Of a stretch of 64,000 nt of DNA, positions 1 through 64,000 are shown in pieces. The stretch spans positions 62,001 to 126,000 of IMG/VR virus record IMGVR_UViG_3300025785_001096, one strand, 5' to 3'. This DNA comes from a virus. The notes beneath the pieces are model-generated. The model was given only the letters and a program-made list of their open reading frames with translations. It was not told the DNA's origin and ran no database searches. The position numbers and the translations under genes are program-made. The number at the start of each line of letters is the position of its first letter. The first letter of the stretch is position 1.

Positions 1-2
1 TA

Positions 3-920
3 ATTTTGTTGTTCAGTGGTGGTATGGATTCGTGGGCAATGCTGGAAGCTTTCTTGATCAATGGAATACACATCGACGAAATAGTCACACGCTGGCCCAG
101 AGCTGAACGCAAGTTTGTCAAAGTCGGTACCAATAGAGATCAAATCAATATGGGCAGTGAATATGAATTTGCTGTACACCCAGTTCTGAAGTACGTAGAA
201 AAACATTGTCCTGATACAAAAATTACAGTAGACGATTTTAGCGAGTGTTTTCACCAAGAGCTGACCGAAGCTGATTTTATGAAGACCAACGGTTGGCAGT
301 TCTTGGCAAACTTTTTCAAGTACAGTCGCAGTACAGAATCAGAACTGGAACAAGTACGACATCATCGCTCTATTGGATTGATCAGTGGCAGTGAAAAAAT
401 ACATTTGATGTCCAAGAACAATAATCTGTATGCGTTCTTTACTGATCAAAGCAATGGCGGGGACAACAACCCAAACAGAAAAATGGAATTTTTTTACTGG
501 TCGGTTGACGCTCCACTAATACCAGTGCTACAATCTCATTGTATTAAAGATTTTTTAGTAGAACAACAACGGATCAATCCTGAAAAACTAAAACTAATGA
601 TAGACGATTGGCGCACAATCTATCAGCAAGTATGCTATCCTAGATACAGCATTGACACATTCCAAGTTAAAAAACAATTTGGCTCACGTGTTTGGCAAAG
701 TGATGCGTGGACTTATCAATATAGTCCTACCTACTACCACAGCTGGAAGTGGCTTACAGATCAATACTTTGACAACATTGATGATCAGTATATTGCAAGA
801 TTAAATGATGTACCTACTGCACCCAAAGGCTCAAACAATATGATAGTGGGGTTAAATCTGTTCAATAGCCCGTTGTATCTAGTGAGTCAAAACACAAATC
901 TCCCCGAGTTCAAACGATAA
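3..920 (+). CDS. PP-loop ATPase-like protein, 5' end cut by window edge
   Basis: The reading frame is open to the left edge and ends at a TAA at 918-920. Within ten residues of the visible N-terminus is LFSGGMDS, the SGGxDS ATP-pyrophosphate loop of PP-loop ATPases (QueC, TilS, asparagine-synthase C-domain type), which adenylate a substrate before amidation or thiolation. A TTG at 6-8 could be the true start, because the PP-loop normally lies close to the N-terminus. The remaining ~290 residues, rich in aromatics toward the C-terminus, match no named enzyme I recognise, so the substrate is unknown. The class is well supported by the motif, the specific function is not. Confidence 0.6.
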   Translation: MLLFSGGMDSWAMLEAFLINGIHIDEIVTRWPRAERKFVKVGTNRDQINMGSEYEFAVHPVLKYVEKHCPDTKITVDDFSECFHQELTEADFMKTNGWQFLANFFKYSRSTESELEQVRHHRSIGLISGSEKIHLMSKNNNLYAFFTDQSNGGDNNPNRKMEFFYWSVDAPLIPVLQSHCIKDFLVEQQRINPEKLKLMIDDWRTIYQQVCYPRYSIDTFQVKKQFGSRVWQSDAWTYQYSPTYYHSWKWLTDQYFDNIDDQYIARLNDVPTAPKGSNNMIVGLNLFNSPLYLVSQNTNLPEFKR

Positions 921-952
921 TTACACCCAGATAATCATTCCTCCTACTTTAG

Positions 953-961
953 TTAAATACT
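953..961 (+). promoter_or_regulatory. T4-type late promoter motif before the curli operon
   Basis: TTAAATACT matches the NNTAAATA core found before many virion-type genes in this window. It lies 68 nt before csgF, leaving room for a normal leader with an AGGGAG ribosome site. It probably drives the whole curli block. Confidence 0.55.
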
Positions 962-1028
962 AATAAGCATTATGGCACCTAGACCATAATAACCCTATAA
1001 TAAAAATAATAATAAGGGAGTAGGAGCA

Positions 1029-1505
1029 ATGCGTTTTATCAAACAAGCTATCACAGCTTTTCTAACCGCAACCGCATTTTCAGCAGTGGCGACCCCTATT
1101 AACGACTACAGTTTCAAAAGCCCAAGCCTAAACGGGTCTGGATACGGTGCCTTCCAATTGGGCTTGGAAAACGAACAATACACACGACAACAGGCAGTGG
1201 CTGCATCAATCAAGGCTGCTGCAGATGCTGCTGCCGCTGCCGCACAAAACACTCCCTTGCAACAATTTTTAACCAACTTAGAGTCACGAATCTACGCACA
1301 AATCAGTCAGAACGTGGCCACCAGTATGTTCAGCACACCGGGACAAGTACAGCCCGGGCAGATAGCTTTTGGTGCTGGACAAATATCTTGGGGACAGGTA
1401 ATCTTGCCCGGTGGCGGACAAGGAATACAGTTGCACGTGTTTGATGGTATGAATACTACAACTATCAACGTTCCGATGGGACAATTTACTCCGGGTGGCA
1501 ATTGA
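1029..1505 (+). CDS. csgF: Curli assembly protein CsgF-like
   Basis: A 158-aa protein with a Sec signal peptide (about residues 1-22, cleavage near AVA-TP). The mature N-terminus contains a F-x-S-P-S-x-N-G-x-G-Y-G-A-F-x-L block typical of CsgF, the small periplasmic or surface protein that binds the CsgG pore and helps nucleate curli fibres. An Ala-rich segment follows (residues ~60-75), then a Gly/Gln-rich tail. The stop overlaps the csgG start by one base (TGATG), and a strong AGGGAG lies before the ATG. Order and overlap with csgG support the call. CsgF/CsgG homologues are known in marine T4-like phages. Confidence 0.8.
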   Translation: MRFIKQAITAFLTATAFSAVATPINDYSFKSPSLNGSGYGAFQLGLENEQYTRQQAVAASIKAAADAAAAAAQNTPLQQFLTNLESRIYAQISQNVATSMFSTPGQVQPGQIAFGAGQISWGQVILPGGGQGIQLHVFDGMNTTTINVPMGQFTPGGN

Positions 1506-2791
1506 TGAAACGAATCTTAATTTTATCCGCTCTCATTTTAGCCCTGTCTGGTTGTGCCGTTAGCCAGAAAGTGGGTATCTTGGAAGAAAAACCCAAGTTG
1601 ATGAAACAGGAAATGATCAAAGAACTTGACTCAGTTCCGCCTCCTGCCAAAGGACGCCTAACTGTAGCAGTCTACAACTTTAGCGACAAGACCGGACAGC
1701 GTAAAGCAACCCCAGGTGTGGCCAGTTTCAGTACAGCAGTCACACAAGGTGGTGATGCACTATTGATACGTGCCTTACAAGACGTAGGACACGGTACTTG
1801 GTTTGATGTTGTAGAACGTGGCAACATAGATGCCTTGACCAAGGAACGCTTGATCATTACACAGATGCGTCAGGCCTATGAAGGTGCCAATGCACAGAAA
1901 CTGATGCCATTACAGTTTGCCGGTATCATCATTGAAGGTGGTATCATTGGCTACGATTCAGGCCTAGAGTCCGGCGGTGTGGGCTACAACTTCTTGGGTA
2001 TTGGGCCTACCACACAGTATTCAAAAGATGTAATTACAATTAGCTTACGTGCTGTGTCGGTAAACACCGGCAAGATACTTGCTACCATTGCTGTGACAAA
2101 AACAGTTTACTCAACCGCAGACTCAATCGCCATATTTAAGAGTGTAGATCCAGGTGGAAGCATAAGCGACCTGGTCAAACAGATAGGTGCACCCAACACT
2201 GGCAGTCAAAGTGCCATAGCCGGTATATTCCAATTTGAATCTGGCATTACCATCAACGAAGCCACAACCATAGCACTCAAAGCCGCTGTGGAAAGTGCTG
2301 TGGTAGAATTGATCAAAGAAGGCGAACGTAAAGGTGTATGGGAATACAGATATCCATTGACACCTGAACGGGCCTGGTACGACTTTACCAAAGACAAACC
2401 ACAGCCAACATTGACACCCACACCAGTGCCGGCTGTTGCAACACCAGTTCAACCTGTAGTGCAAGTTGAAAAAAAGAACAGTTTGATAGACTCTACCCGA
2501 GTATATACAAACAAATCAAATTTGAACGGACCCAGTTATGGCCTATACCATACCTATCCCAAAAATACAGTAGTAACAGTAGTGCCAACAGAGTTTAATG
2601 ATGTTGTAGAAATAACCACACCCGACGGTAAACGGGGTTACGTTAAATCTACACAAATTAAAGAAGAAGTATTGTCGCCACGACCATCGACTAACCCGGT
2701 CACGGAACCTGCAATTCCGTTGGGCCCATCAAAGAAAGAAGATGTTCCGGCAGACCAAGCAGCAAAAGAAGGAGTAATACCGGCGAAGTAG
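1505..2791 (+). CDS. csgG: Curli secretion pore lipoprotein CsgG with C-terminal SH3-like extension
   Basis: A 428-aa lipoprotein. The signal peptide ends in lipobox LSGC (Cys about residue 18), so it should be lipidated and sit in the outer membrane. Residues ~50-285 match CsgG throughout: VAVYNFSDKTGQ, FDVVERGNIDAL, GIIIEGGIIGYDS and a C-terminal helix ending in GVWEY. CsgG forms the nonameric outer-membrane channel that exports curlin subunits. About 140 further residues follow the usual end of the family: a Pro/Thr linker and a bacterial SH3-like segment (residues ~325-380, containing GKRGYVKSTQIKEE). The ATG at 1505 is preferred over the in-frame TTG at 1502. Confidence 0.9.
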   Translation: MKRILILSALILALSGCAVSQKVGILEEKPKLMKQEMIKELDSVPPPAKGRLTVAVYNFSDKTGQRKATPGVASFSTAVTQGGDALLIRALQDVGHGTWFDVVERGNIDALTKERLIITQMRQAYEGANAQKLMPLQFAGIIIEGGIIGYDSGLESGGVGYNFLGIGPTTQYSKDVITISLRAVSVNTGKILATIAVTKTVYSTADSIAIFKSVDPGGSISDLVKQIGAPNTGSQSAIAGIFQFESGITINEATTIALKAAVESAVVELIKEGERKGVWEYRYPLTPERAWYDFTKDKPQPTLTPTPVPAVATPVQPVVQVEKKNSLIDSTRVYTNKSNLNGPSYGLYHTYPKNTVVTVVPTEFNDVVEITTPDGKRGYVKSTQIKEEVLSPRPSTNPVTEPAIPLGPSKKEDVPADQAAKEGVIPAK

Positions 2792-2834
2792 TAGGAGTCG
2801 CAGGACAAGGGCCAAGGGCCAAGGAAAGAACAAA

Positions 2835-3761
2835 ATGAAATATAGACTAGCTAAAATAATAACAGTAGTGCTAGGTCTTGTATGTACAGGTGTTTATGCT
2901 GCCGACGACAGTATCTACATCAATCAATCAGGTAGCAATTCAACTATTAACATGACCCAGAATGGAGCCAGTAACGTGGTTGAAGGAATTCAAGGTACCG
3001 GCACGGGAACAACTACACCCGCAATCATTACCGGTAACAACAATACTGTGAATGTGAGCCAAGTTGGTAGTGGCAATACTTTGCAGTTGGGGCTTCAGAC
3101 AGGCACAGCCAACTCGGGTCAAAATACTGGGTCGGGATCAGGCAATAATTTTACCTATAATGTGACCGGTGACAATGCCACTGCCATTATTAACAGTAAT
3201 AACGCAGGTACTACAGGTGCCAGCCAAAGCAACAATATCACTGTTAATCAAACAGGTAATACTGCCAACTTGAATGTTAACCTACTAGGTTCAAACAATA
3301 ACTTTACAGCAACAACCTCGGGCGGTGCAAGTAACTCGGTAGTGGCCACTGTAAAAGGATCTGGTACTAACGATCAGATCTCAATGACTGGTGGTGCCAA
3401 CAACAGCTTGACTTTGAATCAAGGTGTAAACACTCAAGTGGTAACAGGTACACAAGTCAACGTACAAAGTGTAGGTGCTAACAACACTTATAATTTGAAT
3501 CAGGACGGTGGTACCAATGGTAACAATATCACTATTGGTGGATACAATGCCACAGGTCTTACTGTGAGTGGTGCCGCAGTTGGTAACGGTAACAGTTACA
3601 CCGTGACGCAATCGGGTAACTATGACAACACCTTAATCCTGGGCGTAACTGGTGGTAGCAACACATTTGGTATTACACAAACAGCCACTGGTGGCAACAA
3701 CGTGACCAATATACAAACAAATGGTAGCAACAACTCTTGGACTGTACACCAAACACGTTAA
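2835..3761 (+). CDS. Curlin-repeat amyloid fibre subunit (CsgA/CsgB-like)
   Basis: A 308-aa protein with a signal peptide (~residues 1-22). The mature part is almost entirely curlin-type repeats: N-Q-x-G-x-x-N, Q-x-G-x-x-N-x-x and short G/N/T-rich strands, beginning with SIYINQSGSNSTINMTQNG. This is the amyloid beta-helix repeat of CsgA and CsgB, whose subunits pass through CsgG and polymerise on the surface. It is about twice the length of E. coli CsgA. It lies 44 nt after csgG, with a short GGGCCAA tandem repeat and an AAGGAAAG ribosome site between. Whether the fibre decorates the infected cell or the virion cannot be told from sequence. Confidence 0.85.
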   Translation: MKYRLAKIITVVLGLVCTGVYAADDSIYINQSGSNSTINMTQNGASNVVEGIQGTGTGTTTPAIITGNNNTVNVSQVGSGNTLQLGLQTGTANSGQNTGSGSGNNFTYNVTGDNATAIINSNNAGTTGASQSNNITVNQTGNTANLNVNLLGSNNNFTATTSGGASNSVVATVKGSGTNDQISMTGGANNSLTLNQGVNTQVVTGTQVNVQSVGANNTYNLNQDGGTNGNNITIGGYNATGLTVSGAAVGNGNSYTVTQSGNYDNTLILGVTGGSNTFGITQTATGGNNVTNIQTNGSNNSWTVHQTR

Positions 3762-3762
3762 T

Positions 3763-3933
3763 ATGGATAGACGTTTTTTAGAGATTATGTATCAACAGTG
3801 GCAACAAGGCATGACAGATTATGCCAACCGCTGGATAGATTTTGTAGAAATGGCAGCTCGTGTCAATGGAACGACTGCTGATCAAATAATGAAAGAGTTA
3901 CAAAAATGCAGCTGGTTTATAAAGGGAGACTGA
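3763..3933 (+). CDS. Small unknown protein in curli operon
   Basis: A 56-aa protein starting at an ATG one base after the curlin gene's stop. It is polar and rich in aromatics and Gln (MYQQWQQG, NRWIDFVEMAARVNG), probably helical, with no signal peptide or membrane segment. It ends 28 nt inside the next gene. I recognise no family. Position in a tightly coupled operon is the main argument that it is real. Confidence 0.55.
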   Translation: MDRRFLEIMYQQWQQGMTDYANRWIDFVEMAARVNGTTADQIMKELQKCSWFIKGD

Positions 3934-5063
3934 TATGGACAGTGGTACTATGCGCCGCCTTTGCCAGTATCTCCACGAATTGCGTAGCCGGAATCGGGAC
4001 CATAACGGAACAGGTGAACACTCCGGCACAGATTCAACGGGCAAAATCCACGTTAACTGGAACCAAGGGCACTCCAGTAGAAATGGCCGACGCAATAAAC
4101 ACAACAAAGGGTAAGGTCGGTATAGTATTTGCCGATGAAACCAAGGTACAGGTAAATGAAAATTCAAAACTGGTCATTGACGAATTTGTTTACGACCCAA
4201 AAAATAAAGATGCTGGCAAGCTGGCTCTCAACATGGCCAGCGGAACAGTTCGCTACGCCTCGGGGGCGATTGCTCATAACAATCCTAATAAGGTGGCTAT
4301 CAACACTCCTACTGCTACCATTGCTGTTCGCGGTACTGATTTTACTGCTACTGTGGACGAACTGGGTGAATCAACTGTAATTTTATTACCATCGTGTCCA
4401 AGAAAAGATCTACTACCAGACGAAATAGAAAGACTATGTAAGACTGGTCGTATTGATGTTATCAATGATGCCGGTACCGTTACACTGGATCAACCATTCC
4501 AAGGTACCAAAGTTACAGCTAGAAACATAGCCCCCACAAAACCTGCCGTACTACGCTTAAACGAAGATGGTATCAGCAACATTTTGATCTTGGCACCGCC
4601 ACAAGAAATCAAAAACGCAATCAAACAAAGAGAAGAAGAAAAACAACAAGCCGTAACAGCCTTGAGTCAAAACTTCTTGCAGGGTGTTGACTTAGGTAGT
4701 GTGCTGGCCGCACAGAACGCAACCTACTTGAGCAATGCATTAGAACGTAACTTTTTGGATCAAGACTTCTTGGCCAATGTGTTGACCTTGTTGAACGATC
4801 AGTTGGCTGCAGAGTTTGGAAACCTGTTGGCACCAAAAACAAACAGTTTGTTGCCTGATTATAAAAAAGAAACTGGTGTGGTAGCCACGGTTGATCCTAT
4901 CAGTGTTACACTATGTCGTACAGACTCTGGCAACAACACCAGCTGCGTTACCACACCGCACGTACAGAATTCAACAGTTACACAGACACAAAGTGAAAAT
5001 GTGGCTATTAAAAATCGTATCAACGCTGGTGGCAATACTTACATAAACATAAAGCAGAACTGA
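3906..5063 (+). CDS. Secreted FecR-domain protein
   Basis: A 385-aa protein with an N-terminal signal or anchor segment (residues ~8-28, WTVVLCAAFASIST). Residues ~50-160 match the FecR domain (VGIVFADETKVQVNENSKLVIDEF is split by the usual strand pattern, followed by AINTPTATIAVRGTDF). FecR domains occur in periplasmic signalling proteins and in many surface-export clusters. The rest is Gln/Ala-rich helical sequence and a C-terminal segment with N-x-T and G-G-N-T-Y-I-N-I-K-Q-N, reminiscent of a single curlin strand. The start overlaps the preceding gene by 28 nt. It was chosen because it gives the signal sequence, while the ATG at 3934 is in another frame. Confidence 0.75.
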   Translation: MQLVYKGRLIWTVVLCAAFASISTNCVAGIGTITEQVNTPAQIQRAKSTLTGTKGTPVEMADAINTTKGKVGIVFADETKVQVNENSKLVIDEFVYDPKNKDAGKLALNMASGTVRYASGAIAHNNPNKVAINTPTATIAVRGTDFTATVDELGESTVILLPSCPRKDLLPDEIERLCKTGRIDVINDAGTVTLDQPFQGTKVTARNIAPTKPAVLRLNEDGISNILILAPPQEIKNAIKQREEEKQQAVTALSQNFLQGVDLGSVLAAQNATYLSNALERNFLDQDFLANVLTLLNDQLAAEFGNLLAPKTNSLLPDYKKETGVVATVDPISVTLCRTDSGNNTSCVTTPHVQNSTVTQTQSENVAIKNRINAGGNTYINIKQN

Positions 5064-5064
5064 T

Positions 5065-6537
5065 ATGAAATTTGTTGCCTACCTATTTGTTGCTGTTTTA
5101 CTTGCCGGACTTGGTCAGTGCAATCGAGCTCACGCTGCCGGGGTAGCTGGCTGGAACTACACTACCTATTATGCTGGTGGCGCCAGTCCTAGTACAAGTA
5201 ATAGAACTGTAGATACTACAGGTGTAACTACGTCAATCAATTATGACTGGGGCGGCGGTTTAGTTTTAGATAGCAGACTGTATGATGGAGTTATCATACA
5301 CTTTCAAGGCTACTTGCAAGCACCAACTACAGGAACTTATTATTTTGGCATTACCAGCGACGACGGCAATCAGTTAACTATCAACAATACTGTAGTGACT
5401 GCCTGTTGGTGCGAACAAGGACCTACATTTAGATCGGGCAGTATATATCTCACAGCAGGACAAATAGTACCAGCGGATATTTGGTATTATGAAAACGGTG
5501 GCGGTGCCATGGTACAATTTTGGTGGTATACCAACGGTAGTTGGCAAATAGTACCTACGTCAATGCTGGCTACCAGTGCCAGTTATTGGGGGCCCAGTGT
5601 TACAGGGTATGGCGGTGGAACCGTTACAACTACATCAACTTCGGGATCTGTGACATCTACCTACAACCAACCTGTGACCATTACCTACTACAGCGATGGC
5701 TCACAAACCACTGCCAACAATGGCGCCGCTACACTGATCAGTACAACTGACACAGGTGGATCTTCAACCATCACTGGCACACAACAACAGATGGTCAACG
5801 CAGTGGCCTCAAGAATGCCTGGCCTGGGCGACAACAGCATTTATATAAATCAAACTGGCACAGGCGACACCATTAATATTACACAAAAAGGTGCCGGAAA
5901 CCGTATTGACGGAGCAACAAGTACTGCAAACGGACCAGGCTACACCACGGCCGCGCCCATCACCGGCGGCGGTAATCACATTACTGTACGACAACAATCA
6001 AACAACAACCTAATTGATTTGGCCGCGGTGGGTGGCAACAATACTCTTAACCTAAATCAAGGCACAGATAGTAACGGTAATTCAACTGGCTTGGATACTG
6101 GCGGACACTATCAGTTTGACTATGTGAATGGCACAGGCAATAACTTGACAGTAGTTCAGGAAAATACTGCCACTGGCGCCGGGCAATTTTCCAGCGTGGC
6201 CATAATAGGCAACTTAAACACCGTGGGCATTACACAAACCGGCAACGCCAGAAATCAATTGTTTGCCACAGTATCGGGCAACAGCAACAACATAACCACA
6301 ACACAAACAGGAACCAGTGCTGGCTACGTCAACATCAATGCTTCAGGCAATGGTAACTCTGCTGTGGTAACACAATCAAACGCCGGTAGTGGCGGATCTA
6401 ATAACGCATCAATAACTTTAATAAATGCAGGAGCACCGGCGTCGGTGAACCTGACACAAACAGGTGGGCAAAACTATTCGGTAACACAAACCTGCGCCAC
6501 CACCTGTGGTACAGTAACCGTACGTCAAGGAAACTAA
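5065..6537 (+). CDS. PA14 domain fused to curlin repeats, secreted fibre/adhesin
   Basis: A 490-aa protein with a signal peptide ending near AHA-AG. Residues ~30-165 match the PA14 beta-barrel domain, a carbohydrate-binding fold: GYLQAPTTGTYYFGITSDDG, then WYYENGGGAMVQFWW. A Thr/Ser linker follows (~170-250). Residues ~255-490 are curlin repeats, starting DNSIYINQTGTGDTINITQ. A two-domain subunit like this could tip or anchor a curli fibre and bind glycans. It starts two bases after the FecR gene, so it is clearly in the same operon. Confidence 0.85.
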   Translation: MKFVAYLFVAVLLAGLGQCNRAHAAGVAGWNYTTYYAGGASPSTSNRTVDTTGVTTSINYDWGGGLVLDSRLYDGVIIHFQGYLQAPTTGTYYFGITSDDGNQLTINNTVVTACWCEQGPTFRSGSIYLTAGQIVPADIWYYENGGGAMVQFWWYTNGSWQIVPTSMLATSASYWGPSVTGYGGGTVTTTSTSGSVTSTYNQPVTITYYSDGSQTTANNGAATLISTTDTGGSSTITGTQQQMVNAVASRMPGLGDNSIYINQTGTGDTINITQKGAGNRIDGATSTANGPGYTTAAPITGGGNHITVRQQSNNNLIDLAAVGGNNTLNLNQGTDSNGNSTGLDTGGHYQFDYVNGTGNNLTVVQENTATGAGQFSSVAIIGNLNTVGITQTGNARNQLFATVSGNSNNITTTQTGTSAGYVNINASGNGNSAVVTQSNAGSGGSNNASITLINAGAPASVNLTQTGGQNYSVTQTCATTCGTVTVRQGN

Positions 6538-6538
6538 C

Positions 6539-6730
6539 GTGATATCATTTACCGTAAACAAATATCGATACTACGAAGATAATTTAGATGATGTAAGTTT
6601 GTATGTGCATGAATGCGGCGGATATTTTGAAATACAAAGATATGTGGTAGAATTTTATGTGCCAACAGAATATCGAGATTTTATTATGATCAAATATCCA
6701 TTTTTAGAGGAGGTACCTTATGTTTATTGA
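6539..6730 (+). CDS. Small unknown protein, GTG start
   Basis: A 63-aa acidic, tyrosine-rich protein whose GTG start follows the preceding stop by one base. No signal peptide or recognisable motif. It overlaps the next gene by 11 nt. Translational coupling and codon-level continuity with the operon support it. No function can be assigned. Confidence 0.5.
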   Translation: MISFTVNKYRYYEDNLDDVSLYVHECGGYFEIQRYVVEFYVPTEYRDFIMIKYPFLEEVPYVY

Positions 6731-6899
6731 ATTACTGGCTCAAATTGCCGGCGGCTTATTTGGTCTTGCTGTTGCGTATGCAATGCACAGATTTGTTGAA
6801 AGACCATACGAACGCAGTACACAAGAAGCTCGGGTCAAGTACGAAGCCGAAATGGCAGAAATACGTCGTCAAAAAGAACAGTTGCGTAAAGCTAAATAA
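6720..6899 (+). CDS. Small membrane protein with coiled-coil tail
   Basis: A 59-aa protein preceded by a near-perfect ribosome site AGGAGGT, which decides this frame over an alternative one starting seven bases later. Residues ~3-22 (LLAQIAGGLFGLAVAYAM) form one membrane helix, followed by a charged helix (EARVKYEAEMAEIRRQKEQL) likely to be a coiled coil. It is the last gene of the curli block and is followed by a terminator. It could be a small anchor or regulator of the secretion apparatus. No named family is recognised. Confidence 0.7.
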   Translation: MFIELLAQIAGGLFGLAVAYAMHRFVERPYERSTQEARVKYEAEMAEIRRQKEQLRKAK

Positions 6900-6946
6900 G
6901 TGTGCGGGCACAAGATAAGGTGTCGTGGGAATCCGTAATCCACGCT

Positions 6947-6970
6947 AAGGGACCGAAAGGTCCTTTTTCT
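6947..6970 (+). terminator. Rho-independent terminator after curli operon
   Basis: Stem AAGGGACC / GGTCCTTT with a GAAA tetraloop followed by a T-rich run. The 45 nt before it also fold into short hairpins (GTGC-GG-GCAC and CGTGG...CCACG), so a short processed RNA here is possible but not shown. Confidence 0.85.
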
Positions 6971-6987
6971 TTGTCACAATTTTCTGG

Positions 6988-7016
6988 TTGACAACAGCTA
7001 AATACTATGTTACAGT
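6988..7016 (+). promoter_or_regulatory. Sigma70-type promoter overlapping a late motif
   Basis: TTGACA, 17-nt spacer, TACAGT. The spacer contains CTAAATACT (6998-7006), the late-type core, so the next gene may be transcribed both early and late. Confidence 0.6.
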
Positions 7017-7047
7017 TTTATTACAGTAACCGAAAGGGAGATAAGCT

Positions 7048-7206
7048 ATGAAACAACGGAAATTAATTTCTCAAGTGTATCAGGCTTGTGTTGACCACGA
7101 TGCCGAGAAACAGTTTGAACTTCGCAAAAAAGAGTTCGCCAAAATCTTGAAACACAAGGCCGAAGGCAAACCATTTACACCAAAATGGACAGTAGTACAG
7201 ATTTAA
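7048..7206 (+). CDS. Small basic unknown protein
   Basis: A 52-aa protein with ribosome site AAAGGGAG, its own promoter and a preceding terminator, so it is an independent unit. It is Lys/Gln-rich and largely helical ([14 protein letters not shown]). No membrane segment or known motif. Function unknown. Confidence 0.65.
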
Positions 7207-7238
7207 TTATACTGTAATACATCAACTACCGATTGGGC

Positions 7239-7246
7239 GGTAAATA
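7239..7246 (+). promoter_or_regulatory. Late promoter motif placing the start at the ATG of the PlcP-like gene
   Basis: GGTAAATA. If transcription begins 6 nt downstream as in T4 late promoters, the first base is the A of the ATG at 7252, giving a leaderless mRNA. No ribosome-binding site is visible before that ATG. Confidence 0.55.
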
Positions 7247-7251
7247 CGATT

Positions 7252-8019
7252 ATGAATCGTACTTATCGCTCAATTTTTATTTCCGATGTACACTTTGGCA
7301 CCAGAGATTGCAAGGCCGAGGAACTCAACAACTTTCTCAAACACAACACCTGCGAAACACTTTATCTAGTGGGCGATATAATTGATGCTTGGAAAATTCA
7401 ACAAAACAAGTGGCGCTGGCGACAGAGTCACACCAATGCTGTCAGACGAATCTTGGGCCACGCTAAACGTAACACACGAGTTGTATACGTAGCTGGTAAC
7501 CACGACGAGTTTCTTCGTCCACTGATACCATATGGTATGGGTTTTGGACGAGTAGAAATTGTAAATCAATGCGAACACGTGGGAGCCGATGGCAAACGTT
7601 ATCTGGTTACTCACGGTGATCTGTTTGACGGTATTACCAAATTGGCGCCTTGGTTAGCCTTTTTGGGTGACAAGATGTATGACTTTGTGCTAAACTTGAA
7701 CTCTAGCTACAACTGGATTCGTCATCGTCTAGGATTTGGCTACTGGTCCCTGTCAAAATTTCTCAAACACAAAGTAAAAAGTAGTGTAGATTTCATTTTT
7801 CAATTTGAACGGAATCTAGCAACATACTGTAAAAAACGTGGCTTCGATGGTGTAATATGTGGGCATATACATCACGCAGAAATCAAAGACATTGACGGAG
7901 TCACATATATGAACGATGGCGATTGGGTGGAATCAATGACAGCCTTGGTCGAACATCACGACGGGCAATGGGAAATCATAACCTGGACACAAGCTCATGA
8001 CAGTATTACTTCTAACTAA
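7252..8019 (+). CDS. plcP: PlcP-like metallophosphoesterase (LpxH-related family)
   Basis: A 255-aa calcineurin-type phosphoesterase with all metal-ligand blocks: D12-x-H14 (SDVHFG), GD42xxD, GNHD at 82-85, H121 (THGD) and GHIH at 204-207. Databases usually label the family UDP-2,3-diacylglucosamine diphosphatase, but the subgroup with GFGYWSLSKF, KHKVK and YMNDGDWVES resembles PlcP. PlcP is the phospholipase C that strips phosphate headgroups from membrane lipids during phosphorus starvation (studied in Sinorhizobium and marine bacteria). An Agt-like glycosyltransferase two genes downstream fits that pathway. An LpxH-like role in lipid A synthesis is the alternative. It overlaps the next gene by 23 nt. 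Confidence 0.7.
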   Translation: MNRTYRSIFISDVHFGTRDCKAEELNNFLKHNTCETLYLVGDIIDAWKIQQNKWRWRQSHTNAVRRILGHAKRNTRVVYVAGNHDEFLRPLIPYGMGFGRVEIVNQCEHVGADGKRYLVTHGDLFDGITKLAPWLAFLGDKMYDFVLNLNSSYNWIRHRLGFGYWSLSKFLKHKVKSSVDFIFQFERNLATYCKKRGFDGVICGHIHHAEIKDIDGVTYMNDGDWVESMTALVEHHDGQWEIITWTQAHDSITSN

Positions 8020-8878
8020 ACAAACAAAAAAAGCCTACGAACGCCGCCGCCTGGAAGAAAGTTTTGCCGATAAAAAAATCAAAACAACTGTCAAGCATCC
8101 AAAAGACTTTGATCTGGTAGTGACTCACGAAATAGAACACAGCGTCAAATTGAATGGTCAAGATTTTGAGTGGCCCAAATTTGTAATACTGCGTGGCACC
8201 AGTGGCGAAAACAATTTTAACCTGGCCATTATGCGAGAATTTGAACAGGCCGGAATTCCAGTTATCAACAGTCCCACAGCAATTGAAAATGCCCGAGACA
8301 AATTGCGTACTTGCCAGATTTTGGCCAACAACGGTATTCGTATTCCCAAAACTTTGATGTTCAAGTGGCCGGTGGATGAAGAATTGATTGAACGAGAAAT
8401 AGGCTGGCCCTGTGTGGTTAAGGTAGTGTCGGGCAGTCAAGGCAATGGCGTATATCTCTGCAAAAAACGCAAACATTTCACAGCCTTGATGAATATGGCA
8501 GTTACCTTGGGCAATCGTCAAACTCTTATTGTACAAGAATACATGGCTGACCGAGTTGGCGAAGACCTACGTGTGTTGGTAGTTGGCGGACGTGTGATTG
8601 GCGCTATGCGCAGAATCAGCAATGATGATTTTCGTGCCAACATCAGCCAAGGTGGCCACGGTGAGCCATTCCCTGTGTCAGACGAAATTGATTACATATC
8701 TAGAGAAGCTGCCAGACTGTTGGGACTAGAAGTTGCCGGTATTGATTTGTTGTTTGATGGCGACAGTTTCAGAGTATGCGAAGTAAATAGCAATCCAGGT
8801 TTTCGTGGATTTGAACGATACTGCGATGTCAATGTAGCTGATGCCATCACAGAATATATTAGACTAAAAATTCAATGA
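7997..8878 (+). CDS. RimK-like ATP-grasp ligase
   Basis: A 293-aa ATP-grasp protein of the RimK/glutathione-synthetase type, which join an amino acid or amine to a carboxylate via an acyl phosphate. Visible are a preATP-grasp segment with SPTAIENARDKL, the lysine strand CVVKVVSGSQGNGVY, VQEYM, DLRVLVVGGRVIGAMRR, and the Mg-binding end LLFDGDSFRVCEVNSNPGF (E/N ligands). It sits between the PlcP-like and Agt-like genes, overlapping both. It may therefore modify a lipid headgroup, though protein or glutamate tailing (classical RimK) is equally possible. Confidence 0.8.
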   Translation: MTVLLLTKQTKKAYERRRLEESFADKKIKTTVKHPKDFDLVVTHEIEHSVKLNGQDFEWPKFVILRGTSGENNFNLAIMREFEQAGIPVINSPTAIENARDKLRTCQILANNGIRIPKTLMFKWPVDEELIEREIGWPCVVKVVSGSQGNGVYLCKKRKHFTALMNMAVTLGNRQTLIVQEYMADRVGEDLRVLVVGGRVIGAMRRISNDDFRANISQGGHGEPFPVSDEIDYISREAARLLGLEVAGIDLLFDGDSFRVCEVNSNPGFRGFERYCDVNVADAITEYIRLKIQ

Positions 8879-9873
8879 AAACTATATTGGTAATAACCGA
8901 CAACCTAAAGGATCAAATCAATGGTGTGGTCACAACTTTCAAAAACCTGGAAGATCACGCTGGCCGTGATGGGTATCGTGTTGTTTATTGTGATCCCGGG
9001 CAGTTCCCTAATTTTGCTTGCCCTGGCTATCCTGAAGTTCGTCTCTGTTGGCCGCACGGCATCAGTAAAAAAATTAAAGCGATATGTCCGGATTTTATAC
9101 ACATCGCTACAGAAGGGCCTGTAGGCCTATTTGCAAGGTGGTGGTGTGAGCGCAATCATATTCCTTATAATACTAGTTATCATACTGATTTCCCCGAGTT
9201 CTTAAAGACCATGTACCGTGTGCCCAAGAGCATAACTTATTGGTACCTGCGTTGGTTTCACAAGAACAGTCATCGTGTGCTGGTTACTACTCGCACTATT
9301 CAACAGGATTTGGCACAGCACGGATTTGAACGTATGGTCGTATGGACACGCGGAGTCCGCAGAGACATTGAGCCTAGCCGGGAGCGTTGTGAACGTACAC
9401 GCCCGTTGTTGCTCAATGTGGGCCGTGTCAGTAGCGAAAAAGGTCTAGCCAGCCTGGTGGAGTTGGACAGTGACCAGTACAACCTGGTCATTGTGGGTGA
9501 TGGACCATATATGAGTCGTGCTAGACAGTTGTTGCCCGAAGCTCATTTTGTTGGCTACAAGTCTGGACAAGAATTAGTGGACTATTATCATCAAGCAGAC
9601 GTTTTTGTATTCCCTAGCCAAGCAGATACTTTTGGCCTGGTTATTATTGAAGCAATGGCACAAGGTTGTCCAGTGGCGGCTTTTCCTGTACAAGGTCCTG
9701 TAGACATTATCGAACAGGGTGTAAATGGTTATATGTCGTGGGACCTGGAAGAGGCTGTACGCGAATGCTTGACCCTAGATCGAAACGTGGTCAAACAGTC
9801 TAGTCAACAGTGGACTTGGGAAGAATGTTGGCGTATATTCCGTGAAAATCTAGTAGAAGCGGATAAATATTAA
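8875..9873 (+). CDS. GT4-type glycosyltransferase, Agt/alpha-mannosyltransferase-like
   Basis: A 332-aa GT-B enzyme of family GT4. N-terminal NGVVTTF; acceptor region HIATEGPVGLFARWW and YHTDFPEF; donor domain LLNVGRVSSEKGL, IVGDGPY, VFPSQADTFGLVIIEAMAQG and PVQGPVDII. This is the diacylglycerol or GDP-mannose-dependent transferase pattern (MgtA/PimB/Agt). Next to a PlcP-like phosphoesterase the obvious reading is glycosylation of the diacylglycerol that PlcP releases, replacing phospholipid by glycolipid. It starts by an ATGA overlap with the ATP-grasp gene. Confidence 0.8.
   Translation: MKTILVITDNLKDQINGVVTTFKNLEDHAGRDGYRVVYCDPGQFPNFACPGYPEVRLCWPHGISKKIKAICPDFIHIATEGPVGLFARWWCERNHIPYNTSYHTDFPEFLKTMYRVPKSITYWYLRWFHKNSHRVLVTTRTIQQDLAQHGFERMVVWTRGVRRDIEPSRERCERTRPLLLNVGRVSSEKGLASLVELDSDQYNLVIVGDGPYMSRARQLLPEAHFVGYKSGQELVDYYHQADVFVFPSQADTFGLVIIEAMAQGCPVAAFPVQGPVDIIEQGVNGYMSWDLEEAVRECLTLDRNVVKQSSQQWTWEECWRIFRENLVEADKY
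9862..9869 (+). promoter_or_regulatory. Late promoter motif before adhesin
   Basis: GATAAATA just inside the end of the glycosyltransferase gene. The predicted start near 9875 leaves a 19-nt leader that contains AGGA before the ATG at 9894. Confidence 0.6.
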
Positions 9874-9893
9874 AATGTAAATAGGACTTTAAA

Positions 9894-11624
9894 ATGGCAA
9901 TAACTATTGGTGGCGGCATAACAATTGGTAGCGGCATCAGCCTAGGGGGCGGTACAATTTCTTCTTCCCCTACACCAACCTATAGCGTAACACCCGGTGC
10001 TGGTAGCATCAACGAAGGCAGCGGTCTAACATTCACAGTATCTGGTACCAACATCACAGATGGCACATACTACTGGGCTATCAATAACGTAACCACCAGT
10101 ACCGCAGACTTTGGAACTAACTCTGGTTTGTTTACTATTACTGGCAACTCAGGTTCATTTACAGTAACACCCACAGCTGACAACTTGACAGAAGGAGCAG
10201 AAACCTTTACTGTATCTGTTCTCACAGGTAGTACTTCTGGTACAGTAGTCGCTACCAGTACTTCTGTCACAGTCAATGATACAAGCACAACACCTGCTCC
10301 AAGCTATACTGCAACTCCTACTGCAAACAATGTCAACGAAGGCAGTAGCTTAACCATTAATGTCACAGGATCAAATATCACAGATGGCACATACTACTGG
10401 ACCATTAATAACGGCACAACAAGTACTGCTGACTTTGGTACCAATAGTGGAAGTTTCTCCATTACAAGTAACTCAGGATCATTTAGTGTAACACCCACAG
10501 CTGACAACTTGACAGAAGGAGCAGAAACCTTTACAGTACAAATCCGTACTGGTAGTACTAGTGGTACAGTAGTAGCCACAACATCAACCATCACCGTCAA
10601 CGATACAAGCACAACTCCTGGCCGCGGTGGAAATCGAGTAGTATTCTTTGCGTACAGCAGTGCCCCAGCATCGTTTGGAGCCTATTCTGTTGATCCATAC
10701 ACTAGCATAGTGTCAAGTACCACTGTACCACAGTCAACAATAACTGCTGGATATTGTGCATCTTCAGGCAACGTGTTAATGGTGGCGGACGGGTACGGAC
10801 AAGGTGGCACAACCAACACCGCTGGAAATGCATTGACTACCAGTGACGGTATTACCTGGAACCAGGTCACCAGATTGCCACAATTTAGTCCCAACCCTGC
10901 TAACATTCGTTGGAGCGGTCTTGCATACGGTAACGGAACCTGGGTAGCAGTTGCAGGCGGTCCTAATGCACAATCTACACAAGTAGCCTACAGTACCAAT
11001 AATGGAAGCACGTGGACCAGTATTAACCCGTTGCCTAGCAACTACTACGTCGGCGGTGGATTTGGTAATAATATTTTTGTGGCTCTTGCTCCGTTTGGTT
11101 CCAATGGATACAGCAGTACAGATGGAATAACTTGGACACAAGGCCCAGTAAGACCGACCAATTTTTCAACAACACCGGTATATGTACCATCATTGAACAA
11201 GTGGTATGCAATTGATCACACGCCGAGCACAAGTGGAAACTTGATGGTAGCAACTTCAACCAATAATATGTCATCATGGACCAGCAATACCTACTCAACT
11301 CCTGGTATTCTCTACTACGATAACGTACTATGGGCTTACGGAAACGGAGTGTTTGTGGTACTAAATACTCTTCAGACTTTCAGTTACACCAGCACCGACG
11401 GTGTAAACTGGACACAACATTCTGGCGTATTTTCGGGTCAATTCTATTGGAATAAACTGGTATGGACCGGAACAGAATTTATTGCAGCCAGTACCACCAT
11501 AAATCCATATGTTTCGTCTTATTGGTACAGTCCCGACGGAGCCACATGGACACAAATCACATCAGTTCCAGGAGATCCAACTGGCACACAAGGACTTCTA
11601 TTAGATGGCCTGTTGACCTCATAA
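9894..11624 (+). CDS. Virion adhesin with two Calx-beta-like repeats and a propeller-like C-terminus
   Basis: A 576-aa protein. The N-terminus is a glycine-rich G-x-I-T-I-G-G-G segment often seen on phage tail-associated proteins. Residues ~29-136 and ~137-244 are two near-identical 108-aa beta-sandwich repeats (NEGSGLTFTVSGTNITDGTY, GAETFTV, SVTVNDTS), resembling Calx-beta or cadherin-like domains. Residues ~245-576 show repeated Y-G-N-G-x-W-V and S-x-D-G-I/V-x-W-T-Q elements spaced like blades of a Kelch or BNR-type beta-propeller, suggesting ligand binding. There is no signal peptide. A late promoter upstream fits a virion component. Confidence 0.7.
   Translation: MAITIGGGITIGSGISLGGGTISSSPTPTYSVTPGAGSINEGSGLTFTVSGTNITDGTYYWAINNVTTSTADFGTNSGLFTITGNSGSFTVTPTADNLTEGAETFTVSVLTGSTSGTVVATSTSVTVNDTSTTPAPSYTATPTANNVNEGSSLTINVTGSNITDGTYYWTINNGTTSTADFGTNSGSFSITSNSGSFSVTPTADNLTEGAETFTVQIRTGSTSGTVVATTSTITVNDTSTTPGRGGNRVVFFAYSSAPASFGAYSVDPYTSIVSSTTVPQSTITAGYCASSGNVLMVADGYGQGGTTNTAGNALTTSDGITWNQVTRLPQFSPNPANIRWSGLAYGNGTWVAVAGGPNAQSTQVAYSTNNGSTWTSINPLPSNYYVGGGFGNNIFVALAPFGSNGYSSTDGITWTQGPVRPTNFSTTPVYVPSLNKWYAIDHTPSTSGNLMVATSTNNMSSWTSNTYSTPGILYYDNVLWAYGNGVFVVLNTLQTFSYTSTDGVNWTQHSGVFSGQFYWNKLVWTGTEFIAASTTINPYVSSYWYSPDGATWTQITSVPGDPTGTQGLLLDGLLTS
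9978..10625 (+). repeat. Two tandem 324-nt coding repeats
   Basis: Unit one runs about 9978-10301 and unit two 10302-10625. Offset by 324 nt, stretches are identical for tens of bases (for example around 10170-10210 versus 10494-10534). This points to recent duplication and a recombination hotspot. Confidence 0.85.
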
Positions 11625-11630
11625 TAAATA
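11623..11630 (+). promoter_or_regulatory. Late promoter motif abutting the cyclase start
   Basis: AATAAATA, with the predicted start about 6 nt later at or next to the ATG at 11635. There is no ribosome site, so a leaderless transcript is expected. Confidence 0.55.
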
Positions 11631-11634
11631 CTTG

Positions 11635-13650
11635 ATGCTCAAAAAAATACTTGTCAGTCCCTGGACTGCTCTACTAACTCTAGCTCTAGTTGTTGCTGTA
11701 CGTGCAGCTGACCCTACATTTGTTGAAAGCGTAAGACTACGTTACTTTGATACTTTGGTAACAAGTCGGCCAGCTGAAACCATTGGTGTGGACGTGGTAA
11801 ATATTGATGAAAAAGCCCTGGAACGATACGGGCAATTTCCTTTTTCAAGAGACATATATGGAAAAATTATTAGTGATTTGTACCGTCGCAATGCGGGCCT
11901 TGTTGTATTTAATATTCTCACTCCTGATCGTGACCGCCTTGGTCGAGATGCGGATTATATAGCCGCACTTAAACAATTCCCAACAGTACTACCCAGCATA
12001 GGTAGTACACAAACTCGTAACACTCCTAGAGCTCCAGGATCTGTAGTTATTGGCCCGTACGGCTTGGATACCTTTGTAACTTATCCTGGACTGATTGCCA
12101 ATATACCTGCGGTGGAATCAGCGGCCGCTGGTGTTGGCGTTACCAATACACTCCCTGAAGTGGATGGTGTTGTACGTCGTATGCCCTTGGTAGTTGCTTA
12201 CAATGGCAAACTGTATCCAAGTTTAGCAATGGAGACCTTACGTGTGGCCGGTGCTGACTCCACAGTACAGATCAAAGTAAATGAAAATGGCGTTGAGAAA
12301 ATGCGTATTCCCAAGTTTGGTCCTGTGACCACAGACAGCTTGAGTCGCATCTGGATTGACTGGAGTCTAGTTCCAGAGCATTACAGTTTAACAGACTTGC
12401 CTCAGGATTTTGAAGGCAACATAGTCATTGTGGGTGTGAGTGCCCAAGGTCTTGCTAATCCTGTTGCTACTAGTCGTGGTGAAATGTTGCCACAAGATTT
12501 ACAAGCAAGTGTACTGGGTACAGTGATTGCCAATCGAGACAGACCGGCTATTACCAGACCTGACTGGGCCGACGGCGGCGAACTTTTAGCCTTGGTAGTA
12601 TTGGGCATAGCGTTACTTTTTTTAACAAGGTGGGTATATGTTGGACTCGTTACTGGTGTTGTCACTATTGGTGTTTTGCTTCCTTTATCTCAGTATTTTT
12701 ACACGAATTATCTTTGGCTTACTGACGTTACTGCCCTTATTGGCGGTCTTGTTGTTGTTCTCCTTCATGCTTACGGTGTTAAGTTTGTAAGCGAATTCCT
12801 ACAGAAACAACAAATCAAAAAGCAATTTGGTAGTTATGTTAATCCTACCATAGTAGAACGATTACAAAAGGATCCATCACTGATTAAATTGGGCGGTGAA
12901 CGCAAAGAGCTTTCAATTGTCATGACTGACCTGCGTGGCTTTACTACACTAGGCGAAAGTTTTGGCGATGACGTGGAAGGCCTAACACAGATCATGAATG
13001 ACTATATGACAGCCTTGAGTGTACCAGTATTAAAGAACAATGGTACACTGATCAAGTTTATCGGTGATGCCAGCTTGCACGTACACGGCGCCCCGTTAGA
13101 TGACGTCAACCACGCACATACCGCGGTACTCACAGCATTGGACATGATTCGAGCTATCGAAGAATTTAACGTGGAGTTGGTGGCCAAAGGACGCCCACCG
13201 GTGGGTATGGGTGCTGGAGTCAACACCGGTGAGACCTTGATTGGTAACATTGGTGCCAAAACCAAATTTGGTTATGACGTGTTGGGCGACTCAGTCAGTA
13301 CTGCTGCGCGACTAGAAGGACAGACCAAAGCATATGGAGTATTATTGATCATTGGCCCACGCACCGCAGAACTGGTACGCAATGAAATACCTGTAATGGA
13401 ACTTGATTGCATAGCAGTCAAAGGCAAAACAATTGGATTAAATATATATACTCCGGAACAGAGTACTAAAGAGCACGAAGATTTCTTAAAATTGTATTAC
13501 GCCGGCGAATGGAAAAAAGCATTAGCATTGATACCAGGGTGTGTAAAAGCCAACCCTAGAATGGAAAAGTACTATGATGCAATGGCCGCACGATTGGAAG
13601 AAGGTTGTCCCGCCAGCTGGGACGGAGTATATCACGCTACTAGTAAATAG
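11635..13650 (+). CDS. CHASE2-domain class III adenylate/guanylate cyclase
   Basis: A 671-aa membrane sensor. An N-terminal membrane helix (residues ~8-25) is followed by a periplasmic CHASE2 domain (~35-310; VVNIDEKALERYGQFPFSR and FEGNIVIVGVSAQG are typical). Three hydrophobic helices follow (~315-382), then a class III nucleotide cyclase domain: metal-binding Asp in VMTDLRGFTTL (about residue 432) and in KFIGDA (about 478), then GVNTGETLIGNIG and GDSVSTAARLEG. It should make cAMP (or cGMP) from ATP (or GTP) in response to an extracellular cue. The usual M-A-V-F-G-A-P after the second Asp is changed to LHVHGAP. ATG 11635 is preferred to the TTG at 11632. Confidence 0.85.
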   Translation: MLKKILVSPWTALLTLALVVAVRAADPTFVESVRLRYFDTLVTSRPAETIGVDVVNIDEKALERYGQFPFSRDIYGKIISDLYRRNAGLVVFNILTPDRDRLGRDADYIAALKQFPTVLPSIGSTQTRNTPRAPGSVVIGPYGLDTFVTYPGLIANIPAVESAAAGVGVTNTLPEVDGVVRRMPLVVAYNGKLYPSLAMETLRVAGADSTVQIKVNENGVEKMRIPKFGPVTTDSLSRIWIDWSLVPEHYSLTDLPQDFEGNIVIVGVSAQGLANPVATSRGEMLPQDLQASVLGTVIANRDRPAITRPDWADGGELLALVVLGIALLFLTRWVYVGLVTGVVTIGVLLPLSQYFYTNYLWLTDVTALIGGLVVVLLHAYGVKFVSEFLQKQQIKKQFGSYVNPTIVERLQKDPSLIKLGGERKELSIVMTDLRGFTTLGESFGDDVEGLTQIMNDYMTALSVPVLKNNGTLIKFIGDASLHVHGAPLDDVNHAHTAVLTALDMIRAIEEFNVELVAKGRPPVGMGAGVNTGETLIGNIGAKTKFGYDVLGDSVSTAARLEGQTKAYGVLLIIGPRTAELVRNEIPVMELDCIAVKGKTIGLNIYTPEQSTKEHEDFLKLYYAGEWKKALALIPGCVKANPRMEKYYDAMAARLEEGCPASWDGVYHATSK

Positions 13651-13753
13651 CGGTATTGATAACTATGTATGGTGGATGTTGCAGTTGTATTTTTTACCGT
13701 ACAGATTGCCCGAGCTTGGTAGTGAAGTTGATCAGTGGGTCAGTGTTTATAGT

Positions 13754-14473
13754 TTAAACGGCATCAAGAGCGCGAACCTTTGCAAGCCCGCAACGTCTAA
13801 GTAGTTGTATATAAGTCCAACCCAAATCCCATTCCCAAGGTTTCATACTTAATTTGGCACTGGCCGGATCTGCGTGATGATTGTTGTGTAATTCTTCTCC
13901 ACCAATAAAGAACGCCCAAGGCACAATATTAGTTGAGTAATCGTTGGTCCTGGTATTACGATAACCCCACCAGTGACCAAAGCCGTTGATTACACCAGCT
14001 GCCCATAATGGAATCCAAACCATTTGCCATAACCAAGGCAACCAACCCCAGGCCCAGCCCCATACGGCACAGTTGATAAAGAACATCAACACAATACCCA
14101 CAAAGTTAAATCTAGTATACACATTGCGTTCCATCCAGTCGTTGGGTGTGCCGGCTCCATAGGTGTCGACCATTTCTTGATCCCGTGCTGCATCGGCATA
14201 ATAAAACGCACCACCCAAGAATATTTGCCAAATGCCGTACACGTGAGGACTATGCGGATCACCTTCTCCATCTGTATAACGATGATGTTTACGATGTGTT
14301 GCTACCCATTGCTTGGTAACCATACCAGTGGTAAGCCACAACCAGAATCGCATAAAGTGTTGTACACGTGTATCAAACGTGACTGATCGATGTGCTTGGC
14401 TACGATGTAAATAAAGTGTAACGCAGGCTATGGTGATGTGAGTCATCACCAGGATGTATAATATTAATGTCAT
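13754..14473 (-). CDS. Fatty acid desaturase (acyl-lipid/acyl-CoA delta-9 type)
   Basis: A 239-aa membrane di-iron enzyme with all three histidine boxes: H23-RSQA-H28, H60-RKHH64 and H196-NNHH200, plus the accessory GHWWG (H167). These coordinate two irons that insert a cis double bond into fatty acyl chains. Hydrophobic segments lie at ~1-22, ~40-58, ~122-145 and ~148-165. It is somewhat shorter than cellular delta-9 desaturases, mainly at the N-terminus. It is the last gene of a minus-strand operon of membrane proteins, two bases after its neighbour. Together with the lipid genes at 7252-9873 it suggests the phage alters membrane composition. Confidence 0.85.
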   Translation of the reverse strand: MTLILYILVMTHITIACVTLYLHRSQAHRSVTFDTRVQHFMRFWLWLTTGMVTKQWVATHRKHHRYTDGEGDPHSPHVYGIWQIFLGGAFYYADAARDQEMVDTYGAGTPNDWMERNVYTRFNFVGIVLMFFINCAVWGWAWGWLPWLWQMVWIPLWAAGVINGFGHWWGYRNTRTNDYSTNIVPWAFFIGGEELHNNHHADPASAKLSMKPWEWDLGWTYIQLLRRCGLAKVRALDAV

Positions 14474-14475
14474 TG

Positions 14476-14793
14476 TTAGTCGTTTCCGCCTGATGCTATT
14501 TGATCATCTTCGGATTTTTTGTTAATAGATTTTTCTGCTTCTACACGTTCGTGTTCAATAGTTTTACCACGTAGGTGTAATACTGTGTTTACTTTTTGAT
14601 TTAATCTAATTAGATCATTGTCCAACATACGGATACGATCAATAAGAGCAATAAGAACTGTGTTGGCATCCGAAATAACAGGCTTGACTTCGGTAGTGGC
14701 CCAATGCCACACATAATGAATAATGTAGCCCATTCCCACTGCCATGATAATGGGAAAGCCATACTTGTTGATCAGTTCTGCTATATCGCCCAT
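14476..14793 (-). CDS. Small membrane protein, paralogue of the 15655-15936 product
   Basis: A 105-aa protein with one N-terminal membrane helix (IIMAVGMGYIIHYVWHW) and a helical coiled-coil-like region, ending in a charged tail. It aligns with the product at 15655-15936: MG[DE]I start, G-[FL]-P-[IV] before the helix, then A-L-x-x-R-x-K/R-x-x-x-x-D-[LV]-I-R and a final L-x-L-R. The architecture (one helix plus a coiled coil) resembles small phage holin-like or YvrJ-like proteins, but no function is established. Confidence 0.65.
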   Translation of the reverse strand: MGDIAELINKYGFPIIMAVGMGYIIHYVWHWATTEVKPVISDANTVLIALIDRIRMLDNDLIRLNQKVNTVLHLRGKTIEHERVEAEKSINKKSEDDQIASGGND

Positions 14794-14794
14794 A

Positions 14795-15352
14795 TTACAT
14801 CCACAACCAGAGGCCCTGGCTCATCAGCAACAATCCCATTCCGGCAACCAAGAAGCTGGCCCAAAACAGTTCCATACGTACTGCTAGAATACTTGCAGAC
14901 AACAATACGATTGCCAGTTGATATGCTGTTGATGCATATCCGATCCAAGGTGATTTCTTTTTAGCCAAATCACGTTCGGCTTCTAATCTCTTTGCCTCTG
15001 TGTATAATGCTTTCTTGCCTTCGGTACCTTCTTCGTAGCTGGCAGCTTTGTCGGCCCATTGTTTGGCCAACACAGGATCTTTGGACTGTTGCGCAGCCAA
15101 TTCGTACTGTGTTTGTTTGATACTTTTAGCTTGATAAAAATTCCACAGGTCATTGGCTTTGATAGTATTGTTCATAACAGTACTACTTAAACCGCCGCCA
15201 ATAACTGTGTTGAATGCCAACAATGCTGCAAACACGTTGATGACCATACCGGCTTTGTCTTTGATCTTGGCTTCACGTTCGCTACGTGAGCCTGTCAGGG
15301 GTTCTTTACGACCCTTGCTGATTAAATTTAATGCGCTGTCTAATAGACTCAT
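14795..15352 (-). CDS. DUF4337-like membrane protein
   Basis: A 185-aa protein. The start is at 15352 (MSLLDSALNLI), overlapping the upstream stop by ATGA. A basic N-terminus is followed by a membrane helix (MVINVFAALLAFNTVIGGG), then N-x-T-I-K-A-N-D-L-W-N-F-Y-Q-A-K-S, a long charged coiled coil and two C-terminal membrane helices. The motif AND-x-W-x-x-Y-Q-A-K and the layout match the DUF4337 family as I know it, whose function is unknown. Confidence 0.7.
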   Translation of the reverse strand: MSLLDSALNLISKGRKEPLTGSRSEREAKIKDKAGMVINVFAALLAFNTVIGGGLSSTVMNNTIKANDLWNFYQAKSIKQTQYELAAQQSKDPVLAKQWADKAASYEEGTEGKKALYTEAKRLEAERDLAKKKSPWIGYASTAYQLAIVLLSASILAVRMELFWASFLVAGMGLLLMSQGLWLWM

Positions 15353-15474
15353 AATATGTATCCTATGATTAATCCTGTTATAAATGCAAATGTCATCCAT
15401 TTGATCAAATCTTTGTCAGTCCACAGTTGTTGGTCCAATGGATGATCTCCCGGGTTCCATTTTAAGTTACTCAT
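15349..15474 (-). CDS. Tiny membrane protein
   Basis: A 41-aa protein starting at MSNLKWNPGDHP, preceded by AGAGGA. This start is favoured over a longer frame because of the ribosome site and the overlap with the previous gene. One C-terminal membrane helix (WMTFAFITGLIIGYIL). Its stop overlaps the next ATG. Unknown function. Confidence 0.6.
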   Translation of the reverse strand: MSNLKWNPGDHPLDQQLWTDKDLIKWMTFAFITGLIIGYIL

Positions 15475-15655
15475 TGCTGTATCCTCTTGTGAATTTTTCC
15501 AATGGGTCCACTTTTTTAAGTAGTCGTGCGCCACTGTCGGTTGTTACAAGTTGAAACAGATCGCCTTCGTGCCAGCCTAGTTTATCTACTGGCAACTCTT
15601 CGTCTAGTTTAAGATAGTTGGGGTATAGGTCCCAGATATAATCGTAGTGTATCAT
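15467..15655 (-). CDS. Conserved small phage-type protein
   Basis: A 62-aa soluble acidic protein (DYIWDLYPNYLKLDEELP, LGWHEGDLFQLV). The G-W-x-x-G-D-x-F pattern suggests a small beta-barrel. It looks like short accessory proteins I associate with T4-like phages of aquatic bacteria, but no role is known. The ATG at 15655 overlaps the preceding gene's stop (TGATG). Confidence 0.55.
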   Translation of the reverse strand: MIHYDYIWDLYPNYLKLDEELPVDKLGWHEGDLFQLVTTDSGARLLKKVDPLEKFTRGYSNE

Positions 15656-15936
15656 CAATCTCTCCGGGCATCTGTTTTGCCGTCGGCTCTACTGATACGA
15701 TCCACATCTGGGCGCAGGCCCAACGCATTGCTCACCACAGTATCAATGCGAATCACGTCGTGATTCATTGTTTTTACTCTATTATCTAAAGCAGTAATAA
15801 TACCAGCCATACCTTTAACGCTGCTGAGCACACCGCCTAACAATAGCTTGATCGTCAAGAATACAAAGTATCCGCCGGCCAATGCTGCCACTACCGGAAG
15901 CCCCAGTTCTCCAATGATCTTGAATATTTCTCCCAT
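15655..15936 (-). CDS. Small membrane protein, paralogue of the 14476-14793 product
   Basis: A 93-aa protein starting MGEIFKI. AAGGAG with 5-nt spacing fixes this start rather than an upstream ATG at 15954. It has one long membrane segment (LPVVAALAGGYFVFLTIKLLLGG) followed by a helical region with ALDNRV and HDVIRIDT that aligns with its paralogue. First gene of the minus-strand operon, behind a late promoter motif. Confidence 0.65.
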   Translation of the reverse strand: MGEIFKIIGELGLPVVAALAGGYFVFLTIKLLLGGVLSSVKGMAGIITALDNRVKTMNHDVIRIDTVVSNALGLRPDVDRISRADGKTDARRD

Positions 15937-15984
15937 ACCTGCTCCTTGATACACGACAGCTTGATACTGTTCTTAATGTACAAG

Positions 15985-15992
15985 TATTTATT
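15985..15992 (-). promoter_or_regulatory. Late promoter motif for the minus-strand membrane/desaturase operon
   Basis: Read on the minus strand this is AATAAATA followed by CTTG, the same core as the plus-strand late motifs. It leaves a leader of about 43 nt before the ATG at 15936. It lies at the very end of the upstream glycosyltransferase gene. Confidence 0.6.
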
Positions 15993-17211
15993 GCTTGAGT
16001 CGGGATTTTACCTCTAGCAAATATTCTGGGGACAGTTCAAATCGTTGATGATGGCGGCTGTGGTTATTGGGTGTACGGCCAACGTTGATTTGATCCAATA
16101 TATTAGCAAAATTATCAACCAATTCGTCAACAATCGTGTCTTTAAAACGGCCGTAAAAGTGATGGAAATTGTATTCCAGCGTTTCTTGCATTTCTATATG
16201 CATTGTTTTTAATTCCTCTGGCGTCAATGCACACAAGCGTTTGATTTGTTCTGTGATATTTTCTATGCGTATATAATGATCTGGCTCCTCGTCGTAGCTT
16301 TCGTCTATCCACTGATCAAATGTACGAAACCCGTAGCTCTTTAAATAGGCCAAGTTACCTGGAGCTGCTGCCAGTATAAACGGACGCCGACTCACGATAG
16401 GTTTAAAGATCTTTTCTGTCAGGTGTAGCTTGGGATCGTAGTAAATGGTTTCTGTCACTATGTGCCACAGCGCACTGGTCAACTCATCCAGGTTAACATT
16501 GGCACTGAGAGCGCCATTGGGATTGACAGTATCTATAATCAGGGGATCTTTGATATCTTTAAGGGCATTGTATATTTTTACCCTTGCACGATTATCCAAT
16601 GGGTTTTCGGCATCTTGTATGGTTTCCTGCCAACCGGTGTGAAACAGACTGACACGCCCGTGCTGTAACAAATCTTGATCTATCAAGTTTGAAACCAAAT
16701 GCAGTCGATATGAACGTAAATTTGACGTCAAGTGATTGTAGCATATAAATACTTTAGAATATCGATTAAAAGAATCTGAGTTTACATACTGAAAATCTCT
16801 ATACCAATCTAACGTGGCAAATCCGTGAAAGAAATAATACCAATTATAGAACTTGTTTTGTTTTGCATAGTCCAAAACAACACCGGATCTTTCACTGGTT
16901 GCCAACAGGTTGATCTGAGTAGGTCTTGACATTTCTCGATCCAGTGTGAGTATAGACTTTTTTACTTCTGTGGTGGTATAATCATAGAAGGGTTCTTGAT
17001 CAAAAAAGTAACAATGAAAAAACGTTTTATCAGCTTGCCAGTGATGATTCCAAACAAAGGGTTTTTGATTTTCGCTGGTATCAACAGAGTCGCTTAAGAA
17101 TACGGTATTTTGGTAAGTGCCAAATGGGTAAAAATACACACTACGCCCATTTCTAAATTGAGAAATTAAGTTGCTGTGAAGAATGTTATAGAATCTGTCT
17201 AAGGAGAACAT
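15988..17211 (-). CDS. Phage glycosyltransferase-like protein (paralogue of 21673-22761)
   Basis: A 407-aa protein. Its C-terminal third carries LTEKIFKPIVSRRPFILAA, then L-x-x-L-x-x-x-G-F-R-T-F-D-x-x-x-D-E-S-Y-D. This block is shared with the second such gene and resembles the nucleotide-sugar half of fucosyltransferase or exostosin-like GT-B enzymes. The central part (YNHLTSNLRSYRLHLVSNL) may be the acceptor side. The frame stays open to 17436, but that would overlap the divergent dehydrogenase gene by over 200 nt. I place the start at 17211, 3 nt from that gene's ATG; no ribosome site is visible there. Confidence 0.6.
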   Translation of the reverse strand: MFSLDRFYNILHSNLISQFRNGRSVYFYPFGTYQNTVFLSDSVDTSENQKPFVWNHHWQADKTFFHCYFFDQEPFYDYTTTEVKKSILTLDREMSRPTQINLLATSERSGVVLDYAKQNKFYNWYYFFHGFATLDWYRDFQYVNSDSFNRYSKVFICYNHLTSNLRSYRLHLVSNLIDQDLLQHGRVSLFHTGWQETIQDAENPLDNRARVKIYNALKDIKDPLIIDTVNPNGALSANVNLDELTSALWHIVTETIYYDPKLHLTEKIFKPIVSRRPFILAAAPGNLAYLKSYGFRTFDQWIDESYDEEPDHYIRIENITEQIKRLCALTPEELKTMHIEMQETLEYNFHHFYGRFKDTIVDELVDNFANILDQINVGRTPNNHSRHHQRFELSPEYLLEVKSRLKQ

Positions 17212-17214
17212 CGA

Positions 17215-18432
17215 ATGAATGTAGGGTTTATTGGTATTGGTAAATTGGGTATGGCTTGTGCCGAAGTAATGGCCAGCAAGCACACAGTAACTGGTTATGA
17301 TATTTATCCACGCACTAGCGACAAAATTAAGATTGCAACCAATCTTGAAGAAGCGGTAACCGGTAAAGATCTCATCTTTATTGCGGTACAAACACCGCAC
17401 GATCCTATTTACGGCGGCGATCAACCTATTACTCATTTACGCAACAAAGATTTTGATTACACAATCGTAAATCAAGTGTTGGCAGATGTCAATCAATATG
17501 CCAAACCCGAACAATTAGTAGTCCTTATCTCAACAGTTCTTCCCGGCACTACACGGCGCGAACTGAGGAACAACATTACCAATGCACGTTTCATTTACAA
17601 TCCTTACCTTATTGCTATGGGATCAGTTGAATGGGACATGGTCAACCCCGAGATGGTTATGATTGGTACCGAAGACGGTAGCGAAACTGGCGATGCTAGA
17701 GAGCTGATTGACTTCTATAAAACAATAATGGAGAACGACCCACGTTACGTAGTTGGTACCTGGGACGAAGTAGAATGTATCAAAGTGTTTTACAACACAT
17801 TCATTAGTGCCAAGATTGGCCTGGTCAATATGATACAAGACGTGGCTATCAAACAAGGCAACATCAACGTGGACGTGGTCACTGCGGCATTGGCCAACAG
17901 TACTATGCGTATCATGGGACCCAAGTATATGACAGCAGGTATGGGCGACGCAGGACCTTGCCATCCACGCGACAACATTGCCTTGCGTTACCTAGCAGAA
18001 ACGCTGGACATTGGTTACGATATTTTTGACACCATCATGAAAGCACGTGAACAACAGGCAAAAAATATGGCACGTTTTATCTATGACCATTGCGAAGGAC
18101 TGCCAGTGTACATTCACGGTAAAGCATACAAACCGGGTGTAGAATATCTTGAAGGCAGTTACAGTCTGTTGGTAGGTTACTATTTAAAAGAGATGGGCAT
18201 TGATCCGGTCTACATTGATCCCTTGACTGAACCTTCAAATCCGTCGGTTGTTAAAGGTTGCATCTTGTTGGCACACAATCAACAGGTGACCTATGGCTAT
18301 GCTGGAGTTACTGAAAATCAACCTACCTATTGCATTTTTGACCAGGGCAGTATCGTTATTGATCCTTGGCGCCGGTATCCACAGAACGGTAATCTTCGAG
18401 TTATACATTATGGCAACACCCGTGCTAATTAA
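17215..18432 (+). CDS. UDP-glucose/GDP-mannose 6-dehydrogenase family protein
   Basis: A 405-aa NAD-dependent nucleotide-sugar dehydrogenase. Rossmann GFIGIGKLG is at the N-terminus, LVVLISTVLPGTT in the middle, and the catalytic cysteine block GMGDAGPCHPRDN has Cys249 (usual pattern G-x-G-x-G-G-x-C-x-P-K-D). The C-terminal segment (IHGKAYKPGVEYLEGS) corresponds to the G-x-A-F-K-x-x-x-D-x-R-x-S region. Family members oxidise C6 of UDP-glucose or a related sugar twice to the uronate. Substitutions around the cysteine leave the substrate open. AAGGAG precedes the ATG. Probably feeds the adjacent glycosyltransferases. Confidence 0.8.
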   Translation: MNVGFIGIGKLGMACAEVMASKHTVTGYDIYPRTSDKIKIATNLEEAVTGKDLIFIAVQTPHDPIYGGDQPITHLRNKDFDYTIVNQVLADVNQYAKPEQLVVLISTVLPGTTRRELRNNITNARFIYNPYLIAMGSVEWDMVNPEMVMIGTEDGSETGDARELIDFYKTIMENDPRYVVGTWDEVECIKVFYNTFISAKIGLVNMIQDVAIKQGNINVDVVTAALANSTMRIMGPKYMTAGMGDAGPCHPRDNIALRYLAETLDIGYDIFDTIMKAREQQAKNMARFIYDHCEGLPVYIHGKAYKPGVEYLEGSYSLLVGYYLKEMGIDPVYIDPLTEPSNPSVVKGCILLAHNQQVTYGYAGVTENQPTYCIFDQGSIVIDPWRRYPQNGNLRVIHYGNTRAN

Positions 18433-18928
18433 ATATCACATTGAACGGTTCTGGGACGACGAGTTTAAAAACTTAAACTATGTCAACGAACCTTTCAACG
18501 ACAATGCCAATGCACGTCACTGGATTGAATTGGGTTTTCCTCCCAAGTTCACTGGAGATATGTGTGATATGCGTGGCACACAACCTAGTTGGAACAACAA
18601 GTTTGTAGAAATATATGAAACGCTGGGTTGGAAAGACATTGGTACCAGTTACTATCGTATGGGCCCGGGTACTGTGTTGCCCACACATAGTGATCTATAT
18701 GTAAAATATGTTGAGCTGTTTGGCTTGCAAGGTCGAGAAGAAACTATACGCCGCGCCATTGTGTTTTTGGAAGATTGGCAACCAGGGCATTATGCCGAAT
18801 ACCTAGACGTACCTTTTGTGAATTGGTCTGCCGGAGCCACAGTAGAATGGCAGTACGATACCAGCCATATGGCAGCCAACGTGGGTTCAACTCCGCGATA
18901 TACACTTCAAATTACAGGGCACTTATGA
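18410..18928 (+). CDS. 2-oxoglutarate/Fe(II)-oxygenase-like protein
   Basis: A 172-aa protein with a likely double-stranded beta-helix: H-x-D in LPTHSDLYVKY, a distal His in TSHMAANVG and an Arg in TPRYTLQITG. These correspond to the iron-binding facial triad and the 2OG-binding residue of aspartyl-hydroxylase or prolyl-hydroxylase-like oxygenases. The ATG at 18410 overlaps the dehydrogenase gene by 23 nt. The substrate is unknown. In this context a sugar or a virion/host protein residue is plausible. Confidence 0.65.
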   Translation: MATPVLIKYHIERFWDDEFKNLNYVNEPFNDNANARHWIELGFPPKFTGDMCDMRGTQPSWNNKFVEIYETLGWKDIGTSYYRMGPGTVLPTHSDLYVKYVELFGLQGREETIRRAIVFLEDWQPGHYAEYLDVPFVNWSAGATVEWQYDTSHMAANVGSTPRYTLQITGHL

Positions 18929-19839
18929 TCAGCAGTTACAACGAGTGGGACACCCTTCGATCCATAGTGGTTGGGTCAGCCAATTATGCAAACTGGCCCA
19001 GTGACGATCCAGTATTTGCTCTAGAGTCAGAAAAGACCTTGTGGAAAGAAACACCGGTACCTTCAGGTCCGGTACCCAAGCACATTGTTGATGAGTCTAA
19101 TCAGGATCTTGATATACTAGCAAAAACTCTAGTTAGTCTAGGTGTAGAAGTACACAGACCCAGCAATAGAAATTATCGACTGACTGGTGGTATGTACAAC
19201 TATTGTCCCAGGGACCGGCTGTTGGTATACGGCAACACAGTGATAGACTGTGCAATGATGTATCCTTGCAGAGATCAAGAAATATTTGCTCTGGATTGTG
19301 TGACGAATCACACACAAAATATCATATCAATGCCCAGAGATCAAGGATTGGTATTGGATGCAGCCAACGTGGCACGGCTAGGTGACAGTATGTTGTTCTT
19401 AGAAAGTGCCAGCGGCAATCGAGCAGCATATGAATGGCTGTGCAAACAGTTTCCCGATGTAAACATTGAACTGTGCAATTTTTATGCAGGTGTACATATT
19501 GACAGCACTATTGTACCATTGCGCGAAGGCTTGGTCATGCTGAATGCATCACGTGTTACTGAAGCAACTTGCCCCCGAGTATTTGATGGTTGGAACAAGA
19601 TATATGTCAAGGATGTGGTAGCACAGGACTTTTATCAATATCCCTATGCCAGCAAATGGATCGCTATGAATATGTTAGTAGTTGATCCCAATACTGTTAT
19701 TGTAGATAAGAACCAACCCAAGCTGATTAAAACATTAGAGAACTGGCATTTTACAGTCGTACCCCTGGAATTGCGTCACAGTCGTACACTAGGCGGTGGA
19801 TTTCATTGTGTTACACTAGATTTATTACGCGGTTTGTAA
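18925..19839 (+). CDS. Amidinotransferase-family protein
   Basis: A 304-aa protein of the arginine:glycine/inosamine amidinotransferase superfamily. NEWDTLRSIVVGSA opens the fold. VLDAANVARLGD supplies the catalytic acidic region, GVHIDSTIVPLREGLV the His-x-Asp block, and LGGGFHCVTLDLLRG the catalytic Cys (about 295). The enzymes move an amidino group from arginine to an amine, or hydrolyse it. Beside glycan genes it could build a guanidino-modified sugar. ATGA overlap with the oxygenase gene. Confidence 0.8.
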   Translation: MISSYNEWDTLRSIVVGSANYANWPSDDPVFALESEKTLWKETPVPSGPVPKHIVDESNQDLDILAKTLVSLGVEVHRPSNRNYRLTGGMYNYCPRDRLLVYGNTVIDCAMMYPCRDQEIFALDCVTNHTQNIISMPRDQGLVLDAANVARLGDSMLFLESASGNRAAYEWLCKQFPDVNIELCNFYAGVHIDSTIVPLREGLVMLNASRVTEATCPRVFDGWNKIYVKDVVAQDFYQYPYASKWIAMNMLVVDPNTVIVDKNQPKLIKTLENWHFTVVPLELRHSRTLGGGFHCVTLDLLRGL

Positions 19840-19845
19840 TAAATA
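19838..19845 (+). promoter_or_regulatory. Late promoter motif close to a start codon
   Basis: AATAAATA followed by CTTG. The predicted start near 19851 is only 3 nt before the ATG at 19854, and no ribosome site is present. Confidence 0.5.
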
Positions 19846-19853
19846 CTTGCACT

Positions 19854-20588
19854 ATGACATTTACAAACTATACCGATACTATTCTCTCGGCTTTGACATT
19901 CAATCCCAAGATTGACGACGTTGTTGCACGTAAGCAAGAAATTCTTGACGGAGTTTATCGCGTTGAAAATCTTGAACCGACCTCGGTATTATTTATAGGA
20001 TTCAATCCAGCCATATTGAGTTGCAAGGCCAAAACCCTGGCGGTCACAGAAATCAGTGATGCCGCACAGGATTACCTTAAAAGTCGCGGTATAAAATTTA
20101 CCCATATTGATCCGGCGCATTTGTCGGATTATCGCAAGTCTTTTGAGTGTGTTATTGCAATGGACGAGTATTTTACATTTGCGGGTAGTGACCAAGATCA
20201 ACAAGACGCTATTGCTAAAATTTGTAGTCTGGCCACAGCGTTTGTGATAAGTACAATACGCGATTATAAAAATATGGATTTTAAAGATCGCGAATTCAGT
20301 CAACCGGTGGTGTTACGAAATGGTTCAAATACCAAAATGTTCGTAGAAAATCACAGTTGGGATATGAAAGATCGTACCTTGTTTGACACAATGGTTTATG
20401 AAGTAGATGAACCAACTAGCAAATTTGCATCTTATGGTATATTCCAAAGACGCACAATGTTCTTCAAACAGCTGGCAAAATTTAGTATGGACGCAGGAGC
20501 AGTGAATTTCCTCGTACATAAAAACTTGATGTACAAGAGTTTAATCAAAAAGAACTACGAGCACGTGGTTAGCATACAATTCGAATAA
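19854..20588 (+). CDS. Rossmann-type protein, possibly SAM-dependent methyltransferase-like
   Basis: A 244-aa protein. After an N-terminal helical part, the segment SVLFIGFNPAILSC looks like the first strand and loop of a Rossmann fold, and KSFECVIAMDEYFTF like the following acidic strand of class I methyltransferases. The canonical G-x-G-x-G is not intact, so activity is uncertain. It is coupled by a TAATG overlap to the fibre gene downstream, which suggests a role in virion assembly or modification. Confidence 0.45.
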   Translation: MTFTNYTDTILSALTFNPKIDDVVARKQEILDGVYRVENLEPTSVLFIGFNPAILSCKAKTLAVTEISDAAQDYLKSRGIKFTHIDPAHLSDYRKSFECVIAMDEYFTFAGSDQDQQDAIAKICSLATAFVISTIRDYKNMDFKDREFSQPVVLRNGSNTKMFVENHSWDMKDRTLFDTMVYEVDEPTSKFASYGIFQRRTMFFKQLAKFSMDAGAVNFLVHKNLMYKSLIKKNYEHVVSIQFE

Positions 20589-21676
20589 TGGACATAGATA
20601 AACAACTCAAACAAATCGTAGAAAACATAATTGCAGAAGTAAACACAAACATACAAAGCCAAGTTGAAAGCATTGTGCGTGAACAGGTTTCTGCCTTGGT
20701 GCGTACGATTCCGTTACAAACATACTTCAATCAAATGTTTGCTGGGTCACTGGCCAACGAACAATTTGAATTTCCAGCCGAGTCAATCCCGGCTGAGTCA
20801 GTACAGTCGGCCAATCTACGTATATCTGGTAGCCAAGTTGCCGGCGGCATCATTGCCAACTTTGGCAGTACCGGTATCGATGACAAAGCTACCGCTTGCC
20901 AGCTGACCATACTTGACGATGTCACTGTGGTTGAAAACAACCTGTTGACCAAGGATCTCACAGTCAAAGGCGCGGCCACTATCGAAGGTTCAACCACAAT
21001 CGAGGGTGACCTAATTGTTAACGGTCGTGTGCCTGAATCTAGTCCTATGTATGTGAGCATTGTTAATTCTGTTGCAAACAATGTATTAACCGGACTGGAC
21101 CAAACGCTGTTCAACAGATATTCCACACTGGTATTTCAACAAATTACTCAAAACGGCTTGGACCTTACCAAGATCACTGTCAATGGCCGAGAAGTAATCA
21201 CAGGTAACACACTGAGCAGTGACATTACTGTGAGCAATTTACAAAAGTTGGGAGTATTAAAAGAACTACAAGTCTCGGGCGAAACACTATTGGACGATAC
21301 CTTGTATGCGGCCAGCAAACGTGTTGGTATCAATACACTACAGCCCACACAGGCTTTGGATATTTGGGATCAAGAAATTGAAATTGGTCTTGGTAAATTA
21401 GAAAAGAATACTGCCACTATCAGTGTGCCACGCACTGGGCAACAGTTGGTAATCGACAGCAACGGACAGCGTAACATTACAGTATTGCCAGATGGGTCCA
21501 CAACTGTAAAAAGATTAAACATTGGTCGCACATCAATTTACAGCAGTGATCTTCCGCCGGCTGTTGATGAACCCAAGGGTACTGTGGTGTTTAATTCGAA
21601 TCCCACACTGGGAGGTCCGTTGGGTTGGGTAAGTCTAGGTGGCGCCAAGTGGGCCAATTTTGGATTTGTTGACTAA
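20588..21676 (+). CDS. Tail fibre / virion structural protein
   Basis: A 362-aa protein. The helical N-terminus (LKQIVENIIAEV) may form a trimeric coiled coil. Beta-solenoid-like repeats follow (DLTVKGAATIEGSTTIEGDL and similar), then a short-fibre-type C-terminus with VGINTLQPTQALDI and GTVVFNSNPTLGGPLGWVSL, which resembles ends of T4-like tail fibre proteins. No signal peptide. Convergent with, and overlapping by 4 nt, the minus-strand glycosyltransferase gene. Confidence 0.7.
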   Translation: MDIDKQLKQIVENIIAEVNTNIQSQVESIVREQVSALVRTIPLQTYFNQMFAGSLANEQFEFPAESIPAESVQSANLRISGSQVAGGIIANFGSTGIDDKATACQLTILDDVTVVENNLLTKDLTVKGAATIEGSTTIEGDLIVNGRVPESSPMYVSIVNSVANNVLTGLDQTLFNRYSTLVFQQITQNGLDLTKITVNGREVITGNTLSSDITVSNLQKLGVLKELQVSGETLLDDTLYAASKRVGINTLQPTQALDIWDQEIEIGLGKLEKNTATISVPRTGQQLVIDSNGQRNITVLPDGSTTVKRLNIGRTSIYSSDLPPAVDEPKGTVVFNSNPTLGGPLGWVSLGGAKWANFGFVD

Positions 21677-22761
21677 CGACCAGTCAGTGCTGCCACAAAT
21701 GGCTGCTTGAATCGGTCGTACCAATCAGTGTTGTACATCAAATCAAAGTTGTGATCTACGATTTCTCTGCATTGGTTTAATATTTTTTCCTGATCTTGAT
21801 CACACAAGGCTTTCAACTGTGCCAATGCAGTCAATTGACGATTGTATATTCCTTCAACTGCATCATAGCTTTCGTCAATGATACCGTCAAAAGTTCTAAA
21901 TCCCAACTCACGCAAAAACGCCAGGCTGTATCTATTGGCCACCAGTATAAATGGTCTACGTGCCAAGATTGGCTTGACTGTTTTTTCTGTAAAGAACACA
22001 TAGTCTTGGTCGCAATTGGTTTCGCACACTAGACTGTATGCGGTCTGATTGTATACAGTCAACGGAATAACCTGACTCAGGCTCATGGTATAACCGTAAT
22101 AGTTGACCGGGTCAACAGTCCATTGCACTTGATCTTGCCCAGATAATCCTTCATCTTCCCATAACCACTGATTTGAATTTTCTGCTGTAAAGGTGGTATT
22201 GATGTCATTCATATATGTCACTATACCTTTGTCTGCCAGACCTTTTGTTTTTATAAAATCGTAGGATCTGTCTCTGTGCAATTTTTTGCGTCCTAGTAGA
22301 GCATCAAACACATAAGGTTTTGTATTATACGGTTGAAGTACGTCTAGTGTTTCGGGCCTTATGTTTTTGTAAAAATGTGTAGTGGTCATAAACCACTCAA
22401 GGAACAGATGAGTTTTACTGTGTTGCAACGGTGGATTCAATCGACCACAGATAAAATATTCAATTTTGGGACGATCAAATTTTCTTATAAAATCAACAGT
22501 GACAATATGAAGTTCGCTACCAAGTATCAGGATTGCATCCACGTGATCGTACAGCTGGTCAATTTGTTGTTCAATGATGTCGTCGTACGGATACGGTATT
22601 TGCAAACAAGCAACTTTTCTAGAGTGATTGCGACTTATTAAATCAGATGGAGTTCGATAGTAAGACCACTGTTGGCCCGGGCCAACAGATCGTCTAATGT
22701 GATGATGAAAAAACCTATTTGACTCGTCAGATATGTAAATGCCAATATCTTGCGATGTCAT
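21673..22761 (-). CDS. Phage glycosyltransferase-like protein, second copy
   Basis: A 362-aa paralogue of the 15988-17211 product. The shared C-terminal block is TEKTVKPILARRPFILVAN, then L-x-F-L-R-E-L-G-F-R-T-F-D-G-I-I-D-E-S-Y-D and a helical tail. The N-terminal half (CLQIPYPYDDIIEQQIDQLY) differs and likely sets acceptor specificity. Two copies within 6 kb around a nucleotide-sugar dehydrogenase suggest building of a phage-specific glycan on the virion or cell surface. The start lies 7 nt after the preceding minus-strand gene. Confidence 0.6.
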   Translation of the reverse strand: MTSQDIGIYISDESNRFFHHHIRRSVGPGQQWSYYRTPSDLISRNHSRKVACLQIPYPYDDIIEQQIDQLYDHVDAILILGSELHIVTVDFIRKFDRPKIEYFICGRLNPPLQHSKTHLFLEWFMTTTHFYKNIRPETLDVLQPYNTKPYVFDALLGRKKLHRDRSYDFIKTKGLADKGIVTYMNDINTTFTAENSNQWLWEDEGLSGQDQVQWTVDPVNYYGYTMSLSQVIPLTVYNQTAYSLVCETNCDQDYVFFTEKTVKPILARRPFILVANRYSLAFLRELGFRTFDGIIDESYDAVEGIYNRQLTALAQLKALCDQDQEKILNQCREIVDHNFDLMYNTDWYDRFKQPFVAALTGR

Positions 22762-22767
22762 TGAATA

Positions 22768-23013
22768 TTACTCAGATTTTGGTTTGCGTGTGGATGCTTT
22801 TTTAGCTGGAGTCTTTTTTGCAGCAGGAGCTTTCTTAGCGGCTGGAGCTTTTTTTGGTTTTGCTTCAGCTACTACCTTGACTTCTTCAGCTTTGACTTCA
22901 GCAACTTCTTCTTTAACAGCTTCAACAACAGTTTCTTTTTTGCTGAATGCTCTAAATAGAGTATAAGCGATAGCTAAAATTAATACAATTCCTACGATTG
23001 TTGTAAAATCCAT
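22768..23013 (-). CDS. Membrane-anchored Lys/Ala-rich tail protein
   Basis: An 81-aa protein starting MDFTTIVGIV, fixed by GGAG upstream. An N-terminal membrane helix (IVGIVLILAIAYTLF) is followed by an acidic Glu/Val/Lys stretch. The tail of PAAKK and PAKK units is like histone H1 or TolA-type tails, with net charge switching from acidic to strongly basic. Such tails bind nucleic acid or anionic polymers. Unknown role. Confidence 0.65.
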   Translation of the reverse strand: MDFTTIVGIVLILAIAYTLFRAFSKKETVVEAVKEEVAEVKAEEVKVVAEAKPKKAPAAKKAPAAKKTPAKKASTRKPKSE

Positions 23014-23042
23014 TTTAAATCTCCTATTCGAATAGATAGTAT

Positions 23043-23050
23043 TATTTAGT
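23043..23050 (-). promoter_or_regulatory. Minus-strand late promoter motif
   Basis: Minus-strand reading is ACTAAATA, upstream of the GGAG and ATG of the Lys/Ala-rich protein gene. It is divergent from the plus-strand promoter at 23083. Confidence 0.5.
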
Positions 23051-23082
23051 GAGCTAAATGGACAAATAAAATTATTAAATTG

Positions 23083-23111
23083 TTGCACCGCAAGGTAAAT
23101 AATGTTATACT
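23083..23111 (+). promoter_or_regulatory. Sigma70-type promoter with embedded late motif
   Basis: TTGCAC, 17-nt spacer, TATACT. The spacer contains GGTAAATA (23094-23101). The same double arrangement recurs at 27551-27579, so this is likely a deliberate early-plus-late design. Confidence 0.7.
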
Positions 23112-23188
23112 ATGAAAATAGTAGCAGTAAGCAAGATGCCGAATAGTTTGGGTCTTGTAAAACATTCGCTTAATAAAGGAAAAATAAA

Positions 23189-23407
23189 ATGTTTAATTTC
23201 AAATCAGTAGTAGACCAGGCAGTAACAGCAACAAAGACACCTTTGACATACGTTGAAGACAAAGCCATCCGTGCTAACCTAGAAACTCTAGTGGACTCAT
23301 ATGCAGACTTTACTAAGACTGTGTACGAAACAAACTTAGAATTGGCTAAACAAGTGGTTGAAACTGTTAAGACCGTTGATTACACCAAGTTCTTCACAAC
23401 TAAGTAA
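23189..23407 (+). CDS. Small phasin-like helical protein
   Basis: A 72-aa amphipathic, helix-forming protein (ETLVDSYADFTKTVYETNLE, AKQVVETVKTVDYTKFF). Spacing and composition resemble the phasin family, which coats polyhydroxyalkanoate granules in many betaproteobacteria, though it is shorter than cellular phasins. AAAGGA precedes the ATG and a strong terminator follows, so it is a stand-alone, probably well expressed unit. A purely structural helical protein is the alternative. Confidence 0.45.
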   Translation: MFNFKSVVDQAVTATKTPLTYVEDKAIRANLETLVDSYADFTKTVYETNLELAKQVVETVKTVDYTKFFTTK

Positions 23408-23431
23408 TCTGTTGTAAAAAAGCCACACTCC

Positions 23432-23457
23432 AAAGCCCCAAAATATGGGGCTTTTTT
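23432..23457 (+). terminator. Rho-independent terminator
   Basis: Stem AAGCCCC / GGGGCTT with an A/T-rich loop and a run of T, directly after the phasin-like gene. Confidence 0.9.
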
Positions 23458-23473
23458 ACGGCCGCAATTTCGG

Positions 23474-23502
23474 TAGACCCAAAATTGCCAAAATGCTATA
23501 CT
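23474..23502 (+). promoter_or_regulatory. Early-type promoter cassette
   Basis: TAGACC, 17 nt, TATACT. The spacer end GCCAAAATGC is shared with the promoters at 35657, 37710, 38006 and 39909, so these are copies of one cassette. Confidence 0.8.
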
Positions 23503-23530
23503 AGCTCTACAGTACATAAAAGGAGCCGGA

Positions 23531-23860
23531 ATGAATCAAACAGATTTGGAAACTAAATCAGCAGGATCGTATGCGTATGCCGCGGCACGTGATGCTCGTA
23601 TGCGTAACATTGTTGAATCTTCGCATTATTCAGAACAGCAAAAAATTGCCGCAGATCGTATGGCTCTTGCATTAGAGTTGGTTTACTATGCTCGTGCTAT
23701 TCACATCAACTATCGCAAAAAATTTATTGCAGTTAAAGTGGATCGTGCGTATGTAAAAAATCGTGAAAACTTACAGTACCTTGAAGCCGAGTACGAAGCA
23801 TTGGGTTACAAAAAAGCCTCTAGCCCACAAGGTGTCACTTATCGTATTCCAAAGGCTTAA
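23531..23860 (+). CDS. Unknown small protein
   Basis: A 109-aa, Ala/Tyr-rich helical protein (RMALALELVYYARAIH). Strong ribosome site AAAAGGAG. No signal peptide, membrane helix or recognised motif. The ATG of the SleB-type hydrolase follows the stop by one base, so the two are co-translated, which may hint at a lysis-related role. Confidence 0.6.
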   Translation: MNQTDLETKSAGSYAYAAARDARMRNIVESSHYSEQQKIAADRMALALELVYYARAIHINYRKKFIAVKVDRAYVKNRENLQYLEAEYEALGYKKASSPQGVTYRIPKA

Positions 23861-23861
23861 T

Positions 23862-24392
23862 ATGTCAAATCGTATGCTGGCCATAATTGGCTGTAGTCTA
23901 CTTGCCGTTCTGCTTGTTCGTCAAGAAGTTCGTATGGACATTCTAGAAGAAAAGATTGACGACGTGATTCAGGTCAAAGAGCATATCAAATATACCAAAA
24001 CGGATGTAGAGTGTCTTACTCGGAATATTTACTATGAGGCCGGCGTAGAATCCCAATTGGGAAAGTTTGCAGTAGCCCAAGTCACTATCAACCGACTTAA
24101 AACAGGCTATTGGGGCGACAGTATTTGTAAAGTGGTGTATGCTCGTAAACAGTTTTCGTGGACAATGGCTCGAAAATTACCACGTCCAGATAGTCGGTTA
24201 TGGGCCGAATCTGAAGATATTGCTCGTAAAGTCTTGGCAGGACACCGTATTCGTGGATTGACAAAAAGTTTGTTTTACCACGCGATCTATATTCGAGATC
24301 CGCATTGGGTTGACCCGGCACACGAAGCAGGCCAAATTGGTAATCACGTGTTTTACAATCGTGCCCGAGGTAGCACGGTGGAACTGATTTGA
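23862..24392 (+). CDS. SleB-type cell wall hydrolase with N-terminal anchor (candidate endolysin)
   Basis: A 176-aa protein. Residues ~5-19 (LAIIGCSLLAVLLV) form a membrane or signal-anchor segment, then a short helical stalk. A Hydrolase_2/SleB domain follows: CLTRNIYYEAGVE with the catalytic-type Glu, FAVAQVTINRL, CKVVYARKQFSWT, and the C-terminal IRDPHW and GNHVFYN. SleB-like enzymes are lytic transglycosylases or amidases that cut peptidoglycan. A weakly hydrophobic N-terminal anchor resembles SAR endolysins, which are exported and activated on release. Best candidate for the lysis enzyme in this window. Confidence 0.8.
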   Translation: MSNRMLAIIGCSLLAVLLVRQEVRMDILEEKIDDVIQVKEHIKYTKTDVECLTRNIYYEAGVESQLGKFAVAQVTINRLKTGYWGDSICKVVYARKQFSWTMARKLPRPDSRLWAESEDIARKVLAGHRIRGLTKSLFYHAIYIRDPHWVDPAHEAGQIGNHVFYNRARGSTVELI

Positions 24393-24417
24393 CTAGAATA
24401 TGTTAAAATGTTATAGT
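24389..24417 (+). promoter_or_regulatory. Sigma70-type promoter
   Basis: TTGACT, 17 nt, TATAGT, overlapping the end of the SleB gene and upstream of the next gene. Confidence 0.7.
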
Positions 24418-24449
24418 GTAGTGTCTTTAATTTTATAAAAGGTGACCGT

Positions 24450-24683
24450 ATGGAAGAAAATAAGAAAAAGTTTCTTGTTAGTAATTGTTTTTGGCCCAAA
24501 AGAGAATTCAATCCTGCCAGTGCTGAAGATTTGAAAATATATCAAAATTTTGTAACCGAAAGCAAATGGGCCAAGGGCTGTCCGTTCATTGTGGAATGGC
24601 CATATCTCAATGTGGTTGATACTATCAAACAAAAAATTATCAACTACCATCTTGCTAGACTTATTGCGATTGCCGAAAAGTAA
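24450..24683 (+). CDS. Unknown small protein
   Basis: A 77-aa protein (FLVSNCFWPKREF, WAKGCPFIVEWPYLNVVDTI). No signal sequence. The start follows AAAAGGTGA. Coupled to the lipoprotein gene downstream through a TAATG overlap. No family recognised. Confidence 0.55.
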   Translation: MEENKKKFLVSNCFWPKREFNPASAEDLKIYQNFVTESKWAKGCPFIVEWPYLNVVDTIKQKIINYHLARLIAIAEK

Positions 24684-24970
24684 TGAAATATTCAGTTGCC
24701 ATCGTTGTGCTGTCGTTGGTAGGTTGTGCAAACAACCCATATCGATCGGCTACCTACGAGCAATTGGATGCAGTCAAGGTAACCAATCAAGATTGTGCCA
24801 GGATAGACCGGCACGTGAATTTTCTTGAAGAGCAGTTGCGTATGAAGGGCTTGTCAAACGCCGAACCCGAACAGCTTGCAGATGCGGATCGCAAGTATAA
24901 CGCTACTGTACGATCAATGATCTGGAGCCTGCGTATAGGTTGCAGTAACCCTGACAGGTACAAATCGTGA
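24683..24970 (+). CDS. Small lipoprotein
   Basis: A 95-aa predicted lipoprotein: the signal peptide ends with lipobox LVGC (Cys about 15), followed by a charged helical domain with two further Cys. It stands between a SleB-type hydrolase and a periplasmic protein, so a spanin-like or periplasmic accessory role in lysis is possible. It lacks the Pro-rich Rz1 pattern, so this stays a suggestion. Confidence 0.6.
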   Translation: MKYSVAIVVLSLVGCANNPYRSATYEQLDAVKVTNQDCARIDRHVNFLEEQLRMKGLSNAEPEQLADADRKYNATVRSMIWSLRIGCSNPDRYKS

Positions 24971-25530
24971 AACGTGCCTTGATTGTTGGGTTGGTTTTGG
25001 TAAGTTCTACAGCCCTAGCAGACTGTTATACAAGATCTACCATTCGTATGACCAGACAGACAGTTGAAGCCGGCCCAACTGACGTACAACGACTGGCAAC
25101 ACCAGATGCTGGTGGATTCAAATGCACAGTTAGATATCGTGTGAACATTGGCGGCGACTGGCACACAGCAGAAGGATCGGCTGTGGGCCGTACTGAATCA
25201 GAAAGTTGCACTCGTGCAATGGACATAGGACAAGGTCGGGTATTGAGTGAAATTGAACCCAAATCGGTCAGTGCAGATATGCAAATGGTATGCAGTGACT
25301 TGCCCGAAATTCGAGTACGTCCAGTACACATTGGTGAAACTGTATGGGAAAGTGAAACGGACCTGCACAGTAATCCACAAGAGCGCAGGTATTTTTGGTA
25401 CAAGCGAACCAAATGTCGCCTGTTCCAGGAACGTGATCCCAGGGATCGTAACCTGATAGTGTACCAAGGTGTAGTTTGTCAGGCTGATGGATCACCCAAT
25501 TCGAAATGGCGAGTGATTGACAAATTTTAG
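24967..25530 (+). CDS. Secreted Cys-containing protein, unknown
   Basis: A 187-aa protein with a clear signal peptide (cleavage near ALA-DC). It has seven mature Cys and many charged residues, consistent with a disulfide-bonded periplasmic protein. GTG start overlapping the preceding stop. No recognised domain. Confidence 0.6.
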   Translation: MKRALIVGLVLVSSTALADCYTRSTIRMTRQTVEAGPTDVQRLATPDAGGFKCTVRYRVNIGGDWHTAEGSAVGRTESESCTRAMDIGQGRVLSEIEPKSVSADMQMVCSDLPEIRVRPVHIGETVWESETDLHSNPQERRYFWYKRTKCRLFQERDPRDRNLIVYQGVVCQADGSPNSKWRVIDKF

Positions 25531-25545
25531 CCATAATGTTAAACT
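25517..25545 (+). promoter_or_regulatory. Sigma70-type promoter
   Basis: TTGACA, 17 nt, TAAACT, inside the end of the preceding gene. It would drive the LPP20-like lipoprotein gene. Confidence 0.6.
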
Positions 25546-25579
25546 GTAGTTATTGTAATTCAACCACAAGAGGTGTAAT

Positions 25580-26314
25580 ATGAAGAAGTTAGCAATCGTA
25601 GTAGCAGTAGCAGGTTTATTGAGTGCCTGTGGTACAACCGGTCAATACTCAAAAAACGATGCTTATGCTAATCCGCAGACTGCTAGCAATATGAAGTCGG
25701 CTATTAGTGAAGCGCCGGAGTGGATGAGCAAGTTGCCTAAGAGTGCAAATGCTGTGTATGAAAATGGTACAGCTACCTCAGGTGACTTCGGTATGGCAGA
25801 TCTCAAAGCTAAAACTATTGCCTACAGCAAAATTTGTACAGCCGCTGGCGGCAAGGTTCGTAGCCAGACCAAAGTGTTTATGAGTGACAACGGAACTACC
25901 AGCACTGAACAGAGCGAAACAGCTATCCGTAGCATCTGTGCAGACATTGACATTACCGGTGTAGAAACTGTAGAGATGAAACACGTGGCCGAAGGCAATC
26001 GTATTCGTACCTATGTGCTAGTTGCACTACCAATGGGCGGTGCCAATGTGATGAAGTCCAGCAAAGAAACAATGCGTAACAGCAAAGAAGCATTCCGCGA
26101 ACTGGATGAAATTACCGGCAACAAGCCGGTTGGTGAAAGCGAAGTTGCTCCGGTCGCTGTACAAAAAGGTCCCGAAGTCAGTGTAGTTCGTCCCGACGGT
26201 ACCAGTGGTACTCTTAACCTAATGCCAGTAGAAAACGCTGAGTACAAAGCACGTCGCGAAGAAGCCCTTAAAAAGCCCGGTGCTGTGGTAGGACAAGTTA
26301 CAATCAATAACTAA
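25580..26314 (+). CDS. LPP20-like outer-membrane lipoprotein
   Basis: A 244-aa lipoprotein with lipobox LSAC (Cys about 17). The mature protein contains PEWMSKLPKSANAVYENGTA followed by a region ending RIRTYVLVALP. This is the pattern of the LPP20 family of bacterial surface lipoproteins (A-x-W-V/M near the start, T-Y-V-L-V/A-x-x-P at the end). Ribosome site AAGAGGTG. Phage carriage is unusual. Superinfection exclusion or envelope change is a guess. Confidence 0.65.
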   Translation: MKKLAIVVAVAGLLSACGTTGQYSKNDAYANPQTASNMKSAISEAPEWMSKLPKSANAVYENGTATSGDFGMADLKAKTIAYSKICTAAGGKVRSQTKVFMSDNGTTSTEQSETAIRSICADIDITGVETVEMKHVAEGNRIRTYVLVALPMGGANVMKSSKETMRNSKEAFRELDEITGNKPVGESEVAPVAVQKGPEVSVVRPDGTSGTLNLMPVENAEYKARREEALKKPGAVVGQVTINN

Positions 26315-26362
26315 GCCGTTAATGATGTAATAAAGTAGTAATAATGCTCTCCTAGGGTATAT

Positions 26363-26370
26363 TATAAATA
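26363..26370 (+). promoter_or_regulatory. T4-consensus late promoter
   Basis: Exact TATAAATA. The predicted start near 26376 gives a 14-nt leader with GCGAGGGC before the ATG at 26390. Confidence 0.75.
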
Positions 26371-26389
26371 CCTTAGCGAGGGCATTTCT

Positions 26390-26878
26390 ATGGCAAGACC
26401 AAATCCCATTAGAGCAATTATGGAAGCTCCACTTCCGGGCATTACGTATCAACGTAGGCTACAGTTCCGTCCTAGCTACGAAGATATAAACTACGTATAT
26501 AATATCTGCAATCGATACCTGTTTGACAACCGATTACGCAAGCCGGTAATTACACAGGGCAGTCGACGCCAAACCTGGGGATTTTGTCAGTGGGAAGATG
26601 ACTACGACGATACCGGTAGTTATTGTACTATTAAGATTATGGACAAATGGTTTTGCCCACAGTGGTTTATACAAACTCTGGCCCACGAAATGGTGCACCA
26701 GTACCAATGGGACATACACCGCTTTGAATATCACGGCGGTAAAATGAACAAACGCAGCGGCGCTCACGGCCCAGACTTCTTTATGTGGCGTGAACGCTTT
26801 GATTACTATGGCCTACACCTGAAACAATGGTACGGACAAAAGCGTTGGTTCAAACACCAAGATTTCCGCAAGTGTTGA
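26390..26878 (+). CDS. SprT-like zinc metalloprotease
   Basis: A 162-aa protein with HEMVH at 99-103 and a third likely ligand in AHGPDFF (His126), the SprT/Spartan zinc-protease layout. Relatives such as SPRTN cut DNA-protein crosslinks, while bacterial and phage members are mostly uncharacterised. The size and the arrangement with an N-terminal helix region before the catalytic helix fit phage SprT-like proteins of T4-like viruses. Controlled by a late promoter. Confidence 0.8.
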   Translation: MARPNPIRAIMEAPLPGITYQRRLQFRPSYEDINYVYNICNRYLFDNRLRKPVITQGSRRQTWGFCQWEDDYDDTGSYCTIKIMDKWFCPQWFIQTLAHEMVHQYQWDIHRFEYHGGKMNKRSGAHGPDFFMWRERFDYYGLHLKQWYGQKRWFKHQDFRKC

Positions 26879-26903
26879 CATCTTAACACAAATCTAGTAC
26901 ACT
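26875..26903 (+). promoter_or_regulatory. Sigma70-type promoter for clpP
   Basis: TTGACA, 17 nt, TACACT, starting in the stop region of the SprT-like gene. Confidence 0.7.
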
Positions 26904-26931
26904 ACTACAAATAACCAATCAAAGAGGAATT

Positions 26932-27522
26932 ATGCCTAATCTAGTACCTATTGTTCTCGAAAAAACCGCCAATGGCGAACGTTCATACGACATATACTCA
27001 CGACTGTTAAAAGACCGCATTGTGATGCTGGATACCGAAGTAAACGAGCACACTTCTAGTCTACTGGTAGCACAGTTGTTATTTTTAGAAAGCGAAAATC
27101 CCGATGCAGACATCCTATTCTACATTAATAGCCCCGGTGGTAGCGTTACAGCAGGTATGGCGATATACGATACACTACAGTTTATCAAGCCTGATGTCAG
27201 CACCATTGTGATGGGGCAGGCTTGCAGTATGGGCAGTCTACTGAGTACAGCCGGAGCTGCAGGCAAACGATTCATACTGCCACACGCTCGTCATATGATT
27301 CACCAACCGTCGGGCGGGGCTCGTGGACAAGCAACCGATATTCAGATCCAAGCACAAGAAATCTTGAAAATGAAACATTACTTGACCGAAATTTATGTCA
27401 AGCACAACTCTGCAGGCAAAACCTACGACGAATTTGCAGCCGATATGGAACGAGACTTCTTTATGAATGCCGAAGAAGCAGTAGCATACGGTTTGGTAGA
27501 CCGGATCATCACAAAACGGTAA
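26932..27522 (+). CDS. clpP: ATP-dependent Clp protease proteolytic subunit
   Basis: A 196-aa ClpP with an intact catalytic triad: Ser99 in GQACSMGS, His124 in HMIHQPSGG and Asp175 in MERDFFM. Length and the Y-I-N-S-P-G-G-S-V substrate groove match cellular ClpP. It forms a tetradecameric chamber fed by ClpX or ClpA. No Clp ATPase gene is visible here, so it would use host unfoldases or act as a prohead-type protease. A tmRNA in the same window tags proteins for exactly this protease. Ribosome site AGAGGA. Confidence 0.95.
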
Positions 27523-27550
27523 AACGGTCACAAAAGTTTAATATAATTTG

Positions 27551-27579
27551 TTGCATTGCGTGATAAATATCAGTATAAT
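27551..27579 (+). promoter_or_regulatory. Sigma70-type promoter with embedded late motif
   Basis: TTGCAT, 17 nt, TATAAT, with GATAAATA (27562-27569) in the spacer. Same design as 23083-23111. Confidence 0.75.
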
Positions 27580-27627
27580 CACTAATAGTACAAACACTAA
27601 TGATTATACTCGAAAGGAAGTCACACA

Positions 27628-27792
27628 ATGACAACAATTATACAAAAACTTATCCAGTTTTTTAACTTCACAGGATCAGTAAGCTCTGATCTAGATTCTT
27701 ACATTACCAGCAAGAATCCACAAAACGTAGCCGATGTTGAGCGCCTGACTGTTCAATACTTGAGCCGTGGCATCTGCGGGAGAACCGTATAA
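27628..27792 (+). CDS. Small DUF3563-like protein
   Basis: A 54-aa protein with ribosome site AAAGGAAG. The end L-D-S-Y-I-x(7)-V-A-D-V-E-R-L resembles the short DUF3563 pattern (Y-L-x-x-A-x-D-x-x-D-L-E-R), common in betaproteobacteria. Function unknown. TAATG overlap with the next gene. Confidence 0.5.
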   Translation: MTTIIQKLIQFFNFTGSVSSDLDSYITSKNPQNVADVERLTVQYLSRGICGRTV

Positions 27793-27881
27793 TGCTATTG
27801 CTAATTTCAAAAATCGCCGAATTCCTAAACAAGTACGCAGGTAAAACTTGCCGTCACGACTCCTATCTAGGAGGCCTATGA
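27792..27881 (+). CDS. Very short peptide in a coupled series
   Basis: 29 codons starting at the TAATG overlap. Its last codons contain AGGAGG, which serves as the ribosome site of the next short gene. It may be a real small peptide or a translational coupler. Evidence is positional only. Confidence 0.35.
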   Translation: MLLLISKIAEFLNKYAGKTCRHDSYLGGL

Positions 27882-27973
27882 TGCGTAAACTTCTAGCAGA
27901 GATATACGAAGCAATTCGTTTGGTACAAGAAGTTCGTGCGGCAGCCATCAAACAAGGTCACTACTGGTACTAA
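27878..27973 (+). CDS. Very short helical protein
   Basis: 31 aa (or 30 from the second ATG at 27881), preceded by AGGAGG. It is a helical Leu/Ala/Glu sequence (KLLAEIYEAIRLVQEVRAAA). The strong ribosome site makes translation likely. Function unknown. Confidence 0.5.
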   Translation: MMRKLLAEIYEAIRLVQEVRAAAIKQGHYWY

Positions 27974-27974
27974 A

Positions 27975-28529
27975 ATGATCATCACTGAATTTTTACCTTG
28001 CACTAAATTCAACAAATATGGTGATTGGCTAAAAAGTCAGAATGACGAAACCAAAGAGTTGTATTTTGGTACAGCCAGCAACGACAACATCATTGACAGT
28101 CTAATAGATCGTATCAGCTCCTCATCCAACAATCACTATATTCTAGTGGCACGAAATCGCAAAAAATGGGTCGGCACCTTACACATTGCTGTCAGTGGCA
28201 AACAGGTAGAATTTGGTGTTATAGTTGCACCCGAATATCGTGGCCAAGGCATTGCCAACATCATGTTGGAGCAGGCCTTGATTTGGGCACGTAATCGTGG
28301 TTACCGAGAACTGTTTATGCATTGCCTGGGATGGAACAAGCCAATTCAACACTTGTGCCAAAAACACGGGTTAAAACCCCGCAGTATGTACGGTGATAGC
28401 GAAGTGCAAATTGATTTGGATCCTGCCAGCTGGACCACAGTGGTCAAAGAAATGGGCATTCAGCAACGCAACATATTCCATACTTGGTTGCAAAACTACA
28501 CCTGGATGTATCAAGAAATTTACGGCTAA
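27975..28529 (+). CDS. GNAT-family N-acetyltransferase
   Basis: A 184-aa protein. FGVIVAPEYRGQGIANIML is the acetyl-CoA-binding motif A of GNAT enzymes (R/Q-x-x-G-x-G/A), preceded by strands of motif D. GNATs acetylate amines of small molecules, proteins or RNA. The substrate is unknown. The ATG lies one base after the short upstream gene, so it belongs to that operon. Confidence 0.75.
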   Translation: MIITEFLPCTKFNKYGDWLKSQNDETKELYFGTASNDNIIDSLIDRISSSSNNHYILVARNRKKWVGTLHIAVSGKQVEFGVIVAPEYRGQGIANIMLEQALIWARNRGYRELFMHCLGWNKPIQHLCQKHGLKPRSMYGDSEVQIDLDPASWTTVVKEMGIQQRNIFHTWLQNYTWMYQEIYG

Positions 28530-28541
28530 CAGCTGATCCTT

Positions 28542-28549
28542 GTTAAATA
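28542..28549 (+). promoter_or_regulatory. Late promoter motif before secreted nuclease
   Basis: GTTAAATA, with ACAAGGAGA ribosome site between it and the ATG at 28572. Confidence 0.55.
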
Positions 28550-28571
28550 ATACACAAGGAGATTTTCAACT

Positions 28572-29405
28572 ATGAAAAAACTATTAGCAATTTTAACTTT
28601 TGCTGTTGCAGGCTTAACAGCAACAACAGCCAGTGCTTGGACACAGCGTCAGCCATTCCCGGTACAAAACTGTCAAGTACACGCACCTTACGGTTTTCCA
28701 CAGTCAGCACGTCAGCTACAACCCTTATGCCAACAGGCATATTTGGTAGGTTACGATGCAGCTGCCAAGTTACCTAACTATGTGATGTATGAGCTACTGC
28801 CACAGAACGCACTAGGCTGTGTGGCACGTACCAACGCATTTGCTGCCAACCAATTTGTACCTAACGGTGCTACCCCAGCTGACTATGCTGGTACCGGTTA
28901 CGACAAAGGTCATATGGCACCAGACGGCGACTTAAGTTGGGATCCGCAAGTTGAGTACGAAAGTTTTTTAATGACAAATATGTCACCACAAGCCGGTTCT
29001 TTAAATCGCGGAATTTGGAAATTGTTGGAGACTTCTGTCCGCGGATGGTCAGTCCAGAGAAATCAGAGCTACACAGTTATTGCGGGCGGTTTGTATGGTC
29101 CTGGCGATAAAACCATTGGTAAAGGTGTAGTTGTACCACACGGTTTCTACAAAATTGTTATCAACAATCAAACCAAAGAATATGCAGGCTGGGGTTTTCC
29201 ACACACAGCACCATATCCTAACTTGGGCAACGATTTGACCAAGTTCCGTGTTCCTGTTGCTACAATTATGCAGGACGCAGGTGTTAAGTTTGCATTGCCA
29301 CAAGGCGGTGTTGAACTACAGCCCGGCAAAGAATGGCCAGTGGACTTTGGTGCATTGACCAATGCAAAACGTGCCAAGTGTGGCGCTAACGCTTCTACAG
29401 ACTAA
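28572..29405 (+). CDS. Secreted DNA/RNA non-specific endonuclease
   Basis: A 277-aa protein with a clear signal peptide (cleavage near ASA-WT) and a beta-beta-alpha metal nuclease domain of the NUC1/EndA type. YDKGHMAPDGDLSW holds the catalytic His (pattern D-R-G-H), and LMTNMSPQ...LNRGIW the Mg-binding Asn. Such enzymes cut DNA and RNA without sequence preference in the periplasm or outside the cell. In a phage it could destroy DNA of competing phages at the envelope, or recycle nucleotides. No cognate inhibitor is seen. Confidence 0.85.
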   Translation: MKKLLAILTFAVAGLTATTASAWTQRQPFPVQNCQVHAPYGFPQSARQLQPLCQQAYLVGYDAAAKLPNYVMYELLPQNALGCVARTNAFAANQFVPNGATPADYAGTGYDKGHMAPDGDLSWDPQVEYESFLMTNMSPQAGSLNRGIWKLLETSVRGWSVQRNQSYTVIAGGLYGPGDKTIGKGVVVPHGFYKIVINNQTKEYAGWGFPHTAPYPNLGNDLTKFRVPVATIMQDAGVKFALPQGGVELQPGKEWPVDFGALTNAKRAKCGANASTD

Positions 29406-29418
29406 TCAACTAACCATT

Positions 29419-29454
29419 GATAAATACTAGGGTAAGGCAACTTACCCTATTTTT
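29419..29454 (+). promoter_or_regulatory. Late promoter overlapping a terminator-like hairpin
   Basis: GATAAATA (29419-29426) is followed at once by AGGGTAA-GGCAAC-TTACCCT and ATTTTT. The predicted start (~29432) lies inside the left arm. Upstream transcripts would form the hairpin; those from this promoter would lack part of the left arm. Confidence 0.5.
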
Positions 29455-29465
29455 ATGAGTGCATA

Positions 29466-29921
29466 ATGCGATTTAGTGATTTCCAACAACCAAGAAAATT
29501 AATCCCAGGAAATATTCCACGAAAATATTCTAGCGGTGGTTTTACTTTTAACTTTGATCCAGCCACAAAAGTTATTTCGGTTACCTATGGCGGCAAACGT
29601 ATAGGTAAGTTCAATTATAAAGGTCTTGGTATAAACGATTATCAAAATGTTACCGACAGAATCATAAGACAATTTAGCCACTATCAACAAAAAAAGATAG
29701 ATGCTATAAACGCAAAAAAACAACCATATAACCATCCGATACAACCAAATTACACTGATCAAAATAGTTACAACATAGCTTTGCCCGGTGATATTCAAAG
29801 CCAGATATTTCAGCAACACGACGTAGATACAGCACAACATGGTGATGTTGATGTAGTAAATCCAGGCAAATGGAGTGCTATAAGAAAAAGACAAAAACAG
29901 CAAGATCAAAATGAGATATAA
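29466..29921 (+). CDS. Unknown protein with capsid-targeting-like N-terminus
   Basis: A 151-aa protein starting MRFSDFQQPRKL. Residues ~25-65 form beta-strands (GGFTFNFDPATKVISVTYGG) and the rest is polar and Gln-rich. The N-terminal pattern M-R-F-x-[DE]-F recurs in three following genes and resembles the T4 capsid-targeting sequence MKTYQEFIAE. If it works the same way the protein is packaged inside the head. No enzymatic motif. It overlaps the next gene by 11 nt. Confidence 0.55.
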   Translation: MRFSDFQQPRKLIPGNIPRKYSSGGFTFNFDPATKVISVTYGGKRIGKFNYKGLGINDYQNVTDRIIRQFSHYQQKKIDAINAKKQPYNHPIQPNYTDQNSYNIALPGDIQSQIFQQHDVDTAQHGDVDVVNPGKWSAIRKRQKQQDQNEI

Positions 29922-32724
29922 ACAGCTACTATCCGAACAACAGTTAGACGAAATTCGTATGAGTCCCGGCTCGTTACGAGCATTTGCTGCCAGCCCCGAA
30001 GCTCGAGGAATTATGGCCGGTTTTGAAGCTGAACTGGTATTTACAGGCCTAGGTGGCGAACCTGAATACGATCAAGATCCCGAACCTGACTACGATGCCG
30101 ACGAGCGTTGCAGCAGTCTTGATCAGGTAGTAGAATTTTTCCAAAACGACGAATACGGCTGGGGATTGAGTGATCGTCAAGCTAATCGTTTACGTGAAGA
30201 TCTAGATGAAAAATACTACGAGTGGTATGATTCACAACTGTATGATTCCTGGCGCGACCAACGCGATGACCTGATCAAAGATGCCTGGTTAGAAGAAAAA
30301 CCTTGGAGTGAGCGCATACACGCCGCCTTGGTTGATGGACTAGAACTTAGTGACGAACAAGCCGACGCTGTTCAAGCATTGCACGACCGTAGAGAAAAGG
30401 GCGAGATCAAAGGTTCAGAAATGAATGATACCGAGCTAGAAATGATCAGCCAATACAGCGAAGCTCGTAGCATTGCCGAAGATATTTTAAACGACGATGT
30501 TGAACAGACCCTGGACAAAGAAGACGGCTTCTATGATGAAGTATTAGACCAATTTCGTAACGACTTTTACATTGACGATGACTCGGGTTTCTTCAGTGAT
30601 GTAGGACTGCGCTGGCTGAGCGACGTGGCCAACGAATACGATTTGACGTGGCCGGTGGTCACTTACACCGGCAGTAGCAGCGAAGGCGGTTGGAGTGATG
30701 AAAATGCCGAACGCTTGGCTGACGACCTACACGAACGCTTGGGTGTTAAGACCAAAGTGTCTGGTGGTTACCATTCGGCCACACGTGATGACAAGACTTG
30801 GATTTTTGAACCCGACTCCAGCTTGGACGCAGACGAATCAGACAACTTGGCTATAGAAATTGTCAGCCCGCCAATGCCGTTAGAGACTTGCTTGCGTTTT
30901 ATGGAAGACTTTTTTGAATGGGCCGAGGACAACGGCGCTTACAGCAACAGCTCAACCGGTTTCCATATGGGCGTGAGCCTGCCACATCGTGGTGGTGATG
31001 TTGACTATGTTAAATTGGCCCTGTTCTTGGGCGACGAACACGTGTTACAGGAATTTGGTCGTGCCGGTAACAGTTTCTGCGAAGCCGCAATGAAAAAGAT
31101 TCGCAATCGAGTCAAAGGCAACAAAGAAGCGGTAGGTAGCGCATTGACCTTGATGCGTAGTAATCTATTAGAGTTGGCACAAAAAGCTCTAGAGATCAAC
31201 AATCACGGATTTGGCAAGTATACCAGTATCAATCCCAAAGGCGGTACAGACAGTACACACCCACACAAGGAACGTGGTGCCAAGTACATTGAGTTTCGTA
31301 GTGCTGGTGGATCAAATTATTTTGAAGACATTGACAAATTAAAAAATACCTTGTTGCGTTATGCCAAGGCCATGACTGTGGCTGCCAATCCGGCTGCTGA
31401 ACGCAAAGAATACTACAAGAAGTTATACAAACTTATTAGTCCACCCGACGGTGATGCCAGTTTGGATTTGTTTGCTAGATTTGCTACCGGCGCTATTTCA
31501 AAAGAAGATCTCAAGAAGCAATGGGCTGAGAAACAGTTAGATGATGAACCCAAGGGCGATTGGAAAGTATACGATGCCAACGGAAAATATATCATTGGAC
31601 AGGACTATCACGGTTATACAAAATCTGAAGTATGGGAACGTGCTAAAAAGAAATTAAGTCCCGGCGGCAGTATGGAAGGTTTCCAAAAGGAATATCGAGT
31701 ATTACCAATGAAGAGTACCACTGGTGATTGGGAAGTATACAACAATGACACCGGCGAAACTTTAGAAATCTTACACGGCTACGCAACCAAGGGCGCGGCC
31801 GCCGACGCAGTATACGACAAGTATGTGACCAACCAGGGCATTGCATTTAATTTACGTCCGGCCGATCCTGAAACTCCAGAGCCAGAATTAACTCCCAGAG
31901 CCAAGTTGGCCAAACGTATCAAAGCACCCAAACCCAATTGGAATGTGGTGTATCGTCCTACTGGTCGTGTGATCGATGAGCTGATTAATGTTTCAAAAGA
32001 AGAAGCTCAAAAACTCTTGCACCACGTGGCCACCTTGCACGACTTTGACAGTATAGATGATCTAGAGCTACATAACCAAGCAGATGTACCAAATTCCAAT
32101 GACACAGATCCCGAGGATGAACCACACAAGTGGGAATTTTATCGTGCTGAAACAGGTGCAGTGATTGATACTGTAGACAATGCTTCCAAGAGTCAAGCCG
32201 AAATGGTGCGTAGAGATCTTGTGCGCAGATACGGTCATCCAGATGACAGCGTTCGTATGCGTACCGTACCTACAGATGCAAGCCGTGAACGTTACGATAG
32301 TCGTCAAGAACACAACCCAGTGGTCAATCAACCACCACAGCAATTTATAACACAACGTCCTGCCACTGGCGACTACTATGAAATACGTGGCGGTAGCGAT
32401 AATAGAATCTATGGTTTCTTGCCAACCATGCCAGGACAACCATCGCAGTTGCAGACTATAGTTACTGCTGCCAAACAATATGTGAATGACTTGACTGGTA
32501 GAGATGATGCGTATATACAATACCGTGCCGGAGATCCTGTGCAGGCTACAGCACCAAATGGTGTTCCGCTATGGCAAGTGTATGAACGTGACTCAGGACA
32601 CGTGGTACACGCATTTGCCGATCACGATCAACGTAGTGCCTGGTCTACAGCACAAACGTGGTTACGTGATCACGGTGCAGAAGATCCTAGCTTGTTTAGC
32701 TTACGTCCAATGATGAGTACATAA
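29911..32724 (+). CDS. Amidoligase-like protein with six C-terminal repeat modules
   Basis: A 937-aa protein. The N-terminus MRYKQLLSEQQLDE resembles a capsid-targeting peptide with an L-x-E cleavage site. After an acidic helical region, residues ~250-500 carry LAIEIVSPPMPLE, STGFHMGVSL and KYIEFRSAGGSNY, the pattern of putative amidoligases (glutamine-synthetase-like fold, making amide bonds on proteins or peptides). From about residue 550 there are six divergent modules of 55-80 aa, each opening W-x-V/F-Y-x-x-x-T/S-G and ending in a short R-x/L-R-P segment. Substrate unknown. Confidence 0.6.
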   Translation: MRYKQLLSEQQLDEIRMSPGSLRAFAASPEARGIMAGFEAELVFTGLGGEPEYDQDPEPDYDADERCSSLDQVVEFFQNDEYGWGLSDRQANRLREDLDEKYYEWYDSQLYDSWRDQRDDLIKDAWLEEKPWSERIHAALVDGLELSDEQADAVQALHDRREKGEIKGSEMNDTELEMISQYSEARSIAEDILNDDVEQTLDKEDGFYDEVLDQFRNDFYIDDDSGFFSDVGLRWLSDVANEYDLTWPVVTYTGSSSEGGWSDENAERLADDLHERLGVKTKVSGGYHSATRDDKTWIFEPDSSLDADESDNLAIEIVSPPMPLETCLRFMEDFFEWAEDNGAYSNSSTGFHMGVSLPHRGGDVDYVKLALFLGDEHVLQEFGRAGNSFCEAAMKKIRNRVKGNKEAVGSALTLMRSNLLELAQKALEINNHGFGKYTSINPKGGTDSTHPHKERGAKYIEFRSAGGSNYFEDIDKLKNTLLRYAKAMTVAANPAAERKEYYKKLYKLISPPDGDASLDLFARFATGAISKEDLKKQWAEKQLDDEPKGDWKVYDANGKYIIGQDYHGYTKSEVWERAKKKLSPGGSMEGFQKEYRVLPMKSTTGDWEVYNNDTGETLEILHGYATKGAAADAVYDKYVTNQGIAFNLRPADPETPEPELTPRAKLAKRIKAPKPNWNVVYRPTGRVIDELINVSKEEAQKLLHHVATLHDFDSIDDLELHNQADVPNSNDTDPEDEPHKWEFYRAETGAVIDTVDNASKSQAEMVRRDLVRRYGHPDDSVRMRTVPTDASRERYDSRQEHNPVVNQPPQQFITQRPATGDYYEIRGGSDNRIYGFLPTMPGQPSQLQTIVTAAKQYVNDLTGRDDAYIQYRAGDPVQATAPNGVPLWQVYERDSGHVVHAFADHDQRSAWSTAQTWLRDHGAEDPSLFSLRPMMST
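31558..32710 (+). repeat. Six divergent protein modules
   Basis: Modules begin near residues 550, 605, 675, 738, 819 and 886 of the amidoligase-like protein (GDWKVYDANGK, GDWEVYNNDTG, PNWNVVYRPTG, HKWEFYRAETG, GDYYEIRGG, PLWQVYERDSG). They are similar at protein level only. A seventh copy lies in the next gene at about residue 115 (KGYEIYHADRPAG). Confidence 0.75.
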
Positions 32725-34244
32725 TGAGATTCTTAGAATTTGCACCCAGTCCTGAACGTGACGACGATGAAATGCCCAACCAGCTGCTGATATTGGCCAA
32801 TCGCTGGTGGAATGCCACAGATGAACAACCGCAAATTGAGCACGTGTTAAACAGTCTTGGCTGGAGCATACATCAAGTCGAAAGTGAAGATGATGCTGTT
32901 CAACTACAGCATCGTGATGGTACTACTTACTTTATTAGTGCTGACGAATTTGATCCAGACTTATTTGAAATCAGTGACGAGTTAAGACGTAATTACTTGC
33001 ACCGTGCTGGTCAGCAGGTTGATCGTAGACTTGACCGTATGGCACAAGCACGTGATCGTCTCGACAAGGGTTACGAAATCTATCACGCCGATCGTCCAGC
33101 TGGCGGCTCACAAATAGTAGATCGCTTTGAAGCAGATACTCCTGCTCTTGCAAGACGCTATTATGAACGGTTTATTCAAGATTATGATAGTGATGTAGAC
33201 TTTGATCTACGCTTACGACGTGCTACTGGTATCCTAGAAACTTTGTTAGCTCTTGAATCCGGCGATTGGTTGCTAGCTGAATCATCTCAAGGTGTTGAAA
33301 TTAAAAAAAGCAGTTTGTTTGATCAATCGCTAGTAACAAAAGCTCAATCGGCTCCGGGAATATCAGATAAAATAAAAGAATTTTTAAACTTTAGAATAAA
33401 CAATCCTGGACGAGTAATAGGTAACGACAAACCGTTTGCGTCAGCTGGTCCAATAGCACGTGCTTTACCAAAATTGCGTCATTATCATCTAACTAGAGAT
33501 TTGAGTTTGTTTTATTCTATGGAAGGTCGTGCCCCTGCTGTTATCAAATTGTACGGAGTATTCAGTCATAGCGATAGCGGAACAGGTACACCGGGCAATA
33601 TCAACAAACAAAAAAGTTTTGCACAGCAATTGATTAATCAACCTGTAAATGAATTAACCTTGGTTCCTACAGTGGCCAAAAGCAAGCGTGAGCACTTAGA
33701 CGTTATGCCTAACGATGGCCGACCTATCCCCAAAGGTGATGAAACCGAATACCTAGGTGACTTGGTAGCCGAGATGGGCAATGGATATCAACTATGGTCG
33801 TGGACCAGCCACGGTACTGTTACTTACTATGTGTTTGATACGGCGACACGTCGTTGCCAACTGGGCACCACCGGTCGCCCGTACAAGACAAACCGTGACA
33901 GTTTTATCATACAAGGTGTTTATTCAGGTCCACGCAATCGTTATCGTGCTGCTGATCTATATGCTTTCCTTGTACTCAATCGTGGCTTAACCTTGGTATC
34001 AGATTACAAACAAAGTGCTGGTGGCTATCGCGTGTGGCAAGAATTACAACGTCGCTATGGTCGTCGGATAAACATACACGGTTTTGATACACGCACCGAT
34101 GAACCAGTAAATGTATCAGCTGATCCCGAAGATGAGCCCGATACACACGTGGATCGTGATGTAGTTAAACGTGCCGGTCCTGCTATGAAAAAGGAACTGG
34201 GTTCTATCAGTAGAGACCTACGTTTTGTGGCAAGTGCAAGATGA
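32724..34244 (+). CDS. Multidomain unknown protein sharing the module of the upstream gene
   Basis: A 506-aa protein starting MRFLEFAPSPER (capsid-targeting-like). Residues ~115-170 are one copy of the upstream repeat module. Residues ~225-305 (PKLRHYHLTRDLSLFYSMEG, then IKLYGVFSHSDSG) recall the beta-sheet core of RelE/ParE-type toxins, without proof. Residues ~345-450 end in A-A-D-L-Y-A-F-L-V, LVSDYKQSAGGYRVWQEL and INIHGFD, which looks like the end of a GNAT-type fold. ATAATGA overlap with the amidoligase gene. No function can be assigned. Confidence 0.55.
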   Translation: MRFLEFAPSPERDDDEMPNQLLILANRWWNATDEQPQIEHVLNSLGWSIHQVESEDDAVQLQHRDGTTYFISADEFDPDLFEISDELRRNYLHRAGQQVDRRLDRMAQARDRLDKGYEIYHADRPAGGSQIVDRFEADTPALARRYYERFIQDYDSDVDFDLRLRRATGILETLLALESGDWLLAESSQGVEIKKSSLFDQSLVTKAQSAPGISDKIKEFLNFRINNPGRVIGNDKPFASAGPIARALPKLRHYHLTRDLSLFYSMEGRAPAVIKLYGVFSHSDSGTGTPGNINKQKSFAQQLINQPVNELTLVPTVAKSKREHLDVMPNDGRPIPKGDETEYLGDLVAEMGNGYQLWSWTSHGTVTYYVFDTATRRCQLGTTGRPYKTNRDSFIIQGVYSGPRNRYRAADLYAFLVLNRGLTLVSDYKQSAGGYRVWQELQRRYGRRINIHGFDTRTDEPVNVSADPEDEPDTHVDRDVVKRAGPAMKKELGSISRDLRFVASAR

Positions 34245-34597
34245 GAGCTAAAGAATTTCAAACAGTTCCAGCTGAAAAAATCTTAGACTACGTGAAACGC
34301 ACACAAGGTGACGGCCATTTTCATATGGACCATCTGATTACCGATCACCCCAATTGGCGCCTGACCCAGATACCATTGAAAAAATTACGCATTCCTGGCA
34401 CAGATTCAGAACAGGCGGATCCATACAATCGCGTATTAGATACCAACATAGATTATGCTGACAGTCTAGATCCTGCGGATATTCGGCGTCGTCCTATTGT
34501 GGTAGATACCAATGGTGTTATAATAGATGGCAATCATCGTGCCTATCAAGCACATCAATTGAAATGGCAGTCAATTCCTGCTTACGTACCTGCATAA
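34241..34597 (+). CDS. ParB/sulfiredoxin-fold protein
   Basis: A 118-aa protein. RRPIVVDTNGVIIDGNHRAY is the ParB N-terminal/sulfiredoxin nucleotide-binding signature (P-I-V-V-x-x-N-G-x-I-x-D-G-N-H-R). The position is CTP/ATP-binding in ParB-like proteins, and phage relatives include nucleases. The N-terminus MRAKEFQTVPAE follows the capsid-targeting-like pattern of its three upstream neighbours. Last gene before a bidirectional terminator. Confidence 0.75.
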   Translation: MRAKEFQTVPAEKILDYVKRTQGDGHFHMDHLITDHPNWRLTQIPLKKLRIPGTDSEQADPYNRVLDTNIDYADSLDPADIRRRPIVVDTNGVIIDGNHRAYQAHQLKWQSIPAYVPA

Positions 34598-34598
34598 A

Positions 34599-34626
34599 AC
34601 AAAACCCGCACTAGGCGGGTTTTTCT
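34599..34626. terminator. Bidirectional rho-independent terminator
   Basis: AAAACCCGC / GCGGGTTTTT with a short loop between two convergent genes. T-runs are present on both strands, so it should stop transcription from both sides. Confidence 0.9.
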
Positions 34627-34652
34627 TTGAAGTATTATTGTTTTTTTACAAA

Positions 34653-35270
34653 TTAAACCATTGCGTAAACAACTGTGCGTGTTACGCCTTTTTCTGCCAA
34701 CTGTGGAACAAAGAACATATCCAAGTAAGGATTAGAACTTTGATCAGCAGCATTCAAATATTGGTGAGTAGCAATCACATTGGCACCGTTAATGACTAAG
34801 TCTGTCAATTTGCCATAGTGTTCATATGTTTCTAAACCAGCAACAAATGTGTCAATGTATGCATCAGTTGGGCTGGTAAATGTGTAAGTTGTTGTAACAG
34901 TATAAGGAGCATCAATACCAGCAACAGTTACAGCAGCTGCACGTTCAGCTGCAGTGGCATATGAAGTCAACGGAAAGCTGTTGGAAATTCTGTAGTCTTG
35001 GAATTCTTTAGCACCAGCAATGCCATAAGCAGTTTCTGCTGTGCTTAACGCATTTAAGTCTGGATAATTTACCACACGAGTTTGTGTCAAACCATCATCG
35101 CTGATTGTTTCTGTTACAGTGACACCAGCAGTTTTTAATGCCTGGCTGATGGATTGGAATTGTGGAAGTACAGATGCATCGCCCGAAGCAACTGCGGCAC
35201 GACCTGCTACAGAATAAAAATCTACAGTAGTGTTTGGACGGCTTAATACGATAGTTTTGGTGATTGCCAT
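34653..35270 (-). CDS. Unknown, probably virion-associated protein
   Basis: A 205-aa Thr/Ala-rich protein without signal peptide (MAITKTIVLSRPNTTVDFYS). Composition and beta-rich pattern resemble small phage structural proteins. It stands alone on the minus strand between a late promoter motif and a bidirectional terminator, with an AAGGAT ribosome site. No family recognised. Confidence 0.6.
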   Translation of the reverse strand: MAITKTIVLSRPNTTVDFYSVAGRAAVASGDASVLPQFQSISQALKTAGVTVTETISDDGLTQTRVVNYPDLNALSTAETAYGIAGAKEFQDYRISNSFPLTSYATAAERAAAVTVAGIDAPYTVTTTYTFTSPTDAYIDTFVAGLETYEHYGKLTDLVINGANVIATHQYLNAADQSSNPYLDMFFVPQLAEKGVTRTVVYAMV

Positions 35271-35293
35271 TTTAAAAAATCCTTATGATAATG

Positions 35294-35301
35294 TATTTAT
35301 G
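35294..35301 (-). promoter_or_regulatory. Minus-strand late promoter motif
   Basis: Minus-strand reading CATAAATA, about 18 nt plus ribosome site before the ATG at 35270. Confidence 0.6.
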
Positions 35302-35350
35302 CGTCAAGTCTAATAAGATAGTCTGTTGTTAAAAAACTACACTTATTTGG

Positions 35351-35379
35351 TTGACTCAAAATTTGAAATAATCTATAAT
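35351..35379 (+). promoter_or_regulatory. Early-type promoter
   Basis: TTGACT, 17 nt, TATAAT, upstream of the 35417 gene. Divergent from the late promoter at 35294. Confidence 0.85.
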
Positions 35380-35416
35380 TGTATTTATCGTAAACATTAA
35401 AAGGCGTTAGAAAACT

Positions 35417-35650
35417 ATGTCATATACAGTTTTTAAACACGATCCCAAGTGGCAACCACGCAAAGGCCTAGAAGGCCCGTTTCACTATCCCAATGGGCAG
35501 GTGCTATACTACGATCCTCAAGCGGGTCAATATTACGACCCTACCACCGATTTTTATGTGGACAATGCAGATGTTGCGAAATTACAACAGTCTATTCTTG
35601 ACGCCATTGCACGGGATTATTGTGATCCGTGGCAGTTTGTAACAGTCTAA
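35417..35650 (+). CDS. Unknown small protein
   Basis: A 77-aa protein with a Tyr/Pro/Asp-rich middle (YPNGQVLYYDPQAGQYYDPT) and helical C-terminus. Own early promoter. No motif recognised. The tyrosine-rich beta-hairpin pattern could bind protein or nucleic acid. Confidence 0.6.
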   Translation: MSYTVFKHDPKWQPRKGLEGPFHYPNGQVLYYDPQAGQYYDPTTDFYVDNADVAKLQQSILDAIARDYCDPWQFVTV

Positions 35651-35656
35651 TTTGGG

Positions 35657-35685
35657 TTGACCCAAAAATGCCAAAATGCTATAAT
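35657..35685 (+). promoter_or_regulatory. Early-type promoter cassette
   Basis: TTGACC, 17 nt, TATAAT with GCCAAAATGC at the spacer end. It begins 7 nt after the previous stop. Confidence 0.9.
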
Positions 35686-35714
35686 ACTTGTATAGTGAAT
35701 AACAAGGAGTTGAA

Positions 35715-35927
35715 ATGTTCGAAACACTAGTAGATCAATTGGTTAAAGTGACACTCACAAATGAGCCAGTCAAAACTGAGTTTTACAATGGTACCTTGTT
35801 TGTTCGTACCATTACCGAAACGCAGGCTCGCACGGTGTTTCATCGATTAAGCGAGACATTTGGGTTAGGTAAAGTCGTTGTTAGCCCAATTGGCGATACT
35901 GGCGAATTTGCTTACGATTTTATCTAA
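35715..35927 (+). CDS. Unknown small protein
   Basis: A 70-aa alpha/beta protein (VKTEFYNGTLFVRTITETQA). Ribosome site AAGGAG. No recognised family. First of five closely spaced small genes. Confidence 0.6.
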   Translation: MFETLVDQLVKVTLTNEPVKTEFYNGTLFVRTITETQARTVFHRLSETFGLGKVVVSPIGDTGEFAYDFI

Positions 35928-35936
35928 GGAGACAGT

Positions 35937-36092
35937 ATGACCAAAAAACATTTTATCGCAATGGCTCAAGAAATCAAGGCAATTCCTGTTTTGTCGGAGC
36001 GATTGACAGCGGCCATTGCGTTTTGCAAAGTGGCACGAATGGCCAATCCTAGATTTGATCAGGCCCGTTTTTTAGATGCGTGTGAGGTTTGA
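35937..36092 (+). CDS. Small conserved plasmid/phage-type protein
   Basis: A 51-aa helical protein after AAGGAG. The pattern M-T-K-K-H-F...N-P-R-F-D-x-x-R-F-L-x-A-C is one I associate with a widespread short hypothetical family in phages and plasmids. No function known. Confidence 0.65.
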   Translation: MTKKHFIAMAQEIKAIPVLSERLTAAIAFCKVARMANPRFDQARFLDACEV

Positions 36093-36093
36093 T

Positions 36094-36369
36094 ATGATCA
36101 ATGTCACTGATATTCGTTCAGCATTGGTAACAGGTCAATTTGGCAATGCCGACTTGATTGCTATTCAAGAAGCCCTGACCTTTGCTCGCAATCAATTGGC
36201 TCGCCGCAATACTGGTCAATTTCTCAAAGGCGACACAGTAAAATTCAAGTCCAGCCGTAATAACCAGTTTTACCAAGGCGTGATTGAAAAGGTCAATATC
36301 AAGAATATTTTGGTTCGCACTCCAGTTGGTGTATATCGCGTACCAGCCAATATGGTAGAAACAGTATGA
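36094..36369 (+). CDS. Small SH3/KOW-like protein
   Basis: A 91-aa protein; ATG 36094 is preferred over 36076. A helical N-terminus is followed by FLKGDTVKFKSSRNNQFYQG and VGVYRVPANMVE, a five-stranded SH3/KOW-like barrel often seen binding nucleic acid. One base after the preceding stop. Confidence 0.6.
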   Translation: MINVTDIRSALVTGQFGNADLIAIQEALTFARNQLARRNTGQFLKGDTVKFKSSRNNQFYQGVIEKVNIKNILVRTPVGVYRVPANMVETV

Positions 36370-36452
36370 TCATCGTTGATGTTGGGTTGGTGTTTGTTGC
36401 AGTAGGTATTGTTGGTTTAATTGTGTCGTATTTGATATGGAGAACATTATGA
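36366..36452 (+). CDS. Tiny single-span membrane protein
   Basis: 28 aa, almost all one membrane helix (GLVFVAVGIVGLIVSYLIW). Overlaps its neighbours by 4 nt on both sides, supporting translation. Confidence 0.5.
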   Translation: MIIVDVGLVFVAVGIVGLIVSYLIWRTL

Positions 36453-36577
36453 GAATGTTTATTGCAGGTACTATCTTTGGTTTGGTTTTGGCTACCGTGG
36501 GCTTTTCGGGTATTGCTAGAATGTTGGATCGCGGAGTTGACGTGGTCAAAACCCAAAGTACAGAGTTGGCCAAGTAA
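36449..36577 (+). CDS. Small membrane protein
   Basis: 42 aa with one membrane helix (FIAGTIFGLVLATVGFSGIA) and an amphipathic C-terminal helix (DRGVDVVKTQSTEL). Similar tiny proteins are frequent in phage genomes. Role unknown. Confidence 0.6.
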   Translation: MRMFIAGTIFGLVLATVGFSGIARMLDRGVDVVKTQSTELAK

Positions 36578-36604
36578 TTTTGGCAAAAGAATTTCATATT
36601 TAGG

Positions 36605-36633
36605 TTGACTCTAAATTCGAATTAACTTATAAT
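36605..36633 (+). promoter_or_regulatory. Early-type promoter
   Basis: TTGACT, 17 nt, TATAAT, 69 nt before the ATG at 36702. Confidence 0.85.
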
Positions 36634-36701
36634 ATGAAATATGTTGGAGTGTGTCCAGCATAATTTAACTGTAGTTTTTAACTTAAATGGAGTGTTTTAA
36701 A

Positions 36702-37028
36702 ATGGATAAATTGTTCAAAGTTGGTGGCGTTTCTAAGACTAAAGGTCAATACAAAGTGCGTTTCGCATCTGATATGACTCGTGTCAAGATCTTGGCCAAG
36801 ACTGATAGTGATATCAATCTTGTTGAGTTGCCAAAAGCAATGACCAAGCCAGAATTGGTAACTTTCTTGAAAGGTACTGATTTGTATGCTAACGGTAATT
36901 ACCGTGCAGCTATCGATGCAGCTGATGCCAAGTACAATGGTACCGTATCTGCCAAAGCTGGTAAAGTCAAGCCAAGCCTTGATGCTATCAAAGCTCGTGC
37001 AACAGCCAAAGACGCTGTAGCTGAGTAA
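36702..37028 (+). CDS. Unknown basic protein
   Basis: A 108-aa Lys/Ala-rich protein (KTKGQYKVRFASDMTRVKIL, then a helical Ala-rich C-terminus). Start chosen after GGAG; an ATG at 36687 is weaker. The basic N-terminal half could bind nucleic acid. It is followed directly by a structured, non-coding stretch. Confidence 0.55.
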   Translation: MDKLFKVGGVSKTKGQYKVRFASDMTRVKILAKTDSDINLVELPKAMTKPELVTFLKGTDLYANGNYRAAIDAADAKYNGTVSAKAGKVKPSLDAIKARATAKDAVAE

Positions 37029-37033
37029 TACTC

Positions 37034-37218
37034 GTAAGGGCATCGCTGGGAAGCGTATTAGCCCCTTACTATCAGCAAGTGTTTGAGACGGAAACATAGG
37101 TATCGTTGGCAGACGTGTCAACTATGCGGGCCTAACTGGCGTGGAACAGGTCCTAACATAACTAGCCATACGCTATTGCCGGGAAGCACCCGACGCATAA
37201 ATTGGCACTCGAACACTT
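37034..37218 (+). ncRNA. Candidate structured RNA upstream of tmRNA
   Basis: No good reading frame is found from 37029 to 37226. Two closed elements are visible. GTAAGGG (37034) pairs with CCCTTAC (37063), around a CGCT-GGGA-AGCG hairpin. AAGTGTTTGAG (37077) pairs with CTCGAACACTT (37208), 11 bp with one G-U, enclosing ~120 nt. The enclosed part holds TTGGCA/TGTCAA, GGGCCT/AGGTCC, CGGG/CCCG and ATGCG/CGCAT stems. No T-run follows, so it is not a simple terminator. Confidence 0.5.
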
Positions 37219-37226
37219 ACTAATAG

Positions 37227-37234
37227 TATAAATA
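37227..37234 (+). promoter_or_regulatory. T4-consensus late promoter
   Basis: Exact TATAAATA. The base 6 nt downstream is the A of an ATG (37240), predicting a leaderless message that could continue into the tmRNA. Confidence 0.6.
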
Positions 37235-37239
37235 TGATT

Positions 37240-37320
37240 ATGACATATTTAGCCTGTTTGATCGCTGTAGCAGTTTTACTCTATGTAATGATAGAGATAA
37301 AAAACTGGTTGGATTTTTAA
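37240..37320 (+). CDS. Tiny membrane peptide, leaderless
   Basis: 26 aa, mainly one membrane helix (LACLIAVAVLLYVMIEI). An ATG six bases earlier (37234) falls inside the TATAAATA box, so 37240 is the likelier start. No ribosome site. It is the only frame between the structured RNA and the tmRNA. Confidence 0.4.
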   Translation: MTYLACLIAVAVLLYVMIEIKNWLDF

Positions 37321-37321
37321 A

Positions 37322-37667
37322 GAATTGTTGTAACTCCTTTAGAGTGAAGGCATTGCGGACGTGGGTGCGATTCCCACCACCTCCACCTAAACGTATTGTT
37401 GATCTGGGACACGAAGTCGTGCAGTTAGTCTAAGATCCCATTGTTTAGTGGGTACACAGGGGCAGATCCTGTACAGTATGTTTAGTTGGGGGTGACTAGT
37501 TTCGACGTGGTGAGATAGCAACGAAGGCAACAGGACAGAGCAGTCCAAAAAACTAAAAAAAGTAAACGCAAACGACTCACAGTTCGCATTGGCAGCCTAA
37601 GGGCCGCCTAGGGCAGGAAATGCCTCGTAACAGAAACAACCATTGTGTTGCCTAAAAACAACACCTT
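37322..37667 (+). ncRNA. ssrA: Circularly permuted (two-piece) tmRNA
   Basis: tmRNA rescues stalled ribosomes and tags the product for ClpP-type proteolysis. The acceptor piece comes first: T-stem GTGGG (37361) / CCCAC (37373) with a 7-nt loop, then 3' acceptor strand CACCTCC (37378-37384), discriminator A and CC. About 100 nt later the coding piece begins with GGGGGTG (37488-37494), which pairs fully with that strand (one G-U), then ACTAGTTTCGACG, typical of a tmRNA 5' end. The tag frame 37568-37600 reads ANDSQFALAA then TAA. CTAAACGTA/TATGTTTAG closes the loop between pieces. The genome has CCT, not CCA, at the 3' end. Outer ends are approximate. Confidence 0.9.
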
Positions 37668-37694
37668 AAACCCCCTGAAAATGGGGGTTTTTGC
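37668..37694 (+). terminator. Rho-independent terminator of tmRNA
   Basis: AACCCCC / GGGGGTT with loop TGAAAAT and T-run. Confidence 0.9.
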
Positions 37695-37709
37695 TGGCCT
37701 AAATTTTGG

Positions 37710-37738
37710 TTGATCCAAAAAGGCCAAAATGCTATAAT
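37710..37738 (+). promoter_or_regulatory. Early-type promoter cassette
   Basis: TTGATC, 17 nt, TATAAT with GCCAAAATGC at the spacer end. Nearly the same ~55 nt as at 35657. Confidence 0.9.
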
Positions 37739-37768
37739 ACTTGTATAGTTAATAAAAAGGAGCTAGAA

Positions 37769-37999
37769 ATGAGTCAAGTACAATACAAAGTAGGTGATGA
37801 TGTTAGTCACGGTATCGGCGGCGATCGTTACTATGATGGCAAAATTTCCCGTATTACCAAGCGTTTTATTTTCACAGATTCAGGTCGTCAATACACTCGC
37901 AAAGAGGACAAAAATGGTCGTGTGTATTACACCCAAACCGGTTGTCGGTACTGCTACCTGATTCCAGGTATTCAAGAGTATATGGACCCGCATTTTTGA
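37769..37999 (+). CDS. Unknown small protein
   Basis: A 76-aa protein after AAAAAGGAG. VGDDVSHGIGGDRYYDGKIS and FIFTDSGRQYTRKE suggest a small beta-barrel (KOW or SH3-like). C-terminus with two Cys. Similar short proteins occur in T4-like phages; role unknown. Confidence 0.6.
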   Translation: MSQVQYKVGDDVSHGIGGDRYYDGKISRITKRFIFTDSGRQYTRKEDKNGRVYYTQTGCRYCYLIPGIQEYMDPHF

Positions 38000-38005
38000 T
38001 TTGGG

Positions 38006-38034
38006 TTGACCCAAAATTGCCAAAATGCTATAAT
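38006..38034 (+). promoter_or_regulatory. Early-type promoter cassette
   Basis: TTGACC, 17 nt, TATAAT, spacer end GCCAAAATGC. It starts 6 nt after the previous stop. Confidence 0.9.
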
Positions 38035-38062
38035 GTTACATACAGTTAAAAAAGGAGCCGAA

Positions 38063-38398
38063 ATGACCAGTGCAGATATTCAAAACATTTTGATCGAAGC
38101 CAAACAGGCCGCTCGCGAAGCCGCTGAACAGTTCTTCCAGGAGAAGTTGGGCGGTGTTGACAAATACTCGTGCGGTTTTGCCTGGGTAGAGATCTACGGT
38201 GTCAAAGGCAATACTAAATTGGGCCGGGCATTCAAAGCCGCAGGCATCAACAAGAATTATTCCGGTGCTTACTCAATTTGGAATCCAGCAGGCCTTGGTG
38301 TGCAAAACATTGACACCCTTGAAGCAGGTGCTGAAGCGGCAGCCCGGGTTTTTGAGAAGTATGGTTTCCGTGCTTATGCTGGTAGCCGTTTAGACTAA
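38063..38398 (+). CDS. Unknown small protein
   Basis: A 111-aa alpha/beta protein (AWVEIYGVKGNTKLGRAFKA, GAEAAARVFEKYGFRAYAGS). Strong ribosome site AAAGGAG. Looks like a conserved phage accessory protein, no known activity. TAATG overlap with the SWIM protein. Confidence 0.6.
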   Translation: MTSADIQNILIEAKQAAREAAEQFFQEKLGGVDKYSCGFAWVEIYGVKGNTKLGRAFKAAGINKNYSGAYSIWNPAGLGVQNIDTLEAGAEAAARVFEKYGFRAYAGSRLD

Positions 38399-38742
38399 TG
38401 AAGTTCTACAAAGAAACCACAAAAGATTGGGCGGCACCAACGCCCAATCACATTTACTTGCTGTCAACAGACAAGAGCAAAATGTACGGTTACATCAAAG
38501 CCGGTACCGAAGAAGTAACAGTGGTCAAAAAGGCCTATCCGTTTGATGCTCGACGTAGAACTTTTCGAGAAGTGCCAGAATTAGGCGAGTTAAGTTTGGA
38601 CGATGTCCGTACTGAAACCTGGGAATTTGTAGGCAGTAAGGGCGACAAGTATATTGTTGAGAAAACGGATAATATGTTAAAATGCAGTTGTCCAGGTTTT
38701 ACATATCGCGGTGATTGCAAGCACGTCAGGGAGATTGCATAA
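38398..38742 (+). CDS. SWIM zinc-finger protein
   Basis: A 114-aa protein whose last ~20 residues form a SWIM-type zinc site: C-S-C then C-K-H (KCSCPGFTYRGDCKHVREI). SWIM domains bind DNA or protein. The upstream part is a small beta-rich domain. Coupled to both neighbours by overlapping stop and start codons. Confidence 0.75.
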   Translation: MKFYKETTKDWAAPTPNHIYLLSTDKSKMYGYIKAGTEEVTVVKKAYPFDARRRTFREVPELGELSLDDVRTETWEFVGSKGDKYIVEKTDNMLKCSCPGFTYRGDCKHVREIA

Positions 38743-39197
38743 TGGGAACTAGATCAAGTATTGCCATCAAACACGGTGAGCGAATCAAGGCCATCTACTG
38801 TCATTGGGACGGTTATCTTGAAGGTGTGGGTGCGACCTTGTCGGAACACTATTCCAGTTCACCCAAAGTAAACAATCTAATTGCTTTGGGTGATGTCAGT
38901 AGCCTGGGCGAAGAAATTGGAGTTGAACACGCATTCAGCACCATGAATTTGACCGACGAAGAAAAACAAGCCTACGAACTCGAACACGGACGTTCTTGTA
39001 CCTTTTACGGTCGTGACCGCGGCGAAGAAGGCGTGGAGTTTCGCAGTTTTGGTTCTGAAGCCGAATGGATTGATCATTATGAAGGTGCCGGTGCTCAATA
39101 TTTTTACTTGTTTGATCACGGTGTTTGGTACTATTCAACTGGCGGCGACTTGCTACCTTTACACGAACATTTAAAACAGGAGACAGCAAATGCCTAA
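38742..39197 (+). CDS. Conserved phage-type unknown protein
   Basis: A 151-aa protein starting MGTRSSIAIKHGERIKAIYC with HWDGYLEGVG. This N-terminal pattern (G-T-R-S-x-I-x-x-x...Y-C-H-W-D-G-Y) is frequent in hypothetical phage and plasmid proteins. Function unknown. Overlaps the next gene by 8 nt. Confidence 0.7.
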   Translation: MGTRSSIAIKHGERIKAIYCHWDGYLEGVGATLSEHYSSSPKVNNLIALGDVSSLGEEIGVEHAFSTMNLTDEEKQAYELEHGRSCTFYGRDRGEEGVEFRSFGSEAEWIDHYEGAGAQYFYLFDHGVWYYSTGGDLLPLHEHLKQETANA

Positions 39198-39732
39198 TTG
39201 GTGTGGAAATACCCTAACAATCACTCACGAAAATCCTGCAATGATTAGTCGTGCCAAAGCGGCCTTTGCCGAAGGTAACTTTTTAAATGAGTTTATTCCT
39301 AACCCCGCAGGTGAGTGGGACTACGATTGGTCCGTTGCAAACTGGGGTACCAAATGGGACGTGGGCGATGGCAACGGCATCCAAACCTGGGACGATCACG
39401 AACTGGTTGTTTATTTTGATAGTGCGTGGAGCCCTCCTATTACAGCCTACGAAAAATTGATGGACCTGGGTTTTACAGTCTATGCTACCTACTATGAACC
39501 AGGCTCGGCTTTTGCTGGTATTTGGGAAGATGGTATAGACGACCATTATGACCTATCGGGTATGGATTCGGGCGATGTTGAACAGCAGTTGCCATCCGAA
39601 TTAAATGACACATTTGGTATTTCGGAAACAATGGCCGAGTACGAAGCTGAACAAGAAGATGAAGTCACAGTCTGGTACAAAGACGGGGTCGAAGCAACCG
39701 GACTTATACCACACGAGGTTCCAAAAAAATGA
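39190..39732 (+). CDS. YubB/DUF1281-like ferredoxin-fold protein
   Basis: A 180-aa protein: MPNWCGNTLTI, FIPNPAGEWDYDW, ANWGTKWDV and FDSAWSPP are the hallmarks of the DUF1281/YubB-like family found on plasmids and phages, which has a ferredoxin-like fold and no established function. Acidic C-terminal tail. Ribosome site CAGGAG. Confidence 0.8.
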   Translation: MPNWCGNTLTITHENPAMISRAKAAFAEGNFLNEFIPNPAGEWDYDWSVANWGTKWDVGDGNGIQTWDDHELVVYFDSAWSPPITAYEKLMDLGFTVYATYYEPGSAFAGIWEDGIDDHYDLSGMDSGDVEQQLPSELNDTFGISETMAEYEAEQEDEVTVWYKDGVEATGLIPHEVPKK

Positions 39733-39905
39733 TACTGGCTCAAATTGGGTTGTTTCTTAGTATAGGATTGGGCATTGGATTTTTTGGTGCTATGTTGGTG
39801 GCCGCCCTATTAGATTGGCGTCAGGCTCGACAGCAACGCAAGGATCAAGTGTGGACTGAATTGAAACGTACCGATTATGAACCACGTAGACCGGCAGCAA
39901 AATAA
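39729..39905 (+). CDS. Small membrane protein
   Basis: 58 aa with one long N-terminal membrane segment (GLFLSIGLGIGFFGAMLVAA) and a charged cytoplasmic tail (DWRQARQQRKDQVW). ATGA overlap with the preceding gene. Confidence 0.6.
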   Translation: MILAQIGLFLSIGLGIGFFGAMLVAALLDWRQARQQRKDQVWTELKRTDYEPRRPAAK

Positions 39906-39908
39906 CAC

Positions 39909-39937
39909 TTGCTCAAAGAATGCCAAAATGCTATAAT
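39909..39937 (+). promoter_or_regulatory. Early-type promoter cassette for DNA ligase
   Basis: TTGCTC, 17 nt, TATAAT, spacer end GCCAAAATGC. Confidence 0.85.
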
Positions 39938-39966
39938 AATACATTGTTTAAAATTACGGAGCCAAA

Positions 39967-41277
39967 ATGCTAAAACCCTGGGAAGTTATTCAAGAACTGG
40001 AAATAGACAACAGTCGTTTGGTCAAAGAAGCGATTGTCAAACGTGAAGCTGAAGCTGGCAACACTGATTTCTTTCGCGGTGCCCGTGCCGCATTGGATTC
40101 CATGATTACTTTTGGTATTCGACAAGTTGAAGAAAAGAAGGGTGACGGCCGAGGACTCAATCCCGACAAGTTTTGGGAAACAGCACAGGCTCTAGCCGAA
40201 AGAAAATTGACCGGCAACGACGCTGTCAACGCAGTCAGTTATATGCGTATGAATGCACGAGAGACCGAATGGAACCTGTGGTATCGACGTATTCTTATCA
40301 AAGATCTGCGCTGTGGCGTCAGTGAAAAAACAATCAACAAAATGGTGGAGGCAGTCAATGGAGATTATGTTATACCTGTTTTTAGTTGCCAACTTGCTCA
40401 CGATGGTGCTAACCACGAAAGCAAGGTCTCAGGACGCAAACTCATCGAAGTTAAGCTGGATGGAGTACGTGTTATTACTATCGTCTATCCAAGTGGGAAT
40501 GTTGATCAGTATAGTCGTAATGGCAAGGAACTAGTAAACTTTGAACATATAAAACAGCAAATTGCCAAACACGCAATCTTTTTTCGAGAACCAATGGTGT
40601 TGGATGGCGAAGTGATGTCAAGCAGTTTTCAAGACCTGATGCGTCAAGTGCATCGCAAAACTGATGTGGCTGCATCTGATGCTGTGCTAAATGTGTTTGA
40701 TATTTTGACACTGAAAGAATTTCAAGCCGGCATCAGTGCCAGTTCGCAACAGGATCGCAGTAACGCACTTCGTGTATGGTATGCTCCTATAGCAGATCAT
40801 ATGCCCAACGTCACTATCTTGGGCAACGAACTGGTGGACTTGGACACTGAAGTGGGCCAGGCACGTTTTAGCGAAATCAATGCTCAAGCAATCGCAGGTG
40901 GATACGAAGGTATCATGATCAAAGACCCAACCGCAGTTTATGAATGCAAGCGATCGGTAGCGTGGCTCAAGCAAAAGCCCTTTATTGAAGTTAGTTTAAC
41001 AGTAGTAGGCACCGAAGAAGGTACTGGTAAAAACGCCGGACGTCTTGGTGCATTAATTGTAGAAGGAACAGATGATGGTAAACTTATCAGGACCAATGTG
41101 GGATCCGGACTTACAGATGATAATCGCATTAGCTATTGGGCCAGTCGGCATAACCTTATCGGTAATATTGTGGAAGTACGTGCCGATGCTGTTACGCAAA
41201 ATCAAGACGGTTCATATTCATTGAGATTCCCCCGATTCAAAGGATTCCGCGGTTTTGAACCAGGAGAAAAAATTTGA
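39967..41277 (+). CDS. ATP-dependent DNA ligase (T4 gp30-like)
   Basis: A 436-aa ligase. N-terminal helical domain (~1-130), then the nucleotidyltransferase core with catalytic Lys163 in motif I (EVKLDGVR). Further motifs follow: QYSRNGKEL (III-like), VLDGEVM, GYEGIMIKDP (IV) and AWLKQKP (V), and an OB domain with VGTEEGTGKNAGRLGALI. It seals nicks in DNA using ATP. Size and domain order match T4-like phage ligases rather than bacterial NAD-dependent ones. Driven by its own early-type promoter. Confidence 0.93.
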   Translation: MLKPWEVIQELEIDNSRLVKEAIVKREAEAGNTDFFRGARAALDSMITFGIRQVEEKKGDGRGLNPDKFWETAQALAERKLTGNDAVNAVSYMRMNARETEWNLWYRRILIKDLRCGVSEKTINKMVEAVNGDYVIPVFSCQLAHDGANHESKVSGRKLIEVKLDGVRVITIVYPSGNVDQYSRNGKELVNFEHIKQQIAKHAIFFREPMVLDGEVMSSSFQDLMRQVHRKTDVAASDAVLNVFDILTLKEFQAGISASSQQDRSNALRVWYAPIADHMPNVTILGNELVDLDTEVGQARFSEINAQAIAGGYEGIMIKDPTAVYECKRSVAWLKQKPFIEVSLTVVGTEEGTGKNAGRLGALIVEGTDDGKLIRTNVGSGLTDDNRISYWASRHNLIGNIVEVRADAVTQNQDGSYSLRFPRFKGFRGFEPGEKI

Positions 41278-41663
41278 AAAAAGAACTAGATGAACAGTTG
41301 TGTAAAAAATACCCCAAACTGTTTGCAAATCGCAATGCCGATATGCAGACCACTGCTATGTGTTGGGGTTTTGAATGTGGCGATGGTTGGTTTGATTTGA
41401 TCGACGAACTGTGTTGGAATATACAAAGCTACATTGACAACAACAGCAGACCCGACAGACAAATACCACAGGTTGTGGTAGAACAGGTCAAGGAAAAGTT
41501 TGGCACACTACGTTTTTATTACCAAGGTGGCAACGAATTGATTCACGGTATGACCTGGTTTGCTGAATCAATGTCGGGTCGTATTTGTGAACAATGTGGC
41601 CGGCCTGGAAAAGAACGTGGCGGTGGCTGGATTAGAACTGCCTGCGAGGAACACGCACAATGA
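41274..41663 (+). CDS. Zinc-binding phage-type unknown protein
   Basis: A 129-aa protein with a TTG start overlapping the ligase stop; the AGGAG site spaced for TTG decides this. FGTLRFYY is followed by a C-terminal zinc site CEQCGRPG...C-x-x-H. This layout is a common hypothetical family in phages and prophages. Confidence 0.7.
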   Translation: MKKELDEQLCKKYPKLFANRNADMQTTAMCWGFECGDGWFDLIDELCWNIQSYIDNNSRPDRQIPQVVVEQVKEKFGTLRFYYQGGNELIHGMTWFAESMSGRICEQCGRPGKERGGGWIRTACEEHAQ

Positions 41664-41827
41664 GTCGTTATCACTGGATCAAAACCATTGTGGAAGATGA
41701 CAACGGTGAGCTCTTGCTGGATATCAAAGAAGCCTGCGAAGAGTTGGGATGGCAACCGGGCGATACAATTGAATGGATTGACAACAAAGACGGTACTTGG
41801 ACACTACGGAAAAAGGAAACAAAATGA
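41660..41827 (+). CDS. Small AbrB/MazE-like protein
   Basis: 55 aa. GELLLDIKEACEELGWQPGD followed by W-x-x-N-K-D-G-T-W-T-L resembles the swapped-hairpin AbrB/MazE fold (L-P-x-x-x-L-G-x-x-x-G-D), used in transcription regulators and antitoxins. No toxin partner is next to it. ATGA overlaps on both sides. Confidence 0.55.
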   Translation: MSRYHWIKTIVEDDNGELLLDIKEACEELGWQPGDTIEWIDNKDGTWTLRKKETK

Positions 41828-42132
41828 CATTACATATTACTTACGAAAACGCCACCCTAGAAGATCTAGATCTAGATGATCGCAACCGCGAACTTAGAAA
41901 CTTGCTGAGCAAACACGACTGTGAAGTTACATTCACCAAAGTCAATGGCGAGTTGCGTACCATGCCTTGTACCTTGCGTACCGAAGCAATGCCGGCTCGT
42001 GTGGTCACAGAAGAATACCAAACCACTCGGTTGTACAAGCCAGAAACCTTGAGTGTGTGGTGCTTGGACAAAAGCGAATGGCGAGCTTTCAAAGTGGCCA
42101 ACGTGAAGGAAATCCGTGTCATTGGATCGTGA
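41824..42132 (+). CDS. DUF2693/WYL_2-like protein
   Basis: A 102-aa protein. VNGELRTMPCTLRTEAMP and LSVWCLDKSEWRAFKVANV are the pattern of the DUF2693 / SH3-like family common in T4-like phages (K-x-G-x-x-R-x-M...D-x-x-x-x-x-W-R-x-F). Function unknown. Ribosome site AAAAGGA. Confidence 0.7.
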   Translation: MTLHITYENATLEDLDLDDRNRELRNLLSKHDCEVTFTKVNGELRTMPCTLRTEAMPARVVTEEYQTTRLYKPETLSVWCLDKSEWRAFKVANVKEIRVIGS

Positions 42133-42529
42133 TCTAGTAGAGGACTTGTGGCAGTCCAAGGAGTTCTTGCACAAGATTAAAACTCGCGATGACTATGCTC
42201 AAAATGTCTACGCGGCCTTGTGCAATATGCGTTGGCAACCTGCCGACGTGTTTCCTATACTCAAGGATGAGTATTGGACGTGTAGCTGGCGTAGTGCCGG
42301 TGGTATTGTGGCAGACTTTCGTCGTTCGGTTGCCACAGAAGATTATATGGATTGGTACTGCTCGGGTATAGGCGGCCTAGGTGGTTTTGATTTGGATGAC
42401 GAACACAAATCCCAGGCCGAATTTGTTGCTAAAAAATATGTACCAGAAGGAACTGTAACCGATGAAATACGTGAGGATTTTGCGGCTCTGGGTTGGACTC
42501 CGAGTGAATGGCCTGATGACAAGGATTAA
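42116..42529 (+). CDS. Conserved phage protein, paralogue of 43993-44361
   Basis: A 137-aa protein with GTG start. Blocks YAQNVYAALCNMRWQP, ADVFPIL, W-R-x-A-G-G-I-V-A-D-x-R, DWYCSG and VTDEIREDFAALGW are shared with the gene at 43993. Family of unknown function, acidic. Overlaps the preceding gene by 17 nt. Confidence 0.65.
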   Translation: MSLDRDLVEDLWQSKEFLHKIKTRDDYAQNVYAALCNMRWQPADVFPILKDEYWTCSWRSAGGIVADFRRSVATEDYMDWYCSGIGGLGGFDLDDEHKSQAEFVAKKYVPEGTVTDEIREDFAALGWTPSEWPDDKD

Positions 42530-42533
42530 AAGT

Positions 42534-42770
42534 ATGTTGACACGCGATGTTGAAAAAATGATTATGGGTAGTATCAAAGAGATCTTGAAAGATCGACAGT
42601 ATTTTTATTACTCAACTGTGGGACCGGACTATTGTCATTTGACCGAAGAAGGCAAAGATGCTATAATAGACATAGTCAACATTTTAGGTTCTAGAATGTT
42701 AGTGGCAATTGAAAAAGAAGATATTGAACGCAGTAAACAACTGGTGTTGGACCAACTTAAAGGAAAATGA
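42534..42770 (+). CDS. Unknown small helical protein
   Basis: 78 aa (LTRDVEKMIMGSIKEILKDR, GKDAIIDIVNILGSRM). ATG 42534 with AAGGA upstream; an in-frame ATG at 42516 is possible. No motif. Confidence 0.6.
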   Translation: MLTRDVEKMIMGSIKEILKDRQYFYYSTVGPDYCHLTEEGKDAIIDIVNILGSRMLVAIEKEDIERSKQLVLDQLKGK

Positions 42771-42771
42771 A

Positions 42772-42948
42772 ATGACTTGCAGAGGATATGACCCAAAAGC
42801 AGTAAAGGTATCAAAAAGTGTCAAGCGTTTGGCCGCTACCATTACTGATAACCAGCAACGCAGAGCATTGGTTAAAAGTTACGCTGTGGCTATTGCAGCC
42901 AATGCTCGTGCCGGTGCTCGCAGATCTGGCCCAGGCAAAGACGAATAA
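42772..42948 (+). CDS. Unknown small basic protein
   Basis: 58 aa, strongly basic and Ala-rich (KSVKRLAATITDNQQRRALV, ANARAGARRSG), with ribosome site AAAGGAA. Could bind nucleic acid. TAATG overlap with the next gene. Confidence 0.6.
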   Translation: MTCRGYDPKAVKVSKSVKRLAATITDNQQRRALVKSYAVAIAANARAGARRSGPGKDE

Positions 42949-43559
42949 TGGGTAGAATATTTGAACGTGCTGAACAGTATTTGGATCAACTCGATCCAGG
43001 TGTGTTTGTGGAAATTGGCACCAGCCGCGGTGGTGATGACGGTAGCACACGCAAAATAGCTGTGTGGGCCGAACAGCTAGATACCTATCTAACCACGGTG
43101 GATATGGATCCATTGAATTGTTCCTTTGTTGAGCGTATGCAAACTCCCAGAACCACCATTGTCAACAGCACCGGTGAAGACTATCTAAACAAACGAACAT
43201 TTGCCGAACGTCCCATTAGTTTTTTGTACTTGGACAACTTTGATTGGGATTGGCACCCAGACAATACCGAAGATTTTGTTTTGGAACAACAAAAACGCTA
43301 TGCTAATTTTGGTATTACCATGAACAACGTAAACAGCCAACGTGCCCATTTGGCTCAGGCCATTGCAGCCTTGGGACATATGACTGCTCGCAGTTTAATT
43401 GTGTGTGATGACACTTGGTTCAATCCTTGGCACGGTCATTACAGTGGAAAATCAGGTGCGGTTGTGCCATATCTACTGAATCACGGCTACGAAGTGTTGG
43501 ATACTGAAGAACGACCAGTTTATGGAACTATTTTGGGCAGAGGAATAGTAAAAAAGTAA
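42948..43559 (+). CDS. Class I SAM-dependent methyltransferase-like
   Basis: A 203-aa protein. VFVEIGTSRGGDDGST is a SAM-binding motif I (E-I-G-x-x-x-G), TTVDMDPLN supplies the motif II acidic residue and ISFLYLDNFDWDW a motif IV-like segment, matching Methyltransf_24-type enzymes. Substrate unknown; sugar and small-molecule methylation are typical of the family. Confidence 0.65.
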   Translation: MGRIFERAEQYLDQLDPGVFVEIGTSRGGDDGSTRKIAVWAEQLDTYLTTVDMDPLNCSFVERMQTPRTTIVNSTGEDYLNKRTFAERPISFLYLDNFDWDWHPDNTEDFVLEQQKRYANFGITMNNVNSQRAHLAQAIAALGHMTARSLIVCDDTWFNPWHGHYSGKSGAVVPYLLNHGYEVLDTEERPVYGTILGRGIVKK

Positions 43560-43579
43560 CGGTTTGGTAAAATTAGCTA

Positions 43580-43608
43580 TTGCATTGTACACAAGAATAG
43601 TGCATAAT
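43580..43608 (+). promoter_or_regulatory. Sigma70-type promoter
   Basis: TTGCAT, 17 nt, CATAAT, upstream of the 43655 gene. Confidence 0.65.
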
Positions 43609-43654
43609 ACACAAATGCTGTTACTAACAGCTCTTATTTAAAAGGAAATCTAAA

Positions 43655-43924
43655 ATGTTTGATCTTTCAACAAAACAAGGTAAGTTATTTAACGCATTAG
43701 TTCTCAATGGTGAGACTTTGACTGCTAGCCAAATTAGCAAGCGTTTTGGTATCAAGAATCCAACTGCTACTGTTAGCGACATTCGTTACAGTGGTTTTGC
43801 TATCTACGCTAACAAGCGTAAAGCTGGCAACGGTGTTAAGGTTACTGAATACAAACACGGTAAGGCTTCACGTCGTATCGTTTCAGCTGGTTACAAGGCT
43901 ATCGCAGCTGGTTTAGTAGATTAA
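43655..43924 (+). CDS. Winged-helix-like DNA-binding protein
   Basis: 89 aa. QGKLFNALVLNGETLTASQI, SKRFGIKNPTATVSDIRYSG is a helix-turn-helix with recognition helix, followed by a basic wing (ANKRKAGNGVKVTEYKHGKA). Likely a small transcription factor or DNA-packaging helper. Own promoter, AAAGGAA ribosome site and strong terminator, so high expression is expected. Confidence 0.65.
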   Translation: MFDLSTKQGKLFNALVLNGETLTASQISKRFGIKNPTATVSDIRYSGFAIYANKRKAGNGVKVTEYKHGKASRRIVSAGYKAIAAGLVD

Positions 43925-43946
43925 TAGTCAACTAAACTGATGTGTT

Positions 43947-43974
43947 CAAACCCGCTTCGGCGGGTTTTTTCTTT
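43947..43974 (+). terminator. Rho-independent terminator
   Basis: AAACCCGC-TTCG-GCGGGTTT and a T-run, a very stable UUCG hairpin. Confidence 0.95.
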
Positions 43975-43992
43975 TGCGTCATATATAATTAT

Positions 43993-44361
43993 ATGGGCCG
44001 CAAAGTTTTTAATCTTGAGCGTGATATCCGTAGTACCGATTGGATCATATCCAAAGTACGACACAAAGAAATCTACGCCCAAAATTTGTACGCAGCCTTG
44101 TGCAACAATTCCTACATACCCCAAGACGTTTGGGGAATTCTAACCAACATTACCTGGGACTGTAATTGGCGTTACGCAGCCGATTTGGTAGCCGATCTCA
44201 GACAAGACGACAGTTATATTGACTGGTACTGCTCAGGTACCGGATTCATTGGCACTGATTTCAGTGGATTTGTTGAAGAAAGTTTTGTCACTGACGAAAT
44301 AGAATCGGATATCAAAAGCATCGGCTGGTTGCTAAAAACTCGCAGATTTGTCGAAATCTAA
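43993..44361 (+). CDS. Conserved phage protein, paralogue of 42116-42529
   Basis: A 122-aa protein (YAQNLYAALCNNSYIPQDVW, R-Y-A-A-D-L-V-A-D-L-R, DWYCSGTG, VTDEIESDIKSIGW) sharing all blocks with its paralogue 1.5 kb upstream. It lies 19 nt after a strong terminator, with TATAAT directly before the ATG and no ribosome site, so it may be another leaderless gene. Function unknown. Confidence 0.6.
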   Translation: MGRKVFNLERDIRSTDWIISKVRHKEIYAQNLYAALCNNSYIPQDVWGILTNITWDCNWRYAADLVADLRQDDSYIDWYCSGTGFIGTDFSGFVEESFVTDEIESDIKSIGWLLKTRRFVEI

Positions 44362-44390
44362 TAGACCAAAAATACTCAATATGTTATAAT
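44362..44390 (+). promoter_or_regulatory. Early-type promoter placing the start at an ATG
   Basis: TAGACC, 17 nt, TATAAT. Position +1 (7 nt after the -10 box) is the A of the ATG at 44397. Confidence 0.75.
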
Positions 44391-44396
44391 TACACT

Positions 44397-45230
44397 ATGA
44401 AAATAAATGTAATATCTGACCTCCACCTAGAATTCAGCGACCTTACACTACCCGGCGGTGATGTGTTGATCCTCAGCGGCGACGTTATGGAAGCTCGAAA
44501 ATTCAAACGCAATCAGTACGATCCAATGAACGTACTGTTACCACACGAAGATGCTCACAAGCGTCCAGACCGACACTATCGTTTTATTATCGAAGAGTGC
44601 TCGGCCAAATACCGTGAAGTTATTTACGTTATGGGCAATCACGAGCACTACGGTTTCCAGTTTCAAAAGACCTGGGCACATATCAATAGTCAATTGCCTG
44701 ACAACGTACACCTGTTGGAACGTGAAACCTTGACCATTGATGATGTGACTTTCGTTGGGTGTACTCTATGGACAGATATGAACCGAGAAGATCAACTTAC
44801 TATGTATCATATGCGGTCAATGATGAACGATTACAAACAGATTACCATGTTCAACGAAGCCAAAAACATTTATCACAGACTTACTCCCGAGCGTACTGTG
44901 GAAGAGTTTTATAAGAGCCGCGACTATATCAAGTTGGTTGTAGAAGGCAAACCGGATCAGAAGTTTGTGGTGGTAACACATCATTCGCCTTGCAAGGCCA
45001 GTACCCATCCGCGTTACATTCACGATACCTTGATGAATGGTGCTTACAGCAGTGACTTGTCGGAATTTATTCTAGACCATCCGCAGATTCGGGTGTGGAC
45101 TCACGGCCATACACACGATCCGTTTGACTATCAGGTAGGTGAAACCAGAGTCATCTGCAACCCACGCGGCTACAAAGGCTACGAACAACGTGCTGAAGAT
45201 TTTGATCCCACATACGGATTTGAAATTTAA
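44397..45230 (+). CDS. Calcineurin-like metallophosphoesterase, leaderless
   Basis: A 277-aa phosphoesterase: D-x-H in ISDLHLEF, GDVME, GNHEHYG, THHSP and GHTHDPFDY, all ligands present for a two-metal centre. Phage members of this class include nucleases, nucleotide hydrolases and RNA-end phosphatases. The substrate cannot be told. It differs clearly from the PlcP-like enzyme at 7252. No ribosome site is found between the promoter and the ATG. Confidence 0.8.
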   Translation: MKINVISDLHLEFSDLTLPGGDVLILSGDVMEARKFKRNQYDPMNVLLPHEDAHKRPDRHYRFIIEECSAKYREVIYVMGNHEHYGFQFQKTWAHINSQLPDNVHLLERETLTIDDVTFVGCTLWTDMNREDQLTMYHMRSMMNDYKQITMFNEAKNIYHRLTPERTVEEFYKSRDYIKLVVEGKPDQKFVVVTHHSPCKASTHPRYIHDTLMNGAYSSDLSEFILDHPQIRVWTHGHTHDPFDYQVGETRVICNPRGYKGYEQRAEDFDPTYGFEI

Positions 45231-45244
45231 TTTTACCAAAAGAC

Positions 45245-45273
45245 TAGACAAATCCTTTCTATGCGTATATAAT
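45245..45273 (+). promoter_or_regulatory. Sigma70-type promoter for HNH-like/ahpCD operon
   Basis: TAGACA, 17 nt, TATAAT, with a ~75-nt leader before the next ATG that contains AAAGGATAA. No other promoter is seen before ahpC. Confidence 0.75.
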
Positions 45274-45351
45274 TGATACTAATAGAGCATAAGTAAAAGT
45301 ATATGATTGCTCTAATATAGTAGTCTAACTAAATGCTCTAAAGGATAAGCG

Positions 45352-45708
45352 ATGGCTGGTGTTTTTCAATGTTTGAACTGTGGTAGAGATAACCCTGTGC
45401 GTGGTGCAAATTATTCCAACAAATATTGTAATAATTTTTGTCAACAACAGCACAGGAAAACTCTCTTAGCGGAAAAGCGTATTGCGGAATGGCGGTCAGG
45501 TTGCGGACTATATGTTTGGAAAGAAGTTCCAGACTATATCCAAGACTTCTTGATCCAAGAGCGTGGACACCGGTGCGAAACCTGTGGTATTACAGAATGG
45601 CAAGGCCAACCTGCTCCACTTACTGTAACGCAACGAGACAGTGACACTTATAACAATCAAGAATCAAACTTAGAAGTGACGTGCTATAACTGCAAGTCGC
45701 AAAAATAA
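45352..45708 (+). CDS. HNH-like zinc protein with degenerate catalytic site
   Basis: A 118-aa protein. The N-terminus has an FCS/MYM-like zinc knuckle (C-x-x-C ... KYCNNFCQQQH). The C-terminus has an HNH layout: CETCGITEWQGQPAPL, then NNQESNL and CYNCKSQ. In active HNH enzymes the strand before N-N-x-x-x-N-L carries H-H-I/V-D-G. Here it reads T-V-T-Q-R-D-S-D, with both His replaced, so nuclease activity is doubtful and a DNA-binding or regulatory role likelier. Confidence 0.65.
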   Translation: MAGVFQCLNCGRDNPVRGANYSNKYCNNFCQQQHRKTLLAEKRIAEWRSGCGLYVWKEVPDYIQDFLIQERGHRCETCGITEWQGQPAPLTVTQRDSDTYNNQESNLEVTCYNCKSQK

Positions 45709-45735
45709 TTTCATTTTAACCAAGGAGAATTTCAA

Positions 45736-46275
45736 ATGAAAACAATCGGTGATAAATTAGAACACTTTGTAGTAACAGGTGTCAAGCCAGGACAGCCAGA
45801 AGATGCTTTTTTCAACATTGATGAAACCAGCTTTGAAGGCAAATGGAAAGTGATCGTATTCTACCCTAAGGACTTTACATTTGTATGTCCTACAGAAATT
45901 GTAGCTTACGACAAACTAAATCAAGACTTTGAAGACCGTGATGCAGTATTGCTAACAGGTAGCACAGACAATGAGTTCTGCAAACTAGCCTGGCAAAATG
46001 CACACGCAGATTTGAAGAAAATTACACACAATCAATTTGCTGATACACAGCGTGGTGAGTTGAGCTTGGCAGAACAGTTGGGTGTATTTTATGCTCCAGC
46101 TGGTGCGGCTCTACGTGCTACATTTATTGTAGACCCAAGTAACACAATCCAACACGTTACAGTAAACAACTTGGACGTGGGTCGTAGCCCAGAAGAAACT
46201 CTACGTATTTTAGATGCTCTTCAAACTGGCGAACTATGTGCTTGTAATCGTACAGTGGGTGGGGAGACACTATAA
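45736..46275 (+). CDS. ahpC: Peroxiredoxin AhpC
   Basis: A 179-aa 2-Cys peroxiredoxin reducing H2O2 and organic peroxides. Peroxidatic Cys51 is in FTFVCPTE, and a C-terminal C168-x-C170 (LCACNRTVGG) is the resolving pair of AhpD-coupled AhpC. Length and sequence are close to betaproteobacterial AhpC, including ALRATFIVDPSNTIQHV. Ribosome site AAGGAG. The next gene encodes its electron donor AhpD, so the pair can work without AhpF. Confidence 0.93.
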   Translation: MKTIGDKLEHFVVTGVKPGQPEDAFFNIDETSFEGKWKVIVFYPKDFTFVCPTEIVAYDKLNQDFEDRDAVLLTGSTDNEFCKLAWQNAHADLKKITHNQFADTQRGELSLAEQLGVFYAPAGAALRATFIVDPSNTIQHVTVNNLDVGRSPEETLRILDALQTGELCACNRTVGGETL

Positions 46276-46781
46276 TGAGTTTCATTGAGCAAGTCAAAGG
46301 TGCCTTGCCAGACTACGCAAAGGATGCCAAGTTGAATCTTGATGCGGTACTCCTACGCAGTACATTAGACGCTGATGTGGCTATGGGCTGTGCAGTAGCC
46401 GCACTGGCCGCAACAGGCAATGGTAAACTAGTTAGTTTAATCCTAGCAGATGCTCCAGCATTGGCAGAACCTGCAATGACAGCCGCAAGTATCATGGCAC
46501 AAAACAACGTTTGGTACCCCTACGTTGAAATGGCCGATGACCCAAGCCTATCCGGCTTGCCAGCTCAATTGCGTATGAATGCTATTGCTAGTCACGGCGG
46601 AACAACTAAAAGCAACTTTGAAGCATTTAGTTTGGCTGCAAGCATTGTTGGCAAATGCCACTTTTGCGTAAAAGCACACTACGAAACACTCAAGCAAGAA
46701 GGCTACACAGTAGAAAACTTGCGCGATATCGGTCGTATTGCCGCAGTGATGAATTCAGTAGCCAAAGTTTTGAACAGCTGA
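46275..46781 (+). CDS. ahpD: Alkyl hydroperoxide reductase AhpD
   Basis: A 168-aa AhpD. Catalytic C128-HF-C131 with His135 (KCHFCVKAHYE) matches the E...C-x-x-C...H relay that passes reducing power from dihydrolipoamide (lipoyl proteins) to AhpC. Start overlaps the ahpC stop. This is the complete AhpC/AhpD peroxide-removing couple. It should draw on host pyruvate or oxoglutarate dehydrogenase lipoyl domains. Confidence 0.92.
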   Translation: MSFIEQVKGALPDYAKDAKLNLDAVLLRSTLDADVAMGCAVAALAATGNGKLVSLILADAPALAEPAMTAASIMAQNNVWYPYVEMADDPSLSGLPAQLRMNAIASHGGTTKSNFEAFSLAASIVGKCHFCVKAHYETLKQEGYTVENLRDIGRIAAVMNSVAKVLNS

Positions 46782-46784
46782 TAT

Positions 46785-46833
46785 TTGACATTGGTATAGA
46801 AAGTCCTTATACTAAACCGTATAAGGATTTTTT
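46785..46833 (+). promoter_or_regulatory. Overlapping promoter, terminator hairpin and ribosome site
   Basis: TTGACA (46785), 17 nt, TATACT (46808-46813). TATACT lies in the left arm and loop of a 12-bp hairpin (46801-46830) that ends in TTTTTT just before the ATG at 46834. The right arm contains AAGGA. ahpD transcripts should end or hide the ribosome site, while RNAs starting near 46820 lack the left arm and leave AAGGA free. Confidence 0.75.
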
Positions 46834-47187
46834 ATGGCCCATTTTCCAACAGCAAAACCCACCCACAACTACGCAAACGTGACCATTCCAAATGGTGGCA
46901 ACGTGTTAAGCAGTCACGCAGTCAATACCACCTTGTCGGCTGCCTGGAGCAGTAGCATAAACAGTGGCAAGGTCAAGATATCCGATTCTGATATCGAAAT
47001 TGATGGCCTAAGTCTCAAGAAGACCTTAGAGGCTGTGAGCCAACGCTTGGCCATCATGGTACCCAATCCTGAGCTGGAACGGGAATTTGAAGAACTCCGA
47101 GCCTGTGGTGATCGTTACAGAGAACTTGAACGAGAATTTGCCGAACAACTCAAAATGTGGAATACACTCAAAAGCACTGACAAATAA
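46834..47187 (+). CDS. Conserved small phage protein
   Basis: 117 aa. SDIEIDGLSLKKTLEAVSQR and PELEREFEELRACGDRYREL with a final M-W-x-x-L-K are a pattern common in T4-like phages (helical coiled-coil C-terminus). Function unknown. Its start is controlled by the overlapping promoter-hairpin element. Confidence 0.65.
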   Translation: MAHFPTAKPTHNYANVTIPNGGNVLSSHAVNTTLSAAWSSSINSGKVKISDSDIEIDGLSLKKTLEAVSQRLAIMVPNPELEREFEELRACGDRYRELEREFAEQLKMWNTLKSTDK

Positions 47188-47205
47188 AGGTCAATATGCT
47201 ATAAT
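47177..47205 (+). promoter_or_regulatory. Early-type promoter placing the start at an ATG
   Basis: CTGACA, 17 nt, TATAAT; +1 falls at 47211-47212, on the ATG of the next gene. Confidence 0.7.
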
Positions 47206-47210
47206 AGCAT

Positions 47211-47411
47211 ATGGACTCTAAATCGAATTGCGTAGTACTAAACACAACTAATTTAACCCCAACTCAGATCGATCGAATAATACACTGGTGCAACCGCCAG
47301 TTTGATTCGGACAAATGGAATTTTGTAACAGACTTCCCCAGTTACTATTGGAGATTCTATTTGCCCGATGCACACGCAGAAACACTATTTAGATTGAGGT
47401 GGATGAATTGA
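47211..47411 (+). CDS. Small F-x-L-K/R-W family protein, leaderless
   Basis: 66 aa ending DAHAETLFRLRWMN. One of at least six small proteins between here and 51145 sharing a C-terminal acidic/Ala stretch, F-x-L-[KR]-W. The TTGAGGTGG that encodes L-R-W also supplies GAGGTGG as ribosome site for the next gene. Function unknown. Confidence 0.6.
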   Translation: MDSKSNCVVLNTTNLTPTQIDRIIHWCNRQFDSDKWNFVTDFPSYYWRFYLPDAHAETLFRLRWMN

Positions 47412-47662
47412 CTGTAACTATACGTGTACCTTGGACTGATCCTTACAATCACGGTGATGCCTGGAATGAACTCCTGGCCTGGACTGTGGAAACTTATGGC
47501 TTGCCTGGCGAACGAGTAAGTTTTAGTCCCACTGAACGATGGATGGATTTTACATTCGATGATGAACAGGATGCACTTATGTTTCAGTTAAAGACTGGTG
47601 GGCATCGACGCACCAAACAAGAATATACTGTGGAATTTGTAAACAGAATAATCAATGGGTAG
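47408..47662 (+). CDS. Small F-x-L-K family protein
   Basis: 84 aa from a TTG that overlaps the preceding TGA and has GAGGTGG at ideal distance; a GTG at 47399 is the alternative. WMDFTFDDEQDALMFQLKTG matches the shared C-terminal signature, followed by an extra basic tail. Confidence 0.55.
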   Translation: MTVTIRVPWTDPYNHGDAWNELLAWTVETYGLPGERVSFSPTERWMDFTFDDEQDALMFQLKTGGHRRTKQEYTVEFVNRIING

Positions 47663-47915
47663 AGGAACCTTGGTCAAAGAAATACGTATGGGCGATGTAG
47701 AAGACCCGTACTTGTATGCGGCCTTTCCTTTGCACGAGTGGGAACAGACCGAAGAATGCCAGTGGCTCAGAAGTCAGCTAAACGAAGGTGATGAACTGGT
47801 ATTCTTTTGCGATAATGATCCTGCCAATTGGGGTTTTGTTATTAGAATATATGCTCCACTCACAGGCAAGGCTCTTACTTACTATAATTTAAAGTATCTA
47901 GGTATTCAAGAATGA
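47655..47915 (+). CDS. Unknown small protein
   Basis: 86 aa, acidic (GDVEDPYLYAAFPLHEWEQT, WGFVIRIYAP), predicted ferredoxin-like alternation of strands and helix. A degenerate end ALTYYNLKYLG loosely recalls its neighbours' signature. Overlaps neighbours by 8 and 4 nt. Confidence 0.55.
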   Translation: MGRGTLVKEIRMGDVEDPYLYAAFPLHEWEQTEECQWLRSQLNEGDELVFFCDNDPANWGFVIRIYAPLTGKALTYYNLKYLGIQE

Positions 47916-48187
47916 TCAATTACTACTACGAGCTGATTGACGGAGTGAAAGCGTTTGGGCACAACATCCGTTACATTGGTGACTTTGATGTCAAGCCCGA
48001 GGGTATGCACACAAAGTTTCACACTACCGCCTACAATCACAGTACACGTTGGTGGTTGGAAAATGCCAATGGTGTTACTATGCTACGACGTCGTGCAACT
48101 GATTATACCAGCTGGGAAGAAGCACGTTTTGACGAACGAGAGTTCACCTGGATCAAACTACAAACCAGAGATGTCAAAACCCTGTGA
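47912..48187 (+). CDS. Unknown small protein
   Basis: 91 aa, rich in Tyr, Trp and His (GHNIRYIGDFDVKPEGMHTK, STRWWLENANGVTMLRRRAT). No membrane segment or motif. ATGA overlaps at both ends. Confidence 0.55.
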   Translation: MINYYYELIDGVKAFGHNIRYIGDFDVKPEGMHTKFHTTAYNHSTRWWLENANGVTMLRRRATDYTSWEEARFDEREFTWIKLQTRDVKTL

Positions 48188-48387
48188 AAAATAGATTTAT
48201 ACCTGCCCGTAGTCCTATAGATCATGATTACCTGCTGATCATTGAGGATTATGCTTGGTGGCACATAAACCAAACAGAGATTGATCAATGGATCGAAGCC
48301 AGCAATGGTGCTGTAACGCAAAAAGGTATGGTTGTACATTTTGATACCGACGAAGATCGTACCATGTTTATGTTGAGGTGGGCATAA
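48184..48387 (+). CDS. Small F-x-L-R-W family protein
   Basis: 67 aa, GTG start overlapping the preceding TGA. Ends VVHFDTDEDRTMFMLRWA, the clearest copy of the family signature. Its L-R-W codons again form GAGGTGG, four bases before the next ATG. Confidence 0.6.
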   Translation: MKNRFIPARSPIDHDYLLIIEDYAWWHINQTEIDQWIEASNGAVTQKGMVVHFDTDEDRTMFMLRWA

Positions 48388-48647
48388 TGGCTGCAGTAAT
48401 GCCAAGGATGCAACCGGCTTTCAAAGTGGCCGCCAGTTCAAGACGCCGAGCCGGCAAACCTGTGATTGTGGATGAGCCGATTCCTACCAATCCTTGGGAA
48501 CCGTATAGACTAAAGATATTTCCCAAGCAAATCAACGAACGTTGGTACAAGCCCGGCGACTTGGTCTATCGTAGATTTGTACACAGCCCGGGTGGCGGAT
48601 ATTGGCAGTATGGTGATGATTTTGACTATTTGAAGTGGCAGCCGTGA
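48387..48647 (+). CDS. Unknown small basic protein
   Basis: 86 aa: basic N-terminus (KVAASSRRRAGKP), Pro/Trp-rich middle, and YKPGDLVYRRFVHSPGGGYW suggesting a small barrel. TAATG overlap upstream. Confidence 0.55.
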   Translation: MAAVMPRMQPAFKVAASSRRRAGKPVIVDEPIPTNPWEPYRLKIFPKQINERWYKPGDLVYRRFVHSPGGGYWQYGDDFDYLKWQP

Positions 48648-48856
48648 TCAACTGGAGTTACTTGATTGCTCGCTTTATATCGGCTGTGGCATCGTGGTTG
48701 GATGCCAGTAATCTACGCAATCGTGTATATCGTCTAGAACAGGTCAACGAACTCATGAGAATAGGACTAGAAGACATACAACGTATGGATCCAGAAGGTC
48801 GTATAGGTTGGTATGCCAAGTCGGTCTTGGACAATGTGGACAATCGAGATGAATAA
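48644..48856 (+). CDS. Small helical, possibly membrane-associated protein
   Basis: 70 aa from a GTG overlapping the previous TGA. LIARFISAVASWLDASNLRN could be an amphipathic membrane helix, followed by a coiled coil (RVYRLEQVNELMRIGLEDIQ). Confidence 0.5.
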   Translation: MINWSYLIARFISAVASWLDASNLRNRVYRLEQVNELMRIGLEDIQRMDPEGRIGWYAKSVLDNVDNRDE

Positions 48857-49088
48857 ATATCAAATTACTCGTATAAAAATAAATAGTAATAAAGTCTGGA
48901 TTGAAATAAACGAAGGCTTTGATTCTAATCCGTTCAAAGATCCATTAATAACGGTCCCCTCAGAAGAAGAACTAAATCAAGTGCAAGCGTGGTGTGAAGA
49001 AAACCAATGCGGTCGTCGTATGAGTTACGATCAATTTGTTTTCAACAATGAAAAAGAACTTAGTATGTTTATGCTAAAGTGGTCATAG
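48849..49088 (+). CDS. Small F-x-L-K-W family protein
   Basis: 79 aa ending QFVFNNEKELSMFMLKWS, the family signature, preceded by an alpha/beta domain with VQAWCEENQCG. It overlaps its upstream neighbour by 8 nt and directly precedes the halogenase gene. Confidence 0.6.
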   Translation: MNKYQITRIKINSNKVWIEINEGFDSNPFKDPLITVPSEEELNQVQAWCEENQCGRRMSYDQFVFNNEKELSMFMLKWS

Positions 49089-49098
49089 GAAGAATTCA

Positions 49099-50676
49099 AT
49101 GAAAGTTAAAAAAATTATTGTAGTAGGTGGTGGTACAGCAGGCTGGCTCAGTGCCGGTTTTATTGCTAGTCAATTGCCCGAAGTAGAAGTCACTGTGATT
49201 CACAGTAAGGATGTTCCAATTATTGGTGTTGGGGAAACTACGGTACCGCAGTTCCGCAATCACTTGGAAAAAATGGGTCTACACGAAGATCTATGGTTGC
49301 GTGAGTCAGGCAGCACATTCAAGTACGGTGTTACCTTTGACAACTGGCGTACTGGGTCAGACACACGTTGGCACGGATTTGGCGATTTTGTTACAGAAAA
49401 AGGTATCAGCCATAGTATGGACGAGTTTGGCAAACGTGTTAGCTGTGCCAAGGACGATTCAGTATTGATAGCCGACTACTGGATTGAAATGCTCAAACGT
49501 GGCATTGTTACCGAAGAGGATTACTATCAATATGCGTCAGATACGTATCATTTGGTTCAGAATCGCCGAGCACACAGAAACCTAGCGGGACACCAGTATT
49601 CGAGCCGTGTGCCGGGCTATGCTTATAATATCAACGCATTCAAAGTGGGACAAACTATCAAGAACCACGTGGCCATCCCGGCTGGGGTAAAGACCCTGGA
49701 ACGTCACATTGTTCAAGTGCTACGCAACGAGCGTGAAGAAGTAACAGGTATTGTAGACGATGGCGGGGAAACACATACCGCAGACTTGTACATTGACTGC
49801 ACCGGCTTCAAGCGACTACTGATTGGTCCTGTGGGCAAATGGATCAGTTACGAGGATCGACTGCCGTGTAAGAATGCTATTGGTGGACGTGTAAACTATC
49901 AAGGACGCGAAGCAGAATTCTGTGTACCTAACCTACACGCTACAGCATTCAACCACGGTTGGTCGTGGCGTGTTCCCTTACGTGATGACTTGGGTTCGGG
50001 CTATGTGTACGATACACGTTTCACCACAACTGAACAGGCCATAGAAGAGTTGTCGGCATACTGGCAGAACCTCGGCTTGGAGTGGGATCATAAAGTTACT
50101 TTGACATTTGACAACGGTATCCTGGATCGTTCGGCACACCGTAACGTGATTGCCTGCGGACTCAGTTCAAACTTCCTGGAGCCCCTGGAAGCCACAAGTA
50201 TTAGCTTTACTACGCTAATCAACGAATTGGTTGTGGCAGTACTTAAAAAGCACGACTGCCATTGGAATGACGGTGAGGATCGTGTGTTAAGTCGTTTAAT
50301 GAGCCGTGAAGTCAAGATCACCGGTGACTTCTTGTGGGCACACTATGCCTTGACCGAACGTTCAGATACAGAGTTCTGGCGCGAGCAAGCCGGTAAGCGT
50401 GAGGAAGCAGTTGATATGGTACACGGTTGGTTTGGTCGTCACTTTAGCGATATCTATCGTAGAGAAAAAGACTTTGACCACACACGCTACAACAAGTATG
50501 ACTGGGCGCAGACCATTACCACTATGCGAATATTTGATGGTTGCCCTACTCGTGAGATCAATGAAGCCTTATTACCACGTGCTCGTCTATGGTATCAACA
50601 CAGAGATGAAATGACTCGCGGTGTATTAGATCTTGTGCCAACGCACTGGGAATTGATTCAACATATCAACAGATAA
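49099..50676 (+). CDS. FADH2-dependent tryptophan-type halogenase
   Basis: A 525-aa flavin halogenase. FAD-binding GGGTAGW (10-16), GVGETTVP, catalytic Lys75 in STFKYGVTF (as Lys79 of PrnA), the halogenase signature G-W-x-W-x-V-P (about 288-294) and NFLEPLEATSI are all present. These enzymes make HOCl or HOBr from FADH2, O2 and halide and pass it to the lysine to halogenate an aromatic ring, often tryptophan. Substrate and flavin reductase are unknown; none is nearby. Relatives are reported from aquatic phages. Ribosome site AGGAAG. Confidence 0.9.
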   Translation: MKVKKIIVVGGGTAGWLSAGFIASQLPEVEVTVIHSKDVPIIGVGETTVPQFRNHLEKMGLHEDLWLRESGSTFKYGVTFDNWRTGSDTRWHGFGDFVTEKGISHSMDEFGKRVSCAKDDSVLIADYWIEMLKRGIVTEEDYYQYASDTYHLVQNRRAHRNLAGHQYSSRVPGYAYNINAFKVGQTIKNHVAIPAGVKTLERHIVQVLRNEREEVTGIVDDGGETHTADLYIDCTGFKRLLIGPVGKWISYEDRLPCKNAIGGRVNYQGREAEFCVPNLHATAFNHGWSWRVPLRDDLGSGYVYDTRFTTTEQAIEELSAYWQNLGLEWDHKVTLTFDNGILDRSAHRNVIACGLSSNFLEPLEATSISFTTLINELVVAVLKKHDCHWNDGEDRVLSRLMSREVKITGDFLWAHYALTERSDTEFWREQAGKREEAVDMVHGWFGRHFSDIYRREKDFDHTRYNKYDWAQTITTMRIFDGCPTREINEALLPRARLWYQHRDEMTRGVLDLVPTHWELIQHINR

Positions 50677-50924
50677 TGTACGTAAACAATTTTTCATTGC
50701 CCAAACCGACGCCGGAAGTGCTGGATCAGTGTCATTGTGTGTACATTGGCGACCCAGCATTTCACGTTAAGAAAATGCGTGACTGGTGCTACGAACAGAA
50801 TCTCAGTTTGGTTTACTGGGAGTTGATGGAAGTGGCCGATGTTAGTCCAATACTAGACAATGTTGCGGCCTTTTGGTTTGCCAGTGGTCGTGATGCTACT
50901 ATGTTTAGTTTAAAATACAAATGA
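50676..50924 (+). CDS. Small F-x-L-K family protein
   Basis: 82 aa, TAATG overlap with the halogenase stop. CHCVYIGDPAFHVKKMRDWC then FWFASGRDATMFSLKYK at the end, the shared signature. Function unknown. Confidence 0.6.
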   Translation: MYVNNFSLPKPTPEVLDQCHCVYIGDPAFHVKKMRDWCYEQNLSLVYWELMEVADVSPILDNVAAFWFASGRDATMFSLKYK

Positions 50925-51145
50925 AACAGATAGAAACCTGGCCGCCGCCAGACTGGACCGAAGTCATAGTGCTGTGGGACGAAGTATTAGGCGGACCCAG
51001 ATATCCAATTCGAGAAATACTGGAATGGATAGATACAGCCCCGGGCGGTGAATTTCATTTGCACGGTTATCGTTCTACTGAAGGTTTTTCGTTTAGATTT
51101 CGCAATCCCAATGATGCTGTGTATTTTAAACTAAAGTGGTTATAA
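50921..51145 (+). CDS. Small F-x-L-K-W family protein
   Basis: 74 aa ending FSFRFRNPNDAVYFKLKWL. ATGA overlap upstream. With the halogenase it precedes the Tct transporter genes in one dense run. Confidence 0.6.
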   Translation: MKQIETWPPPDWTEVIVLWDEVLGGPRYPIREILEWIDTAPGGEFHLHGYRSTEGFSFRFRNPNDAVYFKLKWL

Positions 51146-51146
51146 A

Positions 51147-51563
51147 ATGAACAAAGAATTAATAACAGGTATGTTGTTTATGGCTATTGCCGTGGCATTT
51201 GGCCTGGGCGGTGTACACTATAAATTTGGTACCTACGATGATCCCGGTGCTGCATTATTTCCTGTGGCTGTCAGTGTGTTTTTATTTGTGGTAGGCACAA
51301 TCAAATTGATTGTTGGGTTCGTGGCCAAGAAAGAATACATTGAGTTTGAAGTTAAAAATATTGCTATTGTCTCTGCGTCACTGCTGTTGTTTGCTGTGGC
51401 TTCCGAGCGCATTGGCATACTTGCCGGTACTGTGGCATTGGTAGCGGTGTCCAGTTTAAGTGCCAGCTCGTATTCGATCGGCCGAGTTGTTAAAATTGTT
51501 GCTGGACTGTGCGCTGTTGCACTTGCATTTAAATACCTACTGGGATTGAACTTGCCACTATGA
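51147..51563 (+). CDS. tctB: Tripartite tricarboxylate transporter small subunit TctB
   Basis: A 138-aa protein with four membrane helices (LFMAIAVAFGLGG, LFPVAVSVFLFVVGTIKLIV, IAIVSASLLLFAVASERIGI, VVKIVAGLCAVALAFKYLLG). The P-G-A-A-L-F-P pattern after the first helix and the size are typical of TctB. TctB and TctA form the membrane part of a secondary transporter for citrate-like acids. Overlaps tctA by ATGA. Confidence 0.85.
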   Translation: MNKELITGMLFMAIAVAFGLGGVHYKFGTYDDPGAALFPVAVSVFLFVVGTIKLIVGFVAKKEYIEFEVKNIAIVSASLLLFAVASERIGILAGTVALVAVSSLSASSYSIGRVVKIVAGLCAVALAFKYLLGLNLPL

Positions 51564-53062
51564 TAGAAATACTCAATCACTTGGCTGCAGGCTTTGATAC
51601 TGCACTCTCTTTACAAAATTTATTGTATTGTGCTTTGGGCTGTTTTATCGGCACCTTGATCGGCCTACTGCCGGGTCTGGGTCCTATCAGTACCATCAGC
51701 TTGCTGTTGCCACTGACCTACTCAATGCCTGTAACTGGCAGTATCATTATGCTGGCCGGTATCTATTACGGCGCACAGTACGGCGACAGCGTCAGTGCCA
51801 TTACCATGAAGATACCACACCAAAGCAGTATTGTGGCCTGTATAGACGGTTATCAAATGCACTTGCAAGGTCGCACAGGCTTGGCCTTGTTCACTGCCGG
51901 TGTCAGCAGTTTTATTGGCGGAACCGTGGCTGCTGTTATTGTGGTTGGCTTTGCTCCTGTATTGGGCGAGCTGGCTTTCTTGTTTGGTCCAAACGAATAT
52001 GTGATGTTGATGCTGTTGGGATTTGTATGTGTGAGCTTGGTCACCACTGGCAGTTTACTTGGCGGCCTGGGAATGGTGGCCATTGGGGTATTGTTGGGCA
52101 TGGTAGGCACCGATGTCAACTCAGGAGTTATGCGATACACCCTGGGCTTGAGTTTCTTGAGTGACGGTATTGGTATGGTATCTATTGCCATCGGCTGTTT
52201 TGGACTGGCAGAAATTGTCAATAACTTGGACAAGCGAGACGAGCGCACTCCGTTTACGGGTTCAATCAAATTGATCCCAACCTGGACCGAATTCAAGCGT
52301 ATTGTTCCCAGTGCCCTGCGTGGTAGCCTGGTAGGCAGTTTCTTGGGCCTGTTGCCCGGTGGTGGTCCCACTATTGCCCAGTACGGTGCTTACGCTGTGG
52401 ACAAAAGATTTAGCAAATATCGAGACGAAATAGGTTCAGGAGCAATTGAAGGTGTAGCCGGACAAGCAGCTGCTGACGAAGCTGCTGCCCGTACCAGTTT
52501 TATTCCGCTAATGAGTATGGGCATTCCAGAAAATGCTGTTATGGCCTTGATTTTGGGTGCATTGACCATGAAAGGTATAACGCCCGGACCTTCAATGATT
52601 ACTTCACACTCGACCTTGTTCTGGGGCTTGATTGCATCAATGTGGATTGGCAACGTGTTCTTGTTGATCTTGAATGTGCCATTGGTCAGATACTGGCTCA
52701 CAGTATTTAAAATTCCTTATGCGGTGTTGTTTCCTTGTATCTTGTTCTTTTGTTGCATCGGTACATTCAGTACCAACAACAACATAGAAGATGTGTATAC
52801 CACCGTGGCATTTGGTTTGTTGGGCTATGCATTTTTGAAGTTGGGACTGGAAGCGGCACCCTTGATGTTGGGCTTTATTCTAGGACCAATGTTGGAAGAA
52901 AATTTCCGCCGGGCAATGAGCATCAGTCGTGGTGATTTTGGCCCGTTTTGGGACAGACCCATCAGTTGTGCTATGTTAGTGGTCATTGGCCTTTGCGTAG
53001 CCTACAGTATATACGGGTATCTACGTCGGTTGACCATAAAAGATCAAAATAGTACAATATAA
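51560..53062 (+). CDS. tctA: Tripartite tricarboxylate transporter large subunit TctA
   Basis: A 500-aa protein with about 11-12 membrane helices. GTLIGLLPGLGPISTISLLL and its inverted counterpart SFLGLLPGGGPTIAQYGAYA are the two TctA half-motifs, with FIPLMSMGIPENAVMALILG and LGFILGPMLEENFRRAM near the end. It takes up tricarboxylates or related acids with a cation gradient. The periplasmic binding protein TctC is absent here, so host binding proteins would be needed. YGDSVSAITMKIPHQ replaces the usual Y-G-G-S-T-T-A-I-L-L-N-I-P, which may alter specificity. Confidence 0.92.
   Translation: MIEILNHLAAGFDTALSLQNLLYCALGCFIGTLIGLLPGLGPISTISLLLPLTYSMPVTGSIIMLAGIYYGAQYGDSVSAITMKIPHQSSIVACIDGYQMHLQGRTGLALFTAGVSSFIGGTVAAVIVVGFAPVLGELAFLFGPNEYVMLMLLGFVCVSLVTTGSLLGGLGMVAIGVLLGMVGTDVNSGVMRYTLGLSFLSDGIGMVSIAIGCFGLAEIVNNLDKRDERTPFTGSIKLIPTWTEFKRIVPSALRGSLVGSFLGLLPGGGPTIAQYGAYAVDKRFSKYRDEIGSGAIEGVAGQAAADEAAARTSFIPLMSMGIPENAVMALILGALTMKGITPGPSMITSHSTLFWGLIASMWIGNVFLLILNVPLVRYWLTVFKIPYAVLFPCILFFCCIGTFSTNNNIEDVYTTVAFGLLGYAFLKLGLEAAPLMLGFILGPMLEENFRRAMSISRGDFGPFWDRPISCAMLVVIGLCVAYSIYGYLRRLTIKDQNSTI
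53030..53058 (+). promoter_or_regulatory. Early-type promoter
   Basis: TTGACC, 17 nt, TACAAT, inside the end of tctA and upstream of the 53100 gene. Confidence 0.7.
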
Positions 53063-53099
53063 GTGTAGTAAAAGATTAACTCAACTTCGGAAAGTAAAA

Positions 53100-53348
53100 A
53101 TGATAAAAATCAACAAATATATCCTAAAAGCCACAATTCAAACTGTAACAACAGTCATTGGCATAATTGCCATATCAGCTGTGATTAGCCTAGGCTTAAA
53201 CTACATCAACCCGACACCCACACAATTGGTTGGCGCTTTGATCACTGTGTTTTTGATCTATGCCCTGTACTCGCTGATCACTATACAGGCCAAAATCCTA
53301 GAGTCACGTGACAAAATCAATGCACGAATCGATCGAGTAACAAAATGA
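53100..53348 (+). CDS. Small two-span membrane protein
   Basis: 82 aa with two helices (VTTVIGIIAISAVISLGL and LVGALITVFLIYALYSLITI) and a short charged C-terminus. Size and topology fit a holin or a small channel, but nothing proves it. ATGA overlap with the next gene. Confidence 0.6.
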   Translation: MIKINKYILKATIQTVTTVIGIIAISAVISLGLNYINPTPTQLVGALITVFLIYALYSLITIQAKILESRDKINARIDRVTK

Positions 53349-54016
53349 AGATTTACATTTCCCGACCACGCAATCATTGGCTGAGTCCATACACTATTCT
53401 CAAAACAGTTTGCTTTTGGGAACGAGACGACGATGTGTTTTACGATCACGAGGATACCGGCAAGGGCCGATATGTCAAGTGGGTCAAATTCTTGACCCCC
53501 ATTTGTAATGCTTGGCAACGATTCTTGGACATTGTACACCCCGACATCAATTATATCAAAATTGATCGTTATGATACTTGGTCAATGGATCATACTCTCA
53601 GCCCTATCATCTTGCCTATGTTGCGGCAGTTGCAAGAAACCAAACACGGTGCTCCATTTGTGGATGACAAGGATGTTCCCAAAGAGTTGCGTAGCACATC
53701 AGCACCGCCCAAAGAAAACGAGTGGGACACCGATGACAATCACTTTCGTCGTTGGGATTGGGTCTTAGACGAAATGATTTTTGCATTTGAGCACATTGTC
53801 AACACCGACTGGGAAGACGAATTCCGCACAGGCAAAATGAGTCACCGTACTGTGGCTTGCGAGTGGGACGAGGCAGGTAAAGCCACTATGTACCGATGGG
53901 AAGAACAACCAGATCATACCTACAAGTACGATATGGAAGGCGCTCAAAAGGTACACAAGCGCATTCAGAACGGCCTTTGTTTATTTGGTAAATACTATCA
54001 AGCACTTTGGGACTAA
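53345..54016 (+). CDS. Conserved phage protein of unknown function
   Basis: 223 aa, rich in Trp, Asp and His (YDTWSMDHTLSPIILPMLRQ, DNHFRRWDWVLDEMIFAFEH). It matches a protein I associate with many T4-like phages, always hypothetical. The conserved D-T-W-S-M-D-x-T-L and W-x-W-V-L-D-E-M-I suggest a structural core rather than a known active site. Confidence 0.7.
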   Translation: MKIYISRPRNHWLSPYTILKTVCFWERDDDVFYDHEDTGKGRYVKWVKFLTPICNAWQRFLDIVHPDINYIKIDRYDTWSMDHTLSPIILPMLRQLQETKHGAPFVDDKDVPKELRSTSAPPKENEWDTDDNHFRRWDWVLDEMIFAFEHIVNTDWEDEFRTGKMSHRTVACEWDEAGKATMYRWEEQPDHTYKYDMEGAQKVHKRIQNGLCLFGKYYQALWD

Positions 54017-54019
54017 TCA

Positions 54020-54379
54020 ATGTTTGAAGATATCACAGTATTTTTGATATGGTTGTTGGCAACCTGGATTGTATCCAATATTATCATTGGGTTTCTTGGA
54101 ATATATCAACAAACTGACAGCAAAATCAGAGATCAGCTGATCAAACACTTGGACACCATCATACATCGTGTTCGGGTTGAAAAACACAACGAAGTTTATT
54201 TTTGGTACGACAACGACGACGGCGAATTTCTTGCACAAGGTCAAACCGACGAAGAAATCATCAACAATTTAAAACAGCGTTTTCCCACCCATATTTTCTA
54301 TTTGCCCACCAGCCATTTTATCAGTCAAAAAACCAATTGGCAACCACGACATCAGCACGTAGAAACTGTTGACCAATAA
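54020..54379 (+). CDS. Membrane-anchored small protein
   Basis: 119 aa: one N-terminal membrane helix (FLIWLLATWIVSNIIIGFLG), then a soluble alpha/beta domain (NEVYFWYDNDDGEFLAQGQT) with DEEIINNLKQRFP. No family recognised. Confidence 0.6.
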   Translation: MFEDITVFLIWLLATWIVSNIIIGFLGIYQQTDSKIRDQLIKHLDTIIHRVRVEKHNEVYFWYDNDDGEFLAQGQTDEEIINNLKQRFPTHIFYLPTSHFISQKTNWQPRHQHVETVDQ

Positions 54380-54397
54380 AGATCAAAATAGTATAAT
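54369..54397 (+). promoter_or_regulatory. Early-type promoter placing the start at an ATG
   Basis: TTGACC, 17 nt, TATAAT; +1 at 54404, one base before the ATG at 54405. Confidence 0.75.
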
Positions 54398-54404
54398 ACT
54401 TGTT

Positions 54405-54797
54405 ATGACAATGCACCTAGCACATCCTGCCCTTTCTACCACCGGCAAAAAGCGTGGCAAGCAAAAATATGCGTCAGCTGAGGCAAAAAGAAAAGCCGAA
54501 ATCCTGCGCGAAGAGTGGGAAGCTCTCAAACGTCGTAACAATATTACCACAGAAAAGAAAACCCGAGCACGTGATATGCGTGGCAATCTAGCTGATACTT
54601 ATTGCCTCACTGTGCCGCCCGGACGTGACTTGCCACGCATCACAAGCCGCGATACCGGCTGGGTTCCTTGCACCAAAGGCACAGACAAAGTCTACACCGG
54701 CACCAAGGTCAAAGGTATTGGCACTATGCACAAGTCCAACGCTGTACCCATTTTCTCCGACGAAGAAGCAGTTGAGATAAGTACAATGCGACGTTAA
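54405..54797 (+). CDS. Conserved basic phage-type protein, leaderless
   Basis: 130 aa, strongly basic N-terminal half ([31 protein letters not shown]), then a C-terminal part with [16 protein letters not shown] and [14 protein letters not shown]. This S-x-x-T-G-K-x-x-x-K-x-K...G-T-M-H-K-S-N-x-V-P-I-F pattern is frequent among hypothetical phage proteins. Likely nucleic-acid binding. No ribosome site before the ATG. Confidence 0.65.
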
Positions 54798-54808
54798 AAG
54801 GAGATGAC

Positions 54809-55027
54809 TTGGCAAAGGATGATATAATTGAAATGACCGGAGTAGTAGACGAAGTTCTACCAAACGCTATGTTTCGCGTAATACTAGAAAATGGACACAA
54901 AATTACTGCCACAATCGGCGGTAGATTAAGACAGCATAATATACGCATATTATTAGGTGATAGTGTAAATGTAGAAATGAGCACATATGACCTAAGCCGT
55001 GGGCGAGTGGTATACCGCAACAAATAA
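54809..55027 (+). CDS. infA: Translation initiation factor IF-1
   Basis: A 72-aa protein matching bacterial IF-1 end to end: [68 protein letters not shown]-1 is a single S1-type OB fold that binds the 30S A site during initiation. The start is TTG with AAAAGGAG at good spacing; an ATG at 54804 is out of frame. Phage-encoded IF-1 is rare and suggests tuning of host translation initiation. Confidence 0.93.
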
Positions 55028-55034
55028 GTACGGT

Positions 55035-55661
55035 ATGCTAAAACATAAAAAGTTAGGGGTAATTTTTATTGACTGCTGGGACCAACATTGGAATTGGCAA
55101 AACCCAGGTGCTCCGCATAATAATTTTTATCACAATATGATAGACACATTGTCTGAATATGATATAGACAGTTATGTATTTCATAATACTTTTTTAAGTT
55201 TAAAATATGTCACTCCCGACGTTGTAAATTATTTCAAAGAATTTGTCAACAACGAACCCAGTGATTCCAACAAACGCCAGGCTGTTATTGACCTACTGAG
55301 TGCCACCGGTACTGAACGATTGACCCCTGAATTACACACCTTATACGAAAATAACAAAAGCATTTATATACCCACATTCAACGGATTTCAACAATGGGTA
55401 CAAACATCTGGCATTGGTAGATGGATTGTGGTAGGTGCTCATTGGGGCATTTGTACCCACACAAAACCGTTGGGGTTTGAAAACTTGCTCATTTATAAAA
55501 AACAATCTCCGGGTATAAAAATTTTTAGTATTCCCAGTTGCACAGCAAAATGGACCGACGGTCCCGACAGTGGGGTTACAATTTGCAGTGATATTGACTA
55601 TGCACAGGACCATTTAAAATGGCAAAAGGTCGGTGATAATTTACAAGAATTAATATTATAA
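55035..55661 (+). CDS. Isochorismatase/cysteine-hydrolase-like protein
   Basis: 208 aa. LGVIFIDCWDQHWNWQ gives an Asp on the first strand, and WIVVGAHWGICTHTKPLG gives a Cys before a helix. Together they resemble the D...K...C layout of isochorismatase-fold hydrolases, but the middle Lys is not obvious and the helix motif is altered. It could be a diverged enzyme or an unrelated Rossmann-like fold. The start lies 7 nt after the infA stop. Confidence 0.4.
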   Translation: MLKHKKLGVIFIDCWDQHWNWQNPGAPHNNFYHNMIDTLSEYDIDSYVFHNTFLSLKYVTPDVVNYFKEFVNNEPSDSNKRQAVIDLLSATGTERLTPELHTLYENNKSIYIPTFNGFQQWVQTSGIGRWIVVGAHWGICTHTKPLGFENLLIYKKQSPGIKIFSIPSCTAKWTDGPDSGVTICSDIDYAQDHLKWQKVGDNLQELIL

Positions 55662-55664
55662 ATA
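55657..55664 (+). promoter_or_regulatory. T4-consensus late promoter placing the start at the sod ATG
   Basis: Exact TATAAATA; the base 6 nt downstream is the A of the ATG at 55670. No ribosome site. Confidence 0.7.
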
Positions 55665-55669
55665 GTATT

Positions 55670-56215
55670 ATGAACGATATTAGACAAACCTTAGATCTAC
55701 TAGAAGCAAAAGAAAAAGGCAAACTAGAGCAAATCAAACTGCCCTACAGTCGTACTGCTTTGGCTCCTGTTATGAGTTCAGCTGAAATAGACTTGCACTA
55801 TGGTAAACTATACAAAGGCTATGTGGATCGTTACAACAAGGGTGAAGGTGACGCCAAGTTTAACGAAGCCGGGGCATACTTACACAGTATATTTTTTAGC
55901 CAATTCAAACATCCGGGTAGCCAAAAACCACACGGACGTATTGCCGACATCATCAATTATCATCACACAAACTTTGTAGATTTCAAAAAGTCCTTTATCG
56001 AAGAAGCAATGAAAGTACAAGGGTCGGGTTGGATTTATCTCAGCAAGAGCGGTCAGATCAAAACCATTCGCAATCACGCTGTACGTTCAGATATAGCACT
56101 ATTGATTGATATGTGGGAACACGCTTATCAAAACGATTACGGTTCAAACAAGAAAAAATATTTAGAAAACATTTGGCGTATCATTGACTGGAGCGCCGTT
56201 AACAGAAGATTATGA
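55670..56215 (+). CDS. sodB: Fe/Mn superoxide dismutase
   Basis: A 181-aa Fe/Mn-type SOD. The four metal ligands are present: His43 ([11 protein letters not shown]), His72 (GAYLHSIFF), Asp147 and His151 (LIDMWEHAY), with GSGWIYLS and the C-terminal WRIIDWSAV. It converts superoxide to H2O2 and O2. The N-terminus is ~22 residues longer than usual ([17 protein letters not shown]). The region around His72 and Gln/Asn positions differs from textbook Fe or Mn forms, so metal choice is open. Leaderless late gene, ATGA-coupled to erpA. Confidence 0.9.
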
Positions 56216-56538
56216 TAACAATTACAGATTCAGCCGTAGCAAAATTACGAGACATACTGGCAGAAGAATCCAATCCTGATCTTAAACTTCGTGTTTTTGT
56301 TCAAGGTGGCGGTTGTTCGGGTATGCAGTACGGATTTACCTTGGACGAAACAGTCAACGAAGATGACTTTGATCTTGACATTGACAATATACACGTACTG
56401 GTAGATTCGATGAGCGGTAGCTATCTACAAGGTGCCGAGATTGACTACCGAGAAGACCAATACGGCTCACAATTCAGCATCAAAAACCCCAACGCAGTCA
56501 CCACCTGCGGTTGCGGATCTAGTTTTAGTCCGGGATAA
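56212..56538 (+). CDS. erpA: Iron-sulfur cluster carrier ErpA/IscA family
   Basis: A 108-aa A-type carrier with the three cluster ligands Cys35 ([11 protein letters not shown]), Cys99 and Cys101 (TTCGCGSSF). It receives Fe-S clusters and hands them to apo-enzymes. Length and the G-G-C-S-G-x-x-Y/Q motif are typical of ErpA. Translationally coupled to the SOD gene, linking Fe-S maturation and superoxide defence; Fe-S clusters are prime superoxide targets. Confidence 0.93.
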
Positions 56539-56582
56539 TATACCCACATAATTCCTGTGCAAACCTGGCTTTAGCCAATTCC

Positions 56583-56590
56583 GATAAATA
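56583..56590 (+). promoter_or_regulatory. Late promoter motif before giant fibre genes
   Basis: GATAAATA; predicted start ~56596 and a 19-nt leader before the ATG at 56615. Confidence 0.65.
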
Positions 56591-56614
56591 ACAGTATTAC
56601 TCGGGATTATAGTT

Positions 56615-59600
56615 ATGGCATTATGGACAGGGGCAATTCAAAAAGTTAATGAAGGTTTTGCGGCCAACGACGGCTCTGGCGATACCATTCGTGCGGCGTT
56701 TATTAAAACCGACACCAGCTTTGCAGCAATCAATAGCTTTTTAAGCGCAACAACACAGGATTTTCTCAATGCCAATGTTAGTGGTCTATTGCAGTCCAAC
56801 ATTGGATCTTTTGTAAACGTAAACACTATCAACTTTGTTGCAACCACGGCCAACATCGCACACATCAATGGTTTGTTGGGATTGACAGTGGGTGGAGATG
56901 TTACAGTTACCGGTAACGTAACAGCTACCAATACTGTTTCAGCCACAACACTGACTGCCAACACACTACAAGCTGCCACACTTGGCTCCAACATTGGCCT
57001 AAACAATTACAGCATTGTCGGCAACGGAAATGTTGCAATCACCGGCACAGTAGGTGCTACCAATGTTGTCAGCACCAATGCCACAGTAAACGGCACAGCC
57101 ACAGTACAAAATTTAACAGTACAAGGCAACTTGGTAGCCAACGCTGGTTTGGTTGTTACTTCTTCTATTGTGCCAAGCGGAAACTTACAATACGACCTAG
57201 GCAGCCCTACAAACTTTTTCCGTAATGTTTATTCTGCAGGCCTGGTAGAAGTCAACACAGTTGTATTAAACAACAACAATAACATATTGAGATTGCACTC
57301 AAATATACCGGTTGGTGACGTCAAAGACGTTGGTATTTTGGGCGAGTTTAACAAAAACAGTACCAACAGTTTTGCTTATTTTGGTTACCAATATTCAACT
57401 GACAATTTTGTTTACAAGATTACCCCAACCGACGCCACTGTGGGTTCGGGCATAGTCAGCGACGGAGTATACGGTAACGCACAATTTGGCAGTTTGTTTC
57501 TAAGCAACAACACAGCCGGTGGCAATACTTTGGTTGTCAACAGCGGTGCCGCGATTGCTGGCAATGCCTACAGCGCAAACTTTGTTGGCAATTTGGTTGG
57601 TAACTTGACCAGCGGTGCAGCCACTGTTGGCGCACTCACTGTCAACACAGTCACAGCCGGCAACGTAACTGCCAACTATCATCTTGGCAACATTGTTTCA
57701 TCTGTTGCCAACATTACTAATATAAATGCCAATACTGTCAATGCAACTGGTAACATTTCGTCCAGTTACTATCTTGGCAATATTGTTTCATCTGTTGCCA
57801 CTGTTGCAAACCTAACAGTTGGCTCAGTGGTTGGCAATTTGGCTGTCAACGGAATCATTTCCAGCACTGGCGACGCAACTGTCACCGGCAATGTGGTTGC
57901 TGGCAATCGTTTGGTTGGTAATATTACCAGTACCGCTGCCAACGTTTCAACATTGACAGTTGGTAGTGTCAGTGGCAATTTGTCAGTAACTGGCAACGTG
58001 ACCAGTGGTGGTTTCCAAGTATTGACCATTAACAATTTTTCACAGTATCTGCCAGCTTTGAACAATGCTACCAACGTTGTTGGCGACAGTTACTTTACCG
58101 GTAATATGACGGTCAGCGGCATTGCTGGATTTAAAACAGCCAGCAACATTTATGCTGGCTACGGATCCGGTGCTCCATTTGGATTCTACGGTAACCTATA
58201 CGGACTGGTTACCAATCCAGTACAGACTGGTATTACCACAGTTGGTACTCTTGGTAATTTGTCAATCACTGGCACAACTACCACTGGCACATTGAATGTC
58301 AACACTCTTAATGTACAAACTGGTGCAACTATAAGCGGCGCATTGTCGGCAGGTACTACTACAGTTGCTGGTTTAAGTGCTAGTTCATTGACTGTCTCGG
58401 GCAACACCACCGTAAATAATCTTGCTGTTACCGGAACAATCAGTACCGGAACCACTATTAGTGCCAGTGCAACCAGCAATTCCTTAACCAGTGGCAATAT
58501 TACAGTAACTGGCAACGTAACCAGTAACAATGCCAGTGTTACCAATACCATAAGCACCAACAACATTGCAGTCACCAGCAACGTAACTGCTGGTAACGTG
58601 GTGGCCACAGCAATTTATTCTAATGGATATCGATTTGCTAACGGTGCGGCGTTTGTATCTACTACACTGGCCAATACCGCAGAGATTACAGCCAACATAG
58701 CCAGTGGTGCCAATGCTGGATTCAATTTGGTTGCTTCGGGTGTCTCGGCAGGCACATATGGTTCATCTACCACAGTACCTGTGATTGCCGTTGATGCCAA
58801 AGGGCGCATTACTTCCGCAACCACTGCCAGCATTGCTGGCTCATTGACCTTTACTGGTGATGCAACTGGTTCAGGCAATGTGGGCGGTTCAACAGCGTTG
58901 ACCTTGGCTGCCTCAGGTGTCACAGCAGGCACATATGGTTCGGCTACCAGTATTCCAACCATTGCAGTTGACGCCAAAGGCCGTATTACTAGCGTAACTA
59001 CCAATACTGTCAGCAGTACGTTGAACATTGCTGGCACTACAGGAACTGGCTCAGTTGGTTTATTAACCGGTACCTTGACAGTAACTGGCGCCACCGGCGT
59101 GTCGGTAGCGGCCTCGGGCAGCACTCTTACTGTTAGTCCACCACAGGACTTACGTGCAACTGCTACACCAACATTTAATGGCCTGGTTACCACAAGTCAT
59201 ACTAGCACCAGTTTAACCGCTACCAACATCAACATTGTTACCAGCATTGTTCCAACTGTCAATAACACAGTTAATATTGGCGGCAGTGGCAGTAACTTTG
59301 CCACAGTATATGCACAAACATTCAGTGGTACAGCAACCACAGCCAACTATGCTGACTTGGCAGAAATTTATGCAGCCGATGCCGAGTATGCACCGGGTAC
59401 TGTTGTGATATTTGGTGGCGATAAAGAAATCACAACCACTACACAATTCGCTGACGTTGCAGTGGCTGGTGCAATATCCACCGATCCTGCTTACCTGATG
59501 AATAATGCAGCGGAAGGTTTACCTGTTGCCTTGCGTGGACGTGTTCCTGTGCAAGTGGTTGGACCAGTACGCAAAGGCGACCTGTTGGTAACAGCCGGTG

Positions 59601-59722
59601 CCACGCCAGGTTACGCTGTCAGCGTGGGTCGTAGCACAGACTATCCGTTGGCAGTATTTGCCAAGGCATTGGAAACCAATCCGGCTGAAGGCGCAAAAAC
59701 GATTGAAGCGGTAATTATATAA
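56615..59722 (+). CDS. Large tail fibre protein with beta-solenoid repeats
   Basis: A 1035-aa virion protein. N-terminus LWTGAIQKVNEGFAANDGSG resembles the baseplate-attachment end of T4-like aquatic phage fibres. Residues ~100-690 are many short T-V-T-G-N-V-T / A-T-I-S-G units, a trimeric beta-solenoid. Residues ~730-810 hold two copies of GVSAGTYGSSTTVPVIAVDA-type sequence (the second GVTAGTYGSATSIPTIAVDA). The C-terminal NYADLAEIYAADAEYAPGTV, VIFGG domain occurs at the ends of phage fibres. No signal peptide. Confidence 0.85.
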   Translation: MALWTGAIQKVNEGFAANDGSGDTIRAAFIKTDTSFAAINSFLSATTQDFLNANVSGLLQSNIGSFVNVNTINFVATTANIAHINGLLGLTVGGDVTVTGNVTATNTVSATTLTANTLQAATLGSNIGLNNYSIVGNGNVAITGTVGATNVVSTNATVNGTATVQNLTVQGNLVANAGLVVTSSIVPSGNLQYDLGSPTNFFRNVYSAGLVEVNTVVLNNNNNILRLHSNIPVGDVKDVGILGEFNKNSTNSFAYFGYQYSTDNFVYKITPTDATVGSGIVSDGVYGNAQFGSLFLSNNTAGGNTLVVNSGAAIAGNAYSANFVGNLVGNLTSGAATVGALTVNTVTAGNVTANYHLGNIVSSVANITNINANTVNATGNISSSYYLGNIVSSVATVANLTVGSVVGNLAVNGIISSTGDATVTGNVVAGNRLVGNITSTAANVSTLTVGSVSGNLSVTGNVTSGGFQVLTINNFSQYLPALNNATNVVGDSYFTGNMTVSGIAGFKTASNIYAGYGSGAPFGFYGNLYGLVTNPVQTGITTVGTLGNLSITGTTTTGTLNVNTLNVQTGATISGALSAGTTTVAGLSASSLTVSGNTTVNNLAVTGTISTGTTISASATSNSLTSGNITVTGNVTSNNASVTNTISTNNIAVTSNVTAGNVVATAIYSNGYRFANGAAFVSTTLANTAEITANIASGANAGFNLVASGVSAGTYGSSTTVPVIAVDAKGRITSATTASIAGSLTFTGDATGSGNVGGSTALTLAASGVTAGTYGSATSIPTIAVDAKGRITSVTTNTVSSTLNIAGTTGTGSVGLLTGTLTVTGATGVSVAASGSTLTVSPPQDLRATATPTFNGLVTTSHTSTSLTATNINIVTSIVPTVNNTVNIGGSGSNFATVYAQTFSGTATTANYADLAEIYAADAEYAPGTVVIFGGDKEITTTTQFADVAVAGAISTDPAYLMNNAAEGLPVALRGRVPVQVVGPVRKGDLLVTAGATPGYAVSVGRSTDYPLAVFAKALETNPAEGAKTIEAVII

Positions 59723-59723
59723 T

Positions 59724-62700
59724 ATGGCACTAACTTGGGTAACACCACCGGGGTCTCTTGCTAATTTTTTAATTGGCTATCCATCTGAAATTCACGTGCT
59801 AGCCACTGATGCATTAAACCCAGGCACATCATTGACTTATACCGTAATATCAGGTACATTGCCACCTGGTATGACAATGGATGCGACCGGATATATTTCT
59901 GGAACCCCTGAATACAGTACTGCATCAAACAATTTGTTTACAAAACTGCCGTACGCATTTGTTGTTAGAGCCAGCGATGGTGCAGGCAATATACTTGATG
60001 GTGGTTTTACTATCATTATTTCCAACACGTTCAACAATAATTTTTACTGGGTAACACCGGCAGGTTCGTTGGGTACCATTCCCAACGGAGAATTTTATTC
60101 ATTGCCTTTGCAGGCCATTGACGTACATAATCGCACAGTGACTTACAGTTTTATTTCAGGTGAATTACCTCCTGGAATGCAAGTGGTGGCCACAGGGTCA
60201 TTACAGGGCGTTCCAACCTTGACCAGTGCTACACAAGTTAACGACAGTCAAAACTTTCGTTTTACCATACGTGCAACCAATGCCAATGGCAACATTAGCG
60301 ATCAAGCATTTGATATCACTGTCACCAATGTGTTTGGTCCAGTTATTGAGCCGGCCACTTCTTTCTTGGGCAGTTTCTTCGACGGCAGTTATTATAAACA
60401 ACAGTTGTCGGTCAATGAATTAAACACCAATGTAAACATCAACTGGAGTCTGGTACAAGGCGAATTGCCAGTGGGTTTAACATTGGATTCCAACGGGTTG
60501 ATCAGCGGCTACATACATCCTGTACAAATAATTGGATCGTATGGGCCAGCAAATTATGACAGTTATGTGGTTGATCCAGCTAGCAATACCATCACACAAC
60601 GAGCACTATACGACGGCGGACCTTACGAATTCAATCAGGTCAATCAAAACTTAGCATACAATTTTACCATTCAAGCATTTGATGGTGCCAACTATGACAT
60701 ACAGTCATACACTATCAACATCATCAGTCGCGGCGGATTTACCGCTGACAGTACTGTTACTGTGGACAACGATCTTATCAGTATTGACTCTACCAACATT
60801 TATGCTCCAGTGTTGCTAAACACCAGTAAAAATTTACCTGTGGCTCGTCAAGACAGTTACTACGCATTTAAATTTGATGGTATTGATTTCCAAGACGACA
60901 CCCTAACTTATAATATTGCCAATGTGACAGGAACCTATGATTCATATGTGACTGGCATTGATGAAGGATTTGACTACGCACCATTTGACAGTTTTACTGG
61001 TGGTGCTGGTACATCAAACTTGCCTGGAGTTATATTGGATGCACAGTCTGGTTGGTTATATGGCAAGGTTAGCCCACAGAACACCAGTATACAAACATAC
61101 ACATTTGGTGTATATGTAAGCAAAGTAAGAAACACTGTGGTGTGGACCAGCCCCACTGTGTTTTTTAATTTTTCAGTCCTAGGCGACGTAAACAATGTGG
61201 TCAAATGGATTACGCCCAGTGACCTAGGAACCATCAACAACGGCGCAACCAGCGAATTGTATTTGGAAGCCAAGAGTGTGTTGAACAAGCCGTTGATGTA
61301 TCGATTGTACGATGGCGCCGGTGTTTCTTGTCATTTGCCACAGGGTTTAAAATTGTTACCTTCGGGAGAAATCAGTGGACGAGTCAGCTTTGAATTGTTT
61401 ACTGTGGACAATTACCAAACCACATTTGACAAAAATTCAATGTCGTTTGATCGCAAGTACGAGTTTACAGTGATTGCCGAAACCGACGACGGTACTGCCG
61501 AATCTATACAACAATTCAGTCTCACTGTAAGCGAAGTAGACAAAAAGCCTTACGAGAATTTATATCTCAAAGCAATGCCAGCTTTGGATCAAAGAAAAAT
61601 TTATACCAGTGTAATTTCAGATCCTGAAATTTTTAATCCTGCGTTGATCTATAGACCAACTGATCCATACTATGGTGTTAAGACCGATATTGAAATGTTG
61701 TTTATGTCAGGATTGAATCCGTCATCGTTGAATCAATACGAAACAGCAATGATCAGAAACCATTATACCAAACGTTACAATTTTGGCGATATAAAAACTG
61801 CTGTGGTGTTGGACGACAATTTTAAAGTCAAATATGAGGTGGTTTATATAGACCTAATTGACCCTGAAGAAGATGCCAACGGAAATGGTCCACCATTGGA
61901 GATTGATCAAAATGGCCTGACCATTTATCCAAATACCAGTGCTGATATGGTTCAGCGGATTGCCAGCGGCTTGGGTTACAATGATCAAAGCACACTACCA
62001 ACTTGGATGACCAGCAATCAACCCGATCCTACAAACGCCAGCAAGTTTAAAACACCACTGGGATATACCAAAGCTGTGGTAATGGCCTACACCAAACCAG
62101 GTGCAAGTAGTTTGATAGCTTATAGATTACGAAACACAGGAATCAATTTTAATCGAATAGAATTTGCTGTGAATCGCTATCAACTTGACAACTATTACAG
62201 CACATACTATGACATCAACAGTGGCAACTATGTACGTATGCCTCAAACTACCTTTGACAATCAAGCAGTCAACAACATTGGTCAAATTATAGCAACGGTA
62301 GACTACGGAGTTACTGTACCTTTCAGTGAAATCAATGGAAGACCTGTGGATTATATCAATGCCAACGGCGGCATTGATGGATCAACCGCCTATCGCAATG
62401 GTGAACGATTGATTTTTGTCAAACAAGAGAATTTTAGACAAAACTTGCCGTATTCGGGTTGGGTAGACTATACTGGAGTTTATCTGGGCGATGATGTCAC
62501 CACATCAGCCGTTGAAGGATACGATGACACTCCTTACGATCCTTATCACGTTGTACCAGGCTATTTAGAAAAGAATCAAAATATTGCCAGTGCCACTGTA
62601 ATTGCTACACAGTCAAACGCTGCGGCCAATAATCTCACTGTGGACAGCACCGAAGGATTAGTTGTAGGTACTGGTATTGTGTTCACCGGCGTTATGTTTG

Positions 62701-63164
62701 GCGGATTGGTCAACGGTACCACTTATTACATTGCCAGTGTTGTAGATCATACTCACATTACCTTAAGCACGACCGGCGACTTGAAAAATATTGTTGCGTT
62801 TCCTAATGCTGCTGGACAAATGATTGGTAAAAATTATGTTAACCAACGCGGCGGTGTATGGCAAATCAACATCATTGACGGAATAGTAAATTTACAATTT
62901 GTACAGGAAATTGATGTAAATCAAAGAATACGTATTACCAAAGGCAGTACATATTCTGGGTCAATTGTGTATTACAGTCTTGATTTGAGTCCAGGACAAA
63001 GTGCTCCATTTTACACCATATACAATGTTAAACCAACGTCTACATCTACCAGAACCACATTCAACGGAGATACTACCAGATTCTTCAACTATAGAGATCA
63101 GTATTACAAGCCTGGTTCCCAGGATAAATATGTTGAATTCCCACAAATCGGAGTATTTAACTAA
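59724..63164 (+). CDS. Large virion structural protein with Ig-like (He_PIG-type) domains
   Basis: A 1146-aa protein. At least three N-terminal Ig-like domains carry S-G-x-L-P-P-G-M-x-x-x-x-x-G-x-I/L-x-G-x-P (TVISGTLPPGMTMDATGYIS; SFISGELPPGMQVVATGSLQ; SLVQGELPVGLTLDSNGLIS), the He_PIG pattern of surface and phage structural proteins. Another LPQGLKLLPSGEISG lies near residue 545. The C-terminal ~550 residues are less repetitive and contain acidic and Tyr/Asn-rich stretches. Likely a tail or baseplate-associated adhesin. One base after the fibre gene, so co-transcribed. Confidence 0.75.
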   Translation: MALTWVTPPGSLANFLIGYPSEIHVLATDALNPGTSLTYTVISGTLPPGMTMDATGYISGTPEYSTASNNLFTKLPYAFVVRASDGAGNILDGGFTIIISNTFNNNFYWVTPAGSLGTIPNGEFYSLPLQAIDVHNRTVTYSFISGELPPGMQVVATGSLQGVPTLTSATQVNDSQNFRFTIRATNANGNISDQAFDITVTNVFGPVIEPATSFLGSFFDGSYYKQQLSVNELNTNVNINWSLVQGELPVGLTLDSNGLISGYIHPVQIIGSYGPANYDSYVVDPASNTITQRALYDGGPYEFNQVNQNLAYNFTIQAFDGANYDIQSYTINIISRGGFTADSTVTVDNDLISIDSTNIYAPVLLNTSKNLPVARQDSYYAFKFDGIDFQDDTLTYNIANVTGTYDSYVTGIDEGFDYAPFDSFTGGAGTSNLPGVILDAQSGWLYGKVSPQNTSIQTYTFGVYVSKVRNTVVWTSPTVFFNFSVLGDVNNVVKWITPSDLGTINNGATSELYLEAKSVLNKPLMYRLYDGAGVSCHLPQGLKLLPSGEISGRVSFELFTVDNYQTTFDKNSMSFDRKYEFTVIAETDDGTAESIQQFSLTVSEVDKKPYENLYLKAMPALDQRKIYTSVISDPEIFNPALIYRPTDPYYGVKTDIEMLFMSGLNPSSLNQYETAMIRNHYTKRYNFGDIKTAVVLDDNFKVKYEVVYIDLIDPEEDANGNGPPLEIDQNGLTIYPNTSADMVQRIASGLGYNDQSTLPTWMTSNQPDPTNASKFKTPLGYTKAVVMAYTKPGASSLIAYRLRNTGINFNRIEFAVNRYQLDNYYSTYYDINSGNYVRMPQTTFDNQAVNNIGQIIATVDYGVTVPFSEINGRPVDYINANGGIDGSTAYRNGERLIFVKQENFRQNLPYSGWVDYTGVYLGDDVTTSAVEGYDDTPYDPYHVVPGYLEKNQNIASATVIATQSNAAANNLTVDSTEGLVVGTGIVFTGVMFGGLVNGTTYYIASVVDHTHITLSTTGDLKNIVAFPNAAGQMIGKNYVNQRGGVWQINIIDGIVNLQFVQEIDVNQRIRITKGSTYSGSIVYYSLDLSPGQSAPFYTIYNVKPTSTSTRTTFNGDTTRFFNYRDQYYKPGSQDKYVEFPQIGVFN

Positions 63165-63472
63165 TGGCATCACAGATTAATCCAACCAACATAGACATTA
63201 CCTACCCAATTGCAGGGCAGGACAATGACACACAAGGATTTCGTACTAATTTTACGAATATTAAAAATAATTTTGCTACCGCTGCTTCTGAGATTAGCCA
63301 ACTACAGGCCAATTCTTCTGTTTCGGTCACTACTACACATATTCCATCCAGCAACAGCGCCGTTGGTGTACCGGGTACAATAGCATACAGCACATCGTAT
63401 TTGTATGTTTGTATAGCCACAGATACTTGGTTACGTGCTAACCTGGCAACTTGGAGTGGGCCCGGCGTCTAA
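63164..63472 (+). CDS. Short fibre-base protein
   Basis: A 102-aa protein opening INPTNIDITYPIAGQDNDTQ, GFRTNFTNIKNNF and a short coiled coil, then a small C-terminal domain. The opening block is repeated in the next gene, so the two are paralogues that probably share a docking site on the virion. Confidence 0.7.
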   Translation: MASQINPTNIDITYPIAGQDNDTQGFRTNFTNIKNNFATAASEISQLQANSSVSVTTTHIPSSNSAVGVPGTIAYSTSYLYVCIATDTWLRANLATWSGPGV

Positions 63473-63489
63473 CACATAGGATAATCTAA

Positions 63490-64000
63490 ATGTCATCAAA
63501 TATCAATCCATACAACATTGACGGTACTTTTCCAGTAGCAGGACAGGACAACTCCAGTCAAGGTTTTCGTGACAACTTTACCAACATCAAAAATAACTTT
63601 GCCTTTGCACAGAGCGAAATTAACGATTTACAGTCTAAGGCTATTTTAACTTCTGCACTGAGTGGACAAACCATCAGCAACGATATGGCTGGTACACAAA
63701 TTGTGCGCCCACAACTACGTGCTTGGACCGAAGCCTATTTGGATTTGGGTTTAATCAGCACCGGTGTTGCATCGTTGGATTTTACACAGGCTTCGGTATA
63801 CAAATTTGAAACTGGTGGTCCAGTGGTCATTTCTTTTCCAACTGGTACTTGGCCTGCGGTAACCGGTCAAGGTGCCTTGGGTTATGGATCTTTGCGACTA
63901 TGGGTTACAGTAACTGACACAGCTCACACTATCACATTGCCGGCCAGCGTTACCATTGGTGCCAACGATCTTGTTGGGTACAATGCCGCAACACACACTA
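63490..64000 (+). CDS. Fibre protein, 3' end cut by window edge
   Basis: Starts MSSNINPYNIDGTFPVAGQD, then GFRDNFTNIKNNFAFAQSEI, the same docking block as the preceding gene, and stays open to the right edge (about 170 codons visible). After a coiled coil a beta-rich region begins (YLDLGLISTGVASLDFTQAS). Probably another long fibre or structural protein; the end is not seen. Confidence 0.75.
   Translation, partial: MSSNINPYNIDGTFPVAGQDNSSQGFRDNFTNIKNNFAFAQSEINDLQSKAILTSALSGQTISNDMAGTQIVRPQLRAWTEAYLDLGLISTGVASLDFTQASVYKFETGGPVVISFPTGTWPAVTGQGALGYGSLRLWVTVTDTAHTITLPASVTIGANDLVGYNAATHT

Follow-up and report, generated by a model that had tools for sequence, protein, structure and literature searches.

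Can a phage carry a complete tmRNA of its own in the circularly permuted, two-piece form, and with it the means to rescue stalled ribosomes and degrade the tagged products? A tmRNA releases ribosomes that have stalled and marks their incomplete products for degradation. The question is raised by positions 37322-37694 of the stretch of DNA analysed here, a window of 64,000 nucleotides that corresponds to bases 62001-126000 of the 157,933 bp IMG/VR virus record G000. An original prediction, made from the sequence, placed a phage-encoded permuted tmRNA with the tag ANDSQFALAA at this locus. That the carrier is a phage, large and uncultured, is confirmed by the record itself and by the phage-type genes around the locus: the neighbours of the tmRNA match phage families (DNA ligase PHROG 114 and other PHROGs). 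Elsewhere, the contig encodes a DnaB-type helicase and ribonucleotide reductase of phage type.

Anatomy of the permuted tmRNA gene

ARAGORN calls a single gene in the 64-kb window, a permuted tmRNA at 37296-37691 on the plus strand with the tag ANDSQFALAA. Similarly, the Rfam permuted models, searched with cmscan, match the same region. The best-scoring Rfam family is RF01850 (beta_tmRNA), found at 37274-37668 with 137.8 bits and E=5.9e-42 and covered end to end (model 1-331), while RF04321 (tmRNA_permuted) matches at 37326-37600 with 125 bits and E=5.2e-24. Both matches are far over the gathering scores, which are 84 bits for RF01850 and 47 bits for RF04321. ARAGORN, RF01850 and RF04321 thus agree on a complete, circularly permuted tmRNA, as the original prediction had claimed.

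The order of the parts is permuted: the T-arm and the 3' acceptor strand come first, then an intervening sequence and then the 5' acceptor strand. All parts are on the plus strand. The acceptor piece (37326..37388; cmscan alignment, ARAGORN and covariation) contains a strand of the long helix (GTTGT...), the D-analogue strand CATTGCG, the T-arm (37361-37377), the 3' acceptor strand CACCTCC (37378-37384), the discriminator A (37385) and an encoded CCT (37386-37388). It is followed by the 99-nt intervening sequence (37389..37487, assigned by position and fold). The 5' tRNA-like half (37488..37513; ARAGORN, Rfam and covariation) consists of the 5' acceptor strand GGGGGTG (37488-37494), the TTTCGAC loop and the D-analogue strand CGTGGTG. 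The tag frame found by ARAGORN, GCA AAC GAC TCA CAG TTC GCA TTG GCA GCC TAA (37568..37600, stop included), encodes ANDSQFALAA*, a tag with a C-terminus of the ClpXP/ClpAP type followed by a stop codon. The 3' end of the mRNA-like piece, GGGCAGGAAATGCCTCGTAACAGAAAC (37601..37668), is kept in related phages according to blastn among the phage loci, and a scan identifies an intrinsic-terminator-like hairpin with a T run at 37672..37692.

All seven of the seven pairs of the acceptor stem GGGGGTG/CACCTCC form, with a G-U at pair 3 and A as the discriminator. Both the loop of about 100 nt and the fully pairing 7-bp stem of the original prediction are therefore present. In the predicted precursor fold the intervening sequence forms a hairpin that prolongs the acceptor helix, and we infer that these 99 nt are removed.

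The encoded CCT had been regarded as odd and as implying 3' repair. It is indeed uncommon, as CCA is encoded in 98 of the about 108 permuted tmRNAs that were read, some of which are duplicate loci. Ends other than CCA are CCT in the phage under study and in L147, CCG in L132, L153 and L219, and CCC in L082. The RF01850 beta consensus reads ACCc at the 3' end, and the tmRNA database remarks that CCA is not always encoded at this position (PMC11915505). Given these other endings, the consensus and the database remark, completion of the CCT end by a nucleotidyltransferase is expected, so the repair stands but the strangeness does not.

Conservation of the tmRNA, its tags and its surroundings

A permuted tmRNA scores over the cut-off in 37 of 50 phage records that have the adjoining 113-aa gene described below. 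Conserved pairing among related phages, which had been set as a test of the original prediction, was counted for four helices in 19 distinct phage tmRNA sequences. The T stem is paired in 95/95 cells, the acceptor stem in 133/133 and the D-analogue helix in 132/133; together these three helices are paired in 360 of 361 cells and contain 70 double-change cells. The long helix is paired at its base in 75/95 cells, with an alignment that fails there for one of the two subgroups, so that this helix is only partly confirmed. Over all four helices there are 95 double-change cells, compared with a mean of 31 and a maximum of 46 in shuffles, which ignore relatedness.

Every one of the 19 sequences has G-U as its third acceptor pair, and a G-U pair at this position is an identity element for charging with alanine. 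The compensated acceptor stems include GGGGGTG/CACCTCC, GGGGATG/CATCTCC, GGGCCTG/CAGGTCC and GGGTCCG/CGGATCC, a variety that would be difficult to account for if pairing were not selected. The covariation shows that two-piece tmRNAs are maintained by selection in phages. Together with the Rfam E-values it also excludes a chance origin of the tmRNA. We conclude that positions 37322-37694 hold a real, conserved tmRNA gene that is probably functional.

Permuted tmRNAs are common in viral contigs, since the pattern of permuted T-arm and acceptor strand occurs in at least 120 stretches there, and most of those listed are called tmRNA by ARAGORN. Two related contigs, L135 and L138 (G005 and G008), have only weak permuted-tmRNA matches of 22-42 bits, two per contig; these are possibly degenerate or divergent tmRNAs. 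An exact search for the 3' motif GGGCAGGAAATGCCTCGTAACAGAAAC in 84,980 bacterial and archaeal genomes gave nothing, so the motif does not reveal the host. The short MAG contig L223, which was found by the tag pattern, was considered as a lead to the host and rejected: in the order to which it is assigned, a permuted tmRNA scores over the cut-off in just 2 of 79 genomes, and L223 probably belongs to a phage and was binned wrongly.

The related phage tmRNAs keep the tag frame and, mostly, a -LAA-type end, but differ in the middle of the tag. Much longer tags, of 28-33 residues, are found in the permuted tmRNAs of L132, L152, L156, L159/L160, L172, L179, L225, L228 and L231-L234. Examples are ANANTNGTVKVTVSKAAFFGRVAANDSAVLLAA and AKASTNGSFKFSGKGVKLASARREAVLA, and motifs such as GTVKVTVSKAAFFGR and GSFKFSGKGVKLASARREAV are common to the long tags. 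In some relatives the long tag finishes with an ordinary AANDS..LLAA tag, so the long tags look like N-terminal extensions. Between L159 and L172 the codon changes in the long tag are 7 synonymous and 3 non-synonymous. A tblastn search of the long-tag peptides against the phage collection gave no match.

The surroundings of the tmRNA, all features again on the plus strand, start with a predicted sigma-70-type promoter, TTGACT-17-TATAAT (36605..36633, 11/12 in a consensus scan), upstream of a gene for a 113-aa protein (36687..37028). This promoter is likely the start of the unit containing the tmRNA, and judged from sequence the promoter at 36605 and the terminator-like hairpin at 37672 likely frame a transcription unit. 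The 113-aa ORF has 155 relatives among viral contigs, is conserved as a marker gene beside the tmRNA in large phages and has no PHROG or Pfam match. A putative ORF for a 28-aa peptide with a single membrane helix, MIMTYLACLIAVAVLLYVMIEIKNWLDF, was read from the sequence at 37234..37320 and ends at the 5' edge of the tmRNA.

The interval that separates the tmRNA from the 113-aa gene contains a conserved structured RNA of ~160 nt (37068..37234), identified by alignment, fold, pair counts and a model of its own, which it matches with 124.3 bits. Over a set of 29 diverse phage sequences, pairing holds in 98.0% of the cells and double-change cells number 143; shuffles give 44 and slid controls 14-26. 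Neither Rfam nor the phage collection yielded a match. Its core pattern is present in 54 viral contigs, with most of the examined copies among tRNA genes of large phages; it also occurs in L133, L135, L140, L195 and L236-L288. We consider it a candidate new RNA family. We rejected the idea that it belongs to the tmRNA, as copies occur in tRNA arrays of phages with no tmRNA nearby. This upstream RNA and the tags of 28-33 residues may matter more than the tmRNA itself.

A promoter-like module, e.g. TTGACCCAAAATTGCCAAAATGCTATAAT, precedes successive small genes at window positions 35351, 35657, 36605, 37710 and 38006, and stretches similar to it recur in related phages; between 35200 and 38800, 22 promoter-like sites are found vs 7.7 expected. 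Further away in the window, a 937-aa protein (29911-32724) has a weak match to an amidoligase domain (PF12224) and no relatives among viral contigs, and a tryptophan-halogenase-like gene (49099-50676, PHROG 2928) is 25-31% identical to cyanophage genes.

Partner proteins and the proposed mechanism

The original prediction also held that the phage would have its own ribosome rescue and its own degradation tag. The tag is there, on a tmRNA with a proteolysis signal, but the rescue part is incomplete: SmpB (PF01668) was found neither in the phage contig nor in 50 related records, many of them fragments, by a search that was positive in 10/14 control genomes. The host must therefore supply SmpB, and the activity of the tmRNA depends on host SmpB accepting the phage RNA. 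The rescue system of the phage is thus not self-contained, while the degradation step may be.

For the degradation step, the window encodes a canonical ClpP of 196 aa (26932..27522, plus strand; PF00574, NF001368) with the catalytic residues Ser (GQACSMG), His (MIHQP) and Asp (ERD). It scores 269 bits with PF00574 and 306 bits with NF001368, over the cut-off, and the solved chains closest to it are ClpP. It is much nearer to true ClpP (306 bits) than to the ClpP-like prohead proteases (about 100 bits). Outside the window, at 148982-151267 of the contig (L009:8982-11267), lies a gene for a ClpA-like unfoldase of 761 aa; no other AAA_2 protein was found in the contig. The unfoldase matches nearly the whole of TIGR02639 with 830 bits; as this is below the equivalog cut-off of 993, we term the protein ClpA-like and not a proven orthologue. 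It bears two Walker A motifs and a sequence, NIGFG, which we take to resemble the ClpP-docking loop, and it is the likely partner of the phage ClpP. The suggestion that the ALAA end fits ClpXP and that the genome carries ClpP holds for ClpP; with a ClpA-like protein instead of ClpX as the sole AAA_2 protein, the phage-encoded route would be ClpAP, and ClpXP would be that of the host.

Among 24 related records tested for the trio, the tmRNA is present in 20, ClpP in 15, ClpA in 11 and all three in 7; in the related contigs >250 kb that were tested, the trio is complete in 5/5. The tmRNA and ClpP are 2.5-18 kb apart in 13 records. The phage also encodes GroEL and DnaJ (L002:14374-15993 and L009:8115-8966), so that by sequence assignment ClpA-like protein, ClpP, GroEL and DnaJ make up an unusually full protein-quality-control set for a phage. 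A keyword search with partial coverage of the literature found no paper in which a tmRNA is described alongside ClpA and ClpP of a phage, and the link of a two-piece phage tmRNA with a phage-encoded ClpA-like protein and ClpP is made here.

We suggest that the locus works as a permuted ssrA gene of the phage, and consider this highly probable. The scheme starts from what the analysis gives directly, i.e., gene anatomy, conservation, compensatory pairing, the ClpP and ClpA-like genes and the absence of SmpB; maturation, charging, SmpB binding, tagging and degradation are drawn from the tmRNA family, and the benefit is deduced. The transcript would fold into the tRNA-like domain, and host tRNA-processing enzymes would remove the intervening loop, so that two RNAs remain, one the acceptor and one coding for the tag, joined by base pairs. 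Host nucleotidyltransferase would finish the 3' CCA and host alanyl-tRNA synthetase would charge the tmRNA via the G3-U pair. Host SmpB would then bring it into stalled ribosomes, where translation would restart on the GCA codon and ANDSQFALAA would be added. The tagged chains would go to ClpAP or ClpXP, to which the phage would add its own ClpP and ClpA-like unfoldase. The likely benefit would be free ribosomes and recycled amino acids while host mRNA is degraded during infection.

The same gene could instead act as a decoy that competes for SmpB and ribosomes and thereby weakens or redirects the host's trans-translation. This would resemble the tag-less tmRNA form of DS6A, which is reported to inhibit the cell's own tmRNA in E. 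coli (PMC11915505), and would suit a phage without SmpB. However, here the tag frame, resume site, stop and -ALAA end are complete, the relatives keep the frame, and ClpP and the ClpA-like protein fit productive tagging; we therefore regard a decoy as improbable. Even less probable is a non-functional remnant, either a captured host ssrA or an attachment-site copy from integration. Integration at tmRNA genes is common, and prophages are known to contain partial copies (PMC9004378), but this gene is full length, lies among phage genes in a contig with no tyrosine integrase (PF00589), has a 3' motif absent in exact form from the bacterial and archaeal genomes searched, and persists in many phages with compensatory changes. 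The covariation in particular largely refutes a remnant. Least probable of all is that host DNA was misassembled into the contig or mislabelled as viral. The contig is metagenomic, has no match to the terminase PF03237, and shows few structural PHROG matches; yet the neighbours and other contig genes match phage families, there are weak tail-fibre and virion-protein matches, and many independent viral contigs have this gene neighbourhood too.

Beyond the proposed working ssrA gene, it can be speculated that a lineage of large phages has its own tag-and-destroy pathway, for which the host gives only SmpB, alanyl-tRNA synthetase and processing enzymes, and that the tag was remodelled to 28-33 residues in some relatives. 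We hold this wider proposal only tentatively. Whether phages use machinery of their own for stalled ribosomes and protein recycling is now testable.

Relation to known systems

A phage-borne permuted tmRNA is not the first of its kind, since two-piece phage tmRNAs were published in 2022 (PMC9004378). The closest parallel in that work is the tmRNA of Melnitz (EXVC044M, an OM43 methylophage) and of SAR11 phages, where the ssrA is likewise permuted and complete and sits in a large phage with no integrase detected. It is carried by part of its phage lineage (17/47 contigs), and carriage is partial here as well. However, the Melnitz ssrA is of the alphaproteobacterial type and is reported with a glutamine riboswitch (PMC9004378), while the phage under study scores best as beta type and has an unrelated structured RNA upstream. 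A near-identity search over 24 kb gave no match to it in the phage collection.

Compared with the betaproteobacterial tmRNA (RF01850), the likeness consists of the end-to-end model match and a tag of the AND..FALAA type. The differences are that the gene is phage-encoded, has a long intervening sequence of 99 nt, departs from the model in the last hairpin and does not encode CCA. Translation-rescue genes, tmRNA included, are likewise part of the suites of huge phages (PMC7162821); SmpB is reported among those genomes, while it is absent in the phage under study and its 50 relatives. The mycobacteriophage DS6A also encodes a tmRNA homologue, but one that lacks a tag frame and inhibits the host tmRNA (PMC11915505), whereas the gene described here has a full tag frame and extends the phage two-piece tmRNAs to a beta-type lineage.
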